Shown here: piece by piece, positions 1-42,674 of the stretch
How the letters are laid out: each line of letters starts with the position of its first letter
How positions within the stretch are numbered: position 1 is the stretch's first letter
Source: a virus
Strand: one strand, 5' to 3'
IMG/VR virus record: IMGVR_UViG_3300024518_002133
Coordinates: 1-42,674 of that record
Length of the DNA stretch: 42,674 nucleotides
Program-made: the position numbers and the translations under genes
The notes under the pieces: generated by a model
Seen by the model: the letters and a program-made list of their open reading frames with translations, nothing else
The model's database searches: none
Told to the model about the DNA's origin: nothing

Positions 1-162
1 AGTTAATGCTGAAATATCTAATGGCTCCGGTAAATGGAGACCTAGAGCAATGAATATATTTCTTGCAATGCTTTGTATTCATTACGCTTTGTATGATATA
101 GCACCATGGATAATAACAGTATTTGAGATTAATGTATGGATACCTCAAGACCCTGGATTTAC
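1..162. repeat. Terminal direct repeat, left copy
   Basis: Bases 1-162 match 42513-42674 at 160 of 162 positions. The differences are G127 versus A42639 and A157 versus T42669. Both fall in third codon positions of the holin gene and are synonymous (Glu GAG/GAA, Gly GGA/GGT). The repeat shows the sequence closes into a circle or is terminally redundant, with a unit of about 42,512 bp. It may be an assembly overlap rather than a physical packaging repeat. Confidence 0.93.
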
Positions 163-253
163 AGATGGATTGTTGTCAGTAATTAAACTTGGATTGGGTG
201 GATATATTTCAGGACGTAGTGTAGAAAAGGGTTTAAAGATATGGAAGTCTTAG
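1..253 (+). CDS. 3TM holin, C-terminal part (5' end is at 42394)
   Basis: This is the 3' part of a holin-like gene whose start lies at the other end of the window (42394). Joining 42394-42512 to 1-253 gives one uninterrupted 123-residue protein. The visible part has a Lys/Trp/Arg stretch (GKWRPRAMN), a first membrane segment (IFLAMLCIHYALYDIAPWII) and a second glycine-rich hydrophobic segment (LLSVIKLGLGGYISGRSVEK). This order matches the 3TM holin family known from gene-transfer agents and many phages, which permeabilises the inner membrane at lysis. In-frame codons begin at base 2. The HNH gene begins inside its last codons. The family is recognised from layout, not from a search. Confidence 0.8.
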   Translation, partial: VNAEISNGSGKWRPRAMNIFLAMLCIHYALYDIAPWIITVFEINVWIPQDPGFTDGLLSVIKLGLGGYISGRSVEKGLKIWKS

Positions 254-627
254 CAAAAGGAACCAGAAGATACGATAGATATGACAGGTACAGACTTATT
301 AAGTATAAATATACTGATTATAAATGCTGTTGTAAAAGGAAAAGCAGGACAATAGCTTTTGAATTATCTCTAGAAGAATTTACAGGTTTCTTTGATCAGA
401 ACTGTTATTATTGTGATAGAGATCCTTATAATATAACTGTTAATAAAGGTAAATCATACGTATACGAAGGAAAAGGTATGGGAATTGATAGAAAAGTAGA
501 CTCTATTGGATACACTATGAGTAACTGTGTACCTTGTTGTAAAGAATGTAACATGATGAAGAAAAGTATGAACGATAAAGAATATATAAAGCACTGTATT
601 ACAGTAGCTGCTATGTGGGAGGTTTAA
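241..627 (+). CDS. HNH endonuclease (Cys-rich, phage type)
   Basis: The 128-residue protein has a basic N-terminus and a treble-clef-like zinc site: C55-x2-C58, then GIDR at 81-84, a GYT turn, N95 and C96/C99/C100/C103 followed by N104. The order CxxC, IDR, GYT, N, CxxCN is typical of small phage HNH nucleases, with the IDR aspartate standing at the usual catalytic-His site. These act as free-standing homing enzymes or DNA-processing nucleases. The ATG overlaps the end of the holin gene by 13 nt. It is the first of three HNH-type genes here and is not similar to the other two beyond the fold. Confidence 0.78.
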   Translation: MEVLAKGTRRYDRYDRYRLIKYKYTDYKCCCKRKSRTIAFELSLEEFTGFFDQNCYYCDRDPYNITVNKGKSYVYEGKGMGIDRKVDSIGYTMSNCVPCCKECNMMKKSMNDKEYIKHCITVAAMWEV

Positions 628-631
628 AAAT

Positions 632-1135
632 ATGGAAAAAATAAAAGACATCTGGCAGGATATTACTAAGTTCTTTATTTCTAAATATGAAATGATTAAA
701 AGAATGTTATTCTGGGGGTGGAAACTTAGGAACTCTTGGGATTTCGATGCTTGCACTATCTATGAAATATTATATTTAAAACTAACTAGGATATATAATT
801 GTTTCCTGGATGATGGTCATTGTTTGTGGAACGATGATATAAATAATAAAGGAATGAGAGAATTAAGAACAGCTATTGAATTAGCAAAACGATTAAGTGA
901 GGATACTTATACCTACTATAATGAAAAACATAATGAGAAGTGGGGAAAGCCTGAATTTAGTTTTGATAACAATGTATTTAAATCAACAAGGAATAAAGTT
1001 CTTAGTAAGGAAGACAAAATACAAGAGAAAAAAGAATTTAGAATAGCTTTGAACAAAGATAATAAACAGTGTATTAATGACCAAAAAGAATTATTTAAAT
1101 TACTAAATAAAAATATTAGTTATTGGTGGGATTAG
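632..1135 (+). CDS. Conserved phage hypothetical protein
   Basis: This 167-residue charged helical protein has a WKLRNSWDFDACTIYEILYL-like core near residues 30-50, then a segment with LKLTRIYNCF and an acidic stretch. The pattern W-K-LR-(D/N)SWDFD followed by LKL-R resembles a family of unnamed proteins common in tailed phages, whose role I do not know. It has no signal peptide and no membrane span. The start lies 4 bases after the HNH stop, with a purine-rich ribosome site (GGGAGG) inside the HNH 3' end. Confidence 0.8.
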   Translation: MEKIKDIWQDITKFFISKYEMIKRMLFWGWKLRNSWDFDACTIYEILYLKLTRIYNCFLDDGHCLWNDDINNKGMRELRTAIELAKRLSEDTYTYYNEKHNEKWGKPEFSFDNNVFKSTRNKVLSKEDKIQEKKEFRIALNKDNKQCINDQKELFKLLNKNISYWWD

Positions 1136-1143
1136 GAGGCAAT

Positions 1144-1311
1144 ATGGAAAGGGTAATAGAATTTATATACCAAGACAAAGACGGAACTAAGATAATAGTA
1201 TCAATAGATGGAGATACCACATACGAGGAAGTTATTCAAAGCTTTAAGCAATTTTCTTTAGCAGTTGGATATCAGTCTGGAACAATTAAACAATATTTGG
1301 AGGTAGAATGA
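1144..1311 (+). CDS. Small hypothetical protein (55 aa)
   Basis: This is a small acidic protein starting MERVIEFIYQDKDG. I chose ATG 1144 rather than the GTG at 1123 because AGGAGG lies just upstream (1134-1139). The predicted shape is beta-strand/helix with no cysteines or membrane span. It overlaps the next gene by 4 nt, so translation is probably coupled. I do not recognise it. Confidence 0.65.
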   Translation: MERVIEFIYQDKDGTKIIVSIDGDTTYEEVIQSFKQFSLAVGYQSGTIKQYLEVE

Positions 1312-1520
1312 AGAATTTAGCTGTATTTTTAGGAGCTACTATAATATCTATTGCTTTTTGGAGTATATTAAGTAACGCTCCAAGGAATAGAAATTTAAAA
1401 CCGTTTGAAAATCTAATTAGTATAATGGAAAGAACAGGTAAAAATTGTATAACTGCCCCTATTTATTTAAGATCTAAATATTTAGGTAAGTACACACTTT
1501 GTAAAGGAGTAATAAAATGA
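1308..1520 (+). CDS. Small membrane-anchored protein (70 aa)
   Basis: The N-terminal hydrophobic segment (LAVFLGATIISIAFWSIL, about residues 4-21) is followed by a basic tail with two cysteines (C47 and C65). It looks like a signal anchor with the C-terminal part outside the cytoplasm. It overlaps its neighbours by 4 nt on each side. Its position just before the endolysin would suit an accessory lysis role (a spanin-like part was considered), but there is no diagnostic motif. Confidence 0.65.
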   Translation: MKNLAVFLGATIISIAFWSILSNAPRNRNLKPFENLISIMERTGKNCITAPIYLRSKYLGKYTLCKGVIK

Positions 1521-1822
1521 GCATATTTACACAACAAGACATTAAATTAGCAGCTAAAGCTGTTTTAGATGCTGAAATTCAAGACATTAAAGACGAGGTA
1601 ACTTTACTTATAGAGAGTTTACTTCCAGAGCAATCTACTATTAGTCTAGTAGTGACATATAAAGGAGTGGTTGAGGATTTTGATTCTGATAACGGTCTAG
1701 ATCAATTTCATGCAGCATTACATTGCACTGCATCTGGTAAATTATGTCTAATGGATCTATCTGAATGTTCTGAAAATGATATAATTATTAAAGTTAATAC
1801 ATTCTTAGAGACCTTTTCATAA
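1517..1822 (+). CDS. Hypothetical soluble protein (101 aa)
   Basis: An acidic protein with an N-terminal helix pair and a predicted beta-rich middle (STISLVVTYKGVVEDF). No signal peptide, membrane span or known motif is visible. It overlaps both neighbours (ATGA at the start, 1 nt at the end), so it belongs to the same plus-strand transcript as the lysis genes. Function not recognised. Confidence 0.65.
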   Translation: MSIFTQQDIKLAAKAVLDAEIQDIKDEVTLLIESLLPEQSTISLVVTYKGVVEDFDSDNGLDQFHAALHCTASGKLCLMDLSECSENDIIIKVNTFLETFS

Positions 1823-2049
1823 TGAAACTAGGTAAATATACCATATTAACTCTTTTAACTTTAAGTGTAATAATCCTATCTATTAGTACATATAGGTTGT
1901 ATAACATAGATCAAGAGATTAAAGATGATTATAGGTTTGAAGGCTGTTTAATTGGTATTTATAATCTAACAGGTATGGAAGAGTTTCAATTCTGTGCAGC
2001 TACTATAATTAAGTTGAATAAACAATTAAAGGAGAAATCACATGACTAA
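1822..2049 (+). CDS. Small N-terminally anchored protein (75 aa)
   Basis: It has a hydrophobic N-terminal segment (ILTLLTLSVIILSISTYRLY, about residues 8-27), then a charged domain with C42 and C58 that would face the periplasm. This resembles the type-II-anchor layout of an i-spanin, but the outer part is short and not clearly coiled coil. It lies upstream of the 216-aa protein and the endolysin, overlapping the former by 8 nt. Accessory lysis is a possibility, not a conclusion. Confidence 0.65.
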   Translation: MKLGKYTILTLLTLSVIILSISTYRLYNIDQEIKDDYRFEGCLIGIYNLTGMEEFQFCAATIIKLNKQLKEKSHD

Positions 2050-2692
2050 ACCACTATATGATGATAGAGGATTTATGAAACCTTGGGGAGAAAATGGATT
2101 ACTCTTCACTACTGAGAACTTGGTGTTAGAGATGAAAGACGGAAACCAAGATAAAATTGACTATTCAACCCTCATGACCTGTAAAGCCATAACTAATGTC
2201 TTTGATGGTTTTGACATAACTTATGGAGATGAAAATGGAAACTGGAGCCATGATAATCATACTGCTTTATTATGTGCTAGTTATATACTGGATCTACAAA
2301 TAGAGGATAAGTTCTTGTATAAAGGCTGGTATAGAAGAATTCATCCACGGGACTTAGGTTACTATTTATACCTATTCTACACCTCCAAACTACCTAAATT
2401 AGGGGTTATATCAACCTTATTAAGGGTGTTGTTAATTCCAACTGCTATAGCGATGATGGTATCATGTTATCAGCAAACTAAGGTTAGAAACGGTGTTACC
2501 TTCAATAAGACTGATGGGAAGCTCTTGGCATGGCTTAGGTTCAATACTGTACGTATGCCATTAGTAGAGAGAATATGTACATACTTAATAGAAAGGAATC
2601 CTATATTTGGTTCTTGGAAGAATGTATTTACTATATATTTTGGAGCAGATCATCCAAATAGTAACTTTGATGAAGAGGTTTATAATGATTAA
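2042..2692 (+). CDS. Conserved hypothetical protein with one membrane segment (216 aa)
   Basis: This is a soluble-looking N-terminal half (GENGLLFTTE near 17-26, then an ENGNWSHDNHTAL region), a hydrophobic segment about residues 121-142 (VISTLLRVLLIPTAIAMMVS), and a C-terminal domain rich in Trp, Arg and Phe. I recall unnamed proteins of this kind next to phage lysis genes, but know no function. The start has a GGAGAAA ribosome site. The stop overlaps the endolysin start by 8 nt, implying coupled translation. Confidence 0.72.
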   Translation: MTKPLYDDRGFMKPWGENGLLFTTENLVLEMKDGNQDKIDYSTLMTCKAITNVFDGFDITYGDENGNWSHDNHTALLCASYILDLQIEDKFLYKGWYRRIHPRDLGYYLYLFYTSKLPKLGVISTLLRVLLIPTAIAMMVSCYQQTKVRNGVTFNKTDGKLLAWLRFNTVRMPLVERICTYLIERNPIFGSWKNVFTIYFGADHPNSNFDEEVYND

Positions 2693-3134
2693 ATTACTAT
2701 TATTACTATCACTTTTACAACCTGTTTATGCTAAGAAACCAAAACACAGACATAAGCATAAGCATAAATCTAAGATTGATAAGAAGATACGTAAGTATAT
2801 AAAGAGTAAATACAGATACAAGACTACATCTGGATATAGAACTCATAAACATAATAAAAGAGTTGGTGGGGCTAGGAATTCATATCATCTATATAACAGA
2901 GCTAGGGATATAGTACCTACTAATAAGTATATGAGAAAGAAGATAATTACTGCTATTGCAGCTCATTCTCCATTATCACTTATTATATATGATACTCATC
3001 TTCACATTGATGATAGAGATATTAAGGTATGTATGGTCAAGACACCGAAGTGGTATCGATATTGTGTATTTGGTAAGGATGTCGTATATGAAGATAATAT
3101 TGGTGTTGGTATCGGTCTAGAAATTGACTTCTAG
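2685..3134 (+). CDS. Exported M15-type peptidase, endolysin
   Basis: Probable cell-wall peptidase of the zinc M15 (VanY/Peptidase_M15_3) group that cuts peptidoglycan cross-links. Residues 1-16 (MIKLLLLLSLLQPVYA) form a signal peptide, and 17-30 is an unusual Lys/His-rich run. The catalytic core has SGYRTHKHNKRVGGARNS, then S66-Y-H68 and D75 (the HxxxxxxD zinc motif), with H105-L-H107-I-D109 as the second half. I chose ATG 2685 over the earlier start because GAAGAGG lies at 2672-2678 and the signal peptide then begins at residue 1. At 149 residues it is a normal size for a single-domain enzyme. The holin lies upstream in the same strand block. Confidence 0.86.
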   Translation: MIKLLLLLSLLQPVYAKKPKHRHKHKHKSKIDKKIRKYIKSKYRYKTTSGYRTHKHNKRVGGARNSYHLYNRARDIVPTNKYMRKKIITAIAAHSPLSLIIYDTHLHIDDRDIKVCMVKTPKWYRYCVFGKDVVYEDNIGVGIGLEIDF

Positions 3135-3424
3135 TGTTGACTAGATACTTTAACAACTTTTACTGGAGGGTTCACCATGTCATCAGCTAGAGCCTTCCTT
3201 CCTCCGAAGAATAAACTTATAATAATTGCAGCAGCACCTATCAACCATTTAATAGACTGATATGCCCTGTTTATTGGATGAACTAATAGTTTTTGTTCTT
3301 TATGGTCTTCTATAATATTTTCTAATTGTGTTTCTGTTCTGATCTGGCTATCACGGATAACTCTTAACTCTTTTCTTATTTCTTCCATGATGTTAGATCT
3401 CTCTTCTGCTTTTAATACTTTCAT
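3131..3424 (-). CDS. Coiled-coil protein with C-terminal membrane segment (XhlA/holin-like candidate)
   Basis: This 97-residue protein has a long charged helix (residues 5-48, heptad-like) followed by a transmembrane segment (WLIGAAAIIISLFFGG, about 60-75) and a short polar tail. The layout resembles XhlA-type phage membrane proteins, which are linked to lysis, but this is only a resemblance. It is the last gene of the minus-strand arm. Its stop TAG and the stop of the convergent endolysin gene share the palindrome CTAG at 3131-3134. Confidence 0.7.
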   Translation of the reverse strand: MKVLKAEERSNIMEEIRKELRVIRDSQIRTETQLENIIEDHKEQKLLVHPINRAYQSIKWLIGAAAIIISLFFGGRKALADDMVNPPVKVVKVSSQH

Positions 3425-3432
3425 TACTGTTC

Positions 3433-5421
3433 CTAATATTCATGTTTATCCTTATCTCTAGGCTGTTGACCCATACTTCTCGGCACTCGTTGTTCTGGTT
3501 GAGCATTTGGTATGGTACCATTAACTCTCAGATCTTTTATCTTCTCTAATTTCTCTACATAATTAATACTTGTATCTGTTTTTAATTGCTCTTCCAATTG
3601 TTGTTTTTCTTCTGGAGAGTAAACCTTACCGTCAAAGCCTTGTCCAGGTTCAAAGAAGTCTTGTGCCTCAGGTATCTTTGAGAACTCATTTAATAAAGCA
3701 CCTATTGTACTTTCATCTTTATCTTTAAAAGCTTGTCTCAACATCTTAGCAGATTCTGGATCTACACTCTGAGCCAGAGCTATAATTGAGTCTTGTCTGG
3801 CTATAGCTGCTTTTGCACTTCTAGGTAAAGGCTCTTGCCTTATATCTGACTCAGCTACTATAGCAGCAACTTCCTCGTTGAATTGAACCATATCACCAGC
3901 ATCGGCTATTGATAGTAATCGTCTCAATGATGATTCAGCAACATTAGGTAGGGCTTCCGATAATCTTAATGAGTTAAAAGCCATTGATCTATTTACTCTT
4001 GGTGATACTGACATTTGCCTTAAGACTACAGCGGCACCTTGTGCAACAGCACTGAATTCTTTTCCTACAAAACTAGTCATCATCTTGGCTCTTGCTCCAG
4101 CCAATATATCTTTCATTATAGCATTGTCACCAAACTGCTCATGTTCTATTCCTTTTTCAAGAGAATCTTGTAAAGAAAACAAATCTGACATCTTTGATCT
4201 TAAGCCTTTAGCTGTTTTAGCTCCAGCTTCATCTGCATTATTTAATATTAAATTATCTGTTATATCGTTGAAAGCCCCTCTTAGGTCTTTCTTAACTGCA
4301 TTACTATTAGCCACTGAATCAAACTTTATATGTGAATCTAATGTCTTACGTAATTCACTTAAGCTTAAAGCATCTAGATCAGTTTCATCTAGAACTTTAC
4401 CTAGTCTTTCTCCAGCTTTATCTTTAACAATTCCAGTCTTAAGAGTAACAACATCATCTACTAATCCATTTAAGAATTCGGCATCTCTAGGTCCATTACC
4501 TTTACTTGATACTAAAGCAGATTTTAATTGCTTAGCAATATCAGATCTGTTTAATTTAACTTTAACTGATTTCAAGATCTGGTCTCTTTCAGTAGCATAC
4601 TTAGCTATTTTAGTTCCTGCTTTAGTATGAATACTTGTATATGATTCAGTAATATTATCTACTAACTTATTACCATTTACATCTGTTTCTTTACTTATTC
4701 GTTTAAGCCATTCAATAGGCTCAACACCTTTACGTTTAAGAGATTCAGCCATTTGCTTTCTAGCATTTGGAGTATTAAGTCCAATACCTTTGAATGCTCT
4801 ATTAACTATTTTTTTAGTATTTTGTATTGAAGGTAATTTACTGGCTAGCGCTCCTGCCCCACTTATGGCTCTACTTATAGTAGCCCCACCGATAACTCCT
4901 ACTCCAGTTCCCAACACTACATCCATAGCAGCATCTAAAGATACTTTATCTTCAGCTCTACCAACAGCACCAAATGCACCAAATGCACCACCGACTTTGG
5001 CTGCAGTAGCTGCTTTCTGTGCTGCACTAGCACCTTTAACAATAGCTGCACCAGGTAGTAAAAGCGATCCTGCAATACCTACTCCCATACCAACTTTATC
5101 CGCAGTAGGGTGATCTAGTTTGTTTTGAGAAAACTCAACTCTAGCTTGATCTAGGTTTTTATTATAATCATTACTTAAATCTTCAAAGGATGTATATTCT
5201 TTTTCTCCAACAAAATCAAGAGCTGTATCAATACCTGCTTCAATCTCATCAGCAAAATCTAAGGTAACTGCTTGTGAAGCTGATCTAAATCCAGCCTCTA
5301 TAGGACCTGTTGTCGCTGCTGGAGCATTGGCTTCGTTCTGCGCTTCTTCAGCAGCCAGTTCTTCTTCAGCTATTTCTTGGATTGCAATTTCTTCAATTTC
5401 AGCATCAGTCATGTCAGCCAT
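3433..5421 (-). CDS. Large internal virion / DNA-ejection-type protein (662 aa)
   Basis: The N-terminus is very acidic and Glu/Ala-rich (residues 1-38). A GFRSASQAVTLDFADEIEAG segment follows, which is common at the front of phage ejection proteins, and then an Ala/Gly-rich hydrophobic region (about 108-200, GMGVGIAGSLLLPGAAIVKG). The remainder is long helical sequence. In podoviruses such proteins leave the head with the DNA and help cross the envelope. Its place at the end of the virion gene block, next to another glycine-zipper protein, fits. It joins the preceding gene with a 1-nt TAATG overlap. Confidence 0.72.
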   Translation of the reverse strand: MADMTDAEIEEIAIQEIAEEELAAEEAQNEANAPAATTGPIEAGFRSASQAVTLDFADEIEAGIDTALDFVGEKEYTSFEDLSNDYNKNLDQARVEFSQNKLDHPTADKVGMGVGIAGSLLLPGAAIVKGASAAQKAATAAKVGGAFGAFGAVGRAEDKVSLDAAMDVVLGTGVGVIGGATISRAISGAGALASKLPSIQNTKKIVNRAFKGIGLNTPNARKQMAESLKRKGVEPIEWLKRISKETDVNGNKLVDNITESYTSIHTKAGTKIAKYATERDQILKSVKVKLNRSDIAKQLKSALVSSKGNGPRDAEFLNGLVDDVVTLKTGIVKDKAGERLGKVLDETDLDALSLSELRKTLDSHIKFDSVANSNAVKKDLRGAFNDITDNLILNNADEAGAKTAKGLRSKMSDLFSLQDSLEKGIEHEQFGDNAIMKDILAGARAKMMTSFVGKEFSAVAQGAAVVLRQMSVSPRVNRSMAFNSLRLSEALPNVAESSLRRLLSIADAGDMVQFNEEVAAIVAESDIRQEPLPRSAKAAIARQDSIIALAQSVDPESAKMLRQAFKDKDESTIGALLNEFSKIPEAQDFFEPGQGFDGKVYSPEEKQQLEEQLKTDTSINYVEKLEKIKDLRVNGTIPNAQPEQRVPRSMGQQPRDKDKHEY

Positions 5422-6611
5422 TATTTACCTCTCAATTGTTTTTTTCTTTCTTCTACTCTAGCTCTCATTTCTGGACTTAGATCTGGTCTTAGGTTTACAG
5501 ATTTCTTTGGTCCTATCTTGTTTCTAATAGTTTTTGAAAAAGTTCTTTCTTCTTCCATTAGTTGCTCTAGAGCTCTACTAGCTATTTCTGCTCTTAGAGG
5601 TTGTGTGTCTATAATACTTTTTAATTGTTCTGTTTGTTGTCTAACAACTATTTTTCTAAACTCTCTTAATTTTGCTTCGAATCTAGGGGCAGCATCTAAA
5701 GTGTTAGGTACGACTGCTCTAAGAAATTCTCTTTCTTGTTCACTAACTGTAGCACCAGAAACACTTCTTAAGTACTCAGCAATATTAGCTTCAGTCTCTA
5801 CTCTAAGTCTATCAAATCTAGGTCTATCTTTACCAAACATTGAAGCTAAATTATTAAATCTACCTTCGACTATACCGGTCTTAGGATCTCTTATATTGAA
5901 TAAGTCATCTATTCTAGTAAGGGATTTTCTAATTATATTTGCACCAGCTTGTTTAGTTTGTTGAGCAGGATCAAATTGTGCTGACTTATCAATAGATAAA
6001 TCTAGTCTTTGTTGTTTTTGTTCAAACTCTTTACCTACTCTATGCTCGAATCCTTTTCCTCGTCGTCCTTCACCTTTTTCAAGTAATGCTATTTGTTGTT
6101 TTCTAAGAGAAATATTTTCATCAGCTTGATTCAACCTTCTTTCTTCTGCAGGAGTTAGTTCATCGGCATTTGCTAATTGCTCTCTTTTAGCCTGACTTAA
6201 AGCTAATTCTTCATCTAATTTACGCTGTTCATTAACTATGGACCCACCTAATTCAGCACCTCCAACAAATCCTTCACTACCACCAATCGCAGCACCAACT
6301 AACCCACCAGCAATCTGGGGTAAGAACGCTGTAAAAGCTGCTGCAAACTTATCAGATATTGATGATCCTTCTGGATCTTTCTCTATATTTTTTGTAGCTC
6401 TTTTTAACTTCTTAGGACTTTCTATTTTCTTGACAGCTTTCTTAGCATCTTTTTCACTAAGACCTGCTTCAACAGCTACTTGCTTTGTAGGCTTAGCTGG
6501 TTGAGGCTGTGCTACAACTTCTCTAGGCTGTTCTGGTAATACACCAGTATTAGCTCTGTCTAGAATATCCATCCCTAAATTCAATTTATCTTCTACTCTC
6601 TTCTTAGCCAT
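5421..6611 (-). CDS. Internal virion protein with glycine-zipper segment (396 aa)
   Basis: This basic protein has Lys-rich residues 40-80 and a glycine-zipper hydrophobic segment (about 95-125: FAAAFTAFLPQIAGGLVGAA, then IGGSEGFVGGAELGG). A long coiled-coil region at roughly 130-215 follows. The C-terminal domain (about 225-350) includes RSVSGATVSEQEREFLRAVV, a pattern I associate with unnamed podovirus structural proteins. It is probably an ejection protein that can insert in membranes. It overlaps the GNAT gene by 8 nt upstream and the 662-aa gene by 1 nt downstream. Confidence 0.7.
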   Translation of the reverse strand: MAKKRVEDKLNLGMDILDRANTGVLPEQPREVVAQPQPAKPTKQVAVEAGLSEKDAKKAVKKIESPKKLKRATKNIEKDPEGSSISDKFAAAFTAFLPQIAGGLVGAAIGGSEGFVGGAELGGSIVNEQRKLDEELALSQAKREQLANADELTPAEERRLNQADENISLRKQQIALLEKGEGRRGKGFEHRVGKEFEQKQQRLDLSIDKSAQFDPAQQTKQAGANIIRKSLTRIDDLFNIRDPKTGIVEGRFNNLASMFGKDRPRFDRLRVETEANIAEYLRSVSGATVSEQEREFLRAVVPNTLDAAPRFEAKLREFRKIVVRQQTEQLKSIIDTQPLRAEIASRALEQLMEEERTFSKTIRNKIGPKKSVNLRPDLSPEMRARVEERKKQLRGK

Positions 6612-7059
6612 TTAAGACATCCTCGCATTTAAAATGGTTTAAATTATCGCTCTTAACCATCATCGTCATATTTGATCCAACTACCTGAAAACCTAAATAT
6701 TTGTATAAGTCTTCTAAATGTTTGGCATTCTTTTGTGTATTATCAAAGCTTGTTATAATTGTAGTAGCTTTGCTTTCTTTAGCTAGTTCCAGTATTCCCT
6801 CACTAACCATTTGTATTGCTAGATTTTTATCTGATCTAGCAGCATTCTTATCACACACAAGCCATTCGAAATGACCTATGCTAGAGTTACTTGTATAAAG
6901 AAACCCTGCAGCCACGTCTTTACCGTCTAGGCTTATTATTATTCCTGTCTTTGGAAGTTGCTCTAACGGGCACGGGCACCAATCCCATTGTTCCCACCAA
7001 CTCACTAATAAATTGTAATCCACGTTTCCAAATCTTCGCTTCGATATTGTTGCAAACAC
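6604..7059 (-). CDS. GNAT-type N-acetyltransferase
   Basis: This 151-residue protein has the layout of small phage GNAT proteins: an N-terminal YNLLVSWWEQWDWCPCPLEQ segment with LPKTGIII, a central VAAGFLY strand, an HFEWLVCDKNAARSDK acyl-CoA-site-like region, and a late LYKYLGFQVV motif typical of the GNAT fold. It would transfer an acyl group to an unknown protein or small-molecule target. The start is GTG 7059, set by a perfect AGGAGG 8 nt upstream. Its first 140 nt lie inside the 3' end of the Hint-domain gene in another frame. Similar acetyltransferases commonly sit among podovirus tail genes. Confidence 0.82.
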   Translation of the reverse strand: MFATISKRRFGNVDYNLLVSWWEQWDWCPCPLEQLPKTGIIISLDGKDVAAGFLYTSNSSIGHFEWLVCDKNAARSDKNLAIQMVSEGILELAKESKATTIITSFDNTQKNAKHLEDLYKYLGFQVVGSNMTMMVKSDNLNHFKCEDVLNG

Positions 7060-8131
7060 CTTTAATACCTCCTATACTATATGGTGTTGAAAAATCAGCC
7101 AACGTTTGACCATTGATCTCTATCTCACCATTATCACAGTATATATTGTATACCGGTTGTACTTCCATATCCAGTTTAATCGCTTCTAATGAGTTTTCAA
7201 CTTCTAGCCATCTACCTGATTCATTAACAACATGCTTTGCTGTAATTGTAATTCCTCTCCACATATAGAAGTCTGTTCCAACTCCCATGCCTGTAATACC
7301 CACGACATTACCATTACTTAACACGTCACCAGGAATAAGATCCTGTATAGCTTTTTTACCTTCTGTAGTGTCTATCATAGTATCTGCTGGAAAACATGAT
7401 GGAGCTTGTACTTGAGCAGCTCTAACAGAAGCTGCTGATGCTGCTGCAGCTCCTCTTTCAGCACTACCGATTTGAGCAAAACCCAGACCAGATTGTAATA
7501 ATATATTCTTTTCAGCTGCTTGTTGACTTAAATCAAATTGAGCTATGTCACCTTGGGCTTTACCTAGGTTTTGTACACCTTCTACTCTAGCGGCTCTATC
7601 AGCTATTGTAAGGTCTCTTTCGAACTGAGCCTTCTGCTGAAGTCCACCTAGCTGAACGTCTCTCTGTTGAGCACCTGCTGCCCCACCTTTAAGACCTGAT
7701 CTAGACTGAGCTCTTTGTAATTGTCTTGACGCAGTCTGAGTACCTTGATTAATTCCTGATAATGCACTATCTCTTCTGGCTGATAATTCTTCTGCAGAAA
7801 AACCTTGACTAAGATCTTCTAGTCTACCCATAGTACGTGAAATACCTTCATTCTCACCAAGTCGTCCTAAACCTTCTTCACCTAGAACGTTTGATCCAAA
7901 CCTAGCACCGGCTTTAATATCTGAACCCATAGGTCCCTCTACTCCAGCGCTTAACTTATCTGCTCTTATCTCTGCTTCAGACTTAGGTAATGCTGCTTTA
8001 GCTGCTGCTGCTTTCCTAGCTTCTTCGGCTGCTTTTGCCGTGGCTGCTTGTTGTGCCTCTGCTTGGACTCTAGCCCTGTTTAATGCCGCTGCTGTTGCGT
8101 TGTTTGTTTGTTGACTTGCTCCACCACCCAT
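6920..8131 (-). CDS. Virion protein with C-terminal Hint (hedgehog/intein-like) domain
   Basis: Residues 1-240 are Ala/Gln-rich and helical, like internal or tail-hub virion proteins. Residues 246-350 form a Hint-type domain: a nucleophile-type C246 in SCFPADTMIDTTEGKK, the block LIPGDVLSNGNVVGI, the TxxH-like ITAKHVV (H300), and a closing EIEINGQTLADFSTP. Hint domains cut the bond before their first Cys. The C-terminal His-Asn plus Cys/Ser of splicing inteins is absent, so cleavage without splicing is expected. The last 46 residues are read from DNA that also encodes the start of the GNAT gene, and look incidental. Cleavage would release the first ~245 residues. Confidence 0.78.
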   Translation of the reverse strand: MGGGASQQTNNATAAALNRARVQAEAQQAATAKAAEEARKAAAAKAALPKSEAEIRADKLSAGVEGPMGSDIKAGARFGSNVLGEEGLGRLGENEGISRTMGRLEDLSQGFSAEELSARRDSALSGINQGTQTASRQLQRAQSRSGLKGGAAGAQQRDVQLGGLQQKAQFERDLTIADRAARVEGVQNLGKAQGDIAQFDLSQQAAEKNILLQSGLGFAQIGSAERGAAAASAASVRAAQVQAPSCFPADTMIDTTEGKKAIQDLIPGDVLSNGNVVGITGMGVGTDFYMWRGITITAKHVVNESGRWLEVENSLEAIKLDMEVQPVYNIYCDNGEIEINGQTLADFSTPYSIGGIKGVCNNIEAKIWKRGLQFISELVGTMGLVPVPVRATSKDRNNNKPRR

Positions 8132-8141
8132 AATATCTTCC

Positions 8142-8447
8142 TTATCTTATAAAAATTATTGTTATTGTTGCGCTGTTAGTTGCGTCGTGATTCTTTATAT
8201 ATAGGAAATTCTCATCCCAATCTGTAGTTCCTGCTGTTACTATTGCATCACCTATCTGCTTCTTGATAATATAGCCAGATGGTATAAAAGTCAACTGGTT
8301 ACGTATCTTTTCTTCTGTATTGGCTGCTATGTCCAACGTGATTTCAAAGCTTTGAAAGTTATCTGCAAAACTGAGGTTTCTCAATCCGTTGGCTAATTCC
8401 TTGATAAGAGGTAAAAGTTGACTTAAACCCTCTATTCTAAACTTCAT
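8142..8447 (-). CDS. Small conserved structural-type protein (101 aa)
   Basis: The protein has an N-terminal helix and a beta-rich remainder. The order NLSFADNFQSFEITL, IPSGYIIKKQIG, a DWDENFLYIKN strand and the closing ATITIIFIR resembles a family of small unnamed proteins between tail genes of podoviruses. It begins 10 nt after the Hint gene region and ends 2 nt from the nozzle gene start, in the same transcript. Probably a minor virion component; exact role unknown. Confidence 0.68.
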   Translation of the reverse strand: MKFRIEGLSQLLPLIKELANGLRNLSFADNFQSFEITLDIAANTEEKIRNQLTFIPSGYIIKKQIGDAIVTAGTTDWDENFLYIKNHDATNSATITIIFIR

Positions 8448-8448
8448 T

Positions 8449-10734
8449 CTATTCCTTTATCTGTAGAGCGTACGGTGCTGCTACTTCTAATTCAAAACCT
8501 GATATTAATACATTTTCATGTAGGTTTGAGTTTTCAAATAATAATCTCATTGATCTAGACTTTCTAGATGGTAACTTATTCTTTAATCCAGATAGCCTAG
8601 ACTCACCCCAAGGAAAGTCTCCCCAAGCACTGTTACCCCACCCTTCAGCACCACCGGAAAAGTCCAGGGAAAAGTTAGCTACTGTAGAACTCACATAATT
8701 ATGTTCAGACTTAACTGTTAATATGAAATCATCTGTTTCAAAGTTATTTAAACTAGCGTCTAATGAGTGTACCTTAACTCTTAGAAACTTTTTATATACT
8801 GAAGGCTCCCCAAGAGATTCCCAATTACTAGTATATGAAAAACTAATAGAATTCTCATGATCTGCGTAATCATATGTATCATTATTATCTAACATACGGT
8901 AAGTATAGTTCTTGACAGCGTCAGTAGCTATGTCTAACTCTCTACCAGTAAAGAAGATTGTATCTCCGGTTTCCGCCATGTTTCCGCCAATATTGAGATT
9001 GTCCCATTCGAACCACCCTTTACGGAATTTATCATATACTAGTATTTCTGAACTACCCATATTGAAGTAATTAACACTACTTGAATTAGTTGAAATTACA
9101 GGCATTAACAAGACATATTTTTGCTCATCTACCCAATTGAAGGCTACAGCCTTACTGAAATCAAATGCATTACCTGGGGCAAACTTTGGTTTTATAGTAG
9201 CTGATTCTTCTACAGTTCCTTGCGGGGTTACAGAGTAGACTCCGTGTTCTGAAAGAAACCATACTTTACCATCGATCTCTTTGATCGTTTGGTTCGCTAC
9301 ACAACCTATCCCTTCTTCTGAGAATGTATCAATAGTGAAACTTGAAGTTCCTAAATCACCAGTAATAACTGATATGGATTTTTCTTTAAATATATAGAGT
9401 GCATTATCAAGAGGCTTTTGACCCATGATCTTACCCCCGGCTCTCGTATCAATTAGGAAACTATTATCTACACTATATCCCTCTGTGGCTTGTATGTCAG
9501 AGAAATGTACTGTTGAAGCTTGTGTTCTAGTACCTGTAATAATTAGTTGACTTCTCCATACATCAATATATCTACCTTTTGGTGGTAATCCTGGCTGTAC
9601 TATAGGAGTAATAAATTCAGCTCCTAAAGAGTTATCTGCAATATTATCCGTGTATGATTGAGTAGCTGAGGTTCCATCATTAGTTAATTGAGTCACTAGG
9701 AAATAAGTTCCTGTTTCAGTAGACCCAGCTTTAGTTCGATAAATATTAATATTTAGGTCAGTTGAATCTGTATCAAATCCAGTAGAATCTTGAATATTAT
9801 CTACAACAATATCTGCTTTTTCACTAGCAAGTACTACTGAGATAGCATCTGAGATAATACCTTCTATATAGTTCTCTTTAGCATCGGTATATTCATATGT
9901 AACTCTATAATAATATGTTGAGTTCAATACTCCAGCTATACCTACAGATACACTATCTAGTGATCCAGTTGGTAAACCTGCTCTGTATACTCTAGTACCG
10001 TCATATTTAAATAAGTCATCATACCCATTACTTATATACATAACTTCATTAACAGAAGCGAAAGTAGCATTCTCAAAATCATCATCATCTCGGGCTGCTT
10101 CATGAGCACTAAATGGTGTTGTGTAATTTGTTGGGGTACTTACTGTAGTCCATACATTAAAGTCAATAGCTACTCCTGTTGATGGAACATCTATATCTCT
10201 ATTCTTTGTAAGGAAAGCTGCTGGTTCACTACCATTTCCACTTATAACAGACGAGAAGTCAGTTAGAGCGTTAATAGCCGTATTCAATGTTGTGATTGTT
10301 ACAAAGGATGCCTCTTGTCCTGTACCTAAGTCTAGATTCAGTAATCTAGTATCAATATCATATATATCAAATCTAAATACGTTAGACGTACCTGAATCAT
10401 CGACATACATATCATACCTAGCTGTATTTGCTCCAGTATAAGTTATTGTTAAAGTTTCTGTTGTAAGTTTATGAAGGTCATCATCTACTGTAAGAGTTTC
10501 TTCAGTAACAACACCTGTAGTAGTATTAACATTAGCAAAAGTAGTTGTACCTAATCCACCCTCTGTACGAGTAGCAATCTGATATCCCTTTCTTTTACTC
10601 ATGGCTCCAGTAGTTCTAAGGCTTACATTCTGCATAGCAGTAGCAGCATTAGAAGATCTGAGCAGGTCACTTGACCTTAGATCCAATCCTTCGAAAGCAT
10701 TGAATATTTTTTGTAATTTATATTGACTAGCCAC
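8449..10734 (-). CDS. Tail nozzle / tail tubular protein B-like (761 aa)
   Basis: This is a large beta-rich protein starting with NAFEGLDLRSSDLLRS and SKRKGYQ, the opening seen in podovirus nozzle-type proteins ('G..lr..p....y..A....N......g.l.kR.Gy'). The middle carries repeated beta-strand blocks, including GVAIDFNVWTTV, GSTETGTYFLVTQLT and YVLLMPVISTNS, and the C-terminus has Trp/Gly-rich GGAEGWGNSAWGDFPWGESR. In T7- and P22-like particles this protein forms the tube below the adaptor ring. Its length is close to T7 gp12 (794 aa). The adaptor gene lies directly upstream, 3 nt away. Confidence 0.78.
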   Translation of the reverse strand: MASQYKLQKIFNAFEGLDLRSSDLLRSSNAATAMQNVSLRTTGAMSKRKGYQIATRTEGGLGTTTFANVNTTTGVVTEETLTVDDDLHKLTTETLTITYTGANTARYDMYVDDSGTSNVFRFDIYDIDTRLLNLDLGTGQEASFVTITTLNTAINALTDFSSVISGNGSEPAAFLTKNRDIDVPSTGVAIDFNVWTTVSTPTNYTTPFSAHEAARDDDDFENATFASVNEVMYISNGYDDLFKYDGTRVYRAGLPTGSLDSVSVGIAGVLNSTYYYRVTYEYTDAKENYIEGIISDAISVVLASEKADIVVDNIQDSTGFDTDSTDLNINIYRTKAGSTETGTYFLVTQLTNDGTSATQSYTDNIADNSLGAEFITPIVQPGLPPKGRYIDVWRSQLIITGTRTQASTVHFSDIQATEGYSVDNSFLIDTRAGGKIMGQKPLDNALYIFKEKSISVITGDLGTSSFTIDTFSEEGIGCVANQTIKEIDGKVWFLSEHGVYSVTPQGTVEESATIKPKFAPGNAFDFSKAVAFNWVDEQKYVLLMPVISTNSSSVNYFNMGSSEILVYDKFRKGWFEWDNLNIGGNMAETGDTIFFTGRELDIATDAVKNYTYRMLDNNDTYDYADHENSISFSYTSNWESLGEPSVYKKFLRVKVHSLDASLNNFETDDFILTVKSEHNYVSSTVANFSLDFSGGAEGWGNSAWGDFPWGESRLSGLKNKLPSRKSRSMRLLFENSNLHENVLISGFELEVAAPYALQIKE

Positions 10735-10737
10735 GTG

Positions 10738-11688
10738 TTACCACCACCCGATGCCTCTATTTGAGTTACTATTTAAATCTGGAATCTTAGAAAGATCATC
10801 AATTATATCTGCATAACCAGCTACAATCTCTCTTTCCATCTCTAATAGTTCCTGCTGTTGTTCTGCATAATCTGCACTTGAATCTCTCTTAAGAATCTTC
10901 CAAGCACAATACGCTATCAAGTATCTTTCGACTGCGTCAGGTAATTCACTATGAGTTGTTACATTTCTACCGCTTACAACATAATCACCAGCAGTAATAC
11001 TCTCACCCGTTGTGTAAGCAAACCCTGAAGTAATAGTTACAATACCAGTAGTTGTATCAATTGAATCAAATTCAATATTACGCATTTTAACGTTTCCATT
11101 TCTATCAACTATAGAAAGATAGTTATTCTTACCTAGTGCGGTTGAATCAATATTATCAGTGCTTACATTTAACGTAAGGGCTGTTATAGAATTGTCTGAT
11201 GAATCTAATGTAGAAGATGCTACTGATGCTCGTCTCTTATCAAGTTTAAGAATTGATCTAATGTACGAAATTCTTATTGATCCTCTAGATGCATCTGGTA
11301 CTGGAGCTAACAATATAGTTCCACTCTTCCTAGTGTAGAAAGATGGTATACCTAGAATACCTGAAGCTCTATTACGTAGACTTGCGTGATCTAGTGGATA
11401 ATAATCCTGATCCAGACTTGTATCTGAATAATCTACTTGAGTTACTTTATTAGCCAAATGTATATCTTGAGGAAGTGTATAGGACTCTTGACTTCTGACA
11501 ATGTCTTGACTTTCCTCAGCAACAAATACGGCTGGATGTTGTTGTACTATAAGTGAGTGTATTCTATGATGTGCATCATTTAAGAACCTAAGAAACTCTT
11601 TATCCCCAATACCTTCAGTATCAGAGAATTCTTCATTCTCAGTATGCTCTCTCACATCTTCTATTAAATAATCTATTAATCTACTCAT
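10738..11688 (-). CDS. Head-tail adaptor / tail tubular protein A-like (316 aa)
   Basis: It opens with a helical domain (LIDYLIEDVREHTENEEF, then EFLRFLNDAHHRIHSLI), followed by QESYTLPQDIHLANKVTQVD and a region ending in RYLIAYCAWKILKRDSS. This arrangement matches phage adaptor proteins of the gp4/gp11 type, which sit between portal and nozzle. A beta insertion at about 155-240 makes it longer than the T7 counterpart. It starts with TAATG coupling to the small upstream gene and is followed by the nozzle gene, the normal order in podoviruses. Confidence 0.78.
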   Translation of the reverse strand: MSRLIDYLIEDVREHTENEEFSDTEGIGDKEFLRFLNDAHHRIHSLIVQQHPAVFVAEESQDIVRSQESYTLPQDIHLANKVTQVDYSDTSLDQDYYPLDHASLRNRASGILGIPSFYTRKSGTILLAPVPDASRGSIRISYIRSILKLDKRRASVASSTLDSSDNSITALTLNVSTDNIDSTALGKNNYLSIVDRNGNVKMRNIEFDSIDTTTGIVTITSGFAYTTGESITAGDYVVSGRNVTTHSELPDAVERYLIAYCAWKILKRDSSADYAEQQQELLEMEREIVAGYADIIDDLSKIPDLNSNSNRGIGWW

Positions 11689-11864
11689 TAGGACTTCCCT
11701 CCGAAATTAATTCTCTCTGCTAGAGTAGGTTTATCCTTATTTTTATCTTTGGCATTTCTCAGTTTCTTTGCAGCTGCTGCTTTCCTGACTGCTGGAGAAC
11801 TTTTACCACTTTGTCGTTGTTTTAGAAAAGCTGCTATATCTTGTTTTTCTTTATCACTTGGCAT
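11688..11864 (-). CDS. Small basic protein (58 aa)
   Basis: An ATG with an AAGGATA ribosome site encodes MPSDKEKQDIAAFLKQRQSG, a Lys/Ala-rich middle and the ending LAERINFGGKS. The stop overlaps the adaptor ATG by one base (TAATG). The strong ribosome site, the coupling and the codon choice support a real gene although it is short. It is probably a minor virion or assembly protein; no family recognised. Confidence 0.7.
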   Translation of the reverse strand: MPSDKEKQDIAAFLKQRQSGKSSPAVRKAAAAKKLRNAKDKNKDKPTLAERINFGGKS

Positions 11865-11874
11865 GATTTTATCC

Positions 11875-12357
11875 TTATCTGTTTAAACTTCTACTTATTG
11901 AAGCTCCAATGTTTCCTAGAGCAGCTGCGATTCGCGCTTGTTTTTGGTTTTCAATATTACCTACGTTTCTAATACTTTCAGCTTCTAATCTTTTTCTTTC
12001 TTTCTTAGCTGCTTTCTTGGCTTTAATCCCACCAACAATTCCACCTAAGGCTCCACCAACTAATGCTCCTGCTGGTCCTAATTTAGCTCCTGCTAATGCT
12101 CCTTTAGCAACTCCACCAGCAGCACTATTTGCTCCAAGAACAGCACTTCCAATTCCAGCAGCACCTAATGCCGCAGACCCACTTATTTCAGGTGCAAGAC
12201 CTTGCTGATGTGTATTTGAAAAATCCTCCTGGCTCATCTGTCCTGATTCTACTATGCCTTCTCCAGGACCACCTGATAAATCTTTTATAGCTGATGCTTT
12301 GTTTAATCTTTTCTTTAAAAATCCACCGGCATTTGCCATTCTCATTGCTTTATTCAT
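11875..12357 (-). CDS. Glycine-zipper virion protein (160 aa)
   Basis: It has a basic N-terminus, then an Ala/Gly-rich hydrophobic stretch (residues 60-110, including LVGGALGGIVGGI) and a charged helix (KAKKAAKKERKRLEAESI). Such small glycine-zipper proteins in podovirus tail modules are often ejected and insert in the host envelope (T7 gp14 / P22 gp7 style), but direct sequence similarity is not visible. It sits between tail fibre and adaptor genes. Confidence 0.65.
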   Translation of the reverse strand: MNKAMRMANAGGFLKKRLNKASAIKDLSGGPGEGIVESGQMSQEDFSNTHQQGLAPEISGSAALGAAGIGSAVLGANSAAGGVAKGALAGAKLGPAGALVGGALGGIVGGIKAKKAAKKERKRLEAESIRNVGNIENQKQARIAAALGNIGASISRSLNR

Positions 12358-12368
12358 TTTTATTTCCT

Positions 12369-13232
12369 TTACTTTTTAATTACTATATAAGTCATTGTTC
12401 CGTTATTACCAGTGGAAGTTGATACATATTTTAATATTCCAGCGTCTTCAGTAAACGTTACTCCTACATCATCTCCACCAAATGTTTCTGATATGAATGA
12501 GTTTGATTCTTCCATCTCAATTATACCCTGCTGTACATTAGTACCTCTAACTATCCTATATTTTATTTCACATGCTTCGTTACTAGCCAATGTTATAATT
12601 CCAGTAGTTGTAGCTGCTACTGTATTATCAGTTAATGTTACACTTGCACCTTGTTGAACTAGTGTAGGTGTTACAGTAGCTATTGTTGCAGCTACTATGT
12701 CGGCACCTACAGTAATAGTATCGGAAGTATTTACTTTGAACATATTAATATATGCAGAGTCAGCATTATTTCTGCCTGTATAGTAAGCATCATTATTTAT
12801 AGCTAAATTAGCTACGTCGGCTCCTATTGCAATCTTATCGCTGGTGTTTATTTTCAACATATTTATGTTAGCACTATCAGCATTATTCCTACCCGTGATG
12901 TAAGTATCATTTATGATACCGGCATTAGCTAGTAATGCTCCTAGTGCCAATTCATCGTTTGTATCAACTTTAACTATATTAATATTTGCGGAGTCTGCTG
13001 CATTCCTACCTCTAAGATACTCATCATTATCTAATCTTATCTTGGCTCCTGTTACAGCATCTGCTATAAGAGAACCAGTCCCTAATTGAGCCCCATTCCC
13101 TGAACCTGTATGATTGTGTTCTGCTATTTTTTGAAACGTATCAGTCTTCATAGTATCACCCCATGAAGTAGTTCCATTAGTTGGAACTTTAATCTGTAGT
13201 TCAGAGCTTGTTCCTAATGTTAAAAATGCCAT
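12369..13232 (-). CDS. Tail fibre / receptor-binding-type protein with internal repeats (287 aa)
   Basis: The N-terminal SELQIKVPTNGTTSWGDTMK and AEHNHTGSGNGAQLGTGSL segments are typical of phage fibre anchors that bind the virion. Residues 68-184 carry three tandem ~39-residue repeats with core GRNxADSANIN, which look like a repetitive beta shaft. The C-terminal ~100 residues are beta-rich and probably form the tip. This is likely a host-binding appendage. Its small size suggests several appendage proteins share this job, in line with the many beta-rich genes upstream. Confidence 0.75.
   Translation of the reverse strand: MAFLTLGTSSELQIKVPTNGTTSWGDTMKTDTFQKIAEHNHTGSGNGAQLGTGSLIADAVTGAKIRLDNDEYLRGRNAADSANINIVKVDTNDELALGALLANAGIINDTYITGRNNADSANINMLKINTSDKIAIGADVANLAINNDAYYTGRNNADSAYINMFKVNTSDTITVGADIVAATIATVTPTLVQQGASVTLTDNTVAATTTGIITLASNEACEIKYRIVRGTNVQQGIIEMEESNSFISETFGGDDVGVTFTEDAGILKYVSTSTGNNGTMTYIVIKK
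12681..13031 (-). repeat. Three tandem ~39-codon repeats in tail fibre gene
   Basis: Residues 68-106, 108-145 and 147-184 of the fibre protein align with each other: each has N-D-x-Y, then TGRN(N/A)ADSANIN, then a K-(V/I)-(D/N)-T-(N/S)-D segment and a GAD(V/I) turn. The period is 39 residues (117 nt). Such repeats build fibre shafts and can vary in number by recombination. Confidence 0.8.
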
Positions 13233-13243
13233 ATGCTATCCTC

Positions 13244-13570
13244 TTACTTTAAAAGTAATTCTAAATCTTCTTTTGTTAATCCCAGGGACGCTACCTTTTC
13301 CATTACTTTAGCTAATCTGGTTTCTCTCTCTATCTTCGCTATTTCTGCATCTGCAGTATCTTCAATTATTTTAATCTGTCTTTCCTTATCAACTATAAGA
13401 CGAGCTCCCCATTTTTTTAAAAATCCAACACTTGATATAGATTCTTCTGGTATCTTACCGTCTTTACGTTCATCCCATACGACAAGAGATTCATCAAAGT
13501 AAGAACCGGACTCTTCTATTTCTATAAGTTCTTGTTTACCTGTTGGAGCATTTACTATTATTTTATACAT
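13244..13570 (-). CDS. Putative tail fibre assembly / chaperone-like protein (108 aa)
   Basis: An N-terminal beta part (MYKIIVNAPTGKQELIEI, then SYFDESLVVWDERKDGKIPE) is followed by a long C-terminal helix (about 60-108). The Y-F-D-E-S-x-V-x-W-D-E-R pattern and the position between two fibre-like genes suggest a fibre-associated or assembly protein. This is inferred mainly from context. It is coupled to the preceding gene by TAATG. Confidence 0.55.
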   Translation of the reverse strand: MYKIIVNAPTGKQELIEIEESGSYFDESLVVWDERKDGKIPEESISSVGFLKKWGARLIVDKERQIKIIEDTADAEIAKIERETRLAKVMEKVASLGLTKEDLELLLK

Positions 13571-14463
13571 TATACACGTCCTATTTTTGCAATTGAAAAA
13601 TTAGCTCTGGCTTGTGCTGCTGTAGAACCGCCTCCACTTGTATGTACTCTGACCACATCATCTTTAACTAGATATTGTACAGTTCCATAAGCCATTACAG
13701 TACCAGCCGCAGCTTCACTTAGAGCTTTCTTGTCTGCTGTTGTTATGGATAATATAGATGTTGTTAATTGCGTACTATTTACACTAATGCCACAATAATG
13801 AGGGGAGCTAAATAAATCTACTCCATGCATATGATACATGCCGGATTCATTGATTGTAAACGTGGCACCTAAAGTAGATGAGTCTGCATATGTTATAGCA
13901 GATCCTTGATTGGTTACGGCTGTAGTAAATCGTCTTATCACAGTGTTAGTTGATCCGTGTCCATTTTCAGTATGGAGATCAACAAAACTATCAATCTGCT
14001 GTCTACCATGTATAGTAAACCAATTACTACCATCGTTAGTTAGAATTACTGATTGGTATTGTCTATCTAGATTTATCGTTAATGCTCCATCTACAGTCTC
14101 ACTAGCGTTTCCATCAATAGTTATAGCCCCAGCCGTACTATCTATTTTACTAATATAGTAGATCTGACCGCTATTAGAGGCTGCTGCAGGAAGAGTTATT
14201 GTGAAAGCCCCTCCAGTTGCATCAGCAAGTATACATGTATCTGAGGCTGCTGCAGTGTAAGTAGTTGTTTTTGTTTTAACATCTATTGTTGTAGCTCCTG
14301 CAGACAAAGGTATCTGGGTCCAGGCTCCACCAATATATTGCCACAGACCTTCTGTACGGGCTGTCCCATCGCTCATCTGCAACTGTCCGTTACTAGGTGC
14401 TGCAGGATCTGCTGACTGAGGATCTAATTTTATTCCTATTTTATGCGTGCTAACGTTACTCAT
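13570..14463 (-). CDS. Beta-rich tail/appendage protein with C1q/TNF-like C-terminal domain (297 aa)
   Basis: The N-terminal segment contains NGQLQMSDGTARTEGLWQYI, a form common in phage fibre proteins, then a beta domain with GGAFTITLPAAASNSGQIYY and SVILTNDGSNWFTIHG. The C-terminal ~130 residues (TFTINESGMYHMHGVDLF; ending RANFSIAKIGRV) look like a C1q/TNF jelly roll, a trimeric binding fold often seen at phage appendage tips. It is probably a trimeric receptor-binding or decoration protein. It is distinct from the five-gene family upstream. Confidence 0.7.
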   Translation of the reverse strand: MSNVSTHKIGIKLDPQSADPAAPSNGQLQMSDGTARTEGLWQYIGGAWTQIPLSAGATTIDVKTKTTTYTAAASDTCILADATGGAFTITLPAAASNSGQIYYISKIDSTAGAITIDGNASETVDGALTINLDRQYQSVILTNDGSNWFTIHGRQQIDSFVDLHTENGHGSTNTVIRRFTTAVTNQGSAITYADSSTLGATFTINESGMYHMHGVDLFSSPHYCGISVNSTQLTTSILSITTADKKALSEAAAGTVMAYGTVQYLVKDDVVRVHTSGGGSTAAQARANFSIAKIGRV

Positions 14464-14606
14464 TTTTTACCCTTCTTTATTTTATCTAGTTGTATTTCCA
14501 GTAACTTAGAGTTCTCTGTGGCTTTATAGATTATGTAAACCACTATAGTTACTGGTACTATAGCAATGTTTATTAATAAATTCAATAGTTTAAATAAAAA
14601 TTTCAT
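14460..14606 (-). CDS. Small membrane protein in the tail module (48 aa)
   Basis: It encodes MKFLFKLLNLLINIAIVPVT, continuing into a hydrophobic IVVYIIY and a charged coiled tail (ENSKLLEIQLDKIKKGKK). One membrane span is predicted. The stop overlaps the next ATG as ATGA, and the start follows a GGGAG site 13 nt upstream. The layout (span plus short charged helix) resembles small holin-like or lysis-regulating proteins, but there is no other evidence. Confidence 0.65.
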   Translation of the reverse strand: MKFLFKLLNLLINIAIVPVTIVVYIIYKATENSKLLEIQLDKIKKGKK

Positions 14607-14612
14607 ATACAA

Positions 14613-15236
14613 TCATTCTCCCTTAACTTCTGGTGTAGCTAAATACGCTATCATAGTTGCTCCTATGTATTGAACAGCAAATCCTGTTGCTGGGGGTGCT
14701 AGGTCTACAGTTATCGTTATACTATCTCCAGAAGTAATTATAAAGTTTTCTAGGGCTACGCTAAATCTATTTTCATTGGGAGCAGCATATCCATTCCATA
14801 TCACAATCCCTCCCACATTTGTGGAAGAATCTAATCCGTTATATATATCAGCATCTAAAACATTATTAGATGATGTGTTCATATTTGAATTATAAGAAGG
14901 TGCTGTTGCGCTACTTATTATAGTACCTCCTGTAGGATTTTTATATATCTTATATACAACATCTCCTTGTGATGGAGCAGTAAATGAACCTGCGAGATCT
15001 CCTTTATAGAAATCAACCCGTTCGATATTTAAATCATAAATTTCATTATTTTTAACATATAGAATAGCTGTTTCTGCAAAGTTAAATTTATTTATTCCTG
15101 CATTACCAAACATATATCTATGCCCTAACTCTCCTGCTTTTTGTGCTCTTGTTATATTAGTAGCTTGAGTAACAAGTGCATTATTACTGTCTATTTTACC
15201 TTTTCTTGAAGTACCTGTTCCATCGGTTAATTTCAT
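14613..15236 (-). CDS. Appendage family member 5 (207 aa)
   Basis: This is the last of five tandem related genes. It has the family signatures in order: N-terminal LTDGTGTSRKGKIDSNNALV, then AILYVKNNEIYDLNIERV, YKNPTGGTIISSAT, and VLDADIYNGLDSSTNVGG. The C-terminal signature is changed (IITSGDSITITVDLAPPA instead of LPKGSS). The fold should be an all-beta sandwich. Its place between capsid and fibre genes suggests a virion decoration or tail-side protein. It overlaps the preceding gene by 4 nt. Confidence 0.75.
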   Translation of the reverse strand: MKLTDGTGTSRKGKIDSNNALVTQATNITRAQKAGELGHRYMFGNAGINKFNFAETAILYVKNNEIYDLNIERVDFYKGDLAGSFTAPSQGDVVYKIYKNPTGGTIISSATAPSYNSNMNTSSNNVLDADIYNGLDSSTNVGGIVIWNGYAAPNENRFSVALENFIITSGDSITITVDLAPPATGFAVQYIGATMIAYLATPEVKGE

Positions 15237-15676
15237 ACCACTGCCTCCGGTCTGGCTTCAACATAATATCCTGTAACTGTTATAAAAATATCATCATCAT
15301 CAGTTTTAATATTTAACCACTTACCTTCGCTTAGAATCAAATTTAAGGAAGATAATACTAAGGAGGTTTGTTTCACCATTTCAATGCTAAATACGTCTTC
15401 TGTAGAAGTTAGGGTATCTGAAGCATCTGCTTCATAAACTGTAACAGTGGCATCTGAAGCTCCAACACTCTTATTAGCATACAAAAGAACTGAGGTTATA
15501 ACAAACTGCTTATTTGTCCTAGGAGTTATAATATTATATGCTGTATTAATAACAGCTGCTGTGGCATTATATACTTTTGAAAAAGCTAATGGAGCAGTTA
15601 TTAACTGACCTCGGGAACTTACTTTAGCTAAAGTTCCTTTTCCTCCACCGTCTGATATTTTAGTTTTAATCGACAT
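15233..15676 (-). CDS. Appendage family member 4, divergent (147 aa)
   Basis: It shares the N-terminal signature (ISDGGGKGTLAKVSSRGQL), and the aligned middle is only loosely similar (ITSVLLYANKSVGASDATVT). The PTxGTLIS and LPKGSS signatures are missing and the protein is about 50 residues shorter. It probably kept the virion-attachment N-terminus and changed or replaced the outer domain. It lies in the middle of the array with the same spacing as the others. Confidence 0.68.
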   Translation of the reverse strand: MSIKTKISDGGGKGTLAKVSSRGQLITAPLAFSKVYNATAAVINTAYNIITPRTNKQFVITSVLLYANKSVGASDATVTVYEADASDTLTSTEDVFSIEMVKQTSLVLSSLNLILSEGKWLNIKTDDDDIFITVTGYYVEARPEAVV

Positions 15677-15682
15677 TAGTTT

Positions 15683-16264
15683 TTAACTCTCCGTATCTTT
15701 TAAATGACAAATAATTGCTACGTAATAATTAGCTGATCCTGAACTTATATTAGCAGTTAATTCTATAGCTAAACTACTACCTTTTGGTAATACGAAATCT
15801 ATACTATAAAAACTTCTTCCACCTGGAGTTACTTGAAGTATGGCTATATCATCTCCATCAGTTACAGTATTTCCAGAAGCTCCTTTATAAACATCTGCTA
15901 CTAGTATCTTAGAAGAGCCAAAGTTTCTATTTTGCTTCATGTCTACATCTGTGGCACCACTTATAAGTGTACCTGTAGATGGATTTCTAATTAATGTTAT
16001 GTAAGGATCATCAGAATGTGTTATTCCTTCAAAAGATCCTATAGCAACTGCTTCCACAACAATATCTTGGTTTTCATTATTTTTAATATACATTAAGGCA
16101 GAGTTTGCAGATACTGCTACTAAACCTGTATTAAGATTATACCCGTCACCTTGTTCTGCAGCATGTAATGCTTCACTTTCTGCAATAGAAAGTGTATGAA
16201 GTCTATTATTGGCATCGACTTTAGCATCGTTTCCATCACCTGTTCCATCATTAATAATTGCCAT
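15683..16264 (-). CDS. Appendage family member 3 (193 aa)
   Basis: It carries all family signatures: INDGTGDGNDAKVDANNRL, LMYIKNNENQDIVVEAV, NPSTGTLISGAT, NRNFGSSKILVADVYKG and FVLPKGSSLAIELTAN. It is an all-beta virion protein by appearance with no signal peptide or membrane span. It is most like members 1 and 2, as expected from tandem duplication followed by divergence. It starts 3 nt downstream of the previous gene's stop. Confidence 0.78.
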   Translation of the reverse strand: MAIINDGTGDGNDAKVDANNRLHTLSIAESEALHAAEQGDGYNLNTGLVAVSANSALMYIKNNENQDIVVEAVAIGSFEGITHSDDPYITLIRNPSTGTLISGATDVDMKQNRNFGSSKILVADVYKGASGNTVTDGDDIAILQVTPGGRSFYSIDFVLPKGSSLAIELTANISSGSANYYVAIICHLKDTES

Positions 16265-16267
16265 TTC

Positions 16268-16843
16268 TTATGTCCTTTTTAATACTGCTTCTGCAGTTAT
16301 AGTTATATTTAGATTTGTATTAGATGCTCCAGGTATTATACTAATTGCTATTGAAGTACCTTTAGGTACTACCCATGAAATATCTGTATTGAAAAATTCA
16401 GCTTCTTGTATATAAAATGCTCCTATAGCTGTTCCATTTGTAACTGAGGCTCCTTCTTGACCTGCTGCGATAGTTGCATCTAAAGTAATTGCTGAACCAA
16501 AATTATTATTTACAGCATTCTTACTTGTACTGGCACTTAATCCGGTAGGACCTTTATATACATATGCAGTAAATACTCCAGCACTACTACCTGTTTGTTT
16601 AGTTGAAGTAACATTTATAGCTGTCAATAATAAATCACTATTTTCATTATTTTTTAAATATAAAACAGCGCTCTCACTAGCACTTGTTAAATTTACTATA
16701 CCAGAACCTATTTGAAATGCTTTACCAGCCAAAGATTGAGATTGTTGTTCTGTTCTTCCTACAGAGCTAACCTCTAGTTTATTATCTGCACTTACTTCTG
16801 CTTTAACTTTTGTACCTGTACCATCTTGAATAATTATAGACAT
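16268..16843 (-). CDS. Appendage family member 2 (191 aa)
   Basis: Family signatures visible: IQDGTGTKVKAEVSADNKL, VLYLKNNENSDLLLTAI, YKGPTGLSAST, NNNFGSAITLDATI and WVVPKGTSIAISIIPG. The signatures sit at similar positions to the neighbours, about residues 5, 60, 95, 115 and 165. The fold is predicted beta sandwich. Direct role unknown; the array position suggests head or tail decoration. Confidence 0.78.
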   Translation of the reverse strand: MSIIIQDGTGTKVKAEVSADNKLEVSSVGRTEQQSQSLAGKAFQIGSGIVNLTSASESAVLYLKNNENSDLLLTAINVTSTKQTGSSAGVFTAYVYKGPTGLSASTSKNAVNNNFGSAITLDATIAAGQEGASVTNGTAIGAFYIQEAEFFNTDISWVVPKGTSIAISIIPGASNTNLNITITAEAVLKRT

Positions 16844-16851
16844 ATTGGCTC

Positions 16852-17448
16852 CTAAAGCTGATCTTCGTTTAAAGTTGCGTTAAATGCTGCCACTATATCA
16901 ACACTTGTAATACCTGAAGGTGGTGTATAAGATACTGCTACTGAACTACCTTTAGGTAGTACAATAATTGTACTGAATGATATAAGTGTTCCTAAAGCAG
17001 TTGAAGGTAAATACACTTCTAAACTAGAATCTGAGGCAGTAATTGTTGACCCCTCCACTCCTTCATAATTTGTAATATCTAAAGTCTTAGATGAGCCATA
17101 ATTCCTATTAGATTGAGACCCGGTTGTAGCCGCACTAATAAGAGTACCTGCAGTAGGTTTCTTATAAATCTTCAAAGTTGGTTGTCCATCTGTCCCTACA
17201 TAATCTTTTATATTTATAATAATATTATCTATTATAAGATTTCTATTCTCATTGTTTTTTAAATAAAGTATTCCTGATTCTCCACTAGTAGTTAAAGTAA
17301 TAGCACTACTATTTATATTATATGTATCACCAGATTCTGTTGCTGCTTCCGTTAGTGTAAGATTAATACCACTAACTTGTACTCTGTTATTCTTAGTAAC
17401 TCCAGCAGTAAAGCCTTTCCCATTACCGTCTTCAATTACAATGCTCAT
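16852..17448 (-). CDS. Appendage family member 1 (198 aa)
   Basis: This is the first gene of the array in transcription order. Signatures: IEDGNGKGFTAGVTKNNRV, ILYLKNNENRNLIIDNI, KPTAGTLISAAT, NRNYGSSKTLDITNYEG and IVLPKGSSVAVSYTPPSG. Its start overlaps the preceding 161-aa gene by 4 nt. The shared N-terminal DGxGxxxxAxV element recalls short segments at the start of many unnamed phage structural proteins and may be the virion-binding part. Confidence 0.78.
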   Translation of the reverse strand: MSIVIEDGNGKGFTAGVTKNNRVQVSGINLTLTEAATESGDTYNINSSAITLTTSGESGILYLKNNENRNLIIDNIIINIKDYVGTDGQPTLKIYKKPTAGTLISAATTGSQSNRNYGSSKTLDITNYEGVEGSTITASDSSLEVYLPSTALGTLISFSTIIVLPKGSSVAVSYTPPSGITSVDIVAAFNATLNEDQL

Positions 17449-17930
17449 AATAATCCTTTTGAATCTTCGTCAGTTATTGTCTCTAGTTGATTTGTATGAT
17501 CTACTAAGTGTCTTTCTATATCACATAAGGTAGAATTCATTTTTAATAATATATCCTTTATAGATGTATTTAAATCATTAATTGATTCTGCTACAAATTC
17601 TCCATCTGTAAAAAACGCACTACTATATGTTTCTGTACTACTTAAACTTGAGTTATATGTTGTACATCTAAATCTAATTCTATCCCAACTAGATATACTA
17701 ATTAACTTAGATTCATTTCCAACAACTTGATCTAATACAGTCCACTCACGATCTGTTTCTATTCTGGCTTCTATAACTAGACTATGCGTACCTCTTGCTC
17801 CTGGAGTACGTACCCTAAGAGCTACTTCTCTTAATACTTCATGTCCATTTTCAGGTGATATAAAACCTTCTGTTGTGTACTCGTAAGCAGCTTGAAATTT
17901 ACTACCTAAACCTGAATTCGCTTTTGCCAT
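17445..17930 (-). CDS. Structural-type protein with beta domain and coiled-coil tail (161 aa)
   Basis: Residues 1-110 look like a beta sandwich (LREVALRVRTPGARGTHSLV, then SWDRIRFRCTTYNSS). Residues 115-155 form a heptad-rich helix (ESINDLNTSIKDILLKMNST). It precedes the five-gene array with a 4-nt overlap and may be the hub or partner of those proteins. It is not itself a clear member of the family. Function not recognised. Confidence 0.68.
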   Translation of the reverse strand: MAKANSGLGSKFQAAYEYTTEGFISPENGHEVLREVALRVRTPGARGTHSLVIEARIETDREWTVLDQVVGNESKLISISSWDRIRFRCTTYNSSLSSTETYSSAFFTDGEFVAESINDLNTSIKDILLKMNSTLCDIERHLVDHTNQLETITDEDSKGLL

Positions 17931-18016
17931 TTTATTTCCTTTTTAAAGAGCCTGTTTTTAACATGGTAGACTCCACCATACTGGACTAGGAGGCAGTTGT
18001 CCAGAACTGTGTGTTT
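17931..18016 (-). other. Short intergenic segment with two small hairpins
   Basis: Read on the minus strand, this 86-bp gap contains CTGGAC-N12-GTCCAG, then ATGGT-N7-ACCAT, and ends with the AAGGAAA ribosome site of the 161-aa gene. There is no T-tract, so it is not a standard terminator. It may be an RNA processing or attenuation site between the decoration genes and the appendage array. Confidence 0.4.
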
Positions 18017-18364
18017 CTAGTTATTTTGTCCGTAGACAATAAAAACTTCATTTGTAGCAACTGGTGTTGTAGCTCCTACTAATTCAATTCTAACCATAGC
18101 TAAACATGGAGCAGAAGCAAACTTATGTTCTTCCCCTGTAGCTGCGATTGCAGTAGAAACTGCTCCAGCAACGTCCAGCCAAGTAGTCCCATCAAAAGAT
18201 GTTTGTAATTGAGCTGTAAATGTACCAGATGTGAATGCTGTTGTTTTTATCACAATGCCAATATCCGTTGCGTCCGGTGGTAAAGATATTGGTAAACTAT
18301 TTTCAGAAGCTGTTCTAGCTGTACTAGCCAAAGCCTCTTTTCTTTTTGATGCTACACTAGCCAT
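18017..18364 (-). CDS. Putative decoration protein (115 aa)
   Basis: A small beta-rich protein (VIKTTAFTSGTFTAQLQTSF, then DGTTWLDV; ending ATNEVFIVYGQNN). The TAQLQTSFDGTTW pattern is common in small phage virion proteins with an Ig-like fold. It lies two genes downstream of the major capsid, where head decoration proteins are often found. Assignment rests on fold impression and position. Confidence 0.62.
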   Translation of the reverse strand: MASVASKRKEALASTARTASENSLPISLPPDATDIGIVIKTTAFTSGTFTAQLQTSFDGTTWLDVAGAVSTAIAATGEEHKFASAPCLAMVRIELVGATTPVATNEVFIVYGQNN

Positions 18365-18373
18365 TAGTTACTC

Positions 18374-18709
18374 CTAGTATCTGTCAGATACATCTGAACC
18401 AATTACCAATATATGACAAATAGCGTCTTTAGCAGTTGTTCCATCAGTACTGTCAAAAGTATTTACTACGAATACAGAACTTGATGTAATTGATACTTGA
18501 GCAACACTATCAGCAGTTGCAGTAGTTACAATTACAGAATAATCTGCAGCAGCAAAAGCTTGATCCAAAGTAATAGTTTTTACACCAGTACCAGTATCAG
18601 CCATAGACACTTTATTACTATCTAAACCAGTAACAGCTGTTCCAGCTGCATTACAGATAATTGCTAGTAATCTTGTTTCTCTTTGTTCACTTTTAATCGA
18701 TCTTTTCAT
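18374..18709 (-). CDS. Putative head decoration / fibre-base protein (111 aa)
   Basis: The basic N-terminus (MKRSIKSEQRETRLLAIICN) is followed by a beta-rich domain with KTITLDQAFAAADYSVIVTT, as in small receptor-proximal phage domains. It is the first gene after the capsid terminator region, and its start has a GGAGAT site. Likely a minor head protein. No firm family match. Confidence 0.62.
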   Translation of the reverse strand: MKRSIKSEQRETRLLAIICNAAGTAVTGLDSNKVSMADTGTGVKTITLDQAFAAADYSVIVTTATADSVAQVSITSSSVFVVNTFDSTDGTTAKDAICHILVIGSDVSDRY

Positions 18710-18723
18710 TTTAATCTCCTGTC

Positions 18724-18766
18724 ACCCTTGGGAGGGTTGAAATAGAGCCCCCCCGAAAGGAGGCTC
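18724..18766 (-). terminator. Terminator-like hairpins after the major capsid gene
   Basis: On the minus strand the capsid stop is followed by GAGCC-TCC-TTTCG-GGG-GGCTC (18745-18766), a GC-rich stem in an AT-rich genome, then TATTTC. A second small hairpin (ACCCT-CCCA-AGGGT, 18724-18737) follows. The U-tract is short, so termination is probably partial. That would raise capsid, scaffold and portal levels over the downstream genes. Confidence 0.7.
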
Positions 18767-18772
18767 ATTAAA

Positions 18773-20041
18773 TTATAGTGCTAAACTATGTAAGTAACCT
18801 TGGAAGTGAGGATTCGCGTCTAATTGACCGTACGAACCATAACGTCCTTCATATGAATCAGTTGCTTCTCTAAGGAGAACAACACCATCATCACTAAACC
18901 ATTCGAATCCACCAATGGCTAGCATTAGAGAGATTTTATCAGTATTTAGGAAGTACATTTTATCACTATCAATGAATTTTGAAGCAACTACAGGAATAAC
19001 ACCATCTGGTGAAATGAATTCAATTGCAGAAAAAGAAATCTGACCTTTGAATTTTGCATCTCTTGCAGGAAGGTTATATCTCTTATGATCTTCTAAAATG
19101 TTTAGAAGTTTTTCAATTTGGTGATATGAAGAAAGAATCAAATTAGGAGCTTTTCCACATTGACGCTTAACGTTCATAACAACATTGTTCATAAGATCTG
19201 TACTTAGAGCAGCAGAACTTGCATCTTTTTGATATGCTTGCCATCTACGTCCAACAGTAATTCCATAAATAGAACCTGAAGTTGCAGACAATACACCTTG
19301 AAGACCAACAATTTCGTTGTCTTTAGATCCTTGCATATAAAGAATATCTGTAGCAATAAAAGGAGCTGGAGTACCAGTATCACCAATTACGTCTAATCTT
19401 GCTGAAGAACCAACTAAAGAGATTGAACCTGTAGCAGCACCATTAGAAACAGTAACACTTACAGCAACAACTTCAAGATTTGTTGTTTCAGACTTAACAT
19501 TAAGAAGATGACCTTCTTCAATTTGCTCAAAATGTGCAGGATAATAACCAGCAGCATCAAGCTCAATTACATATGGGTCACCAGCACTACCAACACCAGA
19601 ACAGTTACTGTTTCCAGCCGCTCCAACTATTAGTTCACCAGCACCATCGATAGCACCACGAGTCATGGCTCTTTCTAGGTTGTGATTAAAAGAATCAACT
19701 GTTCTTTTAACAGGATATTTTGTAAACTTTACGAAAGCACCTTCAGATGTTGCTGAAGCTTTCTTTGACTCTCTATCGATAGAAACTACAGCGTAGATTT
19801 TCTTTCTTGTAAGAGTCATTGTCTTTTGAAGTGATTGACTTGCTACTGGTAAAGAACCAGAACCAACACCACCACCAATTGACTGCTCAACAGGTTGCTC
19901 AAATTGCTTACCTGTAAAGTTTTTCTTCATTCTAATACGAGCAAAAAGTACATTTGCTTCGTTAAATTGTTTTTCTTGAAGCTTACCATATTTAACTTTA
20001 AATAGAGTTGCTTCACTAGTATTATCTAAATCCCAGCTCAT
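18773..20041 (-). CDS. Major capsid protein
   Basis: This 422-residue protein lies directly downstream of the scaffold gene and before a strong hairpin, the usual place for a major head protein. The sequence shows a charged N-arm and E-loop-like segment (FTGKQFEQPVEQSIGGGVGS), long helices (FVKFTKYPVKRTVDSFNHNL), a beta insertion at about 170-250, and an A-domain-like end (KISLMLAIGGFEWFSDDGVV). This fits an HK97-fold capsid subunit. No protease motif was seen inside it. Codon usage looks more regular than in the accessory genes, as in a highly expressed gene. Confidence 0.85.
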   Translation of the reverse strand: MSWDLDNTSEATLFKVKYGKLQEKQFNEANVLFARIRMKKNFTGKQFEQPVEQSIGGGVGSGSLPVASQSLQKTMTLTRKKIYAVVSIDRESKKASATSEGAFVKFTKYPVKRTVDSFNHNLERAMTRGAIDGAGELIVGAAGNSNCSGVGSAGDPYVIELDAAGYYPAHFEQIEEGHLLNVKSETTNLEVVAVSVTVSNGAATGSISLVGSSARLDVIGDTGTPAPFIATDILYMQGSKDNEIVGLQGVLSATSGSIYGITVGRRWQAYQKDASSAALSTDLMNNVVMNVKRQCGKAPNLILSSYHQIEKLLNILEDHKRYNLPARDAKFKGQISFSAIEFISPDGVIPVVASKFIDSDKMYFLNTDKISLMLAIGGFEWFSDDGVVLLREATDSYEGRYGSYGQLDANPHFQGYLHSLAL

Positions 20042-20061
20042 TTTTATTCTCCGATTGTTGT

Positions 20062-21204
20062 TTAGAAAAGATCATCCCAAGACATATCGTCTCCGTACTC
20101 TTCTAATTCTTGTTTAGGTTTAAGAGGTTGTTTATCAACCTTCTTTTCAATTTTTTGAGCAATTGCTTGTTCTTTAGGCTTATTATAGGACTGGTCTAAA
20201 ATTTCTTTAATATCATTGTCATCAAAATCTGGATTCTCTTTCATGATATTCTTTAAACTAGCCACTACTTCCGCATCTTCAGATAAAGTTGCCTCAAACT
20301 CCGATAGTGCTTTCTCCGCTCTAAGAGATATTCTGCTATCAATTATAGCGTTCTCCATGAGTTCCGGTGTAATAACATCTGCTGGAGGTAAGGTCTCATC
20401 TAAGTGTTTGAAAGCCTTGTCCCATTCTTCTTGCTCTACATTATGATTTGCCCGAACTGAATCAATCTTGCTTTGGAGTTCCGAACTGGCTTGCTCCGCT
20501 GCTGTCTTATTCTTATCAGCTTCATATTTTGTTGTTAAATACTCATTTTCAGCCCTTTGGTGCTCAAGATCAATCTCTGGTTGAGATAAGTCTCTTAACC
20601 TGTCAATCTCTGGCACTAGTTCTTTAATGAGTTGTGCTTTAATTACATGTGGTGGAATATTAACCATTTCACCAACTTTATAATATCCTTCTAACATGGA
20701 CTTGCTTGTCATTGTGTCTCCAAGCTCAGTTACATATTTATTGATATCATCTATTTCTTTTTTGTACGCTGTACGCTCAGTGTCCAATTCTGAAAACTTT
20801 TTGTCGTAAGCAACTTTTCCTGAGTAATTATTTTTAAGGTCTTGTAAGGAAACCTCTTCAGTCTTCCCATCAATCTTAACCTCAATTAACTTCTCGTCGA
20901 GATTTTGATCACCTTCCTTCTTATCTTCTATTTCTTCTTTCTCTTCTGAAGCCGGTTCATCAACCTTAGCATCTTCAGACTCTTCTTCAGAAGCAACTTC
21001 TTCTACTTCTTTATTTAATTCTTCATTCTCTAACTTAGTTTCTTTTTCAATTAGAGCATCATTATCATTTTCAATATCTAGATCAGTAGCTTCAGGAATA
21101 TCATCCCATGAATCATACTCTTCCATCTGTGGTTCTGCTGACACTTCTTCATCAAAACTTTCTACTGGTTCCATTTCTGGAGCACTACTTTCTGCCTCAC
21201 TCAT
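20062..21204 (-). CDS. Capsid scaffolding protein (380 aa)
   Basis: The first ~115 residues are extremely acidic (Glu/Asp-rich, for example EELNKEVEEVASEEESEDAK). A small beta segment follows (LIEVKIDGKTEEVSLQDLKN, about 106-125), then long coiled coil and a C-terminal basic/proline part (KPKQELEEYGDDMSWDDLF). This layout is typical of podovirus scaffold proteins, which help assemble the procapsid and then leave. It sits between portal and capsid and is coupled to the portal gene by TAATG. Confidence 0.85.
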   Translation of the reverse strand: MSEAESSAPEMEPVESFDEEVSAEPQMEEYDSWDDIPEATDLDIENDNDALIEKETKLENEELNKEVEEVASEEESEDAKVDEPASEEKEEIEDKKEGDQNLDEKLIEVKIDGKTEEVSLQDLKNNYSGKVAYDKKFSELDTERTAYKKEIDDINKYVTELGDTMTSKSMLEGYYKVGEMVNIPPHVIKAQLIKELVPEIDRLRDLSQPEIDLEHQRAENEYLTTKYEADKNKTAAEQASSELQSKIDSVRANHNVEQEEWDKAFKHLDETLPPADVITPELMENAIIDSRISLRAEKALSEFEATLSEDAEVVASLKNIMKENPDFDDNDIKEILDQSYNKPKEQAIAQKIEKKVDKQPLKPKQELEEYGDDMSWDDLF

Positions 21205-23291
21205 TATGCCTCCTCAGACTCGGCTGGAGTTCCAGGAATCATTCCTGTGACTTCTTCACCTTTATTAGCTTGCCCTTGTACAACGGCTTGTTGTTGTTCC
21301 AATGATTGAGGAACAATGGCATCACTATGATAAAATATTGGAAATAAAGTTAATCTAGCAATCTCTGCTTGGAACTCTGGATTAGTCTTAGCTTTTTCCA
21401 TCATTGCTTCTTCATGCCAGAAGACGTGGTCTTTCATAGCGGCAATAACTTCTGATGGAGCATCTTCTTTAAAAGAACGTGCTTGCATAGATTTAACGTG
21501 CGAATTCCAGTGCTGTATATGATCTTCAAACTCATCAACATTAGCAATCTCTCGACCTGCCAACATATCTTCGTTTTCTGAATCTGCTGATTTAATTGCT
21601 TCAGTAGTTAGGTTCTCAAGCTTCTCAGTATTACCTAACTCTAATAACTCTTCCCATCTTTCAGGAGAAAGCATATCTGGATTACGTTGCATAGCATCTA
21701 AAATACGTTGTGTACGTCCTGCTTTACTTTCTGGTAGTCCAGTACTATTGTCTACTCTAACATCATAACTCTTATTCAAGTTACTAAGGTCAAAGTTTCT
21801 TATTAGAAATTTATTATTCTCACCAACGATGCGGACCATGCGTCCATCATCTACTTCATACTTATCACCAGTAATAGCGATAGTTTGTTTCGCAAGAGCT
21901 TTAATTAAAAAGCTATGCTTAGCAATGTCCGTAGACGCTCTATCATTCTCTAATTCATTTAGAAATTGTAGTGCAGAAGATGCTGTAATGCCTTTAGGAA
22001 CTTCTCCTCTTGAGATTCCGTGGGAGCCATAGATAACTTGCATTTCTTCTTTAACATTTTGCCTAAAAGCAAATACTTCTGGAGGATTTGATGGAGCTGT
22101 TACTAGTTGCGGTGCAACCGGACCTTGAAATTGAACAATAGTATTATCATTCCCTAACTGGTCTATCTTACAAGCTCCCCTCGGCATCATCCACTTTGCA
22201 TGTGCTGTTAGGTAAATATTTTTTGCTATAAGTGAAGAAAGGTTGTTGTACATTTGTTGCATAGGTATGATTGTCTCATATCTTGAAACTCCATGTAAAA
22301 CTTCGGGTACATCTAAATCTGTAAGACGTACAAATGGAAGTGTGTCATTAGTAAAGATGTAATCACCTTGTTCTAAGATAGTATCCTCTGTAAATCTAAT
22401 ATATGCTCCCTTCCCTACTTCTTTAGTTCTTTTGTGATAGAATTCATAGACAACTACATGGTTTTCAAGTATCTTGTCTTCCATGAACTCAAAGTCATAG
22501 ACTCTAAGTCTGTCTGTTGAATTTATATCTTCTTTCTTATCAGGATATTCATCCTTTAATTTATCTACCATCTCTGTTTTAATTCTAAAGCAATATTCTG
22601 ATTCATCAATATGCTTACGCTTTTGAATTAATACTCTCCAAGGAACTTCGATATCATAACAGATATCACCAGTCTTAAGTGGTTGTTCTTCATCTATTTT
22701 AAATTCTCTACCATCTGGTAAAGTAATTGATTCTAAACCTGCATCACGAGCTTCAACCCATGCTGGAAGCAGATCACCTTTGCTCTTATCCCATAAAGTA
22801 AATGCATAAGACTCACCAAAAATACGTGCGTGTCTGTGCATTTGTTGTACTAGGAAATCAATATTATTTATATACCAAAGATGCTTAACCATTAGGTCTA
22901 CAACTTTAGCACTTGCTCTATCGCTCCACTCATCATTAGTAGGCAATATCTCTACAGCAGGTTTTAACTTAGTCATCTGAGAAATCTTAGTCTCAGTCAA
23001 ATCATATAAATGGTTTACTATAAATCTTTGGTTTGAACTGAATCGTCTTGATCTGGAACCTTCATCAAAATCTCTTCTACTTACATTACGTGTATCTAAA
23101 CCACGATAGAAAGCTAAGTTTTTACGTTGACCCATGGTTCGGTGTTGAGAGTCTTTTAAAAGCGTACCAGATATGTTATTAAGCCACGCAAGTAAATCTT
23201 TTTCATTCTTCTCTACAGCTTTATAAAATGGGTCTATACTTAAAGAACTGTCTGCAATACCGTCTTCAATATCATCAAAAAAATCACTCAT
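21204..23291 (-). CDS. Portal protein
   Basis: This 695-residue protein has the features of large podovirus (P22-like) portals: an early RQKNLAFYRGLD-type motif (GQRKNLAFYRGL), a helical wing region with WSDRASAKVVDLMVKHLWYI, VVYEFYHKRTKEVGKGAYIR strands, and a stem-like PFVRLTDLDVPEVLHGVSR. The C-terminus is acidic and Gln-rich. It forms the dodecameric ring through which DNA is packaged and to which the adaptor binds. It follows the small membrane protein in the late operon and precedes scaffold and capsid. Confidence 0.85.
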   Translation of the reverse strand: MSDFFDDIEDGIADSSLSIDPFYKAVEKNEKDLLAWLNNISGTLLKDSQHRTMGQRKNLAFYRGLDTRNVSRRDFDEGSRSRRFSSNQRFIVNHLYDLTETKISQMTKLKPAVEILPTNDEWSDRASAKVVDLMVKHLWYINNIDFLVQQMHRHARIFGESYAFTLWDKSKGDLLPAWVEARDAGLESITLPDGREFKIDEEQPLKTGDICYDIEVPWRVLIQKRKHIDESEYCFRIKTEMVDKLKDEYPDKKEDINSTDRLRVYDFEFMEDKILENHVVVYEFYHKRTKEVGKGAYIRFTEDTILEQGDYIFTNDTLPFVRLTDLDVPEVLHGVSRYETIIPMQQMYNNLSSLIAKNIYLTAHAKWMMPRGACKIDQLGNDNTIVQFQGPVAPQLVTAPSNPPEVFAFRQNVKEEMQVIYGSHGISRGEVPKGITASSALQFLNELENDRASTDIAKHSFLIKALAKQTIAITGDKYEVDDGRMVRIVGENNKFLIRNFDLSNLNKSYDVRVDNSTGLPESKAGRTQRILDAMQRNPDMLSPERWEELLELGNTEKLENLTTEAIKSADSENEDMLAGREIANVDEFEDHIQHWNSHVKSMQARSFKEDAPSEVIAAMKDHVFWHEEAMMEKAKTNPEFQAEIARLTLFPIFYHSDAIVPQSLEQQQAVVQGQANKGEEVTGMIPGTPAESEEA

Positions 23292-23307
23292 GTATATTTA
23301 GTCCTTA

Positions 23308-23631
23308 TTAAAAACTGTAAACTTCTTTGTCATCGTCAGTTGGAGAAAACTCCGGCATTTCTTCTTCAAGGTCTTTCTTGAAAAGTTTATTTTGCTCTTG
23401 GATCGATGCTTCACTACTTGCCCATGGCTCGTTCCGCAGCGTTTTTAAATATTCATTATTCTTCTGGTCGATCTGCTCGTCCACGGGCATATATTGTAGT
23501 GTATGCGTTGACTTAGCTAATGCTTTAGCATCTATCCACGCTCCAATGCTTAATATAATGCAAATACAACTGGTTATCAACGATAAACTTGATATGACCA
23601 GTATAATAATGCTTAATTCGTTTGATATCAT
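23308..23631 (-). CDS. Small membrane protein at head of late operon (107 aa)
   Basis: The N-terminal hydrophobic stretch (IIILVISSLSLITSCICIIL, about residues 8-27, extending to ~33) is followed by a charged cytoplasmic-type domain. It is the first gene after the strong promoter at 23664-23692 and has an AGGAGG ribosome site, so it should be abundant. No family is recognised. Membrane proteins beside portal genes are unusual; a role in anchoring assembly to the membrane is only a guess. Confidence 0.72.
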   Translation of the reverse strand: MISNELSIIILVISSLSLITSCICIILSIGAWIDAKALAKSTHTLQYMPVDEQIDQKNNEYLKTLRNEPWASSEASIQEQNKLFKKDLEEEMPEFSPTDDDKEVYSF

Positions 23632-23663
23632 ATAGTTACCTCCTATAAGTTGCTATCCCTGTA

Positions 23664-23692
23664 ATAATACACAAATTTCGGCTTTTTGTCAA
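23664..23692 (-). promoter_or_regulatory. Sigma70-type late promoter
   Basis: The minus strand has a perfect TTGACA (23687-23692), a 17-bp spacer and TATTAT (23664-23669), about 33 bp before the 107-aa gene. It is the best candidate for transcription of portal, scaffold and capsid by host RNA polymerase. Confidence 0.82.
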
Positions 23693-23768
23693 TTTTTTAT
23701 TATCCATAATATAATAACACCTGTAACATAGTTGTATAACTAAGTTGATAACAATATCCAAATATGAG

Positions 23769-23816
23769 GCGCCCTTGAGGGGCGCTTAAAGTTTGAGACA
23801 AGTTTTCAAAACTTGT
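23769..23816 (-). terminator. Hairpins after the large terminase gene
   Basis: Directly after the terminase stop the minus strand reads a 9-bp-arm palindrome (ACAAGTTTT-G-AAAACTTGT, 23798-23816), then the GC-rich hairpin GCGCCC-CTCAA-GGGCGC-type stem (23769-23785) followed by CTCATATTT. Neither has a long T-tract. Together they probably end or pause the packaging transcript just before the late promoter. Confidence 0.6.
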
Positions 23817-25304
23817 TTAGTCCCATCCTATTCCCCAAGTCCAGTCATCCTCTTTCTTCAATAAATCAGTATCTTCACCAATTCTATATCGCTTTCTTTT
23901 GTCATCATTCTGTTGTTTCTTTATTTCAAGTACTTCAACCATATTGTAGTGCGAAGCACTATTCAGATACCTAAAGCAATCTATTAAGTGGTCATTAAAT
24001 TTAGGTATGTTACCTTTATTATCCTTAGCATATCTCTCCATTTCATAGAACAGATTAGTACATCTATCTGATATTGTTACCAAGTCATAAATCAGCTGAT
24101 CCTTAATAAGAGACAACCCATGTTCTTTCTTATTATGGTGTTTTTGAGTTGGCATAAAATATATACCATACTGGTCCATTACCTCGGTTGTAAACCAGGC
24201 AGCAGCCTCGTCATACACCTTAATCCAATCATCTTCAATACTTGAGTTAGGATAGTAGCGCTGCATCATGTTATCTAGTCGTGGATATATAGATCTTACA
24301 CTGGTTTGACTCTGATCCTTCTCATAGATCTCATCAACAATATAAAGCTTTTTAGTATAAGGGTTCATACAGGCTATAAGAGCCGCAAAACAAGTAGTGG
24401 TTCCTGGGTCTGTTATGCAATACCACTCTAGCTTCTTAATATCGTTTTTAAGCTCCAAATAGATGTCCTGGTGAGGTTTTGTATGTCTATTCTTGTCCAG
24501 CATAGGGAAGATTGCTTTTTTACCACCAGGGACGTATCTTGAGTAGTATTCTAGCTGTACAACATCCTCTTCACCGCGAGCTTTAAGTTGAGCTATCTCT
24601 TGTTCAATCATATCCTTCTGTTCTGGCATATGGTTGATTGGATTATCCCAAGTAGTCTTAAAGAAAACCCGGGACTTGGGATCGGTTTTAGAGTACTCAA
24701 GTATCTCATTATACTGATCCATGTTCTTATTACCTGGACGAGGACGTGTTCCGATAATAATAAGAGGAGCAGCTTTAGCAGCCCTGTTAGGAGCAAACTC
24801 TGTATGCCAATGTGGATTGAATGCTTTGAACTCATCATAGACGGCAATGTCTGGTGTTAACCCATTAGCAACTGCGTAGTTATCTGAGCCAAGTATTTGA
24901 ATAAAGGAGCCATTGTGTAAACGGACCATCATCTCTTGTGATTTTATGGTTTGAATGTATTTAGCAGTATCTTTACCTAGAAAGCGTTGAATACGTTGCC
25001 TGTCCCACATAATCTTTCTTGCGTGAGCCGCCTCTGGTCCTACATAATAACAAGCACTTCCTGGATTTTCCAACGCATGTTTCCATAGAACGTAACCTAC
25101 TACCTCTGATTTCCCGAACTTACGTCCACAAGCTAGGAATAGGTTTTTAATACCATCGCGATATAAGGGACTTAGAACTTCAATCTGTCCTTGATGAAGT
25201 CTGGTTGATAACCCTGCTTTCAGCCCATCACCTATAGGTTTATTCATGTCCTCAAGGATCTGTAGTGCTAACTGATCATGCTGAGTTAAGATTATATCTG
25301 ACAT
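23817..25304 (-). CDS. Terminase large subunit
   Basis: ATP-driven DNA packaging motor and nuclease (495 aa). Walker A is CGRKFGKSE (59-67, K65) and Walker B is IAVYDEFK (153-160, D157/E158). A GTRPRPG coupling-like motif lies near 185-191. The RNase H-like nuclease domain has ITDPGTTT (D299), KVYDEAAAW, and a late FNDHLIDCFRYLNSA with the final acidic residues. The length is usual for the family. It is preceded by the protease and small terminase genes. Packaging strategy cannot be told from sequence alone. Confidence 0.92.
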   Translation of the reverse strand: MSDIILTQHDQLALQILEDMNKPIGDGLKAGLSTRLHQGQIEVLSPLYRDGIKNLFLACGRKFGKSEVVGYVLWKHALENPGSACYYVGPEAAHARKIMWDRQRIQRFLGKDTAKYIQTIKSQEMMVRLHNGSFIQILGSDNYAVANGLTPDIAVYDEFKAFNPHWHTEFAPNRAAKAAPLIIIGTRPRPGNKNMDQYNEILEYSKTDPKSRVFFKTTWDNPINHMPEQKDMIEQEIAQLKARGEEDVVQLEYYSRYVPGGKKAIFPMLDKNRHTKPHQDIYLELKNDIKKLEWYCITDPGTTTCFAALIACMNPYTKKLYIVDEIYEKDQSQTSVRSIYPRLDNMMQRYYPNSSIEDDWIKVYDEAAAWFTTEVMDQYGIYFMPTQKHHNKKEHGLSLIKDQLIYDLVTISDRCTNLFYEMERYAKDNKGNIPKFNDHLIDCFRYLNSASHYNMVEVLEIKKQQNDDKRKRYRIGEDTDLLKKEDDWTWGIGWD

Positions 25305-25316
25305 TTGCCTTCCTGG

Positions 25317-26078
25317 TTACTTCTTAATAATTTTAATCTTCTTAGCAAACCCTTTCCTTTTAGAAGGAGATGGTAAGCCTTTCTTAGCTGATTCTATATA
25401 CTTATCTAATTCTTTAATTAGTTCTTTCAAGGGTACTGCATAGGTTTCAGTCCATGCTCCAGGTCTGCCAGCAAATAATATTCCAACAACTTGCCCCCAG
25501 TAATTAACAATAGCAGATCCACTATTTCCTGGATAAGCAACTAAATTTAAAAAGAAAACATCGACTCTTCTAATACCTATCCATCCAAAAGCCTTATTTT
25601 GTATACCATTAATATAACCTTTTCTAATAACTAGGTCGTTTCCCCATGGATGTCCTAAGATGAATATCTCTTGTTGACTGTAGGTACTACTACCTATTGA
25701 TAAGGTATGTTTAACATATTTAGCCTTAATGATACAAACGTCATGAGTCTTACTTATTAAGTATTCTTTGCCAATATGTAATATACCTTTGGCATCTTTA
25801 TAATATATATACTTGTGCCATCTTCTTCCTGCATTACAAACGTGCTTATTAGTTACTACTAGTGATTGCCCTTTATAATTTATACTAAATCCAGATCCAT
25901 ATCTTCTATTAACAGCTTGTGGATGTACGAATGCTACAGTAGCTTTACTATGGTAAGACATACGAGCCCTTGTAACCAAGTTCTCTGCCTTTGGGGCAAG
26001 TAATAAACATAACAATACAACAATAAGTTGTACTTTGATCCTAATTAGTTTTAGGGTCCATTTCAATAAGCGTAGCAT
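25317..26078 (-). CDS. Exported trypsin-like serine protease (S1/HtrA-like)
   Basis: This 253-residue protein has an N-terminal basic/hydrophobic signal anchor (VQLIVVLLCLLLAPKAENL, about 16-34) and a chymotrypsin-fold protease domain. The triad is readable: H79 in VVTNKHVCNAG, D113 in KTHDVCIIKA and S186 in YPGNSGSAIVN, with oxyanion glycines. There is no PDZ domain; the tail is Lys-rich. I chose ATG 26078 rather than the upstream in-frame ATG at 26105 because GAGGAG lies 8 nt before it. The gene overlaps the small terminase by 38 nt. Its substrate is unknown. Because of the export signal it probably acts in the envelope, not in the procapsid. Confidence 0.83.
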   Translation of the reverse strand: MLRLLKWTLKLIRIKVQLIVVLLCLLLAPKAENLVTRARMSYHSKATVAFVHPQAVNRRYGSGFSINYKGQSLVVTNKHVCNAGRRWHKYIYYKDAKGILHIGKEYLISKTHDVCIIKAKYVKHTLSIGSSTYSQQEIFILGHPWGNDLVIRKGYINGIQNKAFGWIGIRRVDVFFLNLVAYPGNSGSAIVNYWGQVVGILFAGRPGAWTETYAVPLKELIKELDKYIESAKKGLPSPSKRKGFAKKIKIIKK

Positions 26079-26523
26079 CTTCGATCTCCTCAGAAAAAGG
26101 ATCAAGCGCTAGTTTCTCCTTTATTTCGATAATAGTTGCAGGTTTCTCATCCCTTAGGATTTCAGTCGGATCTCCATTATCTAACCGTGTAATTTTGTCT
26201 AACTTATCAAGAATATTCGCTGCATCCATTGCTTCTTTAGTGGTTGGAGGGGTATCTCTTTTAGCTAAATGTTGTAATGATCTTGACATAATGGTAATTA
26301 TGCTTTGAGTCATTGTTGTGAAGTCTTGACGTTTAGAAGCAGCTAATTGACTAACTACTTCTGTACGAGCAAGGTCTCGTTCTAATCTCCATTCTTTATT
26401 TACATAATGACTTAGACTAGATCTGGGAATGTCCAGTTCTTTACTAATAGAGTTAATACTCTTGTATGTCATGTATTTTTCTTTTGCTTCTTCTAATAGT
26501 TTTTTACTTATCTTCTTCGTCAT
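26041..26523 (-). CDS. Terminase small subunit (candidate)
   Basis: The N-terminal helix-turn-helix (YMTYKSINSISKELDIPRSS, about 17-36) would bind the packaging site. A helical oligomerisation region (LAASKRQDFTTMTQSIITIM) and an acidic C-terminal tail (DPFSEEIEDATLIEMDP) follow, a usual small-terminase layout. It is close upstream of the large subunit. I prefer ATG 26523 to the GTG two codons earlier because GAGAG lies at a normal distance from the ATG. The terminal 38 nt overlap the protease gene. Confidence 0.75.
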   Translation of the reverse strand: MTKKISKKLLEEAKEKYMTYKSINSISKELDIPRSSLSHYVNKEWRLERDLARTEVVSQLAASKRQDFTTMTQSIITIMSRSLQHLAKRDTPPTTKEAMDAANILDKLDKITRLDNGDPTEILRDEKPATIIEIKEKLALDPFSEEIEDATLIEMDPKTN

Positions 26524-26692
26524 TTTCACTCTCTACAAATGTTGTATGTATATTTTCACACGTCCTTAGTAACTCATATACCTCGTCACTAATATGTCCC
26601 GGAAAGGTGCCGAGCATTATAACTTTATTAGTCTTTACTGCTAACTTAACTAAATCCTTAATTGCTAATTCTAATAATTTAGCTTCATCCAT
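26504..26692 (-). CDS. Small acidic hypothetical protein (62 aa)
   Basis: A Leu/Lys-rich helix (LLELAIKDLVKLAVKTNKV) is followed by an acidic tail. It overlaps its neighbours at both ends (about 20 nt), which is common in compact phage operons. It carries no motif that I recognise. Coding is supported by the ribosome site AGGAGGG upstream and tiling with the flanking genes. Confidence 0.6.
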   Translation of the reverse strand: MDEAKLLELAIKDLVKLAVKTNKVIMLGTFPGHISDEVYELLRTCENIHTTFVESENDEEDK

Positions 26693-26910
26693 AATAACCC
26701 TCCTACTATAAGTGTGTTTAATCCATAATTAAAAATCAAAGGAGTCTCTTTCCTGTGGAGGACGTAAACCAATCCCGATACCTCCCCTAGAAACCAAATA
26801 GACAATAGGGACAAAGAAACATTTACTTCCCTTGTAGTTAGTCCAGCGATTAAGTCTGGTACTCCACAAAGAACTAAAGAAATCGTACTGATCCATGCAA
26901 ACCCCCTCAT
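26671..26910 (-). CDS. Small multi-span membrane protein, PQ-loop-like half (79 aa)
   Basis: Three hydrophobic segments are visible (about 6-22 VISTISLVLCG-type with a Pro at 18, 31-50, 58-74). The pattern CGVPDLIAG, SLLSIWFLGEVSGLVYVL, then PLIFNYGLNTLIVGGLL resembles phage-encoded single PQ-loop (SemiSWEET-like) proteins. These could form a dimeric channel. The start overlaps the metallopeptidase stop as ATGA. A competing frame at 26729-26914 covers the same DNA and is rejected. Confidence 0.65.
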   Translation of the reverse strand: MRGFAWISTISLVLCGVPDLIAGLTTREVNVSLSLLSIWFLGEVSGLVYVLHRKETPLIFNYGLNTLIVGGLLWMKLNY

Positions 26911-27206
26911 TCATCTTTACCTAAGATATAATCTCTCAGATCAGCATTCTCAGCCAGTATATGTATTAATCTTGGACTTATTATTCTTATTACTTTCTCT
27001 TCTAAGGCTTCATCCATATGACCACTATCTTCTAGACATACGTGTAGAATCTCATGCAGTAGAGTCTCTTTCTTATTAGCAGATATCATAGTTGAGTCTA
27101 TTCGGATTTCCTTCTTATCGAAGTCAGTATCTCCATGATTACCTATTTCATCCATGTATGGGAGGAATCTGACTTTCCAGTCAAAGTATCCTGATTTAAA
27201 CTTCAT
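26907..27206 (-). CDS. Small zincin-like metallopeptidase (HExxH) (99 aa)
   Basis: The protein has LLHEILHVCLEDS with H51-E52-x2-H55, the zinc-binding signature of gluzincin-like peptidases, in the same position as in small phage metallopeptidases. The N-terminal half is beta-rich (KVRFLPYMDEIGNHGDTDF). These often carry out host-protein or regulator cleavage (ImmA-type) or have unknown substrates. It lies second in the packaging operon and overlaps neighbours by 11 and 4 nt. Function beyond zinc peptidase is inference. Confidence 0.75.
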   Translation of the reverse strand: MKFKSGYFDWKVRFLPYMDEIGNHGDTDFDKKEIRIDSTMISANKKETLLHEILHVCLEDSGHMDEALEEKVIRIISPRLIHILAENADLRDYILGKDE

Positions 27207-27420
27207 TTAATGATGCCCATTCTTTATCAGCCTTTTCTAGGGCTTCTTCTGTCAAATACTTTTTATAAAATTTTGCCTTAAGAAGGGCAGCTTCTTTTAT
27301 GGTGGATGATTCTAACTCACCTTGGATAAAGAACCAGCAAGCCACATGATGGATTCCCTTTTTTAAAAGGTCTGGATTCTCTTCGAAACACTTATCAACA
27401 AATTCATCTCTACCAAACAT
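27196..27420 (-). CDS. First gene of packaging operon, hypothetical (74 aa)
   Basis: A helical charged protein (DEFVDKCFEENPDLLKKGIH; ending YLTEEALEKADKEWASLNEV) with no membrane span. The start ATG has a GGAAGGAAAA site. It lies about 60 bp after a good promoter (27480-27508), so it is probably expressed well. Function not recognised. Confidence 0.7.
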   Translation of the reverse strand: MFGRDEFVDKCFEENPDLLKKGIHHVACWFFIQGELESSTIKEAALLKAKFYKKYLTEEALEKADKEWASLNEV

Positions 27421-27479
27421 GCTTTTCCTTCCGGTGGGTGTAAGTTACTGTTTATTCAGCTAGACCACCTAATCTATTG

Positions 27480-27508
27480 ATTTTACACCAGAAGAAAGCA
27501 CCAGTCAA
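27480..27508 (-). promoter_or_regulatory. Sigma70-type promoter for packaging operon
   Basis: Minus-strand TTGACT (27503-27508), 17-bp spacer, TAAAAT (27480-27485). It lies ~60 bp before the first packaging gene and is the only strong minus-strand element in the intergenic region. Confidence 0.72.
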
Positions 27509-27548
27509 TGACTAATTGGTGTCTATGGGTAATGGTCATACATTTAGT

Positions 27549-27593
27549 CTATTATCAACTACTTACCTTCCATGGATAACTAATTGATAATAG
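27549..27593. repeat. Perfect 10-bp inverted repeat
   Basis: CTATTATCAA (27549-27558) and TTGATAATAG (27584-27593) are exact reverse complements separated by 25 bp. It could be a binding site for a dimeric regulator or a cruciform. It lies upstream of the minus packaging promoter and is not a terminator. Confidence 0.6.
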
Positions 27594-27943
27594 TGGTTAC
27601 AGCATATGCGGTAATAACACTATGCGTTATATGTTCTTACTAAAATTTCACATTTTCTACTACATAATTGGGGATAAAATCAGGGGGAATATGGTCTAAG
27701 TATTGGATAATAAACAAGTTTGGGGGAGAATGAAATCTGAGAGGGGTATGTGTTTAGTATATACTGACTATATCTTAAAACATATTTCCTTAGGGGGGCA
27801 TGTTTATTAAAGGGGGTAACCATATTCTAGGAGCCAGGACAATGTGAGAAGGTTAAGGATATGACCTAGACCTTGTTGTGGGTAAACAAGCTTTGGACCT
27901 TTACCTGGATCTAAACCCAGACATGTTCAGGGGGAAACAAGTG

Positions 27944-28072
27944 ATGAACCTTATTAGAGCTAAACAAACTTTGAACATCATTGTGCTTAACACGGTTTAT
28001 AATGTTGTTGTAACCAAGTTAGATAACGCATCACGTTATGACCTTAGTCTATATATAAATATAGTTAAATGA
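27944..28072 (+). CDS. Possible small protein (43 aa)
   Basis: An ATG with an AGGGGG ribosome-like site 9 nt upstream opens MNLIRAKQTLNIIVLNTVYN and continues to a stop at 28072. A longer reading from GTG 27878 lacks a ribosome site. The frame overlaps the repeats described here, so its coding nature is uncertain. No motif is recognised. Confidence 0.25.
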   Translation: MNLIRAKQTLNIIVLNTVYNVVVTKLDNASRYDLSLYINIVK

Positions 28073-28086
28073 GGTAAACATGTTTT

Positions 28087-28168
28087 AATGCCGATAGGCA
28101 TTCTAGTGTTTGGTTATTGTTTTGATACCGTTAGGTATCTTTCAGACTTGAGAGCAGCTTAGCGCTGC
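28087..28168. other. Three consecutive tight hairpins
   Basis: AATGCC-GATA-GGCATT (28087-28102), GATACC-GTTA-GGTATC (28124-28139) and GCAGC-TTAGC-GCTGC (28154-28168) lie within 82 bp. The stems are perfect and loops 4-5 nt. The regular size suggests structured RNA or protein-binding sites, not a classical terminator (no T-tract). Confidence 0.6.
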
Positions 28169-28186
28169 AAGATAGATGTTCAAAAC

Positions 28187-28216
28187 TTGTTTATAGATGT
28201 GATATGTTTCTATTAT
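28187..28216 (+). promoter_or_regulatory. Candidate promoter for first early gene
   Basis: TTGTTT (28187-28192), 18-bp spacer and TATTAT (28211-28216) lie 109 bp before the GTG at 28325. The -35 is imperfect, so this is a moderate candidate only. Confidence 0.35.
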
Positions 28217-28324
28217 ATGGTAATAGTGTTGAATAACCAAGTATAAAATATGTTTCTAACACTATCTTTAAGAACTATCTTGTGATATGGTTGTATTAAC
28301 AATAACTTATTAGGAGGTTTTTAA

Positions 28325-28885
28325 GTGAATGTATTAAGCGCAACTATATTTAAACAATTAGATAAGAGATATGATAACAATATTACATGGTTTCGAGAGG
28401 TTAGACTTGAATTCAATCGTTTATCAAAACAATATCCTGATAACAAGACATATAATGATTATAAAGAGACTATAAAGAAAGTCAAAGCTAGACGAGAACT
28501 ACAACGTATTCAAGGTATTAAGTTACTCAGGAAGAACCTAAACAAGCGTATATTGAAGGTTTTACACCCACCTCAGAGCAATGAAAGTATAAACTTCAAA
28601 CCTAAAGAGTATCGTAATAGAAATAGTTACCTAATTAAGACGTATGGTGTTACGGTAAATGACTACCTTATTATGCTAAAAGATCAAAACTATCAGTGTG
28701 CTATTTGTTCAACACCCGATCCAACTCCAAAGAAATACTTCTCAGTAGACCACTGTCATAAGACTGATAAGGTGAGAGGTTTGTTATGTAATACGTGTAA
28801 TACAGGGCTAGGCATGTTCCGAGATAATGAACTATCCCTTTTCAAAGCACGTAACTACCTAATACAAGCCAAACTAAAGATTTAA
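28325..28885 (+). CDS. Recombination endonuclease VII-like HNH nuclease, long form (186 aa)
   Basis: This resolves branched DNA or nicks DNA by a beta-beta-alpha-metal site. The C-terminal half has the Endonuclease_7 pattern: YGVTVNDYLIMLKDQNYQCA, C125-x2-C128, VDHCH (141-145), RGLLCNTCN (C155, C158, N159) and GLGMFRDN. The N-terminal ~95 residues are basic helical and may bind DNA. It starts at GTG 28325 with TAGGAGG upstream. A related shorter gene lies at 35003. It is the first gene of the plus-strand arm. Confidence 0.85.
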   Translation: MNVLSATIFKQLDKRYDNNITWFREVRLEFNRLSKQYPDNKTYNDYKETIKKVKARRELQRIQGIKLLRKNLNKRILKVLHPPQSNESINFKPKEYRNRNSYLIKTYGVTVNDYLIMLKDQNYQCAICSTPDPTPKKYFSVDHCHKTDKVRGLLCNTCNTGLGMFRDNELSLFKARNYLIQAKLKI

Positions 28886-29090
28886 TCTCCCTATAATGTC
28901 ATTTCCTGGTATTTATGACAACATCGTACCAATATACTCACTAAAAGGAGAGTTATTACCCGATTATAGTCTTATTCAGGTCAGTAATATTTGTTATAAC
29001 ATGTAATACATAACTGATAACTTAAATGGTTATAAGTAGCTGATTAACCAGGAATTAAAGATATTAATACTTATGCCGATAAGAAAAGGG

Positions 29091-29119
29091 TTGACAGCTA
29101 TGACACAATGTGTTATGAT
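29091..29119 (+). promoter_or_regulatory. Early sigma70-type promoter with palindromic spacer
   Basis: TTGACA (29091-29096), 17-bp spacer, TATGAT (29114-29119), near consensus. The spacer contains ACACAATGTGT, a perfect inverted repeat about a central A, a plausible operator. It lies 33 bp before the 48-aa gene at 29152. Confidence 0.82.
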
Positions 29120-29151
29120 TGTTGTACAAGAACAAATGAAATGGAGGCACC

Positions 29152-29298
29152 GTGACAACGTTTAGATCTTTAATAGTAATAACTTATTTGATAGTAACTG
29201 CTATATGGATGTCCGCGAAGTCTCAGCAGCCATTAGAAGCACAAATAGTGAAGCAATGTGACTTTAATAGCTTTAACTATAAAATGACGTGTAAATAA
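29152..29298 (+). CDS. Small exported/membrane protein (48 aa)
   Basis: GTG start with GGAGG 5 nt upstream. It encodes MTTFRSLIVITYLIVTAIWM with a hydrophobic stretch from about 5-20, then a short polar tail with two Cys (C37, C47). It is first after a strong promoter, so probably made early and in quantity. No lipobox is present; a small inner-membrane or exported peptide is likely. Function unknown. Confidence 0.65.
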   Translation: MTTFRSLIVITYLIVTAIWMSAKSQQPLEAQIVKQCDFNSFNYKMTCK

Positions 29299-29325
29299 GC
29301 CTAACGGCTCAACCTAGGAGAACGT

Positions 29326-29457
29326 ATGTATAAGTTAATAGTAAATGGTAAAGAAATAGTAAAAGGATCTTATTATGACTGTTTTTATACTGCTCAAGAT
29401 ATGGACCTAGATCTATTTATTATTGAGCAACTTAATCTTAGAACTGTGAGGATATAA
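29326..29457 (+). CDS. Small hypothetical protein (43 aa)
   Basis: ATG with AGGAG 8 nt upstream. The product MYKLIVNGKEIVKGSYYDCF continues to an acidic end. It looks like a small alpha/beta protein of early phage regions. Its last base begins the next ATG (TAATG). Not recognised. Confidence 0.62.
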   Translation: MYKLIVNGKEIVKGSYYDCFYTAQDMDLDLFIIEQLNLRTVRI

Positions 29458-29555
29458 TGACTTTACTGGAAAACTTAATAGTATTGTCACTTTATGCAAT
29501 AATTACATTATTACCAATATTGGCATTTGCAGCATTGTTAAAATATCTAATTTAA
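29457..29555 (+). CDS. Very small membrane peptide (32 aa)
   Basis: TAATG-coupled start. Nearly the whole peptide is hydrophobic (LIVLSLYAIITLLPILAFAA), giving one membrane span. It sits in a chain of tiny genes. Its size makes it uncertain, but tight coupling supports it. Confidence 0.5.
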   Translation: MTLLENLIVLSLYAIITLLPILAFAALLKYLI

Positions 29556-29565
29556 GGAGATACCA

Positions 29566-29718
29566 ATGATACCCGACCTAGAAGAATTAGTAGTCAAATT
29601 AAGCTCTAGAATAGATGATCTAGAGTCAGTAATAGTAGAAGATAGGAAAAAGATACGTGAACTAGTAGAAAAGTATGAGCCAGGCAACGCCTGGTGGAAA
29701 GATATAAAAGATACTTAG
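29566..29718 (+). CDS. Small coiled-coil protein (50 aa)
   Basis: AAGGAGA site upstream. The heptad-rich helix LEELVVKLSSRIDDLESVIV is followed by charged residues and WWKD near the end. A CCAGGC-AAC-GCCTGG hairpin at 29680-29694 lies inside the gene end. Not recognised. Confidence 0.6.
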   Translation: MIPDLEELVVKLSSRIDDLESVIVEDRKKIRELVEKYEPGNAWWKDIKDT

Positions 29719-29727
29719 GAGTATATT

Positions 29728-29922
29728 ATGAAACTAGATTACGCTAAAATAGAGGTTATAGATGCCTATATAAATACTAAGGATTATCCAGACTTTTGCG
29801 ATTCATACATCATTGAAGCTGAATATAATGGTGAGACAATAACAGAGGATGAAATAGATTACTTAAATGATAATTGTCCAGACTTTGTTTATGAATATTG
29901 CAGTGAAAACTTTATGAACTAG
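29728..29922 (+). CDS. Small acidic hypothetical protein (64 aa)
   Basis: Acidic protein (YINTKDYPDFCDSYIIEAEY; ending DFVYEYCSENFMN) with an AGGAG site upstream. The pattern suggests an alpha/beta fold of a possible host-interaction or inhibitor protein. There is no membrane span and no known motif. Confidence 0.6.
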   Translation: MKLDYAKIEVIDAYINTKDYPDFCDSYIIEAEYNGETITEDEIDYLNDNCPDFVYEYCSENFMN

Positions 29923-29931
29923 GAGTGTAAA

Positions 29932-30141
29932 ATGAAACGTAGCGAAATGATTAAGATAATAATGAAATCAATACCATGGTCACCGTTCTACAGAAAGAGC
30001 ACAGTCATGGCAGAAACAATACTTGACAACCTTGAGAAAGAGGGAATGCTTCCTCCTTTAGACTATAAATGGGATAACACCCATGAATTCCCTCGACCTC
30101 TAGGTGCCTCAAGAACTTGGCAGGGTGAAGATAATGATTAA
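29932..30141 (+). CDS. MKRSEM family small protein, copy 1 (69 aa)
   Basis: It starts MKRSEMIKIIMKSIPWS and has ILDNLEKEGMLPP later, the family pattern shared with copies at 34788 and 41769: an N-terminal helix with MKRSxM, an aliphatic helix, and E-x-x-G-(M/F)-LPP. The tail diverges. I recognise the pattern as a recurring unnamed small phage protein. Ribosome site AGGAG. Confidence 0.72.
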   Translation: MKRSEMIKIIMKSIPWSPFYRKSTVMAETILDNLEKEGMLPPLDYKWDNTHEFPRPLGASRTWQGEDND

Positions 30142-30295
30142 ACTATTATTAATATTATGTAATATATTTATACAATTTATAGTATTACTAATTAAATCAA
30201 TACTTAGAGTAGCATTTATATTTGGCATGTTTATATTATTATCATATGTTACGGGCATTGAGTTTATGGGAAGGTTAATGTTACCTAACTGGTAA
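30134..30295 (+). CDS. Small membrane protein (53 aa)
   Basis: ATG 30134 overlaps the previous stop by 8 nt and has AGGGTGAAG upstream, so the upstream start at 30104 is not needed. The product has two hydrophobic segments (MIKLLLILCNIFIQFIVLLI and VAFIFGMFILLSYV). A membrane peptide of unknown use. Confidence 0.62.
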   Translation: MIKLLLILCNIFIQFIVLLIKSILRVAFIFGMFILLSYVTGIEFMGRLMLPNW

Positions 30296-30303
30296 AATAA
30301 GGC

Positions 30304-30332
30304 TTGACAATAATAACACATTATGTTATCAT
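30304..30332 (+). promoter_or_regulatory. Early promoter upstream of the 128-aa gene
   Basis: TTGACA (30304-30309), 17-bp spacer, TATCAT (30327-30332). The spacer contains ACACATTATGT, similar to the operator-like ACACAATGTGT of the promoter at 29091. This suggests joint regulation of the two transcripts. Confidence 0.76.
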
Positions 30333-30367
30333 TACTTATAACAACAAACAAACCATTGGAGGCAACA

Positions 30368-30754
30368 ATGATTGGAAATACAGGATACATTACATTTAGT
30401 GTTGAACTTAGCACAAATAGTGATCAAGATAACAAGATAGCTACTGATTTAACCAGAGTTATTTTAAATAAAAGCAACATCCCTTTTAAAGAAGTTATTG
30501 GTTCTTATAGTGGTGATAGGGAAAATAGTTTCATAGTTCATCCTAAATATGAAAATGAAGTATTTGACATCGCTAACTCAGCTAACCAAGAATCAATCCT
30601 ATTTGTCGGACCCACTGGCAACGCTTCGTTAACATACCTTGAAACAGGCAAAACGGTTTCACTTGGTAAAATGAAACAACATAACAAGCCAAATGGTTTA
30701 ACATCATTCACATTTGACCCTGTTAATGAAACTTATTGGAGTACGGAATGTTAA
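30368..30754 (+). CDS. Early hypothetical protein, DUF3293-like candidate (128 aa)
   Basis: ATG 30368 has a GGAGGC site and lies 36 bp after the promoter's -10. The longer reading from 30323 would begin inside the promoter. The protein is alpha/beta: IPFKEVIGSYSGDRENSFIV, then SANQESILFVGPTGNASLTY and KTVSLGKM. A conserved ENSF... NQESIL arrangement resembles the DUF3293 group of small phage/bacterial proteins. This is an impression, not a verified match. Function unknown. Confidence 0.6.
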   Translation: MIGNTGYITFSVELSTNSDQDNKIATDLTRVILNKSNIPFKEVIGSYSGDRENSFIVHPKYENEVFDIANSANQESILFVGPTGNASLTYLETGKTVSLGKMKQHNKPNGLTSFTFDPVNETYWSTEC

Positions 30755-30888
30755 AAACTATTCAAGAAACAATATTATTTTTAGCTTTGTTCATATTTGT
30801 TGGGTTAATTGTAGCGAGTCATGCCCGACATTCAGTACGAGCTAACAAAGCATTAACTAAACATTTAATTGAGAGAGGTTTAAAATGA
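30748..30888 (+). CDS. Small membrane protein (46 aa)
   Basis: The N-terminal hydrophobic segment (TILFLALFIFVGLIVASHAR) is followed by a basic tail. It overlaps the previous gene by 7 nt and ends as ATGA with the lipoprotein gene. Unknown function. Confidence 0.6.
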   Translation: MLKTIQETILFLALFIFVGLIVASHARHSVRANKALTKHLIERGLK

Positions 30889-31226
30889 TTAAACTATTAA
30901 TAACAGCAGCACTATTAACTTCATGTGGTAGTGACGATATTGCTTTTAAAGCAGCTGGACCAAAACCAAAAATAGTACAAGAATGTAGTACAGTTAATGA
31001 CGATTTATTAGCAAGTATTAATAAGGATGATAACCTTAATGATTTAAGTAGTGAGATCAATGATATATTTGATAGCGTTGACCCATCTTATTTTACTAGA
31101 AAAGGTGATACCATTGCTAATTATGCAATAAGGGAATACAATTCCGATACTACCTCATGGTGTTACCGTTATACTTTCAATGTAAAGGAAAATGGGAAGA
31201 TTATTCTAGCTGAATCAGAGGAGTGA
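30885..31226 (+). CDS. Small lipoprotein (113 aa)
   Basis: The N-terminus MIKLLITAALLTSCGSDD has a clean lipobox (LTSC), so the mature protein would start at C14 and sit in a membrane facing the periplasm. The rest is acidic with a predicted alpha/beta domain (NDIFDSVDPSYFTRKGDTIA; WCYRYTF; GKIILAESEE). Small early lipoproteins of phages often block receptors or repeat infection (known for T5 Llp), which is a possible role here. Ribosome site GAGAGG. Confidence 0.76.
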   Translation: MIKLLITAALLTSCGSDDIAFKAAGPKPKIVQECSTVNDDLLASINKDDNLNDLSSEINDIFDSVDPSYFTRKGDTIANYAIREYNSDTTSWCYRYTFNVKENGKIILAESEE

Positions 31227-31228
31227 TT

Positions 31229-31375
31229 ATGTTATATTTGATACACACCGCTAGAACTTATGTAATGATGTATAAAGTTACAGGTCAACGTCATTACTTA
31301 GATAAAGCATGGACATGTTTAGCAAGAGTTAAGTTTATGTCAGAAGAAACCAGAGAATTAAAGTTGGTTGCATAA
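31229..31375 (+). CDS. Small hypothetical protein (48 aa)
   Basis: It starts MLYLIHTARTYVMMYKVTG, with a GAGGAG site before it. It is helical and basic and ends TAATG-coupled to the next gene. Unknown. Confidence 0.58.
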   Translation: MLYLIHTARTYVMMYKVTGQRHYLDKAWTCLARVKFMSEETRELKLVA

Positions 31376-31491
31376 TGGATGGACTTAATTACTTATTACT
31401 ACTATATTTTGATGCAATGGACACCGACGATATGTTTTCAGCATCAATAATAATAACTAGAATAACTAGGGAGTATGTATATGAAAAATAG
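31375..31491 (+). CDS. Very small acidic peptide (38 aa)
   Basis: TAATG-coupled ATG. The product MDGLNYLLLLYFDAMDTDDM continues to a short basic end; the stop overlaps the next gene by 11 nt. Possible regulatory or leader peptide, or a real small protein. Coding evidence is mostly the coupling. Confidence 0.45.
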   Translation: MDGLNYLLLLYFDAMDTDDMFSASIIITRITREYVYEK

Positions 31492-31681
31492 ACTAGATGG
31501 GGATGCTTATGATAATTGGAAACTAAATAACGGTTACTCAGATAAGGACCAATGTGAGGGATGTTGTAGACATACAAATGATATGTTTAGTATTACAGCT
31601 CTATCAGGAGAAATATTTTACTGTAAAGAATGTCATGATGAACTAATCATACCAGGAGTTTTAAAATGGAAAATAAAATAG
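31481..31681 (+). CDS. Small zinc-ribbon-like protein (66 aa)
   Basis: I chose ATG 31481 because GGGAG at 31469-31473 is correctly spaced for it; the ATG at 31475 would be only 1 nt away. Two cysteine pairs are visible: CEGCC near residues 25-29 and FYCKEC near 46-51, a probable treble-clef or ribbon zinc site. Such proteins often bind nucleic acid or proteins. Overlaps the next gene by 16 nt. Confidence 0.65.
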   Translation: MKNRLDGDAYDNWKLNNGYSDKDQCEGCCRHTNDMFSITALSGEIFYCKECHDELIIPGVLKWKIK

Positions 31682-31860
31682 ACGCATTAAACATAGCTTC
31701 GTTAGCTGAATTAAAGAACTCACATATATTACAGACTTATATGCATTTTAATGGGAATAAATCCGCTACTGCTAAATCCTTAGGGATATCTGAAAAGACT
31801 ATGTATAATTGGCTTAATAGAAATGGTATAAAATTAAACTTCAAAGGTAGAAGATCATGA
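31666..31860 (+). CDS. Fis-type helix-turn-helix DNA-binding protein (64 aa)
   Basis: The core ILQTYMHFNGNKSATAKSLG followed by ISEKTMYNWLNRNGI matches the HTH_8 (Fis family) layout, in which helix 2 is xNKSxAAxxLGIS and helix 3 is xxTxYxWLxR. Such small proteins bind DNA as dimers and may regulate phage transcription. The palindromic spacers of the early promoters are candidate targets. Confidence 0.78.
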   Translation: MENKIDALNIASLAELKNSHILQTYMHFNGNKSATAKSLGISEKTMYNWLNRNGIKLNFKGRRS

Positions 31861-32177
31861 GCAAAGTACCGTTGGGTGAAAAGCCTGAAATAGATGATAT
31901 TGTAATCTTAAAAGAGAATGATTACTTAGGTACTACATATGGGGGCAGTGATGCTAAAATAACCATGATAAACAATGGAGTCCTATATGACGTTGAGGCA
32001 TATGACGGGAAGGTTTTTACTGTAACTAGGAGCCATTTTTACACTATTGATGAATATTATAATATAGATAAACCGAAACCAAAAACTAAGTGTACATGTG
32101 GAGCACATTTTACACAATTTCCACAACACCACATGTTTTATTGTGATTTATATAAAGATATAATGGAAGGTAAATAA
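31857..32177 (+). CDS. SH3-like plus zinc-motif hypothetical protein (106 aa)
   Basis: The N-terminal ~75 residues are beta-rich like a small SH3 barrel (EIDDIVILKENDYLGTTYGG). The C-terminal part has CTCGAHFTQFPQHHMFYC, a C-x-C-x(9)-H-H-x3-C arrangement that could bind zinc. ATGA overlap with the HTH gene. Function unknown. Confidence 0.62.
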   Translation: MSKVPLGEKPEIDDIVILKENDYLGTTYGGSDAKITMINNGVLYDVEAYDGKVFTVTRSHFYTIDEYYNIDKPKPKTKCTCGAHFTQFPQHHMFYCDLYKDIMEGK

Positions 32178-32210
32178 CTATAACAGCGCAGCGATGCGAA
32201 TGGAGTTAGC

Positions 32211-32432
32211 ATGTTAATTAACAGAGATGCACCAATGTTTAATGAAATACTAGGAACCTGTAGATGGTTATGGAGTTCTAAGGGTGAAGAAGCAGTGATT
32301 GCGTATCTTGAAGAAGTCGCTACATATGATTTTGTTGACAAATGGGATATAAGAACTTGGGCTATTGATTTTTTTGAGGATAATACTGAATTCATCGTAA
32401 GTCGAAGGATTCCTCTAAAGACAGTAGTTTAA
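32211..32432 (+). CDS. Hypothetical protein (73 aa)
   Basis: Helical acidic protein (FNEILGTCRWLWSSKGEEAV) with a GGAG site. Its end overlaps by 41 nt the convergent RusA-like gene on the other strand. A small hairpin (CGCA-GCGA-TGCG, 32187-32198) lies in the leader. Not recognised. Confidence 0.6.
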   Translation: MLINRDAPMFNEILGTCRWLWSSKGEEAVIAYLEEVATYDFVDKWDIRTWAIDFFEDNTEFIVSRRIPLKTVV

Positions 32433-32868
32433 TAGTTACAAATAAATAATATTTGTTGTCGGTAGACAACCTTTTAAAGGAATGTAAAGCAGTTATGAAG
32501 ACATCATCAAGATTAAGATTATTAATTAAAACACCATCTATTTCACGTTCGAGATACTTGGTATTGAAAATGAAATCTTGGGGTAGTTTTTCAATATTAG
32601 TTAAATCACAAGAACGGGAACTAATATGACCAGCTTTAGTAAAGAGTTTAGCCTTTGGATAAAAGAATTCATAGGTAGTATCAATACAATGTTTACTTTT
32701 ATTAAACAATTTAGTAAAAGATTTAAGTTGTTTTTGATTGTAATCAGATTGAAGCTGCAAGAGAAAATCTTCTCGATAAGCTCTAGCAGCATTTGTATAC
32801 TGTCTATTTTTATAATAGGCAGAATTAATAGATAATGGTTTTACTTGTAATTTTATAGTAATTTCCAT
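32392..32868 (-). CDS. RusA-like Holliday junction resolvase candidate (158 aa)
   Basis: A resolvase that would cut Holliday junctions made during phage recombination. Residues 6-31 (KLQVKPLSINSAY, then KNRQYTNAARAYRE) match the RusA N-terminal pattern xPLSxNxxYxxR..T..A..YR. Acidic residues in SCDLTNIEKLPQDF (D88, N91) and NNLNLDDVFI (D121, D122) match the catalytic-Asp region. It is the only minus-strand gene inside the plus-strand block and has no ribosome site. A TATATT -10-like element lies just before the ATG, so it may be leaderless. I am fairly sure of the family, less of expression. Confidence 0.78.
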   Translation of the reverse strand: MEITIKLQVKPLSINSAYYKNRQYTNAARAYREDFLLQLQSDYNQKQLKSFTKLFNKSKHCIDTTYEFFYPKAKLFTKAGHISSRSCDLTNIEKLPQDFIFNTKYLEREIDGVLINNLNLDDVFITALHSFKRLSTDNKYYLFVTIKLLSLEESFDLR

Positions 32869-32895
32869 AACTTAATATAACACAAAGGAGTGTTT

Positions 32896-33120
32896 ATGAC
32901 CAAATTAATCTTAATAGCCCTGATTTCAACGTCTTGCGCTGGTTTTAAACGGACTAGTCCCGTTACTAAACCGATTCTAACAACACCAGCACCGGCACCT
33001 ATTCCTTTAACAAGAACTGATAAGTATTTTTCTTGTATTAAAGAATTAAATAATAATGGATTACGTCAATCTCTTATTGGTGAACTTTGTGATAAAGTTT
33101 ATGGGAGTATCAATGACTAA
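32896..33120 (+). CDS. Small lipoprotein-like protein (74 aa)
   Basis: ATG 32896 with AAGGAG upstream; the GTG at 32890 would be inside the ribosome site. The N-terminus MTKLILIALISTSCAGFKRT ends in a lipobox-like STSC (the -3 residue is S, not ideal). A Pro-rich linker (TTPAPAPIPLTRTDKYFSCI) and a helical end follow. Probably an exported lipoprotein in the host envelope. It diverges from the RusA-like gene across a 27-bp gap. Confidence 0.68.
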   Translation: MTKLILIALISTSCAGFKRTSPVTKPILTTPAPAPIPLTRTDKYFSCIKELNNNGLRQSLIGELCDKVYGSIND

Positions 33121-33361
33121 ATTAAAGCAGTTAACAAAATATTCAAATAGAAAATTTTATTCTAAGTCAGATACATCTTATGTTAACTTAGAAGAAATTT
33201 TTGAATTAGAAAAATCAGGCACTAAAGTAATTGTTACAGACCATAAAACAGGTGAAGTAATTACAGAACGTGCACTTGCTGCAGCCCTGCTTCTTAAAGC
33301 CAAAAATGGTATGTTAAATTGCGAAGCTGCTTTAAGGAAGATCATTAAAAGGAGTAAATAA
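33113..33361 (+). CDS. PhaR-type (PHB_acc_N) DNA-binding domain protein (82 aa)
   Basis: The sequence YSNRKFYSKSDTSYVNLEEI, then FELEKSGTKVIVTDHKTGEV and ITERALA closely follows the N-terminal DNA-binding domain of PHA/PHB-accumulation regulators (IKKYxNRRLYDTxxSxYVTLxDI...xVxDxxTGxDITxxxL). Only the N-terminal domain is present, plus a short basic helical tail. ATG 33113 is preceded by GGGAG and overlaps the previous stop by 8 nt. A phage copy could bind host regulatory sequences, or has been reused as a phage regulator. Confidence 0.8.
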   Translation: MTKLKQLTKYSNRKFYSKSDTSYVNLEEIFELEKSGTKVIVTDHKTGEVITERALAAALLLKAKNGMLNCEAALRKIIKRSK

Positions 33362-33588
33362 TGACATACTACTGTACTTGCAATCAAGGTAAAAACTTAG
33401 ATAACTCTGGGTATGCTCATCAAACCATTAATAAAACTGAAGTAAATAGTGATGGATATTGCTCTTATTGTGGATACCATGCCACTACAATAGGTAGGTT
33501 TACAGGAGTGACATCCATGATACAAGTAGCACAACGTTGCGAAGCATTGTATAAATTTGATTATCAACAATATTTTATAGGGAGTTAG
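33361..33588 (+). CDS. Small Cys-rich hypothetical protein (75 aa)
   Basis: Zinc-binding-like cysteines: YYCTCNQG at 4-11 and GYCSYCGYHA at about 32-41, with H nearby. The rest is helical. It overlaps the PhaR-type gene by 1 nt. A zinc-ribbon role is likely; function unknown. Confidence 0.62.
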   Translation: MTYYCTCNQGKNLDNSGYAHQTINKTEVNSDGYCSYCGYHATTIGRFTGVTSMIQVAQRCEALYKFDYQQYFIGS

Positions 33589-33590
33589 CA

Positions 33591-33815
33591 ATGACTGAAG
33601 ATGATAAGGCATTTGATTTATTGGTATGTAGAATTATGGTAGAACAAAATTGTTACATAGATGAGTTTGTTGTTGACATGATGAAACAAGTGTGGTTTAA
33701 TAATAAGGAAACAAGATTAGAAAATAAACGATTAGAACGAAATAACAAAATACTTTATAAGAGCTGGTTAGACAAATCGAATAAGTTAATAGATATGGAG
33801 TTTAAATATGAGTAA
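33591..33815 (+). CDS. Small charged helical protein (74 aa)
   Basis: Acidic/basic helices (FDLLVCRIMVEQNCYIDEFV; then a basic KRLERNNKILYKSW). It ends 8 nt into the primase gene. A TTGACA-N17-TTTAAT pattern at 33673-33701 inside it may be an internal promoter for the replication module (weak). Unknown. Confidence 0.6.
   Translation: MTEDDKAFDLLVCRIMVEQNCYIDEFVVDMMKQVWFNNKETRLENKRLERNNKILYKSWLDKSNKLIDMEFKYE
33673..33701 (+). promoter_or_regulatory. Possible internal promoter for replication module
   Basis: TTGACA (33673-33678), 17-bp spacer, TTTAAT (33696-33701), inside the preceding gene and about 107 bp before the primase start. The -10 is imperfect and chance is quite possible. Confidence 0.3.
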
Positions 33816-34788
33816 CATATATAAGAAACATGTATATCAATATATTAAAAAAGGAATAAGTGTAATACCAGATAAGTTCCAATCTAAAATGCCCGCAATT
33901 AAAGGATGGTCTGCTTATTGTTACAAATTACCTAGCAATGATGAAATTGAATCTTGGATCTCAGCCTTTGAGACAAAAGGAAGTGGTATAGCAGTGTGTC
34001 TTGGTGAAGCCAGTGGATTGGTTGCCCTTGACATCGATACAACAGATCAAAAAGTGTTGGATATAATTATGCCAATCCTACCTAAGTCACCAGTTACCAA
34101 AGTAGGTAGTAAAGGTGAGACTAGGTTTTTTAGATATACAGGTGAACAAACACAATCATTAAAATATAATGGAGACATGGTTATTGAAATTCTCTCCTCG
34201 AATAAAAAAACAACCATGCCACCATCAGTGCATCCAAGCGGTGCGGAGTATAAGTGGGGAAATGATTCTTCTCTCCTTAATATAGACTTAACAACCCTGC
34301 CAATACTCCCACCAGCCTTGTTTGCTCATTTAGAATCTAAACTCAGATTAGAGATTCCTGAAGTTAAAGCAGTGGGAGGTAAAGGATTGTTCTCAGGTAG
34401 AAACAATGAACTCTCAAGTTTTTGCGGCTCTCTTATTAAAGATAAAAAACCAATTGACCAATGTGTAAAAGAATTAGTTGAATTCGATATAAAAAATCAC
34501 ACCCCCCCTCTATTTAGTGATCCCGAAGAAATGTGTCACACAAGTTCATACACTAACGCACTCGTGTTTTATTCAAATCATCTAAATACTGTTAATTCAA
34601 GGAGATTCCGAGAGTCTAAAGAATATGAAACTCCTTTAACAGCGTCATCCATTTCTAAGGTTAAAGTAGAGGGGGATATACTCTTGGGAAAGCAGTTAGG
34701 AAGCCTAAAAAAGTCAAAGTTAGAGCTTCCACATGCCCCCATTGCAAAAAAGATTTGTCCCTGTTGTAATAAACCTAGGAGAAGATAA
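33808..34788 (+). CDS. Prim-Pol primase/polymerase (326 aa)
   Basis: A primase of the bifunctional Prim-Pol type, which makes primers for replication. The opening YIKKGISVIPDKFQSKMPAI and KGWSAY are typical, the first catalytic acids are in LVALDID (D75, D77), and the His/Ser motif is PPSVHPSGAEYKW (H142). The C-terminal ~120 residues contain GGKGLFSGRNNELSSFCGSL and end with a CPCC-x2-P zinc-knuckle-like tail. The gene overlaps the upstream one by 8 nt. The AAA+ ATPase at 35341 is the probable helicase partner. Confidence 0.86.
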   Translation: MSNIYKKHVYQYIKKGISVIPDKFQSKMPAIKGWSAYCYKLPSNDEIESWISAFETKGSGIAVCLGEASGLVALDIDTTDQKVLDIIMPILPKSPVTKVGSKGETRFFRYTGEQTQSLKYNGDMVIEILSSNKKTTMPPSVHPSGAEYKWGNDSSLLNIDLTTLPILPPALFAHLESKLRLEIPEVKAVGGKGLFSGRNNELSSFCGSLIKDKKPIDQCVKELVEFDIKNHTPPLFSDPEEMCHTSSYTNALVFYSNHLNTVNSRRFRESKEYETPLTASSISKVKVEGDILLGKQLGSLKKSKLELPHAPIAKKICPCCNKPRRR

Positions 34789-35006
34789 TGAAAAGAAGTG
34801 AAATGAAGAATTTTATTATGAAAAGTTTATATAACCTAGGATATGAGATTGAATTTGATGAAGCAGGCTCTGTCCTATATGATATAGAAACTCAGGGCAT
34901 GTTACCCCCTCATGTAGAACTTACTGACTGCGCAGAACTATGTAAACCTGAAGAACTGTTTGATTTTGCTAATCTAGACGGAGAATTTGTTTGGGAGCAA
35001 GAGTGA
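34788..35006 (+). CDS. MKRSEM family small protein, copy 2 (72 aa)
   Basis: It starts MKRSEMKNFIMKSLYNLGYE and has DIETQGMLPPHVELTD, the same MKRSEM ... GMLPP frame as copies at 29932 and 41769. It overlaps the primase stop by 1 nt and the Endonuclease VII GTG by 4 nt. The acidic tail is unlike the other copies. Role unknown. Confidence 0.72.
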   Translation: MKRSEMKNFIMKSLYNLGYEIEFDEAGSVLYDIETQGMLPPHVELTDCAELCKPEELFDFANLDGEFVWEQE

Positions 35007-35344
35007 AAAAATGTTCTAGATGTAAATTAAATAAATCCTATGAGAAATTTGTTAAACATTCTCGCACTAAGGATGGTTATTATGTATACTGTAAGATATG
35101 TCATCAAGAAAGAAAGCGAGAGAACAAATATGGAATAAGTACAAAAGAATTAAATAAAATATATAAGAAACAAGAATATAAATGTGCTATATGCTATACA
35201 GAAAGTAAATTAGTTGTAGACCACTGCCATTCTAACGGTCATGTAAGGGGACTATTATGTAGTAACTGTAACACAGCTTTAGGATTGTTAAAGGATAATC
35301 CAATTACTTTACAAGTAGCTATAGTCTATTTGGAGGATCGATGA
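35003..35344 (+). CDS. Endonuclease VII-like HNH nuclease, short form (113 aa)
   Basis: An N-terminal zinc finger (C4, C7, C30, C33) is fused to an Endonuclease_7 domain: C61-x2-C64, VVDHCH (71-76), RGLLCSNCN (C86, C89), LGLLKDN. I chose GTG 35003 because it follows GGGAG and gives a typical start; the frame could also be read from TTG 34991. Likely a Holliday/branch nuclease or homing enzyme. It lies between primase and ATPase, so it may act in replication-recombination. Confidence 0.82.
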   Translation: MKKCSRCKLNKSYEKFVKHSRTKDGYYVYCKICHQERKRENKYGISTKELNKIYKKQEYKCAICYTESKLVVDHCHSNGHVRGLLCSNCNTALGLLKDNPITLQVAIVYLEDR

Positions 35345-36579
35345 CAGATTATTGTAAATGCGGTAAAGAACTCCCTGAATTTGAAGGGGTTTTGAAAACT
35401 GTACAACAAAATATTATAGACAACATGTGGATAAAACAAAAAGACTTTGCTTTCTCAGCTAGTTTAGCTATGATGAGTACTATCTTATCAAGAAAGTTCA
35501 CATTTCAAGGTATGAGTCCTAATCTCTACCTTCTTAATGTAGCTCCCAGTGGGTATGGAAAAGACTGTCCACAACAAAAATTAAAAGAATATTTAATAGA
35601 TTTAAAAGCTACTCATCTTTTAGGTGCTGGAGATTATGTTAGTGATGCTAGTCTAATGGACGGATTAGAATTAAAACCAGTACGATTAGATATTATGGAC
35701 GAGGCAGGAGGTATTCTTCGTTCGGTTAACTCAGGGAAGAGTGAGTATAATGGTAAAATGGCAGATGTTTTGGCTGAGTTGTATACTAGCTCCAATAGTA
35801 AATTCCTCGGTAGAGCGACAGCAGAATCTGTAAAAGGGAGTTGTTATAGACCTAATGTGAATATATTGGCATCTACAACTCCCACAGGTTTTTCCGAAGG
35901 TGTTACCATTAAAGCAATTCAAAAAGGACTCATGGGAAGGTTTCTTATCTTCATGGGAGATTTAACACAGAAATCAAATAGAGTCACAGTATTTCCTAAA
36001 CTAGACCGTGATACGCTCAATAAACTGGCATGGTTTGTCACTTATAAACCACAAGAAAGTGACGTAATTATTGGTGGAATTGAACAAGAAATTACAGAAG
36101 TCGAAGCTACTGATGCAGCCAATGCAAGATTAGATACCATATTTGAAGAGTTTGATGAATTGAGAGTGAATGCTTCTCCAATGAGTCCCTTACTTCCAAT
36201 TATTGCCCGATTATACCAACAAATGGTCAAATTAGTCTTGATACACTCTGCTTCTAGAGTTCACATGGAAATTCCGGTTGTAGATGTTGTAGATGTAGAG
36301 TTTGCTTACAAAACAGTTTTATATTATTTCCAAACATTTCAAGATGTTGTAGAAAAATATATCTTTCACAATGATCAAGAAAAGGAAACAATGGGAGTAT
36401 TAAACATAATTAAAGAAAAGGATTCAATTACACACAAAGAATTGACCTCACTTACTAGAACATTACCAAGACGGAAACGTAACGAAATACTAGAAGATTT
36501 GATCGAAAGTCAGTACATAGTTGCAGACATACGATATGAAGAAAATGGTATTGGTACTAAATTTTATAAATGTATTTAA
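35341..36579 (+). CDS. AAA+/DUF3987-like ATPase, putative replicative helicase partner (412 aa)
   Basis: Walker A VAPSGYGKD (67-75, K74) and Walker B RLDIMDEAGG (D120, E121) are clear. A segment NILASTTPTGFSEGVTIKA and an arginine-finger-like LMGRFLIF follow. The N-terminal CKCGKELPEF is a short zinc-like knuckle, and the C-terminus is winged-helix-like (SITHKELTSLTRTLPRRKRN). The layout resembles DUF3987-type phage ATPases beside Prim-Pol. Probably unwinds DNA with the primase. It overlaps the nuclease stop by 4 nt. Confidence 0.82.
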   Translation: MTDYCKCGKELPEFEGVLKTVQQNIIDNMWIKQKDFAFSASLAMMSTILSRKFTFQGMSPNLYLLNVAPSGYGKDCPQQKLKEYLIDLKATHLLGAGDYVSDASLMDGLELKPVRLDIMDEAGGILRSVNSGKSEYNGKMADVLAELYTSSNSKFLGRATAESVKGSCYRPNVNILASTTPTGFSEGVTIKAIQKGLMGRFLIFMGDLTQKSNRVTVFPKLDRDTLNKLAWFVTYKPQESDVIIGGIEQEITEVEATDAANARLDTIFEEFDELRVNASPMSPLLPIIARLYQQMVKLVLIHSASRVHMEIPVVDVVDVEFAYKTVLYYFQTFQDVVEKYIFHNDQEKETMGVLNIIKEKDSITHKELTSLTRTLPRRKRNEILEDLIESQYIVADIRYEENGIGTKFYKCI

Positions 36580-36588
36580 GGAGATAAC

Positions 36589-37404
36589 ATGTTGAAAGCA
36601 GGACTTAATTTAGACATTGCAAATGATGATTATCATGCAGATAGAGAATATATATCATCGTCAGGACTAAAACTTATGCTTAAAGACCCTAGGTCATATT
36701 ACAAGCAATATATTCTAGGTGAGAAAGAAAGCTTTTCTTCTACTGCAATGGATATGGGTAGTTATATTCACTCTCTTATTTTAGAGCCGCATTTAACTGA
36801 AGCTGAATTTGCTATATATCCAGGTGCTACTAGAAGAGGTAGTGTGTGGGAAGATTTTAAAGCATTGAATTCACATAAAACAATAATTACTAAGTCTCAG
36901 GCTGACAAAGCGGACGCTATGATAAAAGAATACAATGAAGGCAGTATTATTCTTGGTAAACATGGATATGAAAATGAAGTTCCTTATTCATCATTTTTTA
37001 CTGATGGTTTTGCTGAACAAACCTTTTGTGGTAATATTAATGGGGTTAAGATTAAAGTTAGATTTGATTATAGAAAAGAATGTGAAAAGTTTGCTAGTAT
37101 TAATGATGTAAAAACTACTGGAGATTACTGTGACAAACCTAGTGATGCTGAAAGAATTTGCAGAACTTGGGACTACGCTTTAAGTGCTGCTCTTTATTGT
37201 GATGTGGCTGAACAAGTTACTGGTAGAAAGCATGATTTTTACTTCCTTTTTATGAGTAAAAAAGATCACAAAGTAGCACTCTATAGAGCCAGTGAGGAAA
37301 TGTTAGAGCGTGGTAGAGCAGAATATTTAGAAGCAATTGAAAAACTTAAAATAGCAAGAGAAACAGGAATATACTTTGAAAACAAAATCCAGGAGTTGAA
37401 ATGA
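36589..37404 (+). CDS. RecE-like PD-(D/E)XK exonuclease (271 aa)
   Basis: Resembles RecE-type 5'-3' exonucleases that prepare DNA for annealing. Visible: YISSSGLKLMLKDPRSYYKQ (about 21-40), MDMGSYIHSLILEP (H61), and the catalytic core VRFDYRK (D160) plus INDVKTTGD (D173, K175). The rest continues with an Arg-rich helix (RICRTWDYALSAALYCDV). The start has AAGGAGA. It is next to two acidic proteins and the DUF669-like ssDNA-binding candidate, a normal recombination cassette. Confidence 0.84.
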   Translation: MLKAGLNLDIANDDYHADREYISSSGLKLMLKDPRSYYKQYILGEKESFSSTAMDMGSYIHSLILEPHLTEAEFAIYPGATRRGSVWEDFKALNSHKTIITKSQADKADAMIKEYNEGSIILGKHGYENEVPYSSFFTDGFAEQTFCGNINGVKIKVRFDYRKECEKFASINDVKTTGDYCDKPSDAERICRTWDYALSAALYCDVAEQVTGRKHDFYFLFMSKKDHKVALYRASEEMLERGRAEYLEAIEKLKIARETGIYFENKIQELK

Positions 37405-37595
37405 GAGAACAAAAAATTGAAATTGTTATTAAGAATGTAAAAACAGATGAGAATCTATACTATATGCATTCAATTATTGACCTAGAAGAAGGGGTTGAAT
37501 CTTCTGATATAGCAGTGGAAGCTTCTTTTGTTGAAGAAGATGATTCAGATGAAGAAGTTATAAAAGATTCAGACCAGGAGGAAAGCAATGAGTAA
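37401..37595 (+). CDS. Small acidic protein (64 aa)
   Basis: The second half is strongly acidic (VEEDDSDEEVIKDSDQEESN), preceded by a short beta-like segment. ATGA overlap with the exonuclease. Acidic C-tails often contact ssDNA-binding or replication proteins. No specific family. Confidence 0.62.
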   Translation: MREQKIEIVIKNVKTDENLYYMHSIIDLEEGVESSDIAVEASFVEEDDSDEEVIKDSDQEESNE

Positions 37596-37821
37596 AGATG
37601 ACGATACAATCGGTAAAGTTTATTTTGATATTGATGAAGCTTTAGAAGAAATTCACAGTGAACAACATGACTATGCTTTAAATGCATATGCTGTTTATGA
37701 AGAACAAACTAACCAAAGAATTGCGAAATTAGAATCAGTAATAACTAGAGTAGCAATATTAACAACAGAAATGATGAACATCATATTAGAACTTAAGGAG
37801 GACGACGATGGCAACAGTTAG
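37588..37821 (+). CDS. Small hypothetical helical protein (77 aa)
   Basis: It has an acidic N-terminus and a helical C-terminus (IAKLESVITRVAILTTEMMN, then an acidic end). It starts 8 nt inside the previous gene and overlaps the next start by 14 nt. Not recognised. Confidence 0.62.
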   Translation: MSKDDDTIGKVYFDIDEALEEIHSEQHDYALNAYAVYEEQTNQRIAKLESVITRVAILTTEMMNIILELKEDDDGNS

Positions 37822-37966
37822 AGAAAGACAAAATGCTAGAGACAATGATCTTGCAGAGATGCATGACAAGGTAAATACGATTATGGAAATGATTCATGAA
37901 ATCCAAAAATTAATGGAGGCTCAAAGTGAACGGAAAACAAGCACGAAAGCTAAGAAAAGCTCTTAA
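37808..37966 (+). CDS. Small coiled-coil protein (52 aa)
   Basis: It starts MATVRERQNARDNDLAEMHD and continues through a coiled helix to a basic end (KTSTKAKKSS). The ATG lies inside the end of the previous gene with an AAGGAGGACG site. The end overlaps the next gene (GTG 37926) by 41 nt in a different frame. Moderate support. Confidence 0.5.
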   Translation: MATVRERQNARDNDLAEMHDKVNTIMEMIHEIQKLMEAQSERKTSTKAKKSS

Positions 37967-38216
37967 GTATAACATTAAAGATCAAAGAGGAACCGAACTG
38001 GTTCAAACAGGTGTTAAGACTAAAAGAGTATTTCAAATAAGCCAGGATGGTGAAGTTGATGCTGAAGATAGGGAAACTCCTATCATGGAATTACATTCTA
38101 GTGAGTCCAAATGGACTTATAAGAAATTAAAAGCCGACTACACGGCTCTAAATTCTGTAGAGCGAACTATTTTCTGGAGAAATCCAGTAATTAAGAAGGA
38201 GGTCATTAATGACTGA
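37926..38216 (+). CDS. Hypothetical protein (96 aa)
   Basis: GTG start with GGAGG 6 nt upstream. It encodes a basic N-terminal helix (MNGKQARKLRKALKYNIKDQ) and a mixed remainder (YTALNSVERTIFWRNP). The basic start suggests nucleic-acid or protein binding. It precedes the DUF669-like gene by an 8-nt overlap, so it is probably part of the recombination cassette. Unknown. Confidence 0.65.
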   Translation: MNGKQARKLRKALKYNIKDQRGTELVQTGVKTKRVFQISQDGEVDAEDRETPIMELHSSESKWTYKKLKADYTALNSVERTIFWRNPVIKKEVIND

Positions 38217-38628
38217 AACAGTAAAGAACTTTGTAGAAGGTGAATTTCTACCACTACCAGTAGGGGATTACCTACTAAGAATGAATCGTTTTGAAGAAAA
38301 AGCGACTAAAGCAGGAAATGGGAAACTTATCTCTGCATCATTTCAAATTGTAAATGGTGAGTATAAAAACAGACTTATTTTCCACAACTTTCTTGTAGAG
38401 CATACAAGTGCTAAAGCTCAAGAAATTGGGACAGAGCAATTGGATCGTTACCTTAAAGCAGTTGGTGTTGAAGGTGGTTTGGAAGGGATTGATTACGATA
38501 GAACTCAACTTGAGAACTATACTGAACTTCCCTTTATTGCTACGCTTAAAATTGAAGAAGCCAAAGAGTACGCTCCAGGTAAGATCAGTAAAGCTAGAAA
38601 TAACATTGTAAAGTTTATGGCTAGATAG
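38209..38628 (+). CDS. DUF669-like ssDNA-binding candidate (139 aa)
   Basis: The pattern FLPLPVGDYLLRMNRFEEKA, KAGNGKLISASFQIVNGEYK, NRLIFHNFLVEH and LDRYLKAVGV matches the DUF669 family, found beside RecE/exonuclease genes in many phages and thought to act as single-strand-binding or annealing-related proteins. It is an OB-like beta protein by appearance. The location next to the exonuclease supports the role. The start follows AAGGAGG. Confidence 0.8.
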   Translation: MTETVKNFVEGEFLPLPVGDYLLRMNRFEEKATKAGNGKLISASFQIVNGEYKNRLIFHNFLVEHTSAKAQEIGTEQLDRYLKAVGVEGGLEGIDYDRTQLENYTELPFIATLKIEEAKEYAPGKISKARNNIVKFMAR

Positions 38629-38657
38629 GAATCAGTATTGAGGGAGGAAGAGTCTCA

Positions 38658-38750
38658 GTGGTAAAAGTCCACCTAGTAAAAGCTTTCGGAGTGGTTACCC
38701 TAAGTAACCATTTTAACAAACGTAGCCCAGCGGAGTGCGTAGATGACTGA
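38658..38750 (+). CDS. Possible very small protein over a terminator hairpin (30 aa)
   Basis: A GTG with GGAGG 10 nt upstream opens MVKVHLVKAFGVVTLSNHFN and stops at 38750, overlapping the next start by 8 nt. The frame crosses the hairpin at 38692-38710, so it may be a translated leader that controls termination, or chance. Confidence 0.25.
   Translation: MVKVHLVKAFGVVTLSNHFNKRSPAECVDD
38692..38710 (+). terminator. Hairpin before the DNA polymerase segment
   Basis: TGGTTAC-CCTAA-GTAACCA (38692-38710), 7-bp perfect stem followed by TTTT. A weak intrinsic terminator or attenuator between the recombination cassette and the polymerase genes. Confidence 0.5.
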
Positions 38751-38919
38751 TAAAGAATATATTAAAAAGTTAGAGACCCGATTAGAAAGAGCTGAGTTAT
38801 TATTAAGAAAGGTTAGATTGATGGACCCTAAATTTAACATGGCAATACAGAAAGTTGGTAGAGAGTTTAAGAAACTAGATAAAGAAATAGATACATATTG
38901 GAGCCAAGATGATATTTAA
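38743..38919 (+). CDS. Small coiled-coil protein before polymerase (58 aa)
   Basis: Starts MTDKEYIKKLETRLERAELL and stays helical and charged to the end. It overlaps the polymerase start by 11 nt, which suggests coupled translation. Possibly a polymerase accessory protein; no motif. Confidence 0.6.
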   Translation: MTDKEYIKKLETRLERAELLLRKVRLMDPKFNMAIQKVGREFKKLDKEIDTYWSQDDI

Positions 38920-40630
38920 TGATAAAGAATATGTAATTACAACATGGAATGGGGAACAATTGGGTACTATACTCACTCTAGACACTGAGACAGAAGTAGT
39001 TCCTTTTACCCAAACTCCTAGAGTTGTTACTATTCAAGCCTACTCAGGCAAAACCAATGAGGTTTTCTATATTCCTTTAGATAAGTTACGGTTGTTTCTC
39101 GACATCCATAAAACAGCCACATTTATTTTCCATAATTTCGCTTTTGATAACGATGTTTTATGTAAATTCTTAGAAACACCTCACTATTTCCACGATAAGA
39201 TTGAAGCTAACAAGATTCATGATACTAATTTGCTCTATAAGTTATTGCATTTAGGTAAAATAGGGTTTGTTCCCTTTAAGTCAAATCTAGGACTACTATC
39301 TGAAAAGTATCTGGGAGTTAAGTTAGATAAAGATGGTGAAGATCGTATGGGATTTGGACCATACCTTGGTAAGACAATAGAATCTATGCCACAATCCCTA
39401 TTAGAATATGGTGCTGGTGATGTTATCGCTACTCATCAAATCTATTTTATCCTAATGAATATGATCACCAATATAGACAAATATCAGACACTATTGTCTC
39501 ATACAATACAGTTAAAAGGCAGTGTTGCTTTGAACCACATATATAAAAATGGTATTGGGTTTGATCTGATAGCTCGTGATAAGTGGGTAAAAGATCTAGA
39601 TGTAAAGATGGATGTACAACGTGATATTCTGGCATCCTATGGCTGGGTTAGAGGTGTAAAGGGCTTAAAAGCCAGGTATGAGAGTATTATGGATCTTATG
39701 GGTTTATCATCATCTTTACCTAGAACAAAAGATGGTGACCTATCTAGTAAGTCAGATGACCTAGCTATTTATAAAGATAACCCATTTGTTGGAGCTTATC
39801 TAGAATTCCAAACTTTAGAAAAAGCCTCAAGCTTTGTCAGAGATATTACTAATGCAGTGATACATCCACGATATAACACTATATTAAATACTGGGAGAAC
39901 AAGTTGCAGTAAACCAAACTTTCAACAATTACCACGACTTGGTGGTATTAGAGAGATGTTTATTCCACAGTCGTCAGATAATACATTTATTATAACAGAC
40001 TATTCTACACTAGAACTCGCTACATTGGCTCAAGTTATGTATAACGATTACGGTGAGTCAGTTATGAAAGATCAGATTAATGATGGAGTTGACCTTCATA
40101 AGTTTTACGCATCAGTTATGAATGGTTGTGATGTAGATCAAGTTACTAAGAAACAAAGACAAGAAGCTAAGGCAGCGAATTTTGGCTTTCCAGGTGGTTT
40201 AGGTACTACTACATTCCGACAATTTGCAGCTGGTTATGGATTAACAATCAGTGAAGCTGAAGCTCAAAATATGAAAAGGGCATGGCATGATGCTTTCCCA
40301 GAAACAAAAGAATACTTATCAGGAGAACAGAGTTATGTTTACACGCTTACTGGTCGTAGGAGAGGAAATACTACTTTTTGTGCTGAGAAAAACACCCCTT
40401 TTCAAGGTCTTGCTGCTGATGGTGCAAAGCTTGCGCTATATAACTTGGATCGAGCAGGATTCAAAATCGTTGGATTTGTACATGACGAAATTATATGTGA
40501 GGTTAACAAAGAAGAAGCTAATAAGAGATTACAAGAACAAGAGAAAATAATGATTGACTCGATGGTATCAGTGGTACCAGATGTTAAGATTACTGTAGAG
40601 TCATGTATTTCAGATACATATACTAAATAG
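38909..40630 (+). CDS. DNA polymerase, family A (573 aa)
   Basis: Replicative polymerase with proofreading. The exonuclease has TLDTETE (D25, E27), FHNFAFDNDVL (D80) and YGAGDVIATH (D171). The polymerase has TGRTSCSKPNFQQLPR (328-343), motif A TDYSTLELATLA (D364), motif B RQEAKAANFGFPGGLG (K421) and motif C GFVHDEIICEV (H525, D526, E527). Motif B's GFPGGLG in place of the usual Tyr-Gly segment is also known in other phage polymerases. It is shorter than T7 polymerase (704 aa) and lacks a visible thioredoxin-binding insertion. Ribosome site GGAG; it begins inside the previous gene's end. Confidence 0.93.
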   Translation: MIFNDKEYVITTWNGEQLGTILTLDTETEVVPFTQTPRVVTIQAYSGKTNEVFYIPLDKLRLFLDIHKTATFIFHNFAFDNDVLCKFLETPHYFHDKIEANKIHDTNLLYKLLHLGKIGFVPFKSNLGLLSEKYLGVKLDKDGEDRMGFGPYLGKTIESMPQSLLEYGAGDVIATHQIYFILMNMITNIDKYQTLLSHTIQLKGSVALNHIYKNGIGFDLIARDKWVKDLDVKMDVQRDILASYGWVRGVKGLKARYESIMDLMGLSSSLPRTKDGDLSSKSDDLAIYKDNPFVGAYLEFQTLEKASSFVRDITNAVIHPRYNTILNTGRTSCSKPNFQQLPRLGGIREMFIPQSSDNTFIITDYSTLELATLAQVMYNDYGESVMKDQINDGVDLHKFYASVMNGCDVDQVTKKQRQEAKAANFGFPGGLGTTTFRQFAAGYGLTISEAEAQNMKRAWHDAFPETKEYLSGEQSYVYTLTGRRRGNTTFCAEKNTPFQGLAADGAKLALYNLDRAGFKIVGFVHDEIICEVNKEEANKRLQEQEKIMIDSMVSVVPDVKITVESCISDTYTK

Positions 40631-40640
40631 GAGTTTTATT

Positions 40641-40781
40641 ATGAATACATTATTATTTACAATAATTATGTCATTAAGACAAGATGAATTAACACCTTTA
40701 ATAGTCAGATTGATGAGTATTTCATTAGTAGCTTTAATGGATTTAAGTTTTGCTTATTTTATAGTAAAGGCAGTGTCATGA
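40641..40781 (+). CDS. Small membrane protein (46 aa)
   Basis: AGGAG site upstream. Two hydrophobic segments (MNTLLFTIIMSL-type, then LIVRLMSISLVALMDLSFAY) separated by a polar RQDE stretch. TGA overlaps the next ATG. Function unknown. Confidence 0.6.
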   Translation: MNTLLFTIIMSLRQDELTPLIVRLMSISLVALMDLSFAYFIVKAVS

Positions 40782-40891
40782 AATATACTAATCAAGAGTT
40801 AATTGACATGTTTAGAGAACAAACAACTTATATTAAGTTTGGAGAATTTATTTCGGCACTTCAAGAAAAGGAGAGGGAAAATGACTCCTAA
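40778..40891 (+). CDS. Very small hypothetical protein (37 aa)
   Basis: ATGA-coupled start; product MKYTNQELIDMFREQTTYIK with a charged end. It overlaps the next gene by 11 nt. Support rests on coupling only. Confidence 0.48.
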   Translation: MKYTNQELIDMFREQTTYIKFGEFISALQEKERENDS

Positions 40892-41120
40892 ATATGAGAT
40901 ACACGATTTGGTTGTTTATAATGATAAGGGAACCATCGTCCCAGCTTTCATAACCTATATAAATATCAATGTTATGATGTATGATACAGTAGTTATGTAT
41001 AGTTTGTCAACTGGTGAATGTATTGAAGAAAGTGATTTACTAAGAGTAGTTGATAAAGAATATATAAATCAATTACTTAATAAAGAAAAGTTTGTGGAGG
41101 TTGATTTTGAAAAGTTATGA
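40881..41120 (+). CDS. SH3-like hypothetical protein (79 aa)
   Basis: ATG 40881 follows AGGAGAGGG, better than the earlier start at 40803. A beta-rich N-terminal part (YEIHDLVVYNDKGTIVPAFI) and an acidic helical C-terminus (YINQLLNKEKFVEVDFEKL). Resembles small SH3/KOW-like phage proteins. Unknown. Confidence 0.6.
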   Translation: MTPKYEIHDLVVYNDKGTIVPAFITYININVMMYDTVVMYSLSTGECIEESDLLRVVDKEYINQLLNKEKFVEVDFEKL

Positions 41121-41184
41121 TTTAGCTTTATATTTAATAATTATTATAGCAGTGAGACTTTTATTAGAACATTTAACATTTTAA
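41107..41184 (+). CDS. Tiny membrane peptide with TTG start (25 aa)
   Basis: TTG 41107 follows GGAGG by 6 nt; product MKSYDLALYLIIIIAVRLLL, then EHLTF. It overlaps the previous gene by 14 nt and ends 9 nt before the next ATG. A single span of ~15 residues. Tentative. Confidence 0.4.
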   Translation: MKSYDLALYLIIIIAVRLLLEHLTF

Positions 41185-41193
41185 GGAGTTACC

Positions 41194-41772
41194 ATGAGAA
41201 AGATTAAACTAACACCTCTTGATAGAAAGAAAGCTGAAGCCTTTGCTGATGCTAGATGTGGTGAAGACCAATCACTTTATGAATTCCGAGGTGGTTTTAA
41301 ACGTGAAGATATTCTTTGTGGTGCTCTAGGTGAATTAGCAGTATATAAGTTATTGAAATCTATTGGTCTTAAAACTAATAAACCTGACTTCACAATACAT
41401 GAAAAAGGGCAAAAGTCTCACGATGCTGATCTTCATGATGGTTTTAATCATTTCCATGTTAAATGTCAAACCATGAGAAGTGCTAAGAAGTACGGAGAAT
41501 CCTGGTTAATGCAACGTAGAGATCCTATTGTACAAAATCCTCAACAATACAACTACATAGTGCCGTGTGTTGCTGATTTAATTAACAATGAGGTTAAGAT
41601 TTACGGATTATTTCATGTTCCAAGTGTCCATAAATATGATTGTTTCTCCGAATGTAAGGTTTGGTCATTTAGGAAGTATAAGGTAGCGATATATAACGAG
41701 ACTTTACAAGAGCTGTCAAATAGTATAAAATGGGGATTCCTGAAAAGAAAATTAAAGGAGAAATTTGCATGA
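41194..41772 (+). CDS. PD-(D/E)XK nuclease candidate (192 aa)
   Basis: The N-terminal helix with GALGELAVYKLLKSIG (E47) and PDFTIHE (D65), then DADL (D77, D79) and HFHVKCQ (H88-V-K90), resembles the alpha-beta core of PD-(D/E)XK nucleases, with HVK in the (D/E)XK place. The rest has VPCVADLINNEVKIYGLFHV and a basic end. Exact family and activity uncertain. It ends 4 nt past the next start (41769). AAGGAG site. Confidence 0.62.
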   Translation: MRKIKLTPLDRKKAEAFADARCGEDQSLYEFRGGFKREDILCGALGELAVYKLLKSIGLKTNKPDFTIHEKGQKSHDADLHDGFNHFHVKCQTMRSAKKYGESWLMQRRDPIVQNPQQYNYIVPCVADLINNEVKIYGLFHVPSVHKYDCFSECKVWSFRKYKVAIYNETLQELSNSIKWGFLKRKLKEKFA

Positions 41773-41990
41773 AACGAAGTGATATGATAGATAGGTTGTG
41801 TGAAGTTGAATCTCTCTTAGAGGACTTTAATACTCCCTTCTTTGAAAAAGCTGTAGCAATACTTCTAATATTTGAAGAAGCAGGTTTCCTACCACCAGCA
41901 AAATCAAGGGTATATCTATTAAAGAATCCTGCTGAAGCCGCTGCCCTGGTTGAAGTATTAAAGCAACATGATTGGGAGGATGAGCAATGA
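41769..41990 (+). CDS. MKRSEM family small protein, copy 3 (73 aa)
   Basis: It starts MKRSDMIDRLCEVESLLEDF and has FEEAGFLPPAKSRVYLL, the same frame as the copies at 29932 and 34788. I chose ATG 41769 (AAGGAG upstream) because it gives the family N-terminus. The tail is acidic. Role unknown. Confidence 0.72.
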   Translation: MKRSDMIDRLCEVESLLEDFNTPFFEKAVAILLIFEEAGFLPPAKSRVYLLKNPAEAAALVEVLKQHDWEDEQ

Positions 41991-42397
41991 TTGATGATAT
42001 TATGGAAGAATATGATGAAGCTTTGACTGAATTAGCTAAAACTGACACTCAAGCTAAAAGATTTAATGCAGGTAAAGCAGAAATAAGCCAGGTACCGACA
42101 TCCTTAATTAAGGCAACTGCTGAAGTTATGATGTTCGGTGCAACTAAATATGGTAAGAATAATTGGAAGAAAGGTATGCCATTAACCAGTATTTATGATT
42201 CATTACAACGACATCTCATGGCATGGCTGGATGGTGAAAACCTAGATTCGGAATCAGGGCTTAATCACCTTGGACATGCGGCATGTAATTTAGCATTTCT
42301 TATTGAGATAAGTAAAGATCCTAAATGGGATGATAGAGATAAGGCACAACAAAGAGCTATGTTAGAGAAGATACAAGAACTAGGAGATCCGACATGA
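41987..42397 (+). CDS. dATP/dGTP pyrophosphohydrolase-like protein (136 aa)
   Basis: Residues ~25-110 contain FNAGKAEISQVPTSLIKATA, MMFGATKYGKNNWKKGMPL, LQRHLMAWLDGENLDSESGL and NHLGHAACNLAFLIE, the pattern of the phage dATP/dGTP diphosphohydrolase N-terminal family (DUF5664), related in role to MazG-type enzymes. It would hydrolyse dNTPs and alter host nucleotide pools. ATGA overlaps its neighbours. No purine-modification enzyme (PurZ) was found, so a base-Z genome is not supported. Confidence 0.84.
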   Translation: MIDDIMEEYDEALTELAKTDTQAKRFNAGKAEISQVPTSLIKATAEVMMFGATKYGKNNWKKGMPLTSIYDSLQRHLMAWLDGENLDSESGLNHLGHAACNLAFLIEISKDPKWDDRDKAQQRAMLEKIQELGDPT

Positions 42398-42674
42398 TTG
42401 GACCAATATTATCAATTATAAACAAATTCATACCAGATAAAGATGCTGCAGCTAAGGCTGCTGTTGCACTAGAAACTGAAATGACTAAACAGATGTCATT
42501 GAAAGCCAGTGTAGTTAATGCTGAAATATCTAATGGCTCCGGTAAATGGAGACCTAGAGCAATGAATATATTTCTTGCAATGCTTTGTATTCATTACGCT
42601 TTGTATGATATAGCACCATGGATAATAACAGTATTTGAAATTAATGTATGGATACCTCAAGACCCTGGTTTTAC
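42394..42674 (+). CDS. 3TM holin, N-terminal part (continues at base 1)
   Basis: ATG 42394, with TAGGAG upstream (42380-42385), opens MIGPILSIINKFIPDKDAAA and a helical region with AVALETEMTKQMSLKASVVN. The frame runs off the window end but is identical in sequence to positions 1-253, so the whole protein of 123 residues is recovered (42394-42512 + 1-253). Likely a 3TM holin (family known from gene-transfer agents). It begins 4 nt inside the pyrophosphohydrolase gene. Confidence 0.8.
   Translation, partial: MIGPILSIINKFIPDKDAAAKAAVALETEMTKQMSLKASVVNAEISNGSGKWRPRAMNIFLAMLCIHYALYDIAPWIITVFEINVWIPQDPGF
42513..42674. repeat. Terminal direct repeat, right copy
   Basis: Right copy of the 162-bp repeat at 1-162, with A42639 and T42669 in place of G127 and A157, both synonymous in the holin gene. 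Confidence 0.93.

Follow-up and report, generated by a model that had tools for sequence, protein, structure and literature searches.

Decoration of virions by a base protein that carries a head protein is already known. In the HFTV1 turret, a base hexamer is located on MCP hexons and the head trimer inserts into it, with the N-termini at the interface (PMC12494034). The PhicrAss001 head fibers gp21 and gp29 bind hexon centers through short N-terminal segments and have outer domains; the two fibers occupy different hexon sites, and gp29 has a beta-sandwich as its outer domain (PMC10172136). The cement protein of KHP30 and Pam1 contacts the capsid through an elongated N-terminus (PMC9698820).

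The gene array described here shares features with these systems and also differs from them. The HFTV1 turret is the product of two consecutively numbered genes (base gp30 and head gp31), and its base takes up a second oligomer; however, the turret head contains a deacetylase-like domain and consists of one head protein, whereas the arrays encode three to five paralogues. PhicrAss001 gp21 and gp29 have the short N-terminal segment and outer domain that are also predicted for the array proteins, but each fiber is one protein and no separate base gene has been described. The trimeric cement proteins of KHP30/KHP40, Pam1, and GP4 are likewise beta-sandwich surface proteins, with an elongated N-terminus in KHP30 and Pam1, but they occur as a single species per capsid, have no base gene, and give TM-scores on the query below 0.5.

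Array genes and predicted protein fold

The window, i.e., the whole 42,674-nucleotide stretch analyzed here (IMG/VR record IMGVR_UViG_3300024518_002133), contains five consecutive array genes, all on the minus strand and transcribed from position 17448 toward position 14613. Gene g1 (16852 to 17448) encodes a 198-aa protein with an arm (residues ~1 to 28) and a predicted beta-sandwich, g2 (16268 to 16843) a 191-aa protein of the long class, g3 (15683 to 16264) a 193-aa protein of core long class A, g4 (15233 to 15676) a 147-aa protein of short class C, and g5 (14613 to 15236) the most divergent long copy, of 207 aa. The gaps between successive genes are 8, 3, 6, and −4 nt, and g1 overlaps by 4 nt with an upstream 161-aa gene (17445 to 17930, minus strand); because of the short gaps and this overlap, the genes look like one operon. 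The 161-aa gene holds the position of the helix-tailed gene of other loci (see below) and is thus a candidate anchor, or base. No Rfam family was found near the array. Elsewhere in the window, two same-strand ORFs (6604 to 7059 and 6920 to 8131, minus strand) overlap by 140 bases, and the second has a subthreshold match to a Hint domain (E value, 0.0055).

The original prediction of five related, beta-rich proteins that have an N-terminal element in common was supported. The motif DGxGxxxx[AG]x[VI] is located close to the N-terminus in exactly these five of the 277 ORFs of the window, compared to 0.06 expected from shuffled sequences. The four long proteins are mutually related (BLASTP E values of about 2e-12 to 2e-29; shuffle z scores of 18 to 35), and g4 showed a weak BLASTP match to g3 (E value, 0.002; z score, 8.4) and was found by the family profile at 3.7e-28 once its short relatives were included. 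The profiles of the long and short classes aligned over 120 columns with a probability of 94% (E value, 1.3e-7).

Some details of the shared blocks had to be corrected. The block [LM]Y[LIV]KNNE is indeed common to the four long copies, but PTxGTLIS is missing from g2 and the LPKGSS-like block from g5, which has ITSGDS instead. The best-conserved parts of the four copies are the arm and two loop blocks, the arm being 40% conserved versus 19 to 29% in other stretches. Similarly, g4 had been thought to combine the common N-terminus with a changed, shorter outer domain. It is shorter, but it is homologous to the others over most of its length, not in the arm alone, and is therefore a shorter relative of the common sandwich rather than a protein with a new outer domain.

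AlphaFold2 predicted g3 with a pLDDT of 90.1 and a pTM of 0.82 as a single sandwich (residues 31 to 188) with blocks mostly at 91 to 98 pLDDT, behind an arm of low confidence (51 to 81). The g4 model (pLDDT, 79.6) has the same arm-and-sandwich layout but is smaller. Among predicted viral proteins, one clear relative was identified (42% identity; TM-score, 0.90). No solved structure was a good match, the best PDB TM-score on the query being about 0.5. Of the phage structures, the nearest to the short-class model, weakly, were the trimeric cement proteins of KHP40 and KHP30 (TM-score, 0.48) and Pam1 capsid chain H (0.44); the long-class model gave a TM-score on the query of 0.30 with Pam1 chain H. 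These matches, together with the elongated capsid-contacting N-terminus of the KHP30 and Pam1 protein (PMC9698820), would be compatible with sandwiches that assemble into trimers on the shell and reinforce it, with no role in adhesion. We regard such a purely cementing role as quite improbable, since neither class reached a TM-score above 0.5 on the query with the KHP30/Pam1-type fold and since cement is usually made of one protein species per capsid, in contrast to the three to five divergent paralogues and the variable base gene found here.

Two other candidate relationships were examined. In sequence comparisons with solved structures, the only low E values (3.4e-7, short class) were obtained with "Tako8" proteins, which we take to be designed repeat proteins; the match covers 37 residues and was considered nonhomologous. 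A remote candidate is a predicted structure, assigned to Pantoea phage LIMEzero ORF57 on the basis of protein length, that resembles the array proteins in fold (TM-score, 0.66; Foldseek E value, 8e-10), and its family, phrog_5335 (function unknown), was matched by 4 of 38 array family members (best E value, 6.5e-6). However, the five window proteins gave no match to phrog_5335 up to an E value of 1, and despite the similar fold and the marginal PHROG match, homology was not significant by hhalign (probability, 3.7%), including when the 177-aa class alone was used. The phrog_5335 proteins also differ in their N-termini and gene contexts and occur as single copies. Proteins related to the sandwich of this type at L033 (27458 to 28001; LIMEzero ORF57) occur in 117 phage records, almost always with the annotation "hypothetical."

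Family distribution and the helix-tailed upstream gene

Searches of IMG/VR detected relatives first in some twenty loci and in all in dozens of contigs, and iterated profiles gathered 62 family ORFs, duplicates included. The usual array consists of two long genes and a short one, with short class C as the last family member in most of the other arrays; the window array, with four long copies and one short copy, is the largest seen. The records searched whole contained one array each. The family was not recognized as a described one in the original prediction, and the libraries agree with this: neither Pfam nor NCBIfam has a model for it, and PHROGs gave only marginal links to families of unknown function. 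Above the curated cutoffs, there was no match in Pfam to the long class or to g4 alone, and none in NCBIfam to the long class, for which two single matches were at chance level. No match was obtained by tblastn of six family members against 50,697 phage records or by a search of species genomes with the short-class profile, and tblastn of helix peptides against the phage records found no named relative.

The arrays are linked to a second gene family, which the original prediction had missed. In the other loci with upstream sequence, the product of the gene adjoining the array (in L014, of a gene between the two copies) has at its C-terminus an amphipathic helix with an acidic tail. The helix occurs in two flavors, ELKxxNLHLSxxTDxxI and LLNARxEEAFETxIxxxD, and depending on the phage, it is preceded by collagen-like repeats (L001), by a "VDPFV"-type protein (L027 and L030), or by nearly nothing; in L006, the "VDPFV" protein and the helix are two separate ORFs. 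When the helix profile was built without the tested locus, the array-linked gene ranked first in all 16 loci other than the window (46 to 166 ORFs per locus; E values, 3e-14 to 0.03). In 15 of these, the helix gene abuts the first array gene, and in L014 it lies between the two copies.

The linkage also holds in the forward direction. The helix alone, used as DNA patterns against the whole viral collection, retrieved 27 new loci, 24 of which were evaluable in that they had a C-terminal helix and downstream sequence (L047 and L062 end at the helix, and the L061 match lies within an ORF and is due to chance). Arm-sandwich genes follow the helix in 23 of the 24 (family E values down to 9e-59), although some of these loci are near duplicates (L057/L058, L067/L074, and L068/L070) and so do not count as independent. 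Thus, a separate gene for a putative base is linked to the display genes in both the leave-one-out and the forward comparisons. The array genes of L066 do not abut the helix but begin 380 nt after it. L052 is the only counterexample found: its helix-tailed protein (9490 to 9521, minus strand; LLNARIEEAFETRIELEDITHAD), which is the same as that of L047 (2278 to 2309), has no arm-sandwich gene after it.

Proteins of ~365 to 370 aa are encoded after several arrays, namely, in L066 (~1.6 kb past the helix gene), L018 (8558 to 9670), L046 (3731 to 4840), L069, and L072. The 367-aa protein of L066 matched the arm profile (E value, 0.0046), which suggests that other outer domains may be carried on the same arm. 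The idea that a single attachment element bears a variety of outer domains consequently fits the comparison across phages but not the array itself, where the five outer domains have one fold.

The 161-aa gene of the window itself was not recognized by the helix profile (E value, 30; 5.9 with an enlarged profile). However, the C-terminus of its product and the L016 helix give a gapless alignment of 25 residues; of 200 shuffles, 1 reached its score of 44. The closest relatives of g3 and g4 are likewise found in L016. Residues 117 to 161 (17448 to 17582, minus strand; NSTLCDIERHLVDHTNQLETITDED, compared to NSVLYEILRELRKLNKQIEIMTGED of L016) may represent a divergent version of the helix, and on this alignment we propose with moderate confidence that the 161-aa protein is a divergent anchor.

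Genomic context and history of the arrays

The array family occurs in very different tailed phages, i.e., P22/SU10-like, HK97-like, and sheathed ones. The window array has P22/SU10-type portal, adaptor, and capsid genes as neighbors. In the HK97-like L001, the array is located between the genes for the HK97-type portal and the major head protein, and in L017 it has a PHROG virion protein at the capsid gene position upstream and a tail sheath gene downstream. A portal gene is near the array in L001, L016, L019, and L020, with the array directly after it in L016 and L020, and the head closure gene Hc3 is beside the array in L006, L024, L027, and L031. Wherever its position could be judged, the array belongs to the head or neck section of the virion genes, in line with the proposed virion role. 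In L001, the interval from the array to the head protease gene (8935 to 11442) contains several ORFs, of which one is HNH/AP2-like and another has DUF285-like repeats as judged by eye.

On its other side, the window array is followed by two minus-strand genes for fiber-like proteins: a 297-aa protein, probably a fiber, whose middle part weakly matches baseplate phrog_20556 (13570 to 14463; E value, 3e-6), and a 287-aa protein with three ~38-residue repeats (GRNxADSAxINxxKVxTxD...) and a weak tail PHROG match (12369 to 13232). These genes would fit a tail-side receptor-binding set, in which the upstream gene encodes the shaft of a tail fiber or tail needle and the array products form its tips, as would the location of the array after the Hc3 gene in L006, L024, L027, and L030, about where P22 carries tail-needle gene 26. 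Such a tail-tip device should depend on the tail type, whereas the module is also found after the portal gene (L016 and L020), in the portal-capsid interval (L001), and between a capsid-position virion gene and the tail sheath gene (L017), so that we consider a tail-side role unlikely.

The relationships of the copies were examined in a tree of 53 family members. Members of the short class group together in a separate clade (support, 100/100), and several long classes are distinguished. The array had been interpreted as a product of duplication and diversification, but g1 pairs with the first array gene of L001 (58% identity) and g3 and g4 pair with L016 genes (52% and 51%), whereas the copies within the window array share at most 37% identity. 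Since they are nearer to the copies of other phages than to each other, the set is ancient and not the result of recent local duplication. A recent tandem duplication in the window phage, diversified under selection, would account for the adjacency of paralogues of one family, and later duplication could explain g2 and g5, for which no close counterparts were found (best identity of g2, 37%; the placement of g5 close to the first genes of the L016 and L006 arrays is not strongly supported); however, the closer relatives of g1, g3, and g4 elsewhere and the distinct short clade make it highly improbable for the set. L001 and the window phage differ in capsid and portal type, which makes exchange of the array between phage backbones likely. 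Coupled evolution of the arms within one phage, for which P values of 0.016 and 0.008 were initially obtained, was largely lost after removal of related contigs (P values, 0.24, 0.03, and 0.78).

A putative two-component surface module

We lean toward an interpretation in which tailed phages have a portable surface module of two components, with the five genes as its display component and their products probably coating the virus head or neck. In each product, a conserved, flexible arm at the N-terminus (I-x-DGxGxxxxAxV-x-x-x-N-x-L) would carry a single beta-sandwich domain. The upstream gene would encode the base, with a variable N-terminal part presumed to sit on the head or neck of the particular phage and a shared C-terminal amphipathic helix. 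Most probably, the helices would assemble into an oligomeric stub, with the arms folding into it, and one base type could thereby carry several different sandwiches, usually two long and one short and, in the window, four long and one short. The exposed sandwiches may then act as accessory, multivalent adhesins that bind the host surface, or they may stabilize the shell. Several observations fit this interpretation less well: the upstream gene of the window is connected to the helix family by a single pairwise match, that to L016; L052 has the helix without an array; the window array adjoins the fiber-like genes; and solved structures offer no good match.

A more general form of display, in which the short helix on a phage-specific base is a socket for a standard N-terminal arm, is offered tentatively. 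Podo-, sipho-, and myophages could then gain or swap different surface proteins in modular form, from the array sandwiches to larger proteins like the 367-aa one of L066, and mixed spikes might result.

In the family libraries and literature searched, we found no description of the family, of the anchor helix, or of their joint spread over unlike phages. The results define an undescribed, probable virion protein family and its probable anchor, in phages known from metagenomes only, and provide two sequence signatures, the arm and the helix, that predict each other. If the arms do dock to the helix, this would account for the sharing and expansion of surface adhesins among unrelated phages whose capsid genes stay unchanged, and the arm would constitute a natural tag for a display system.
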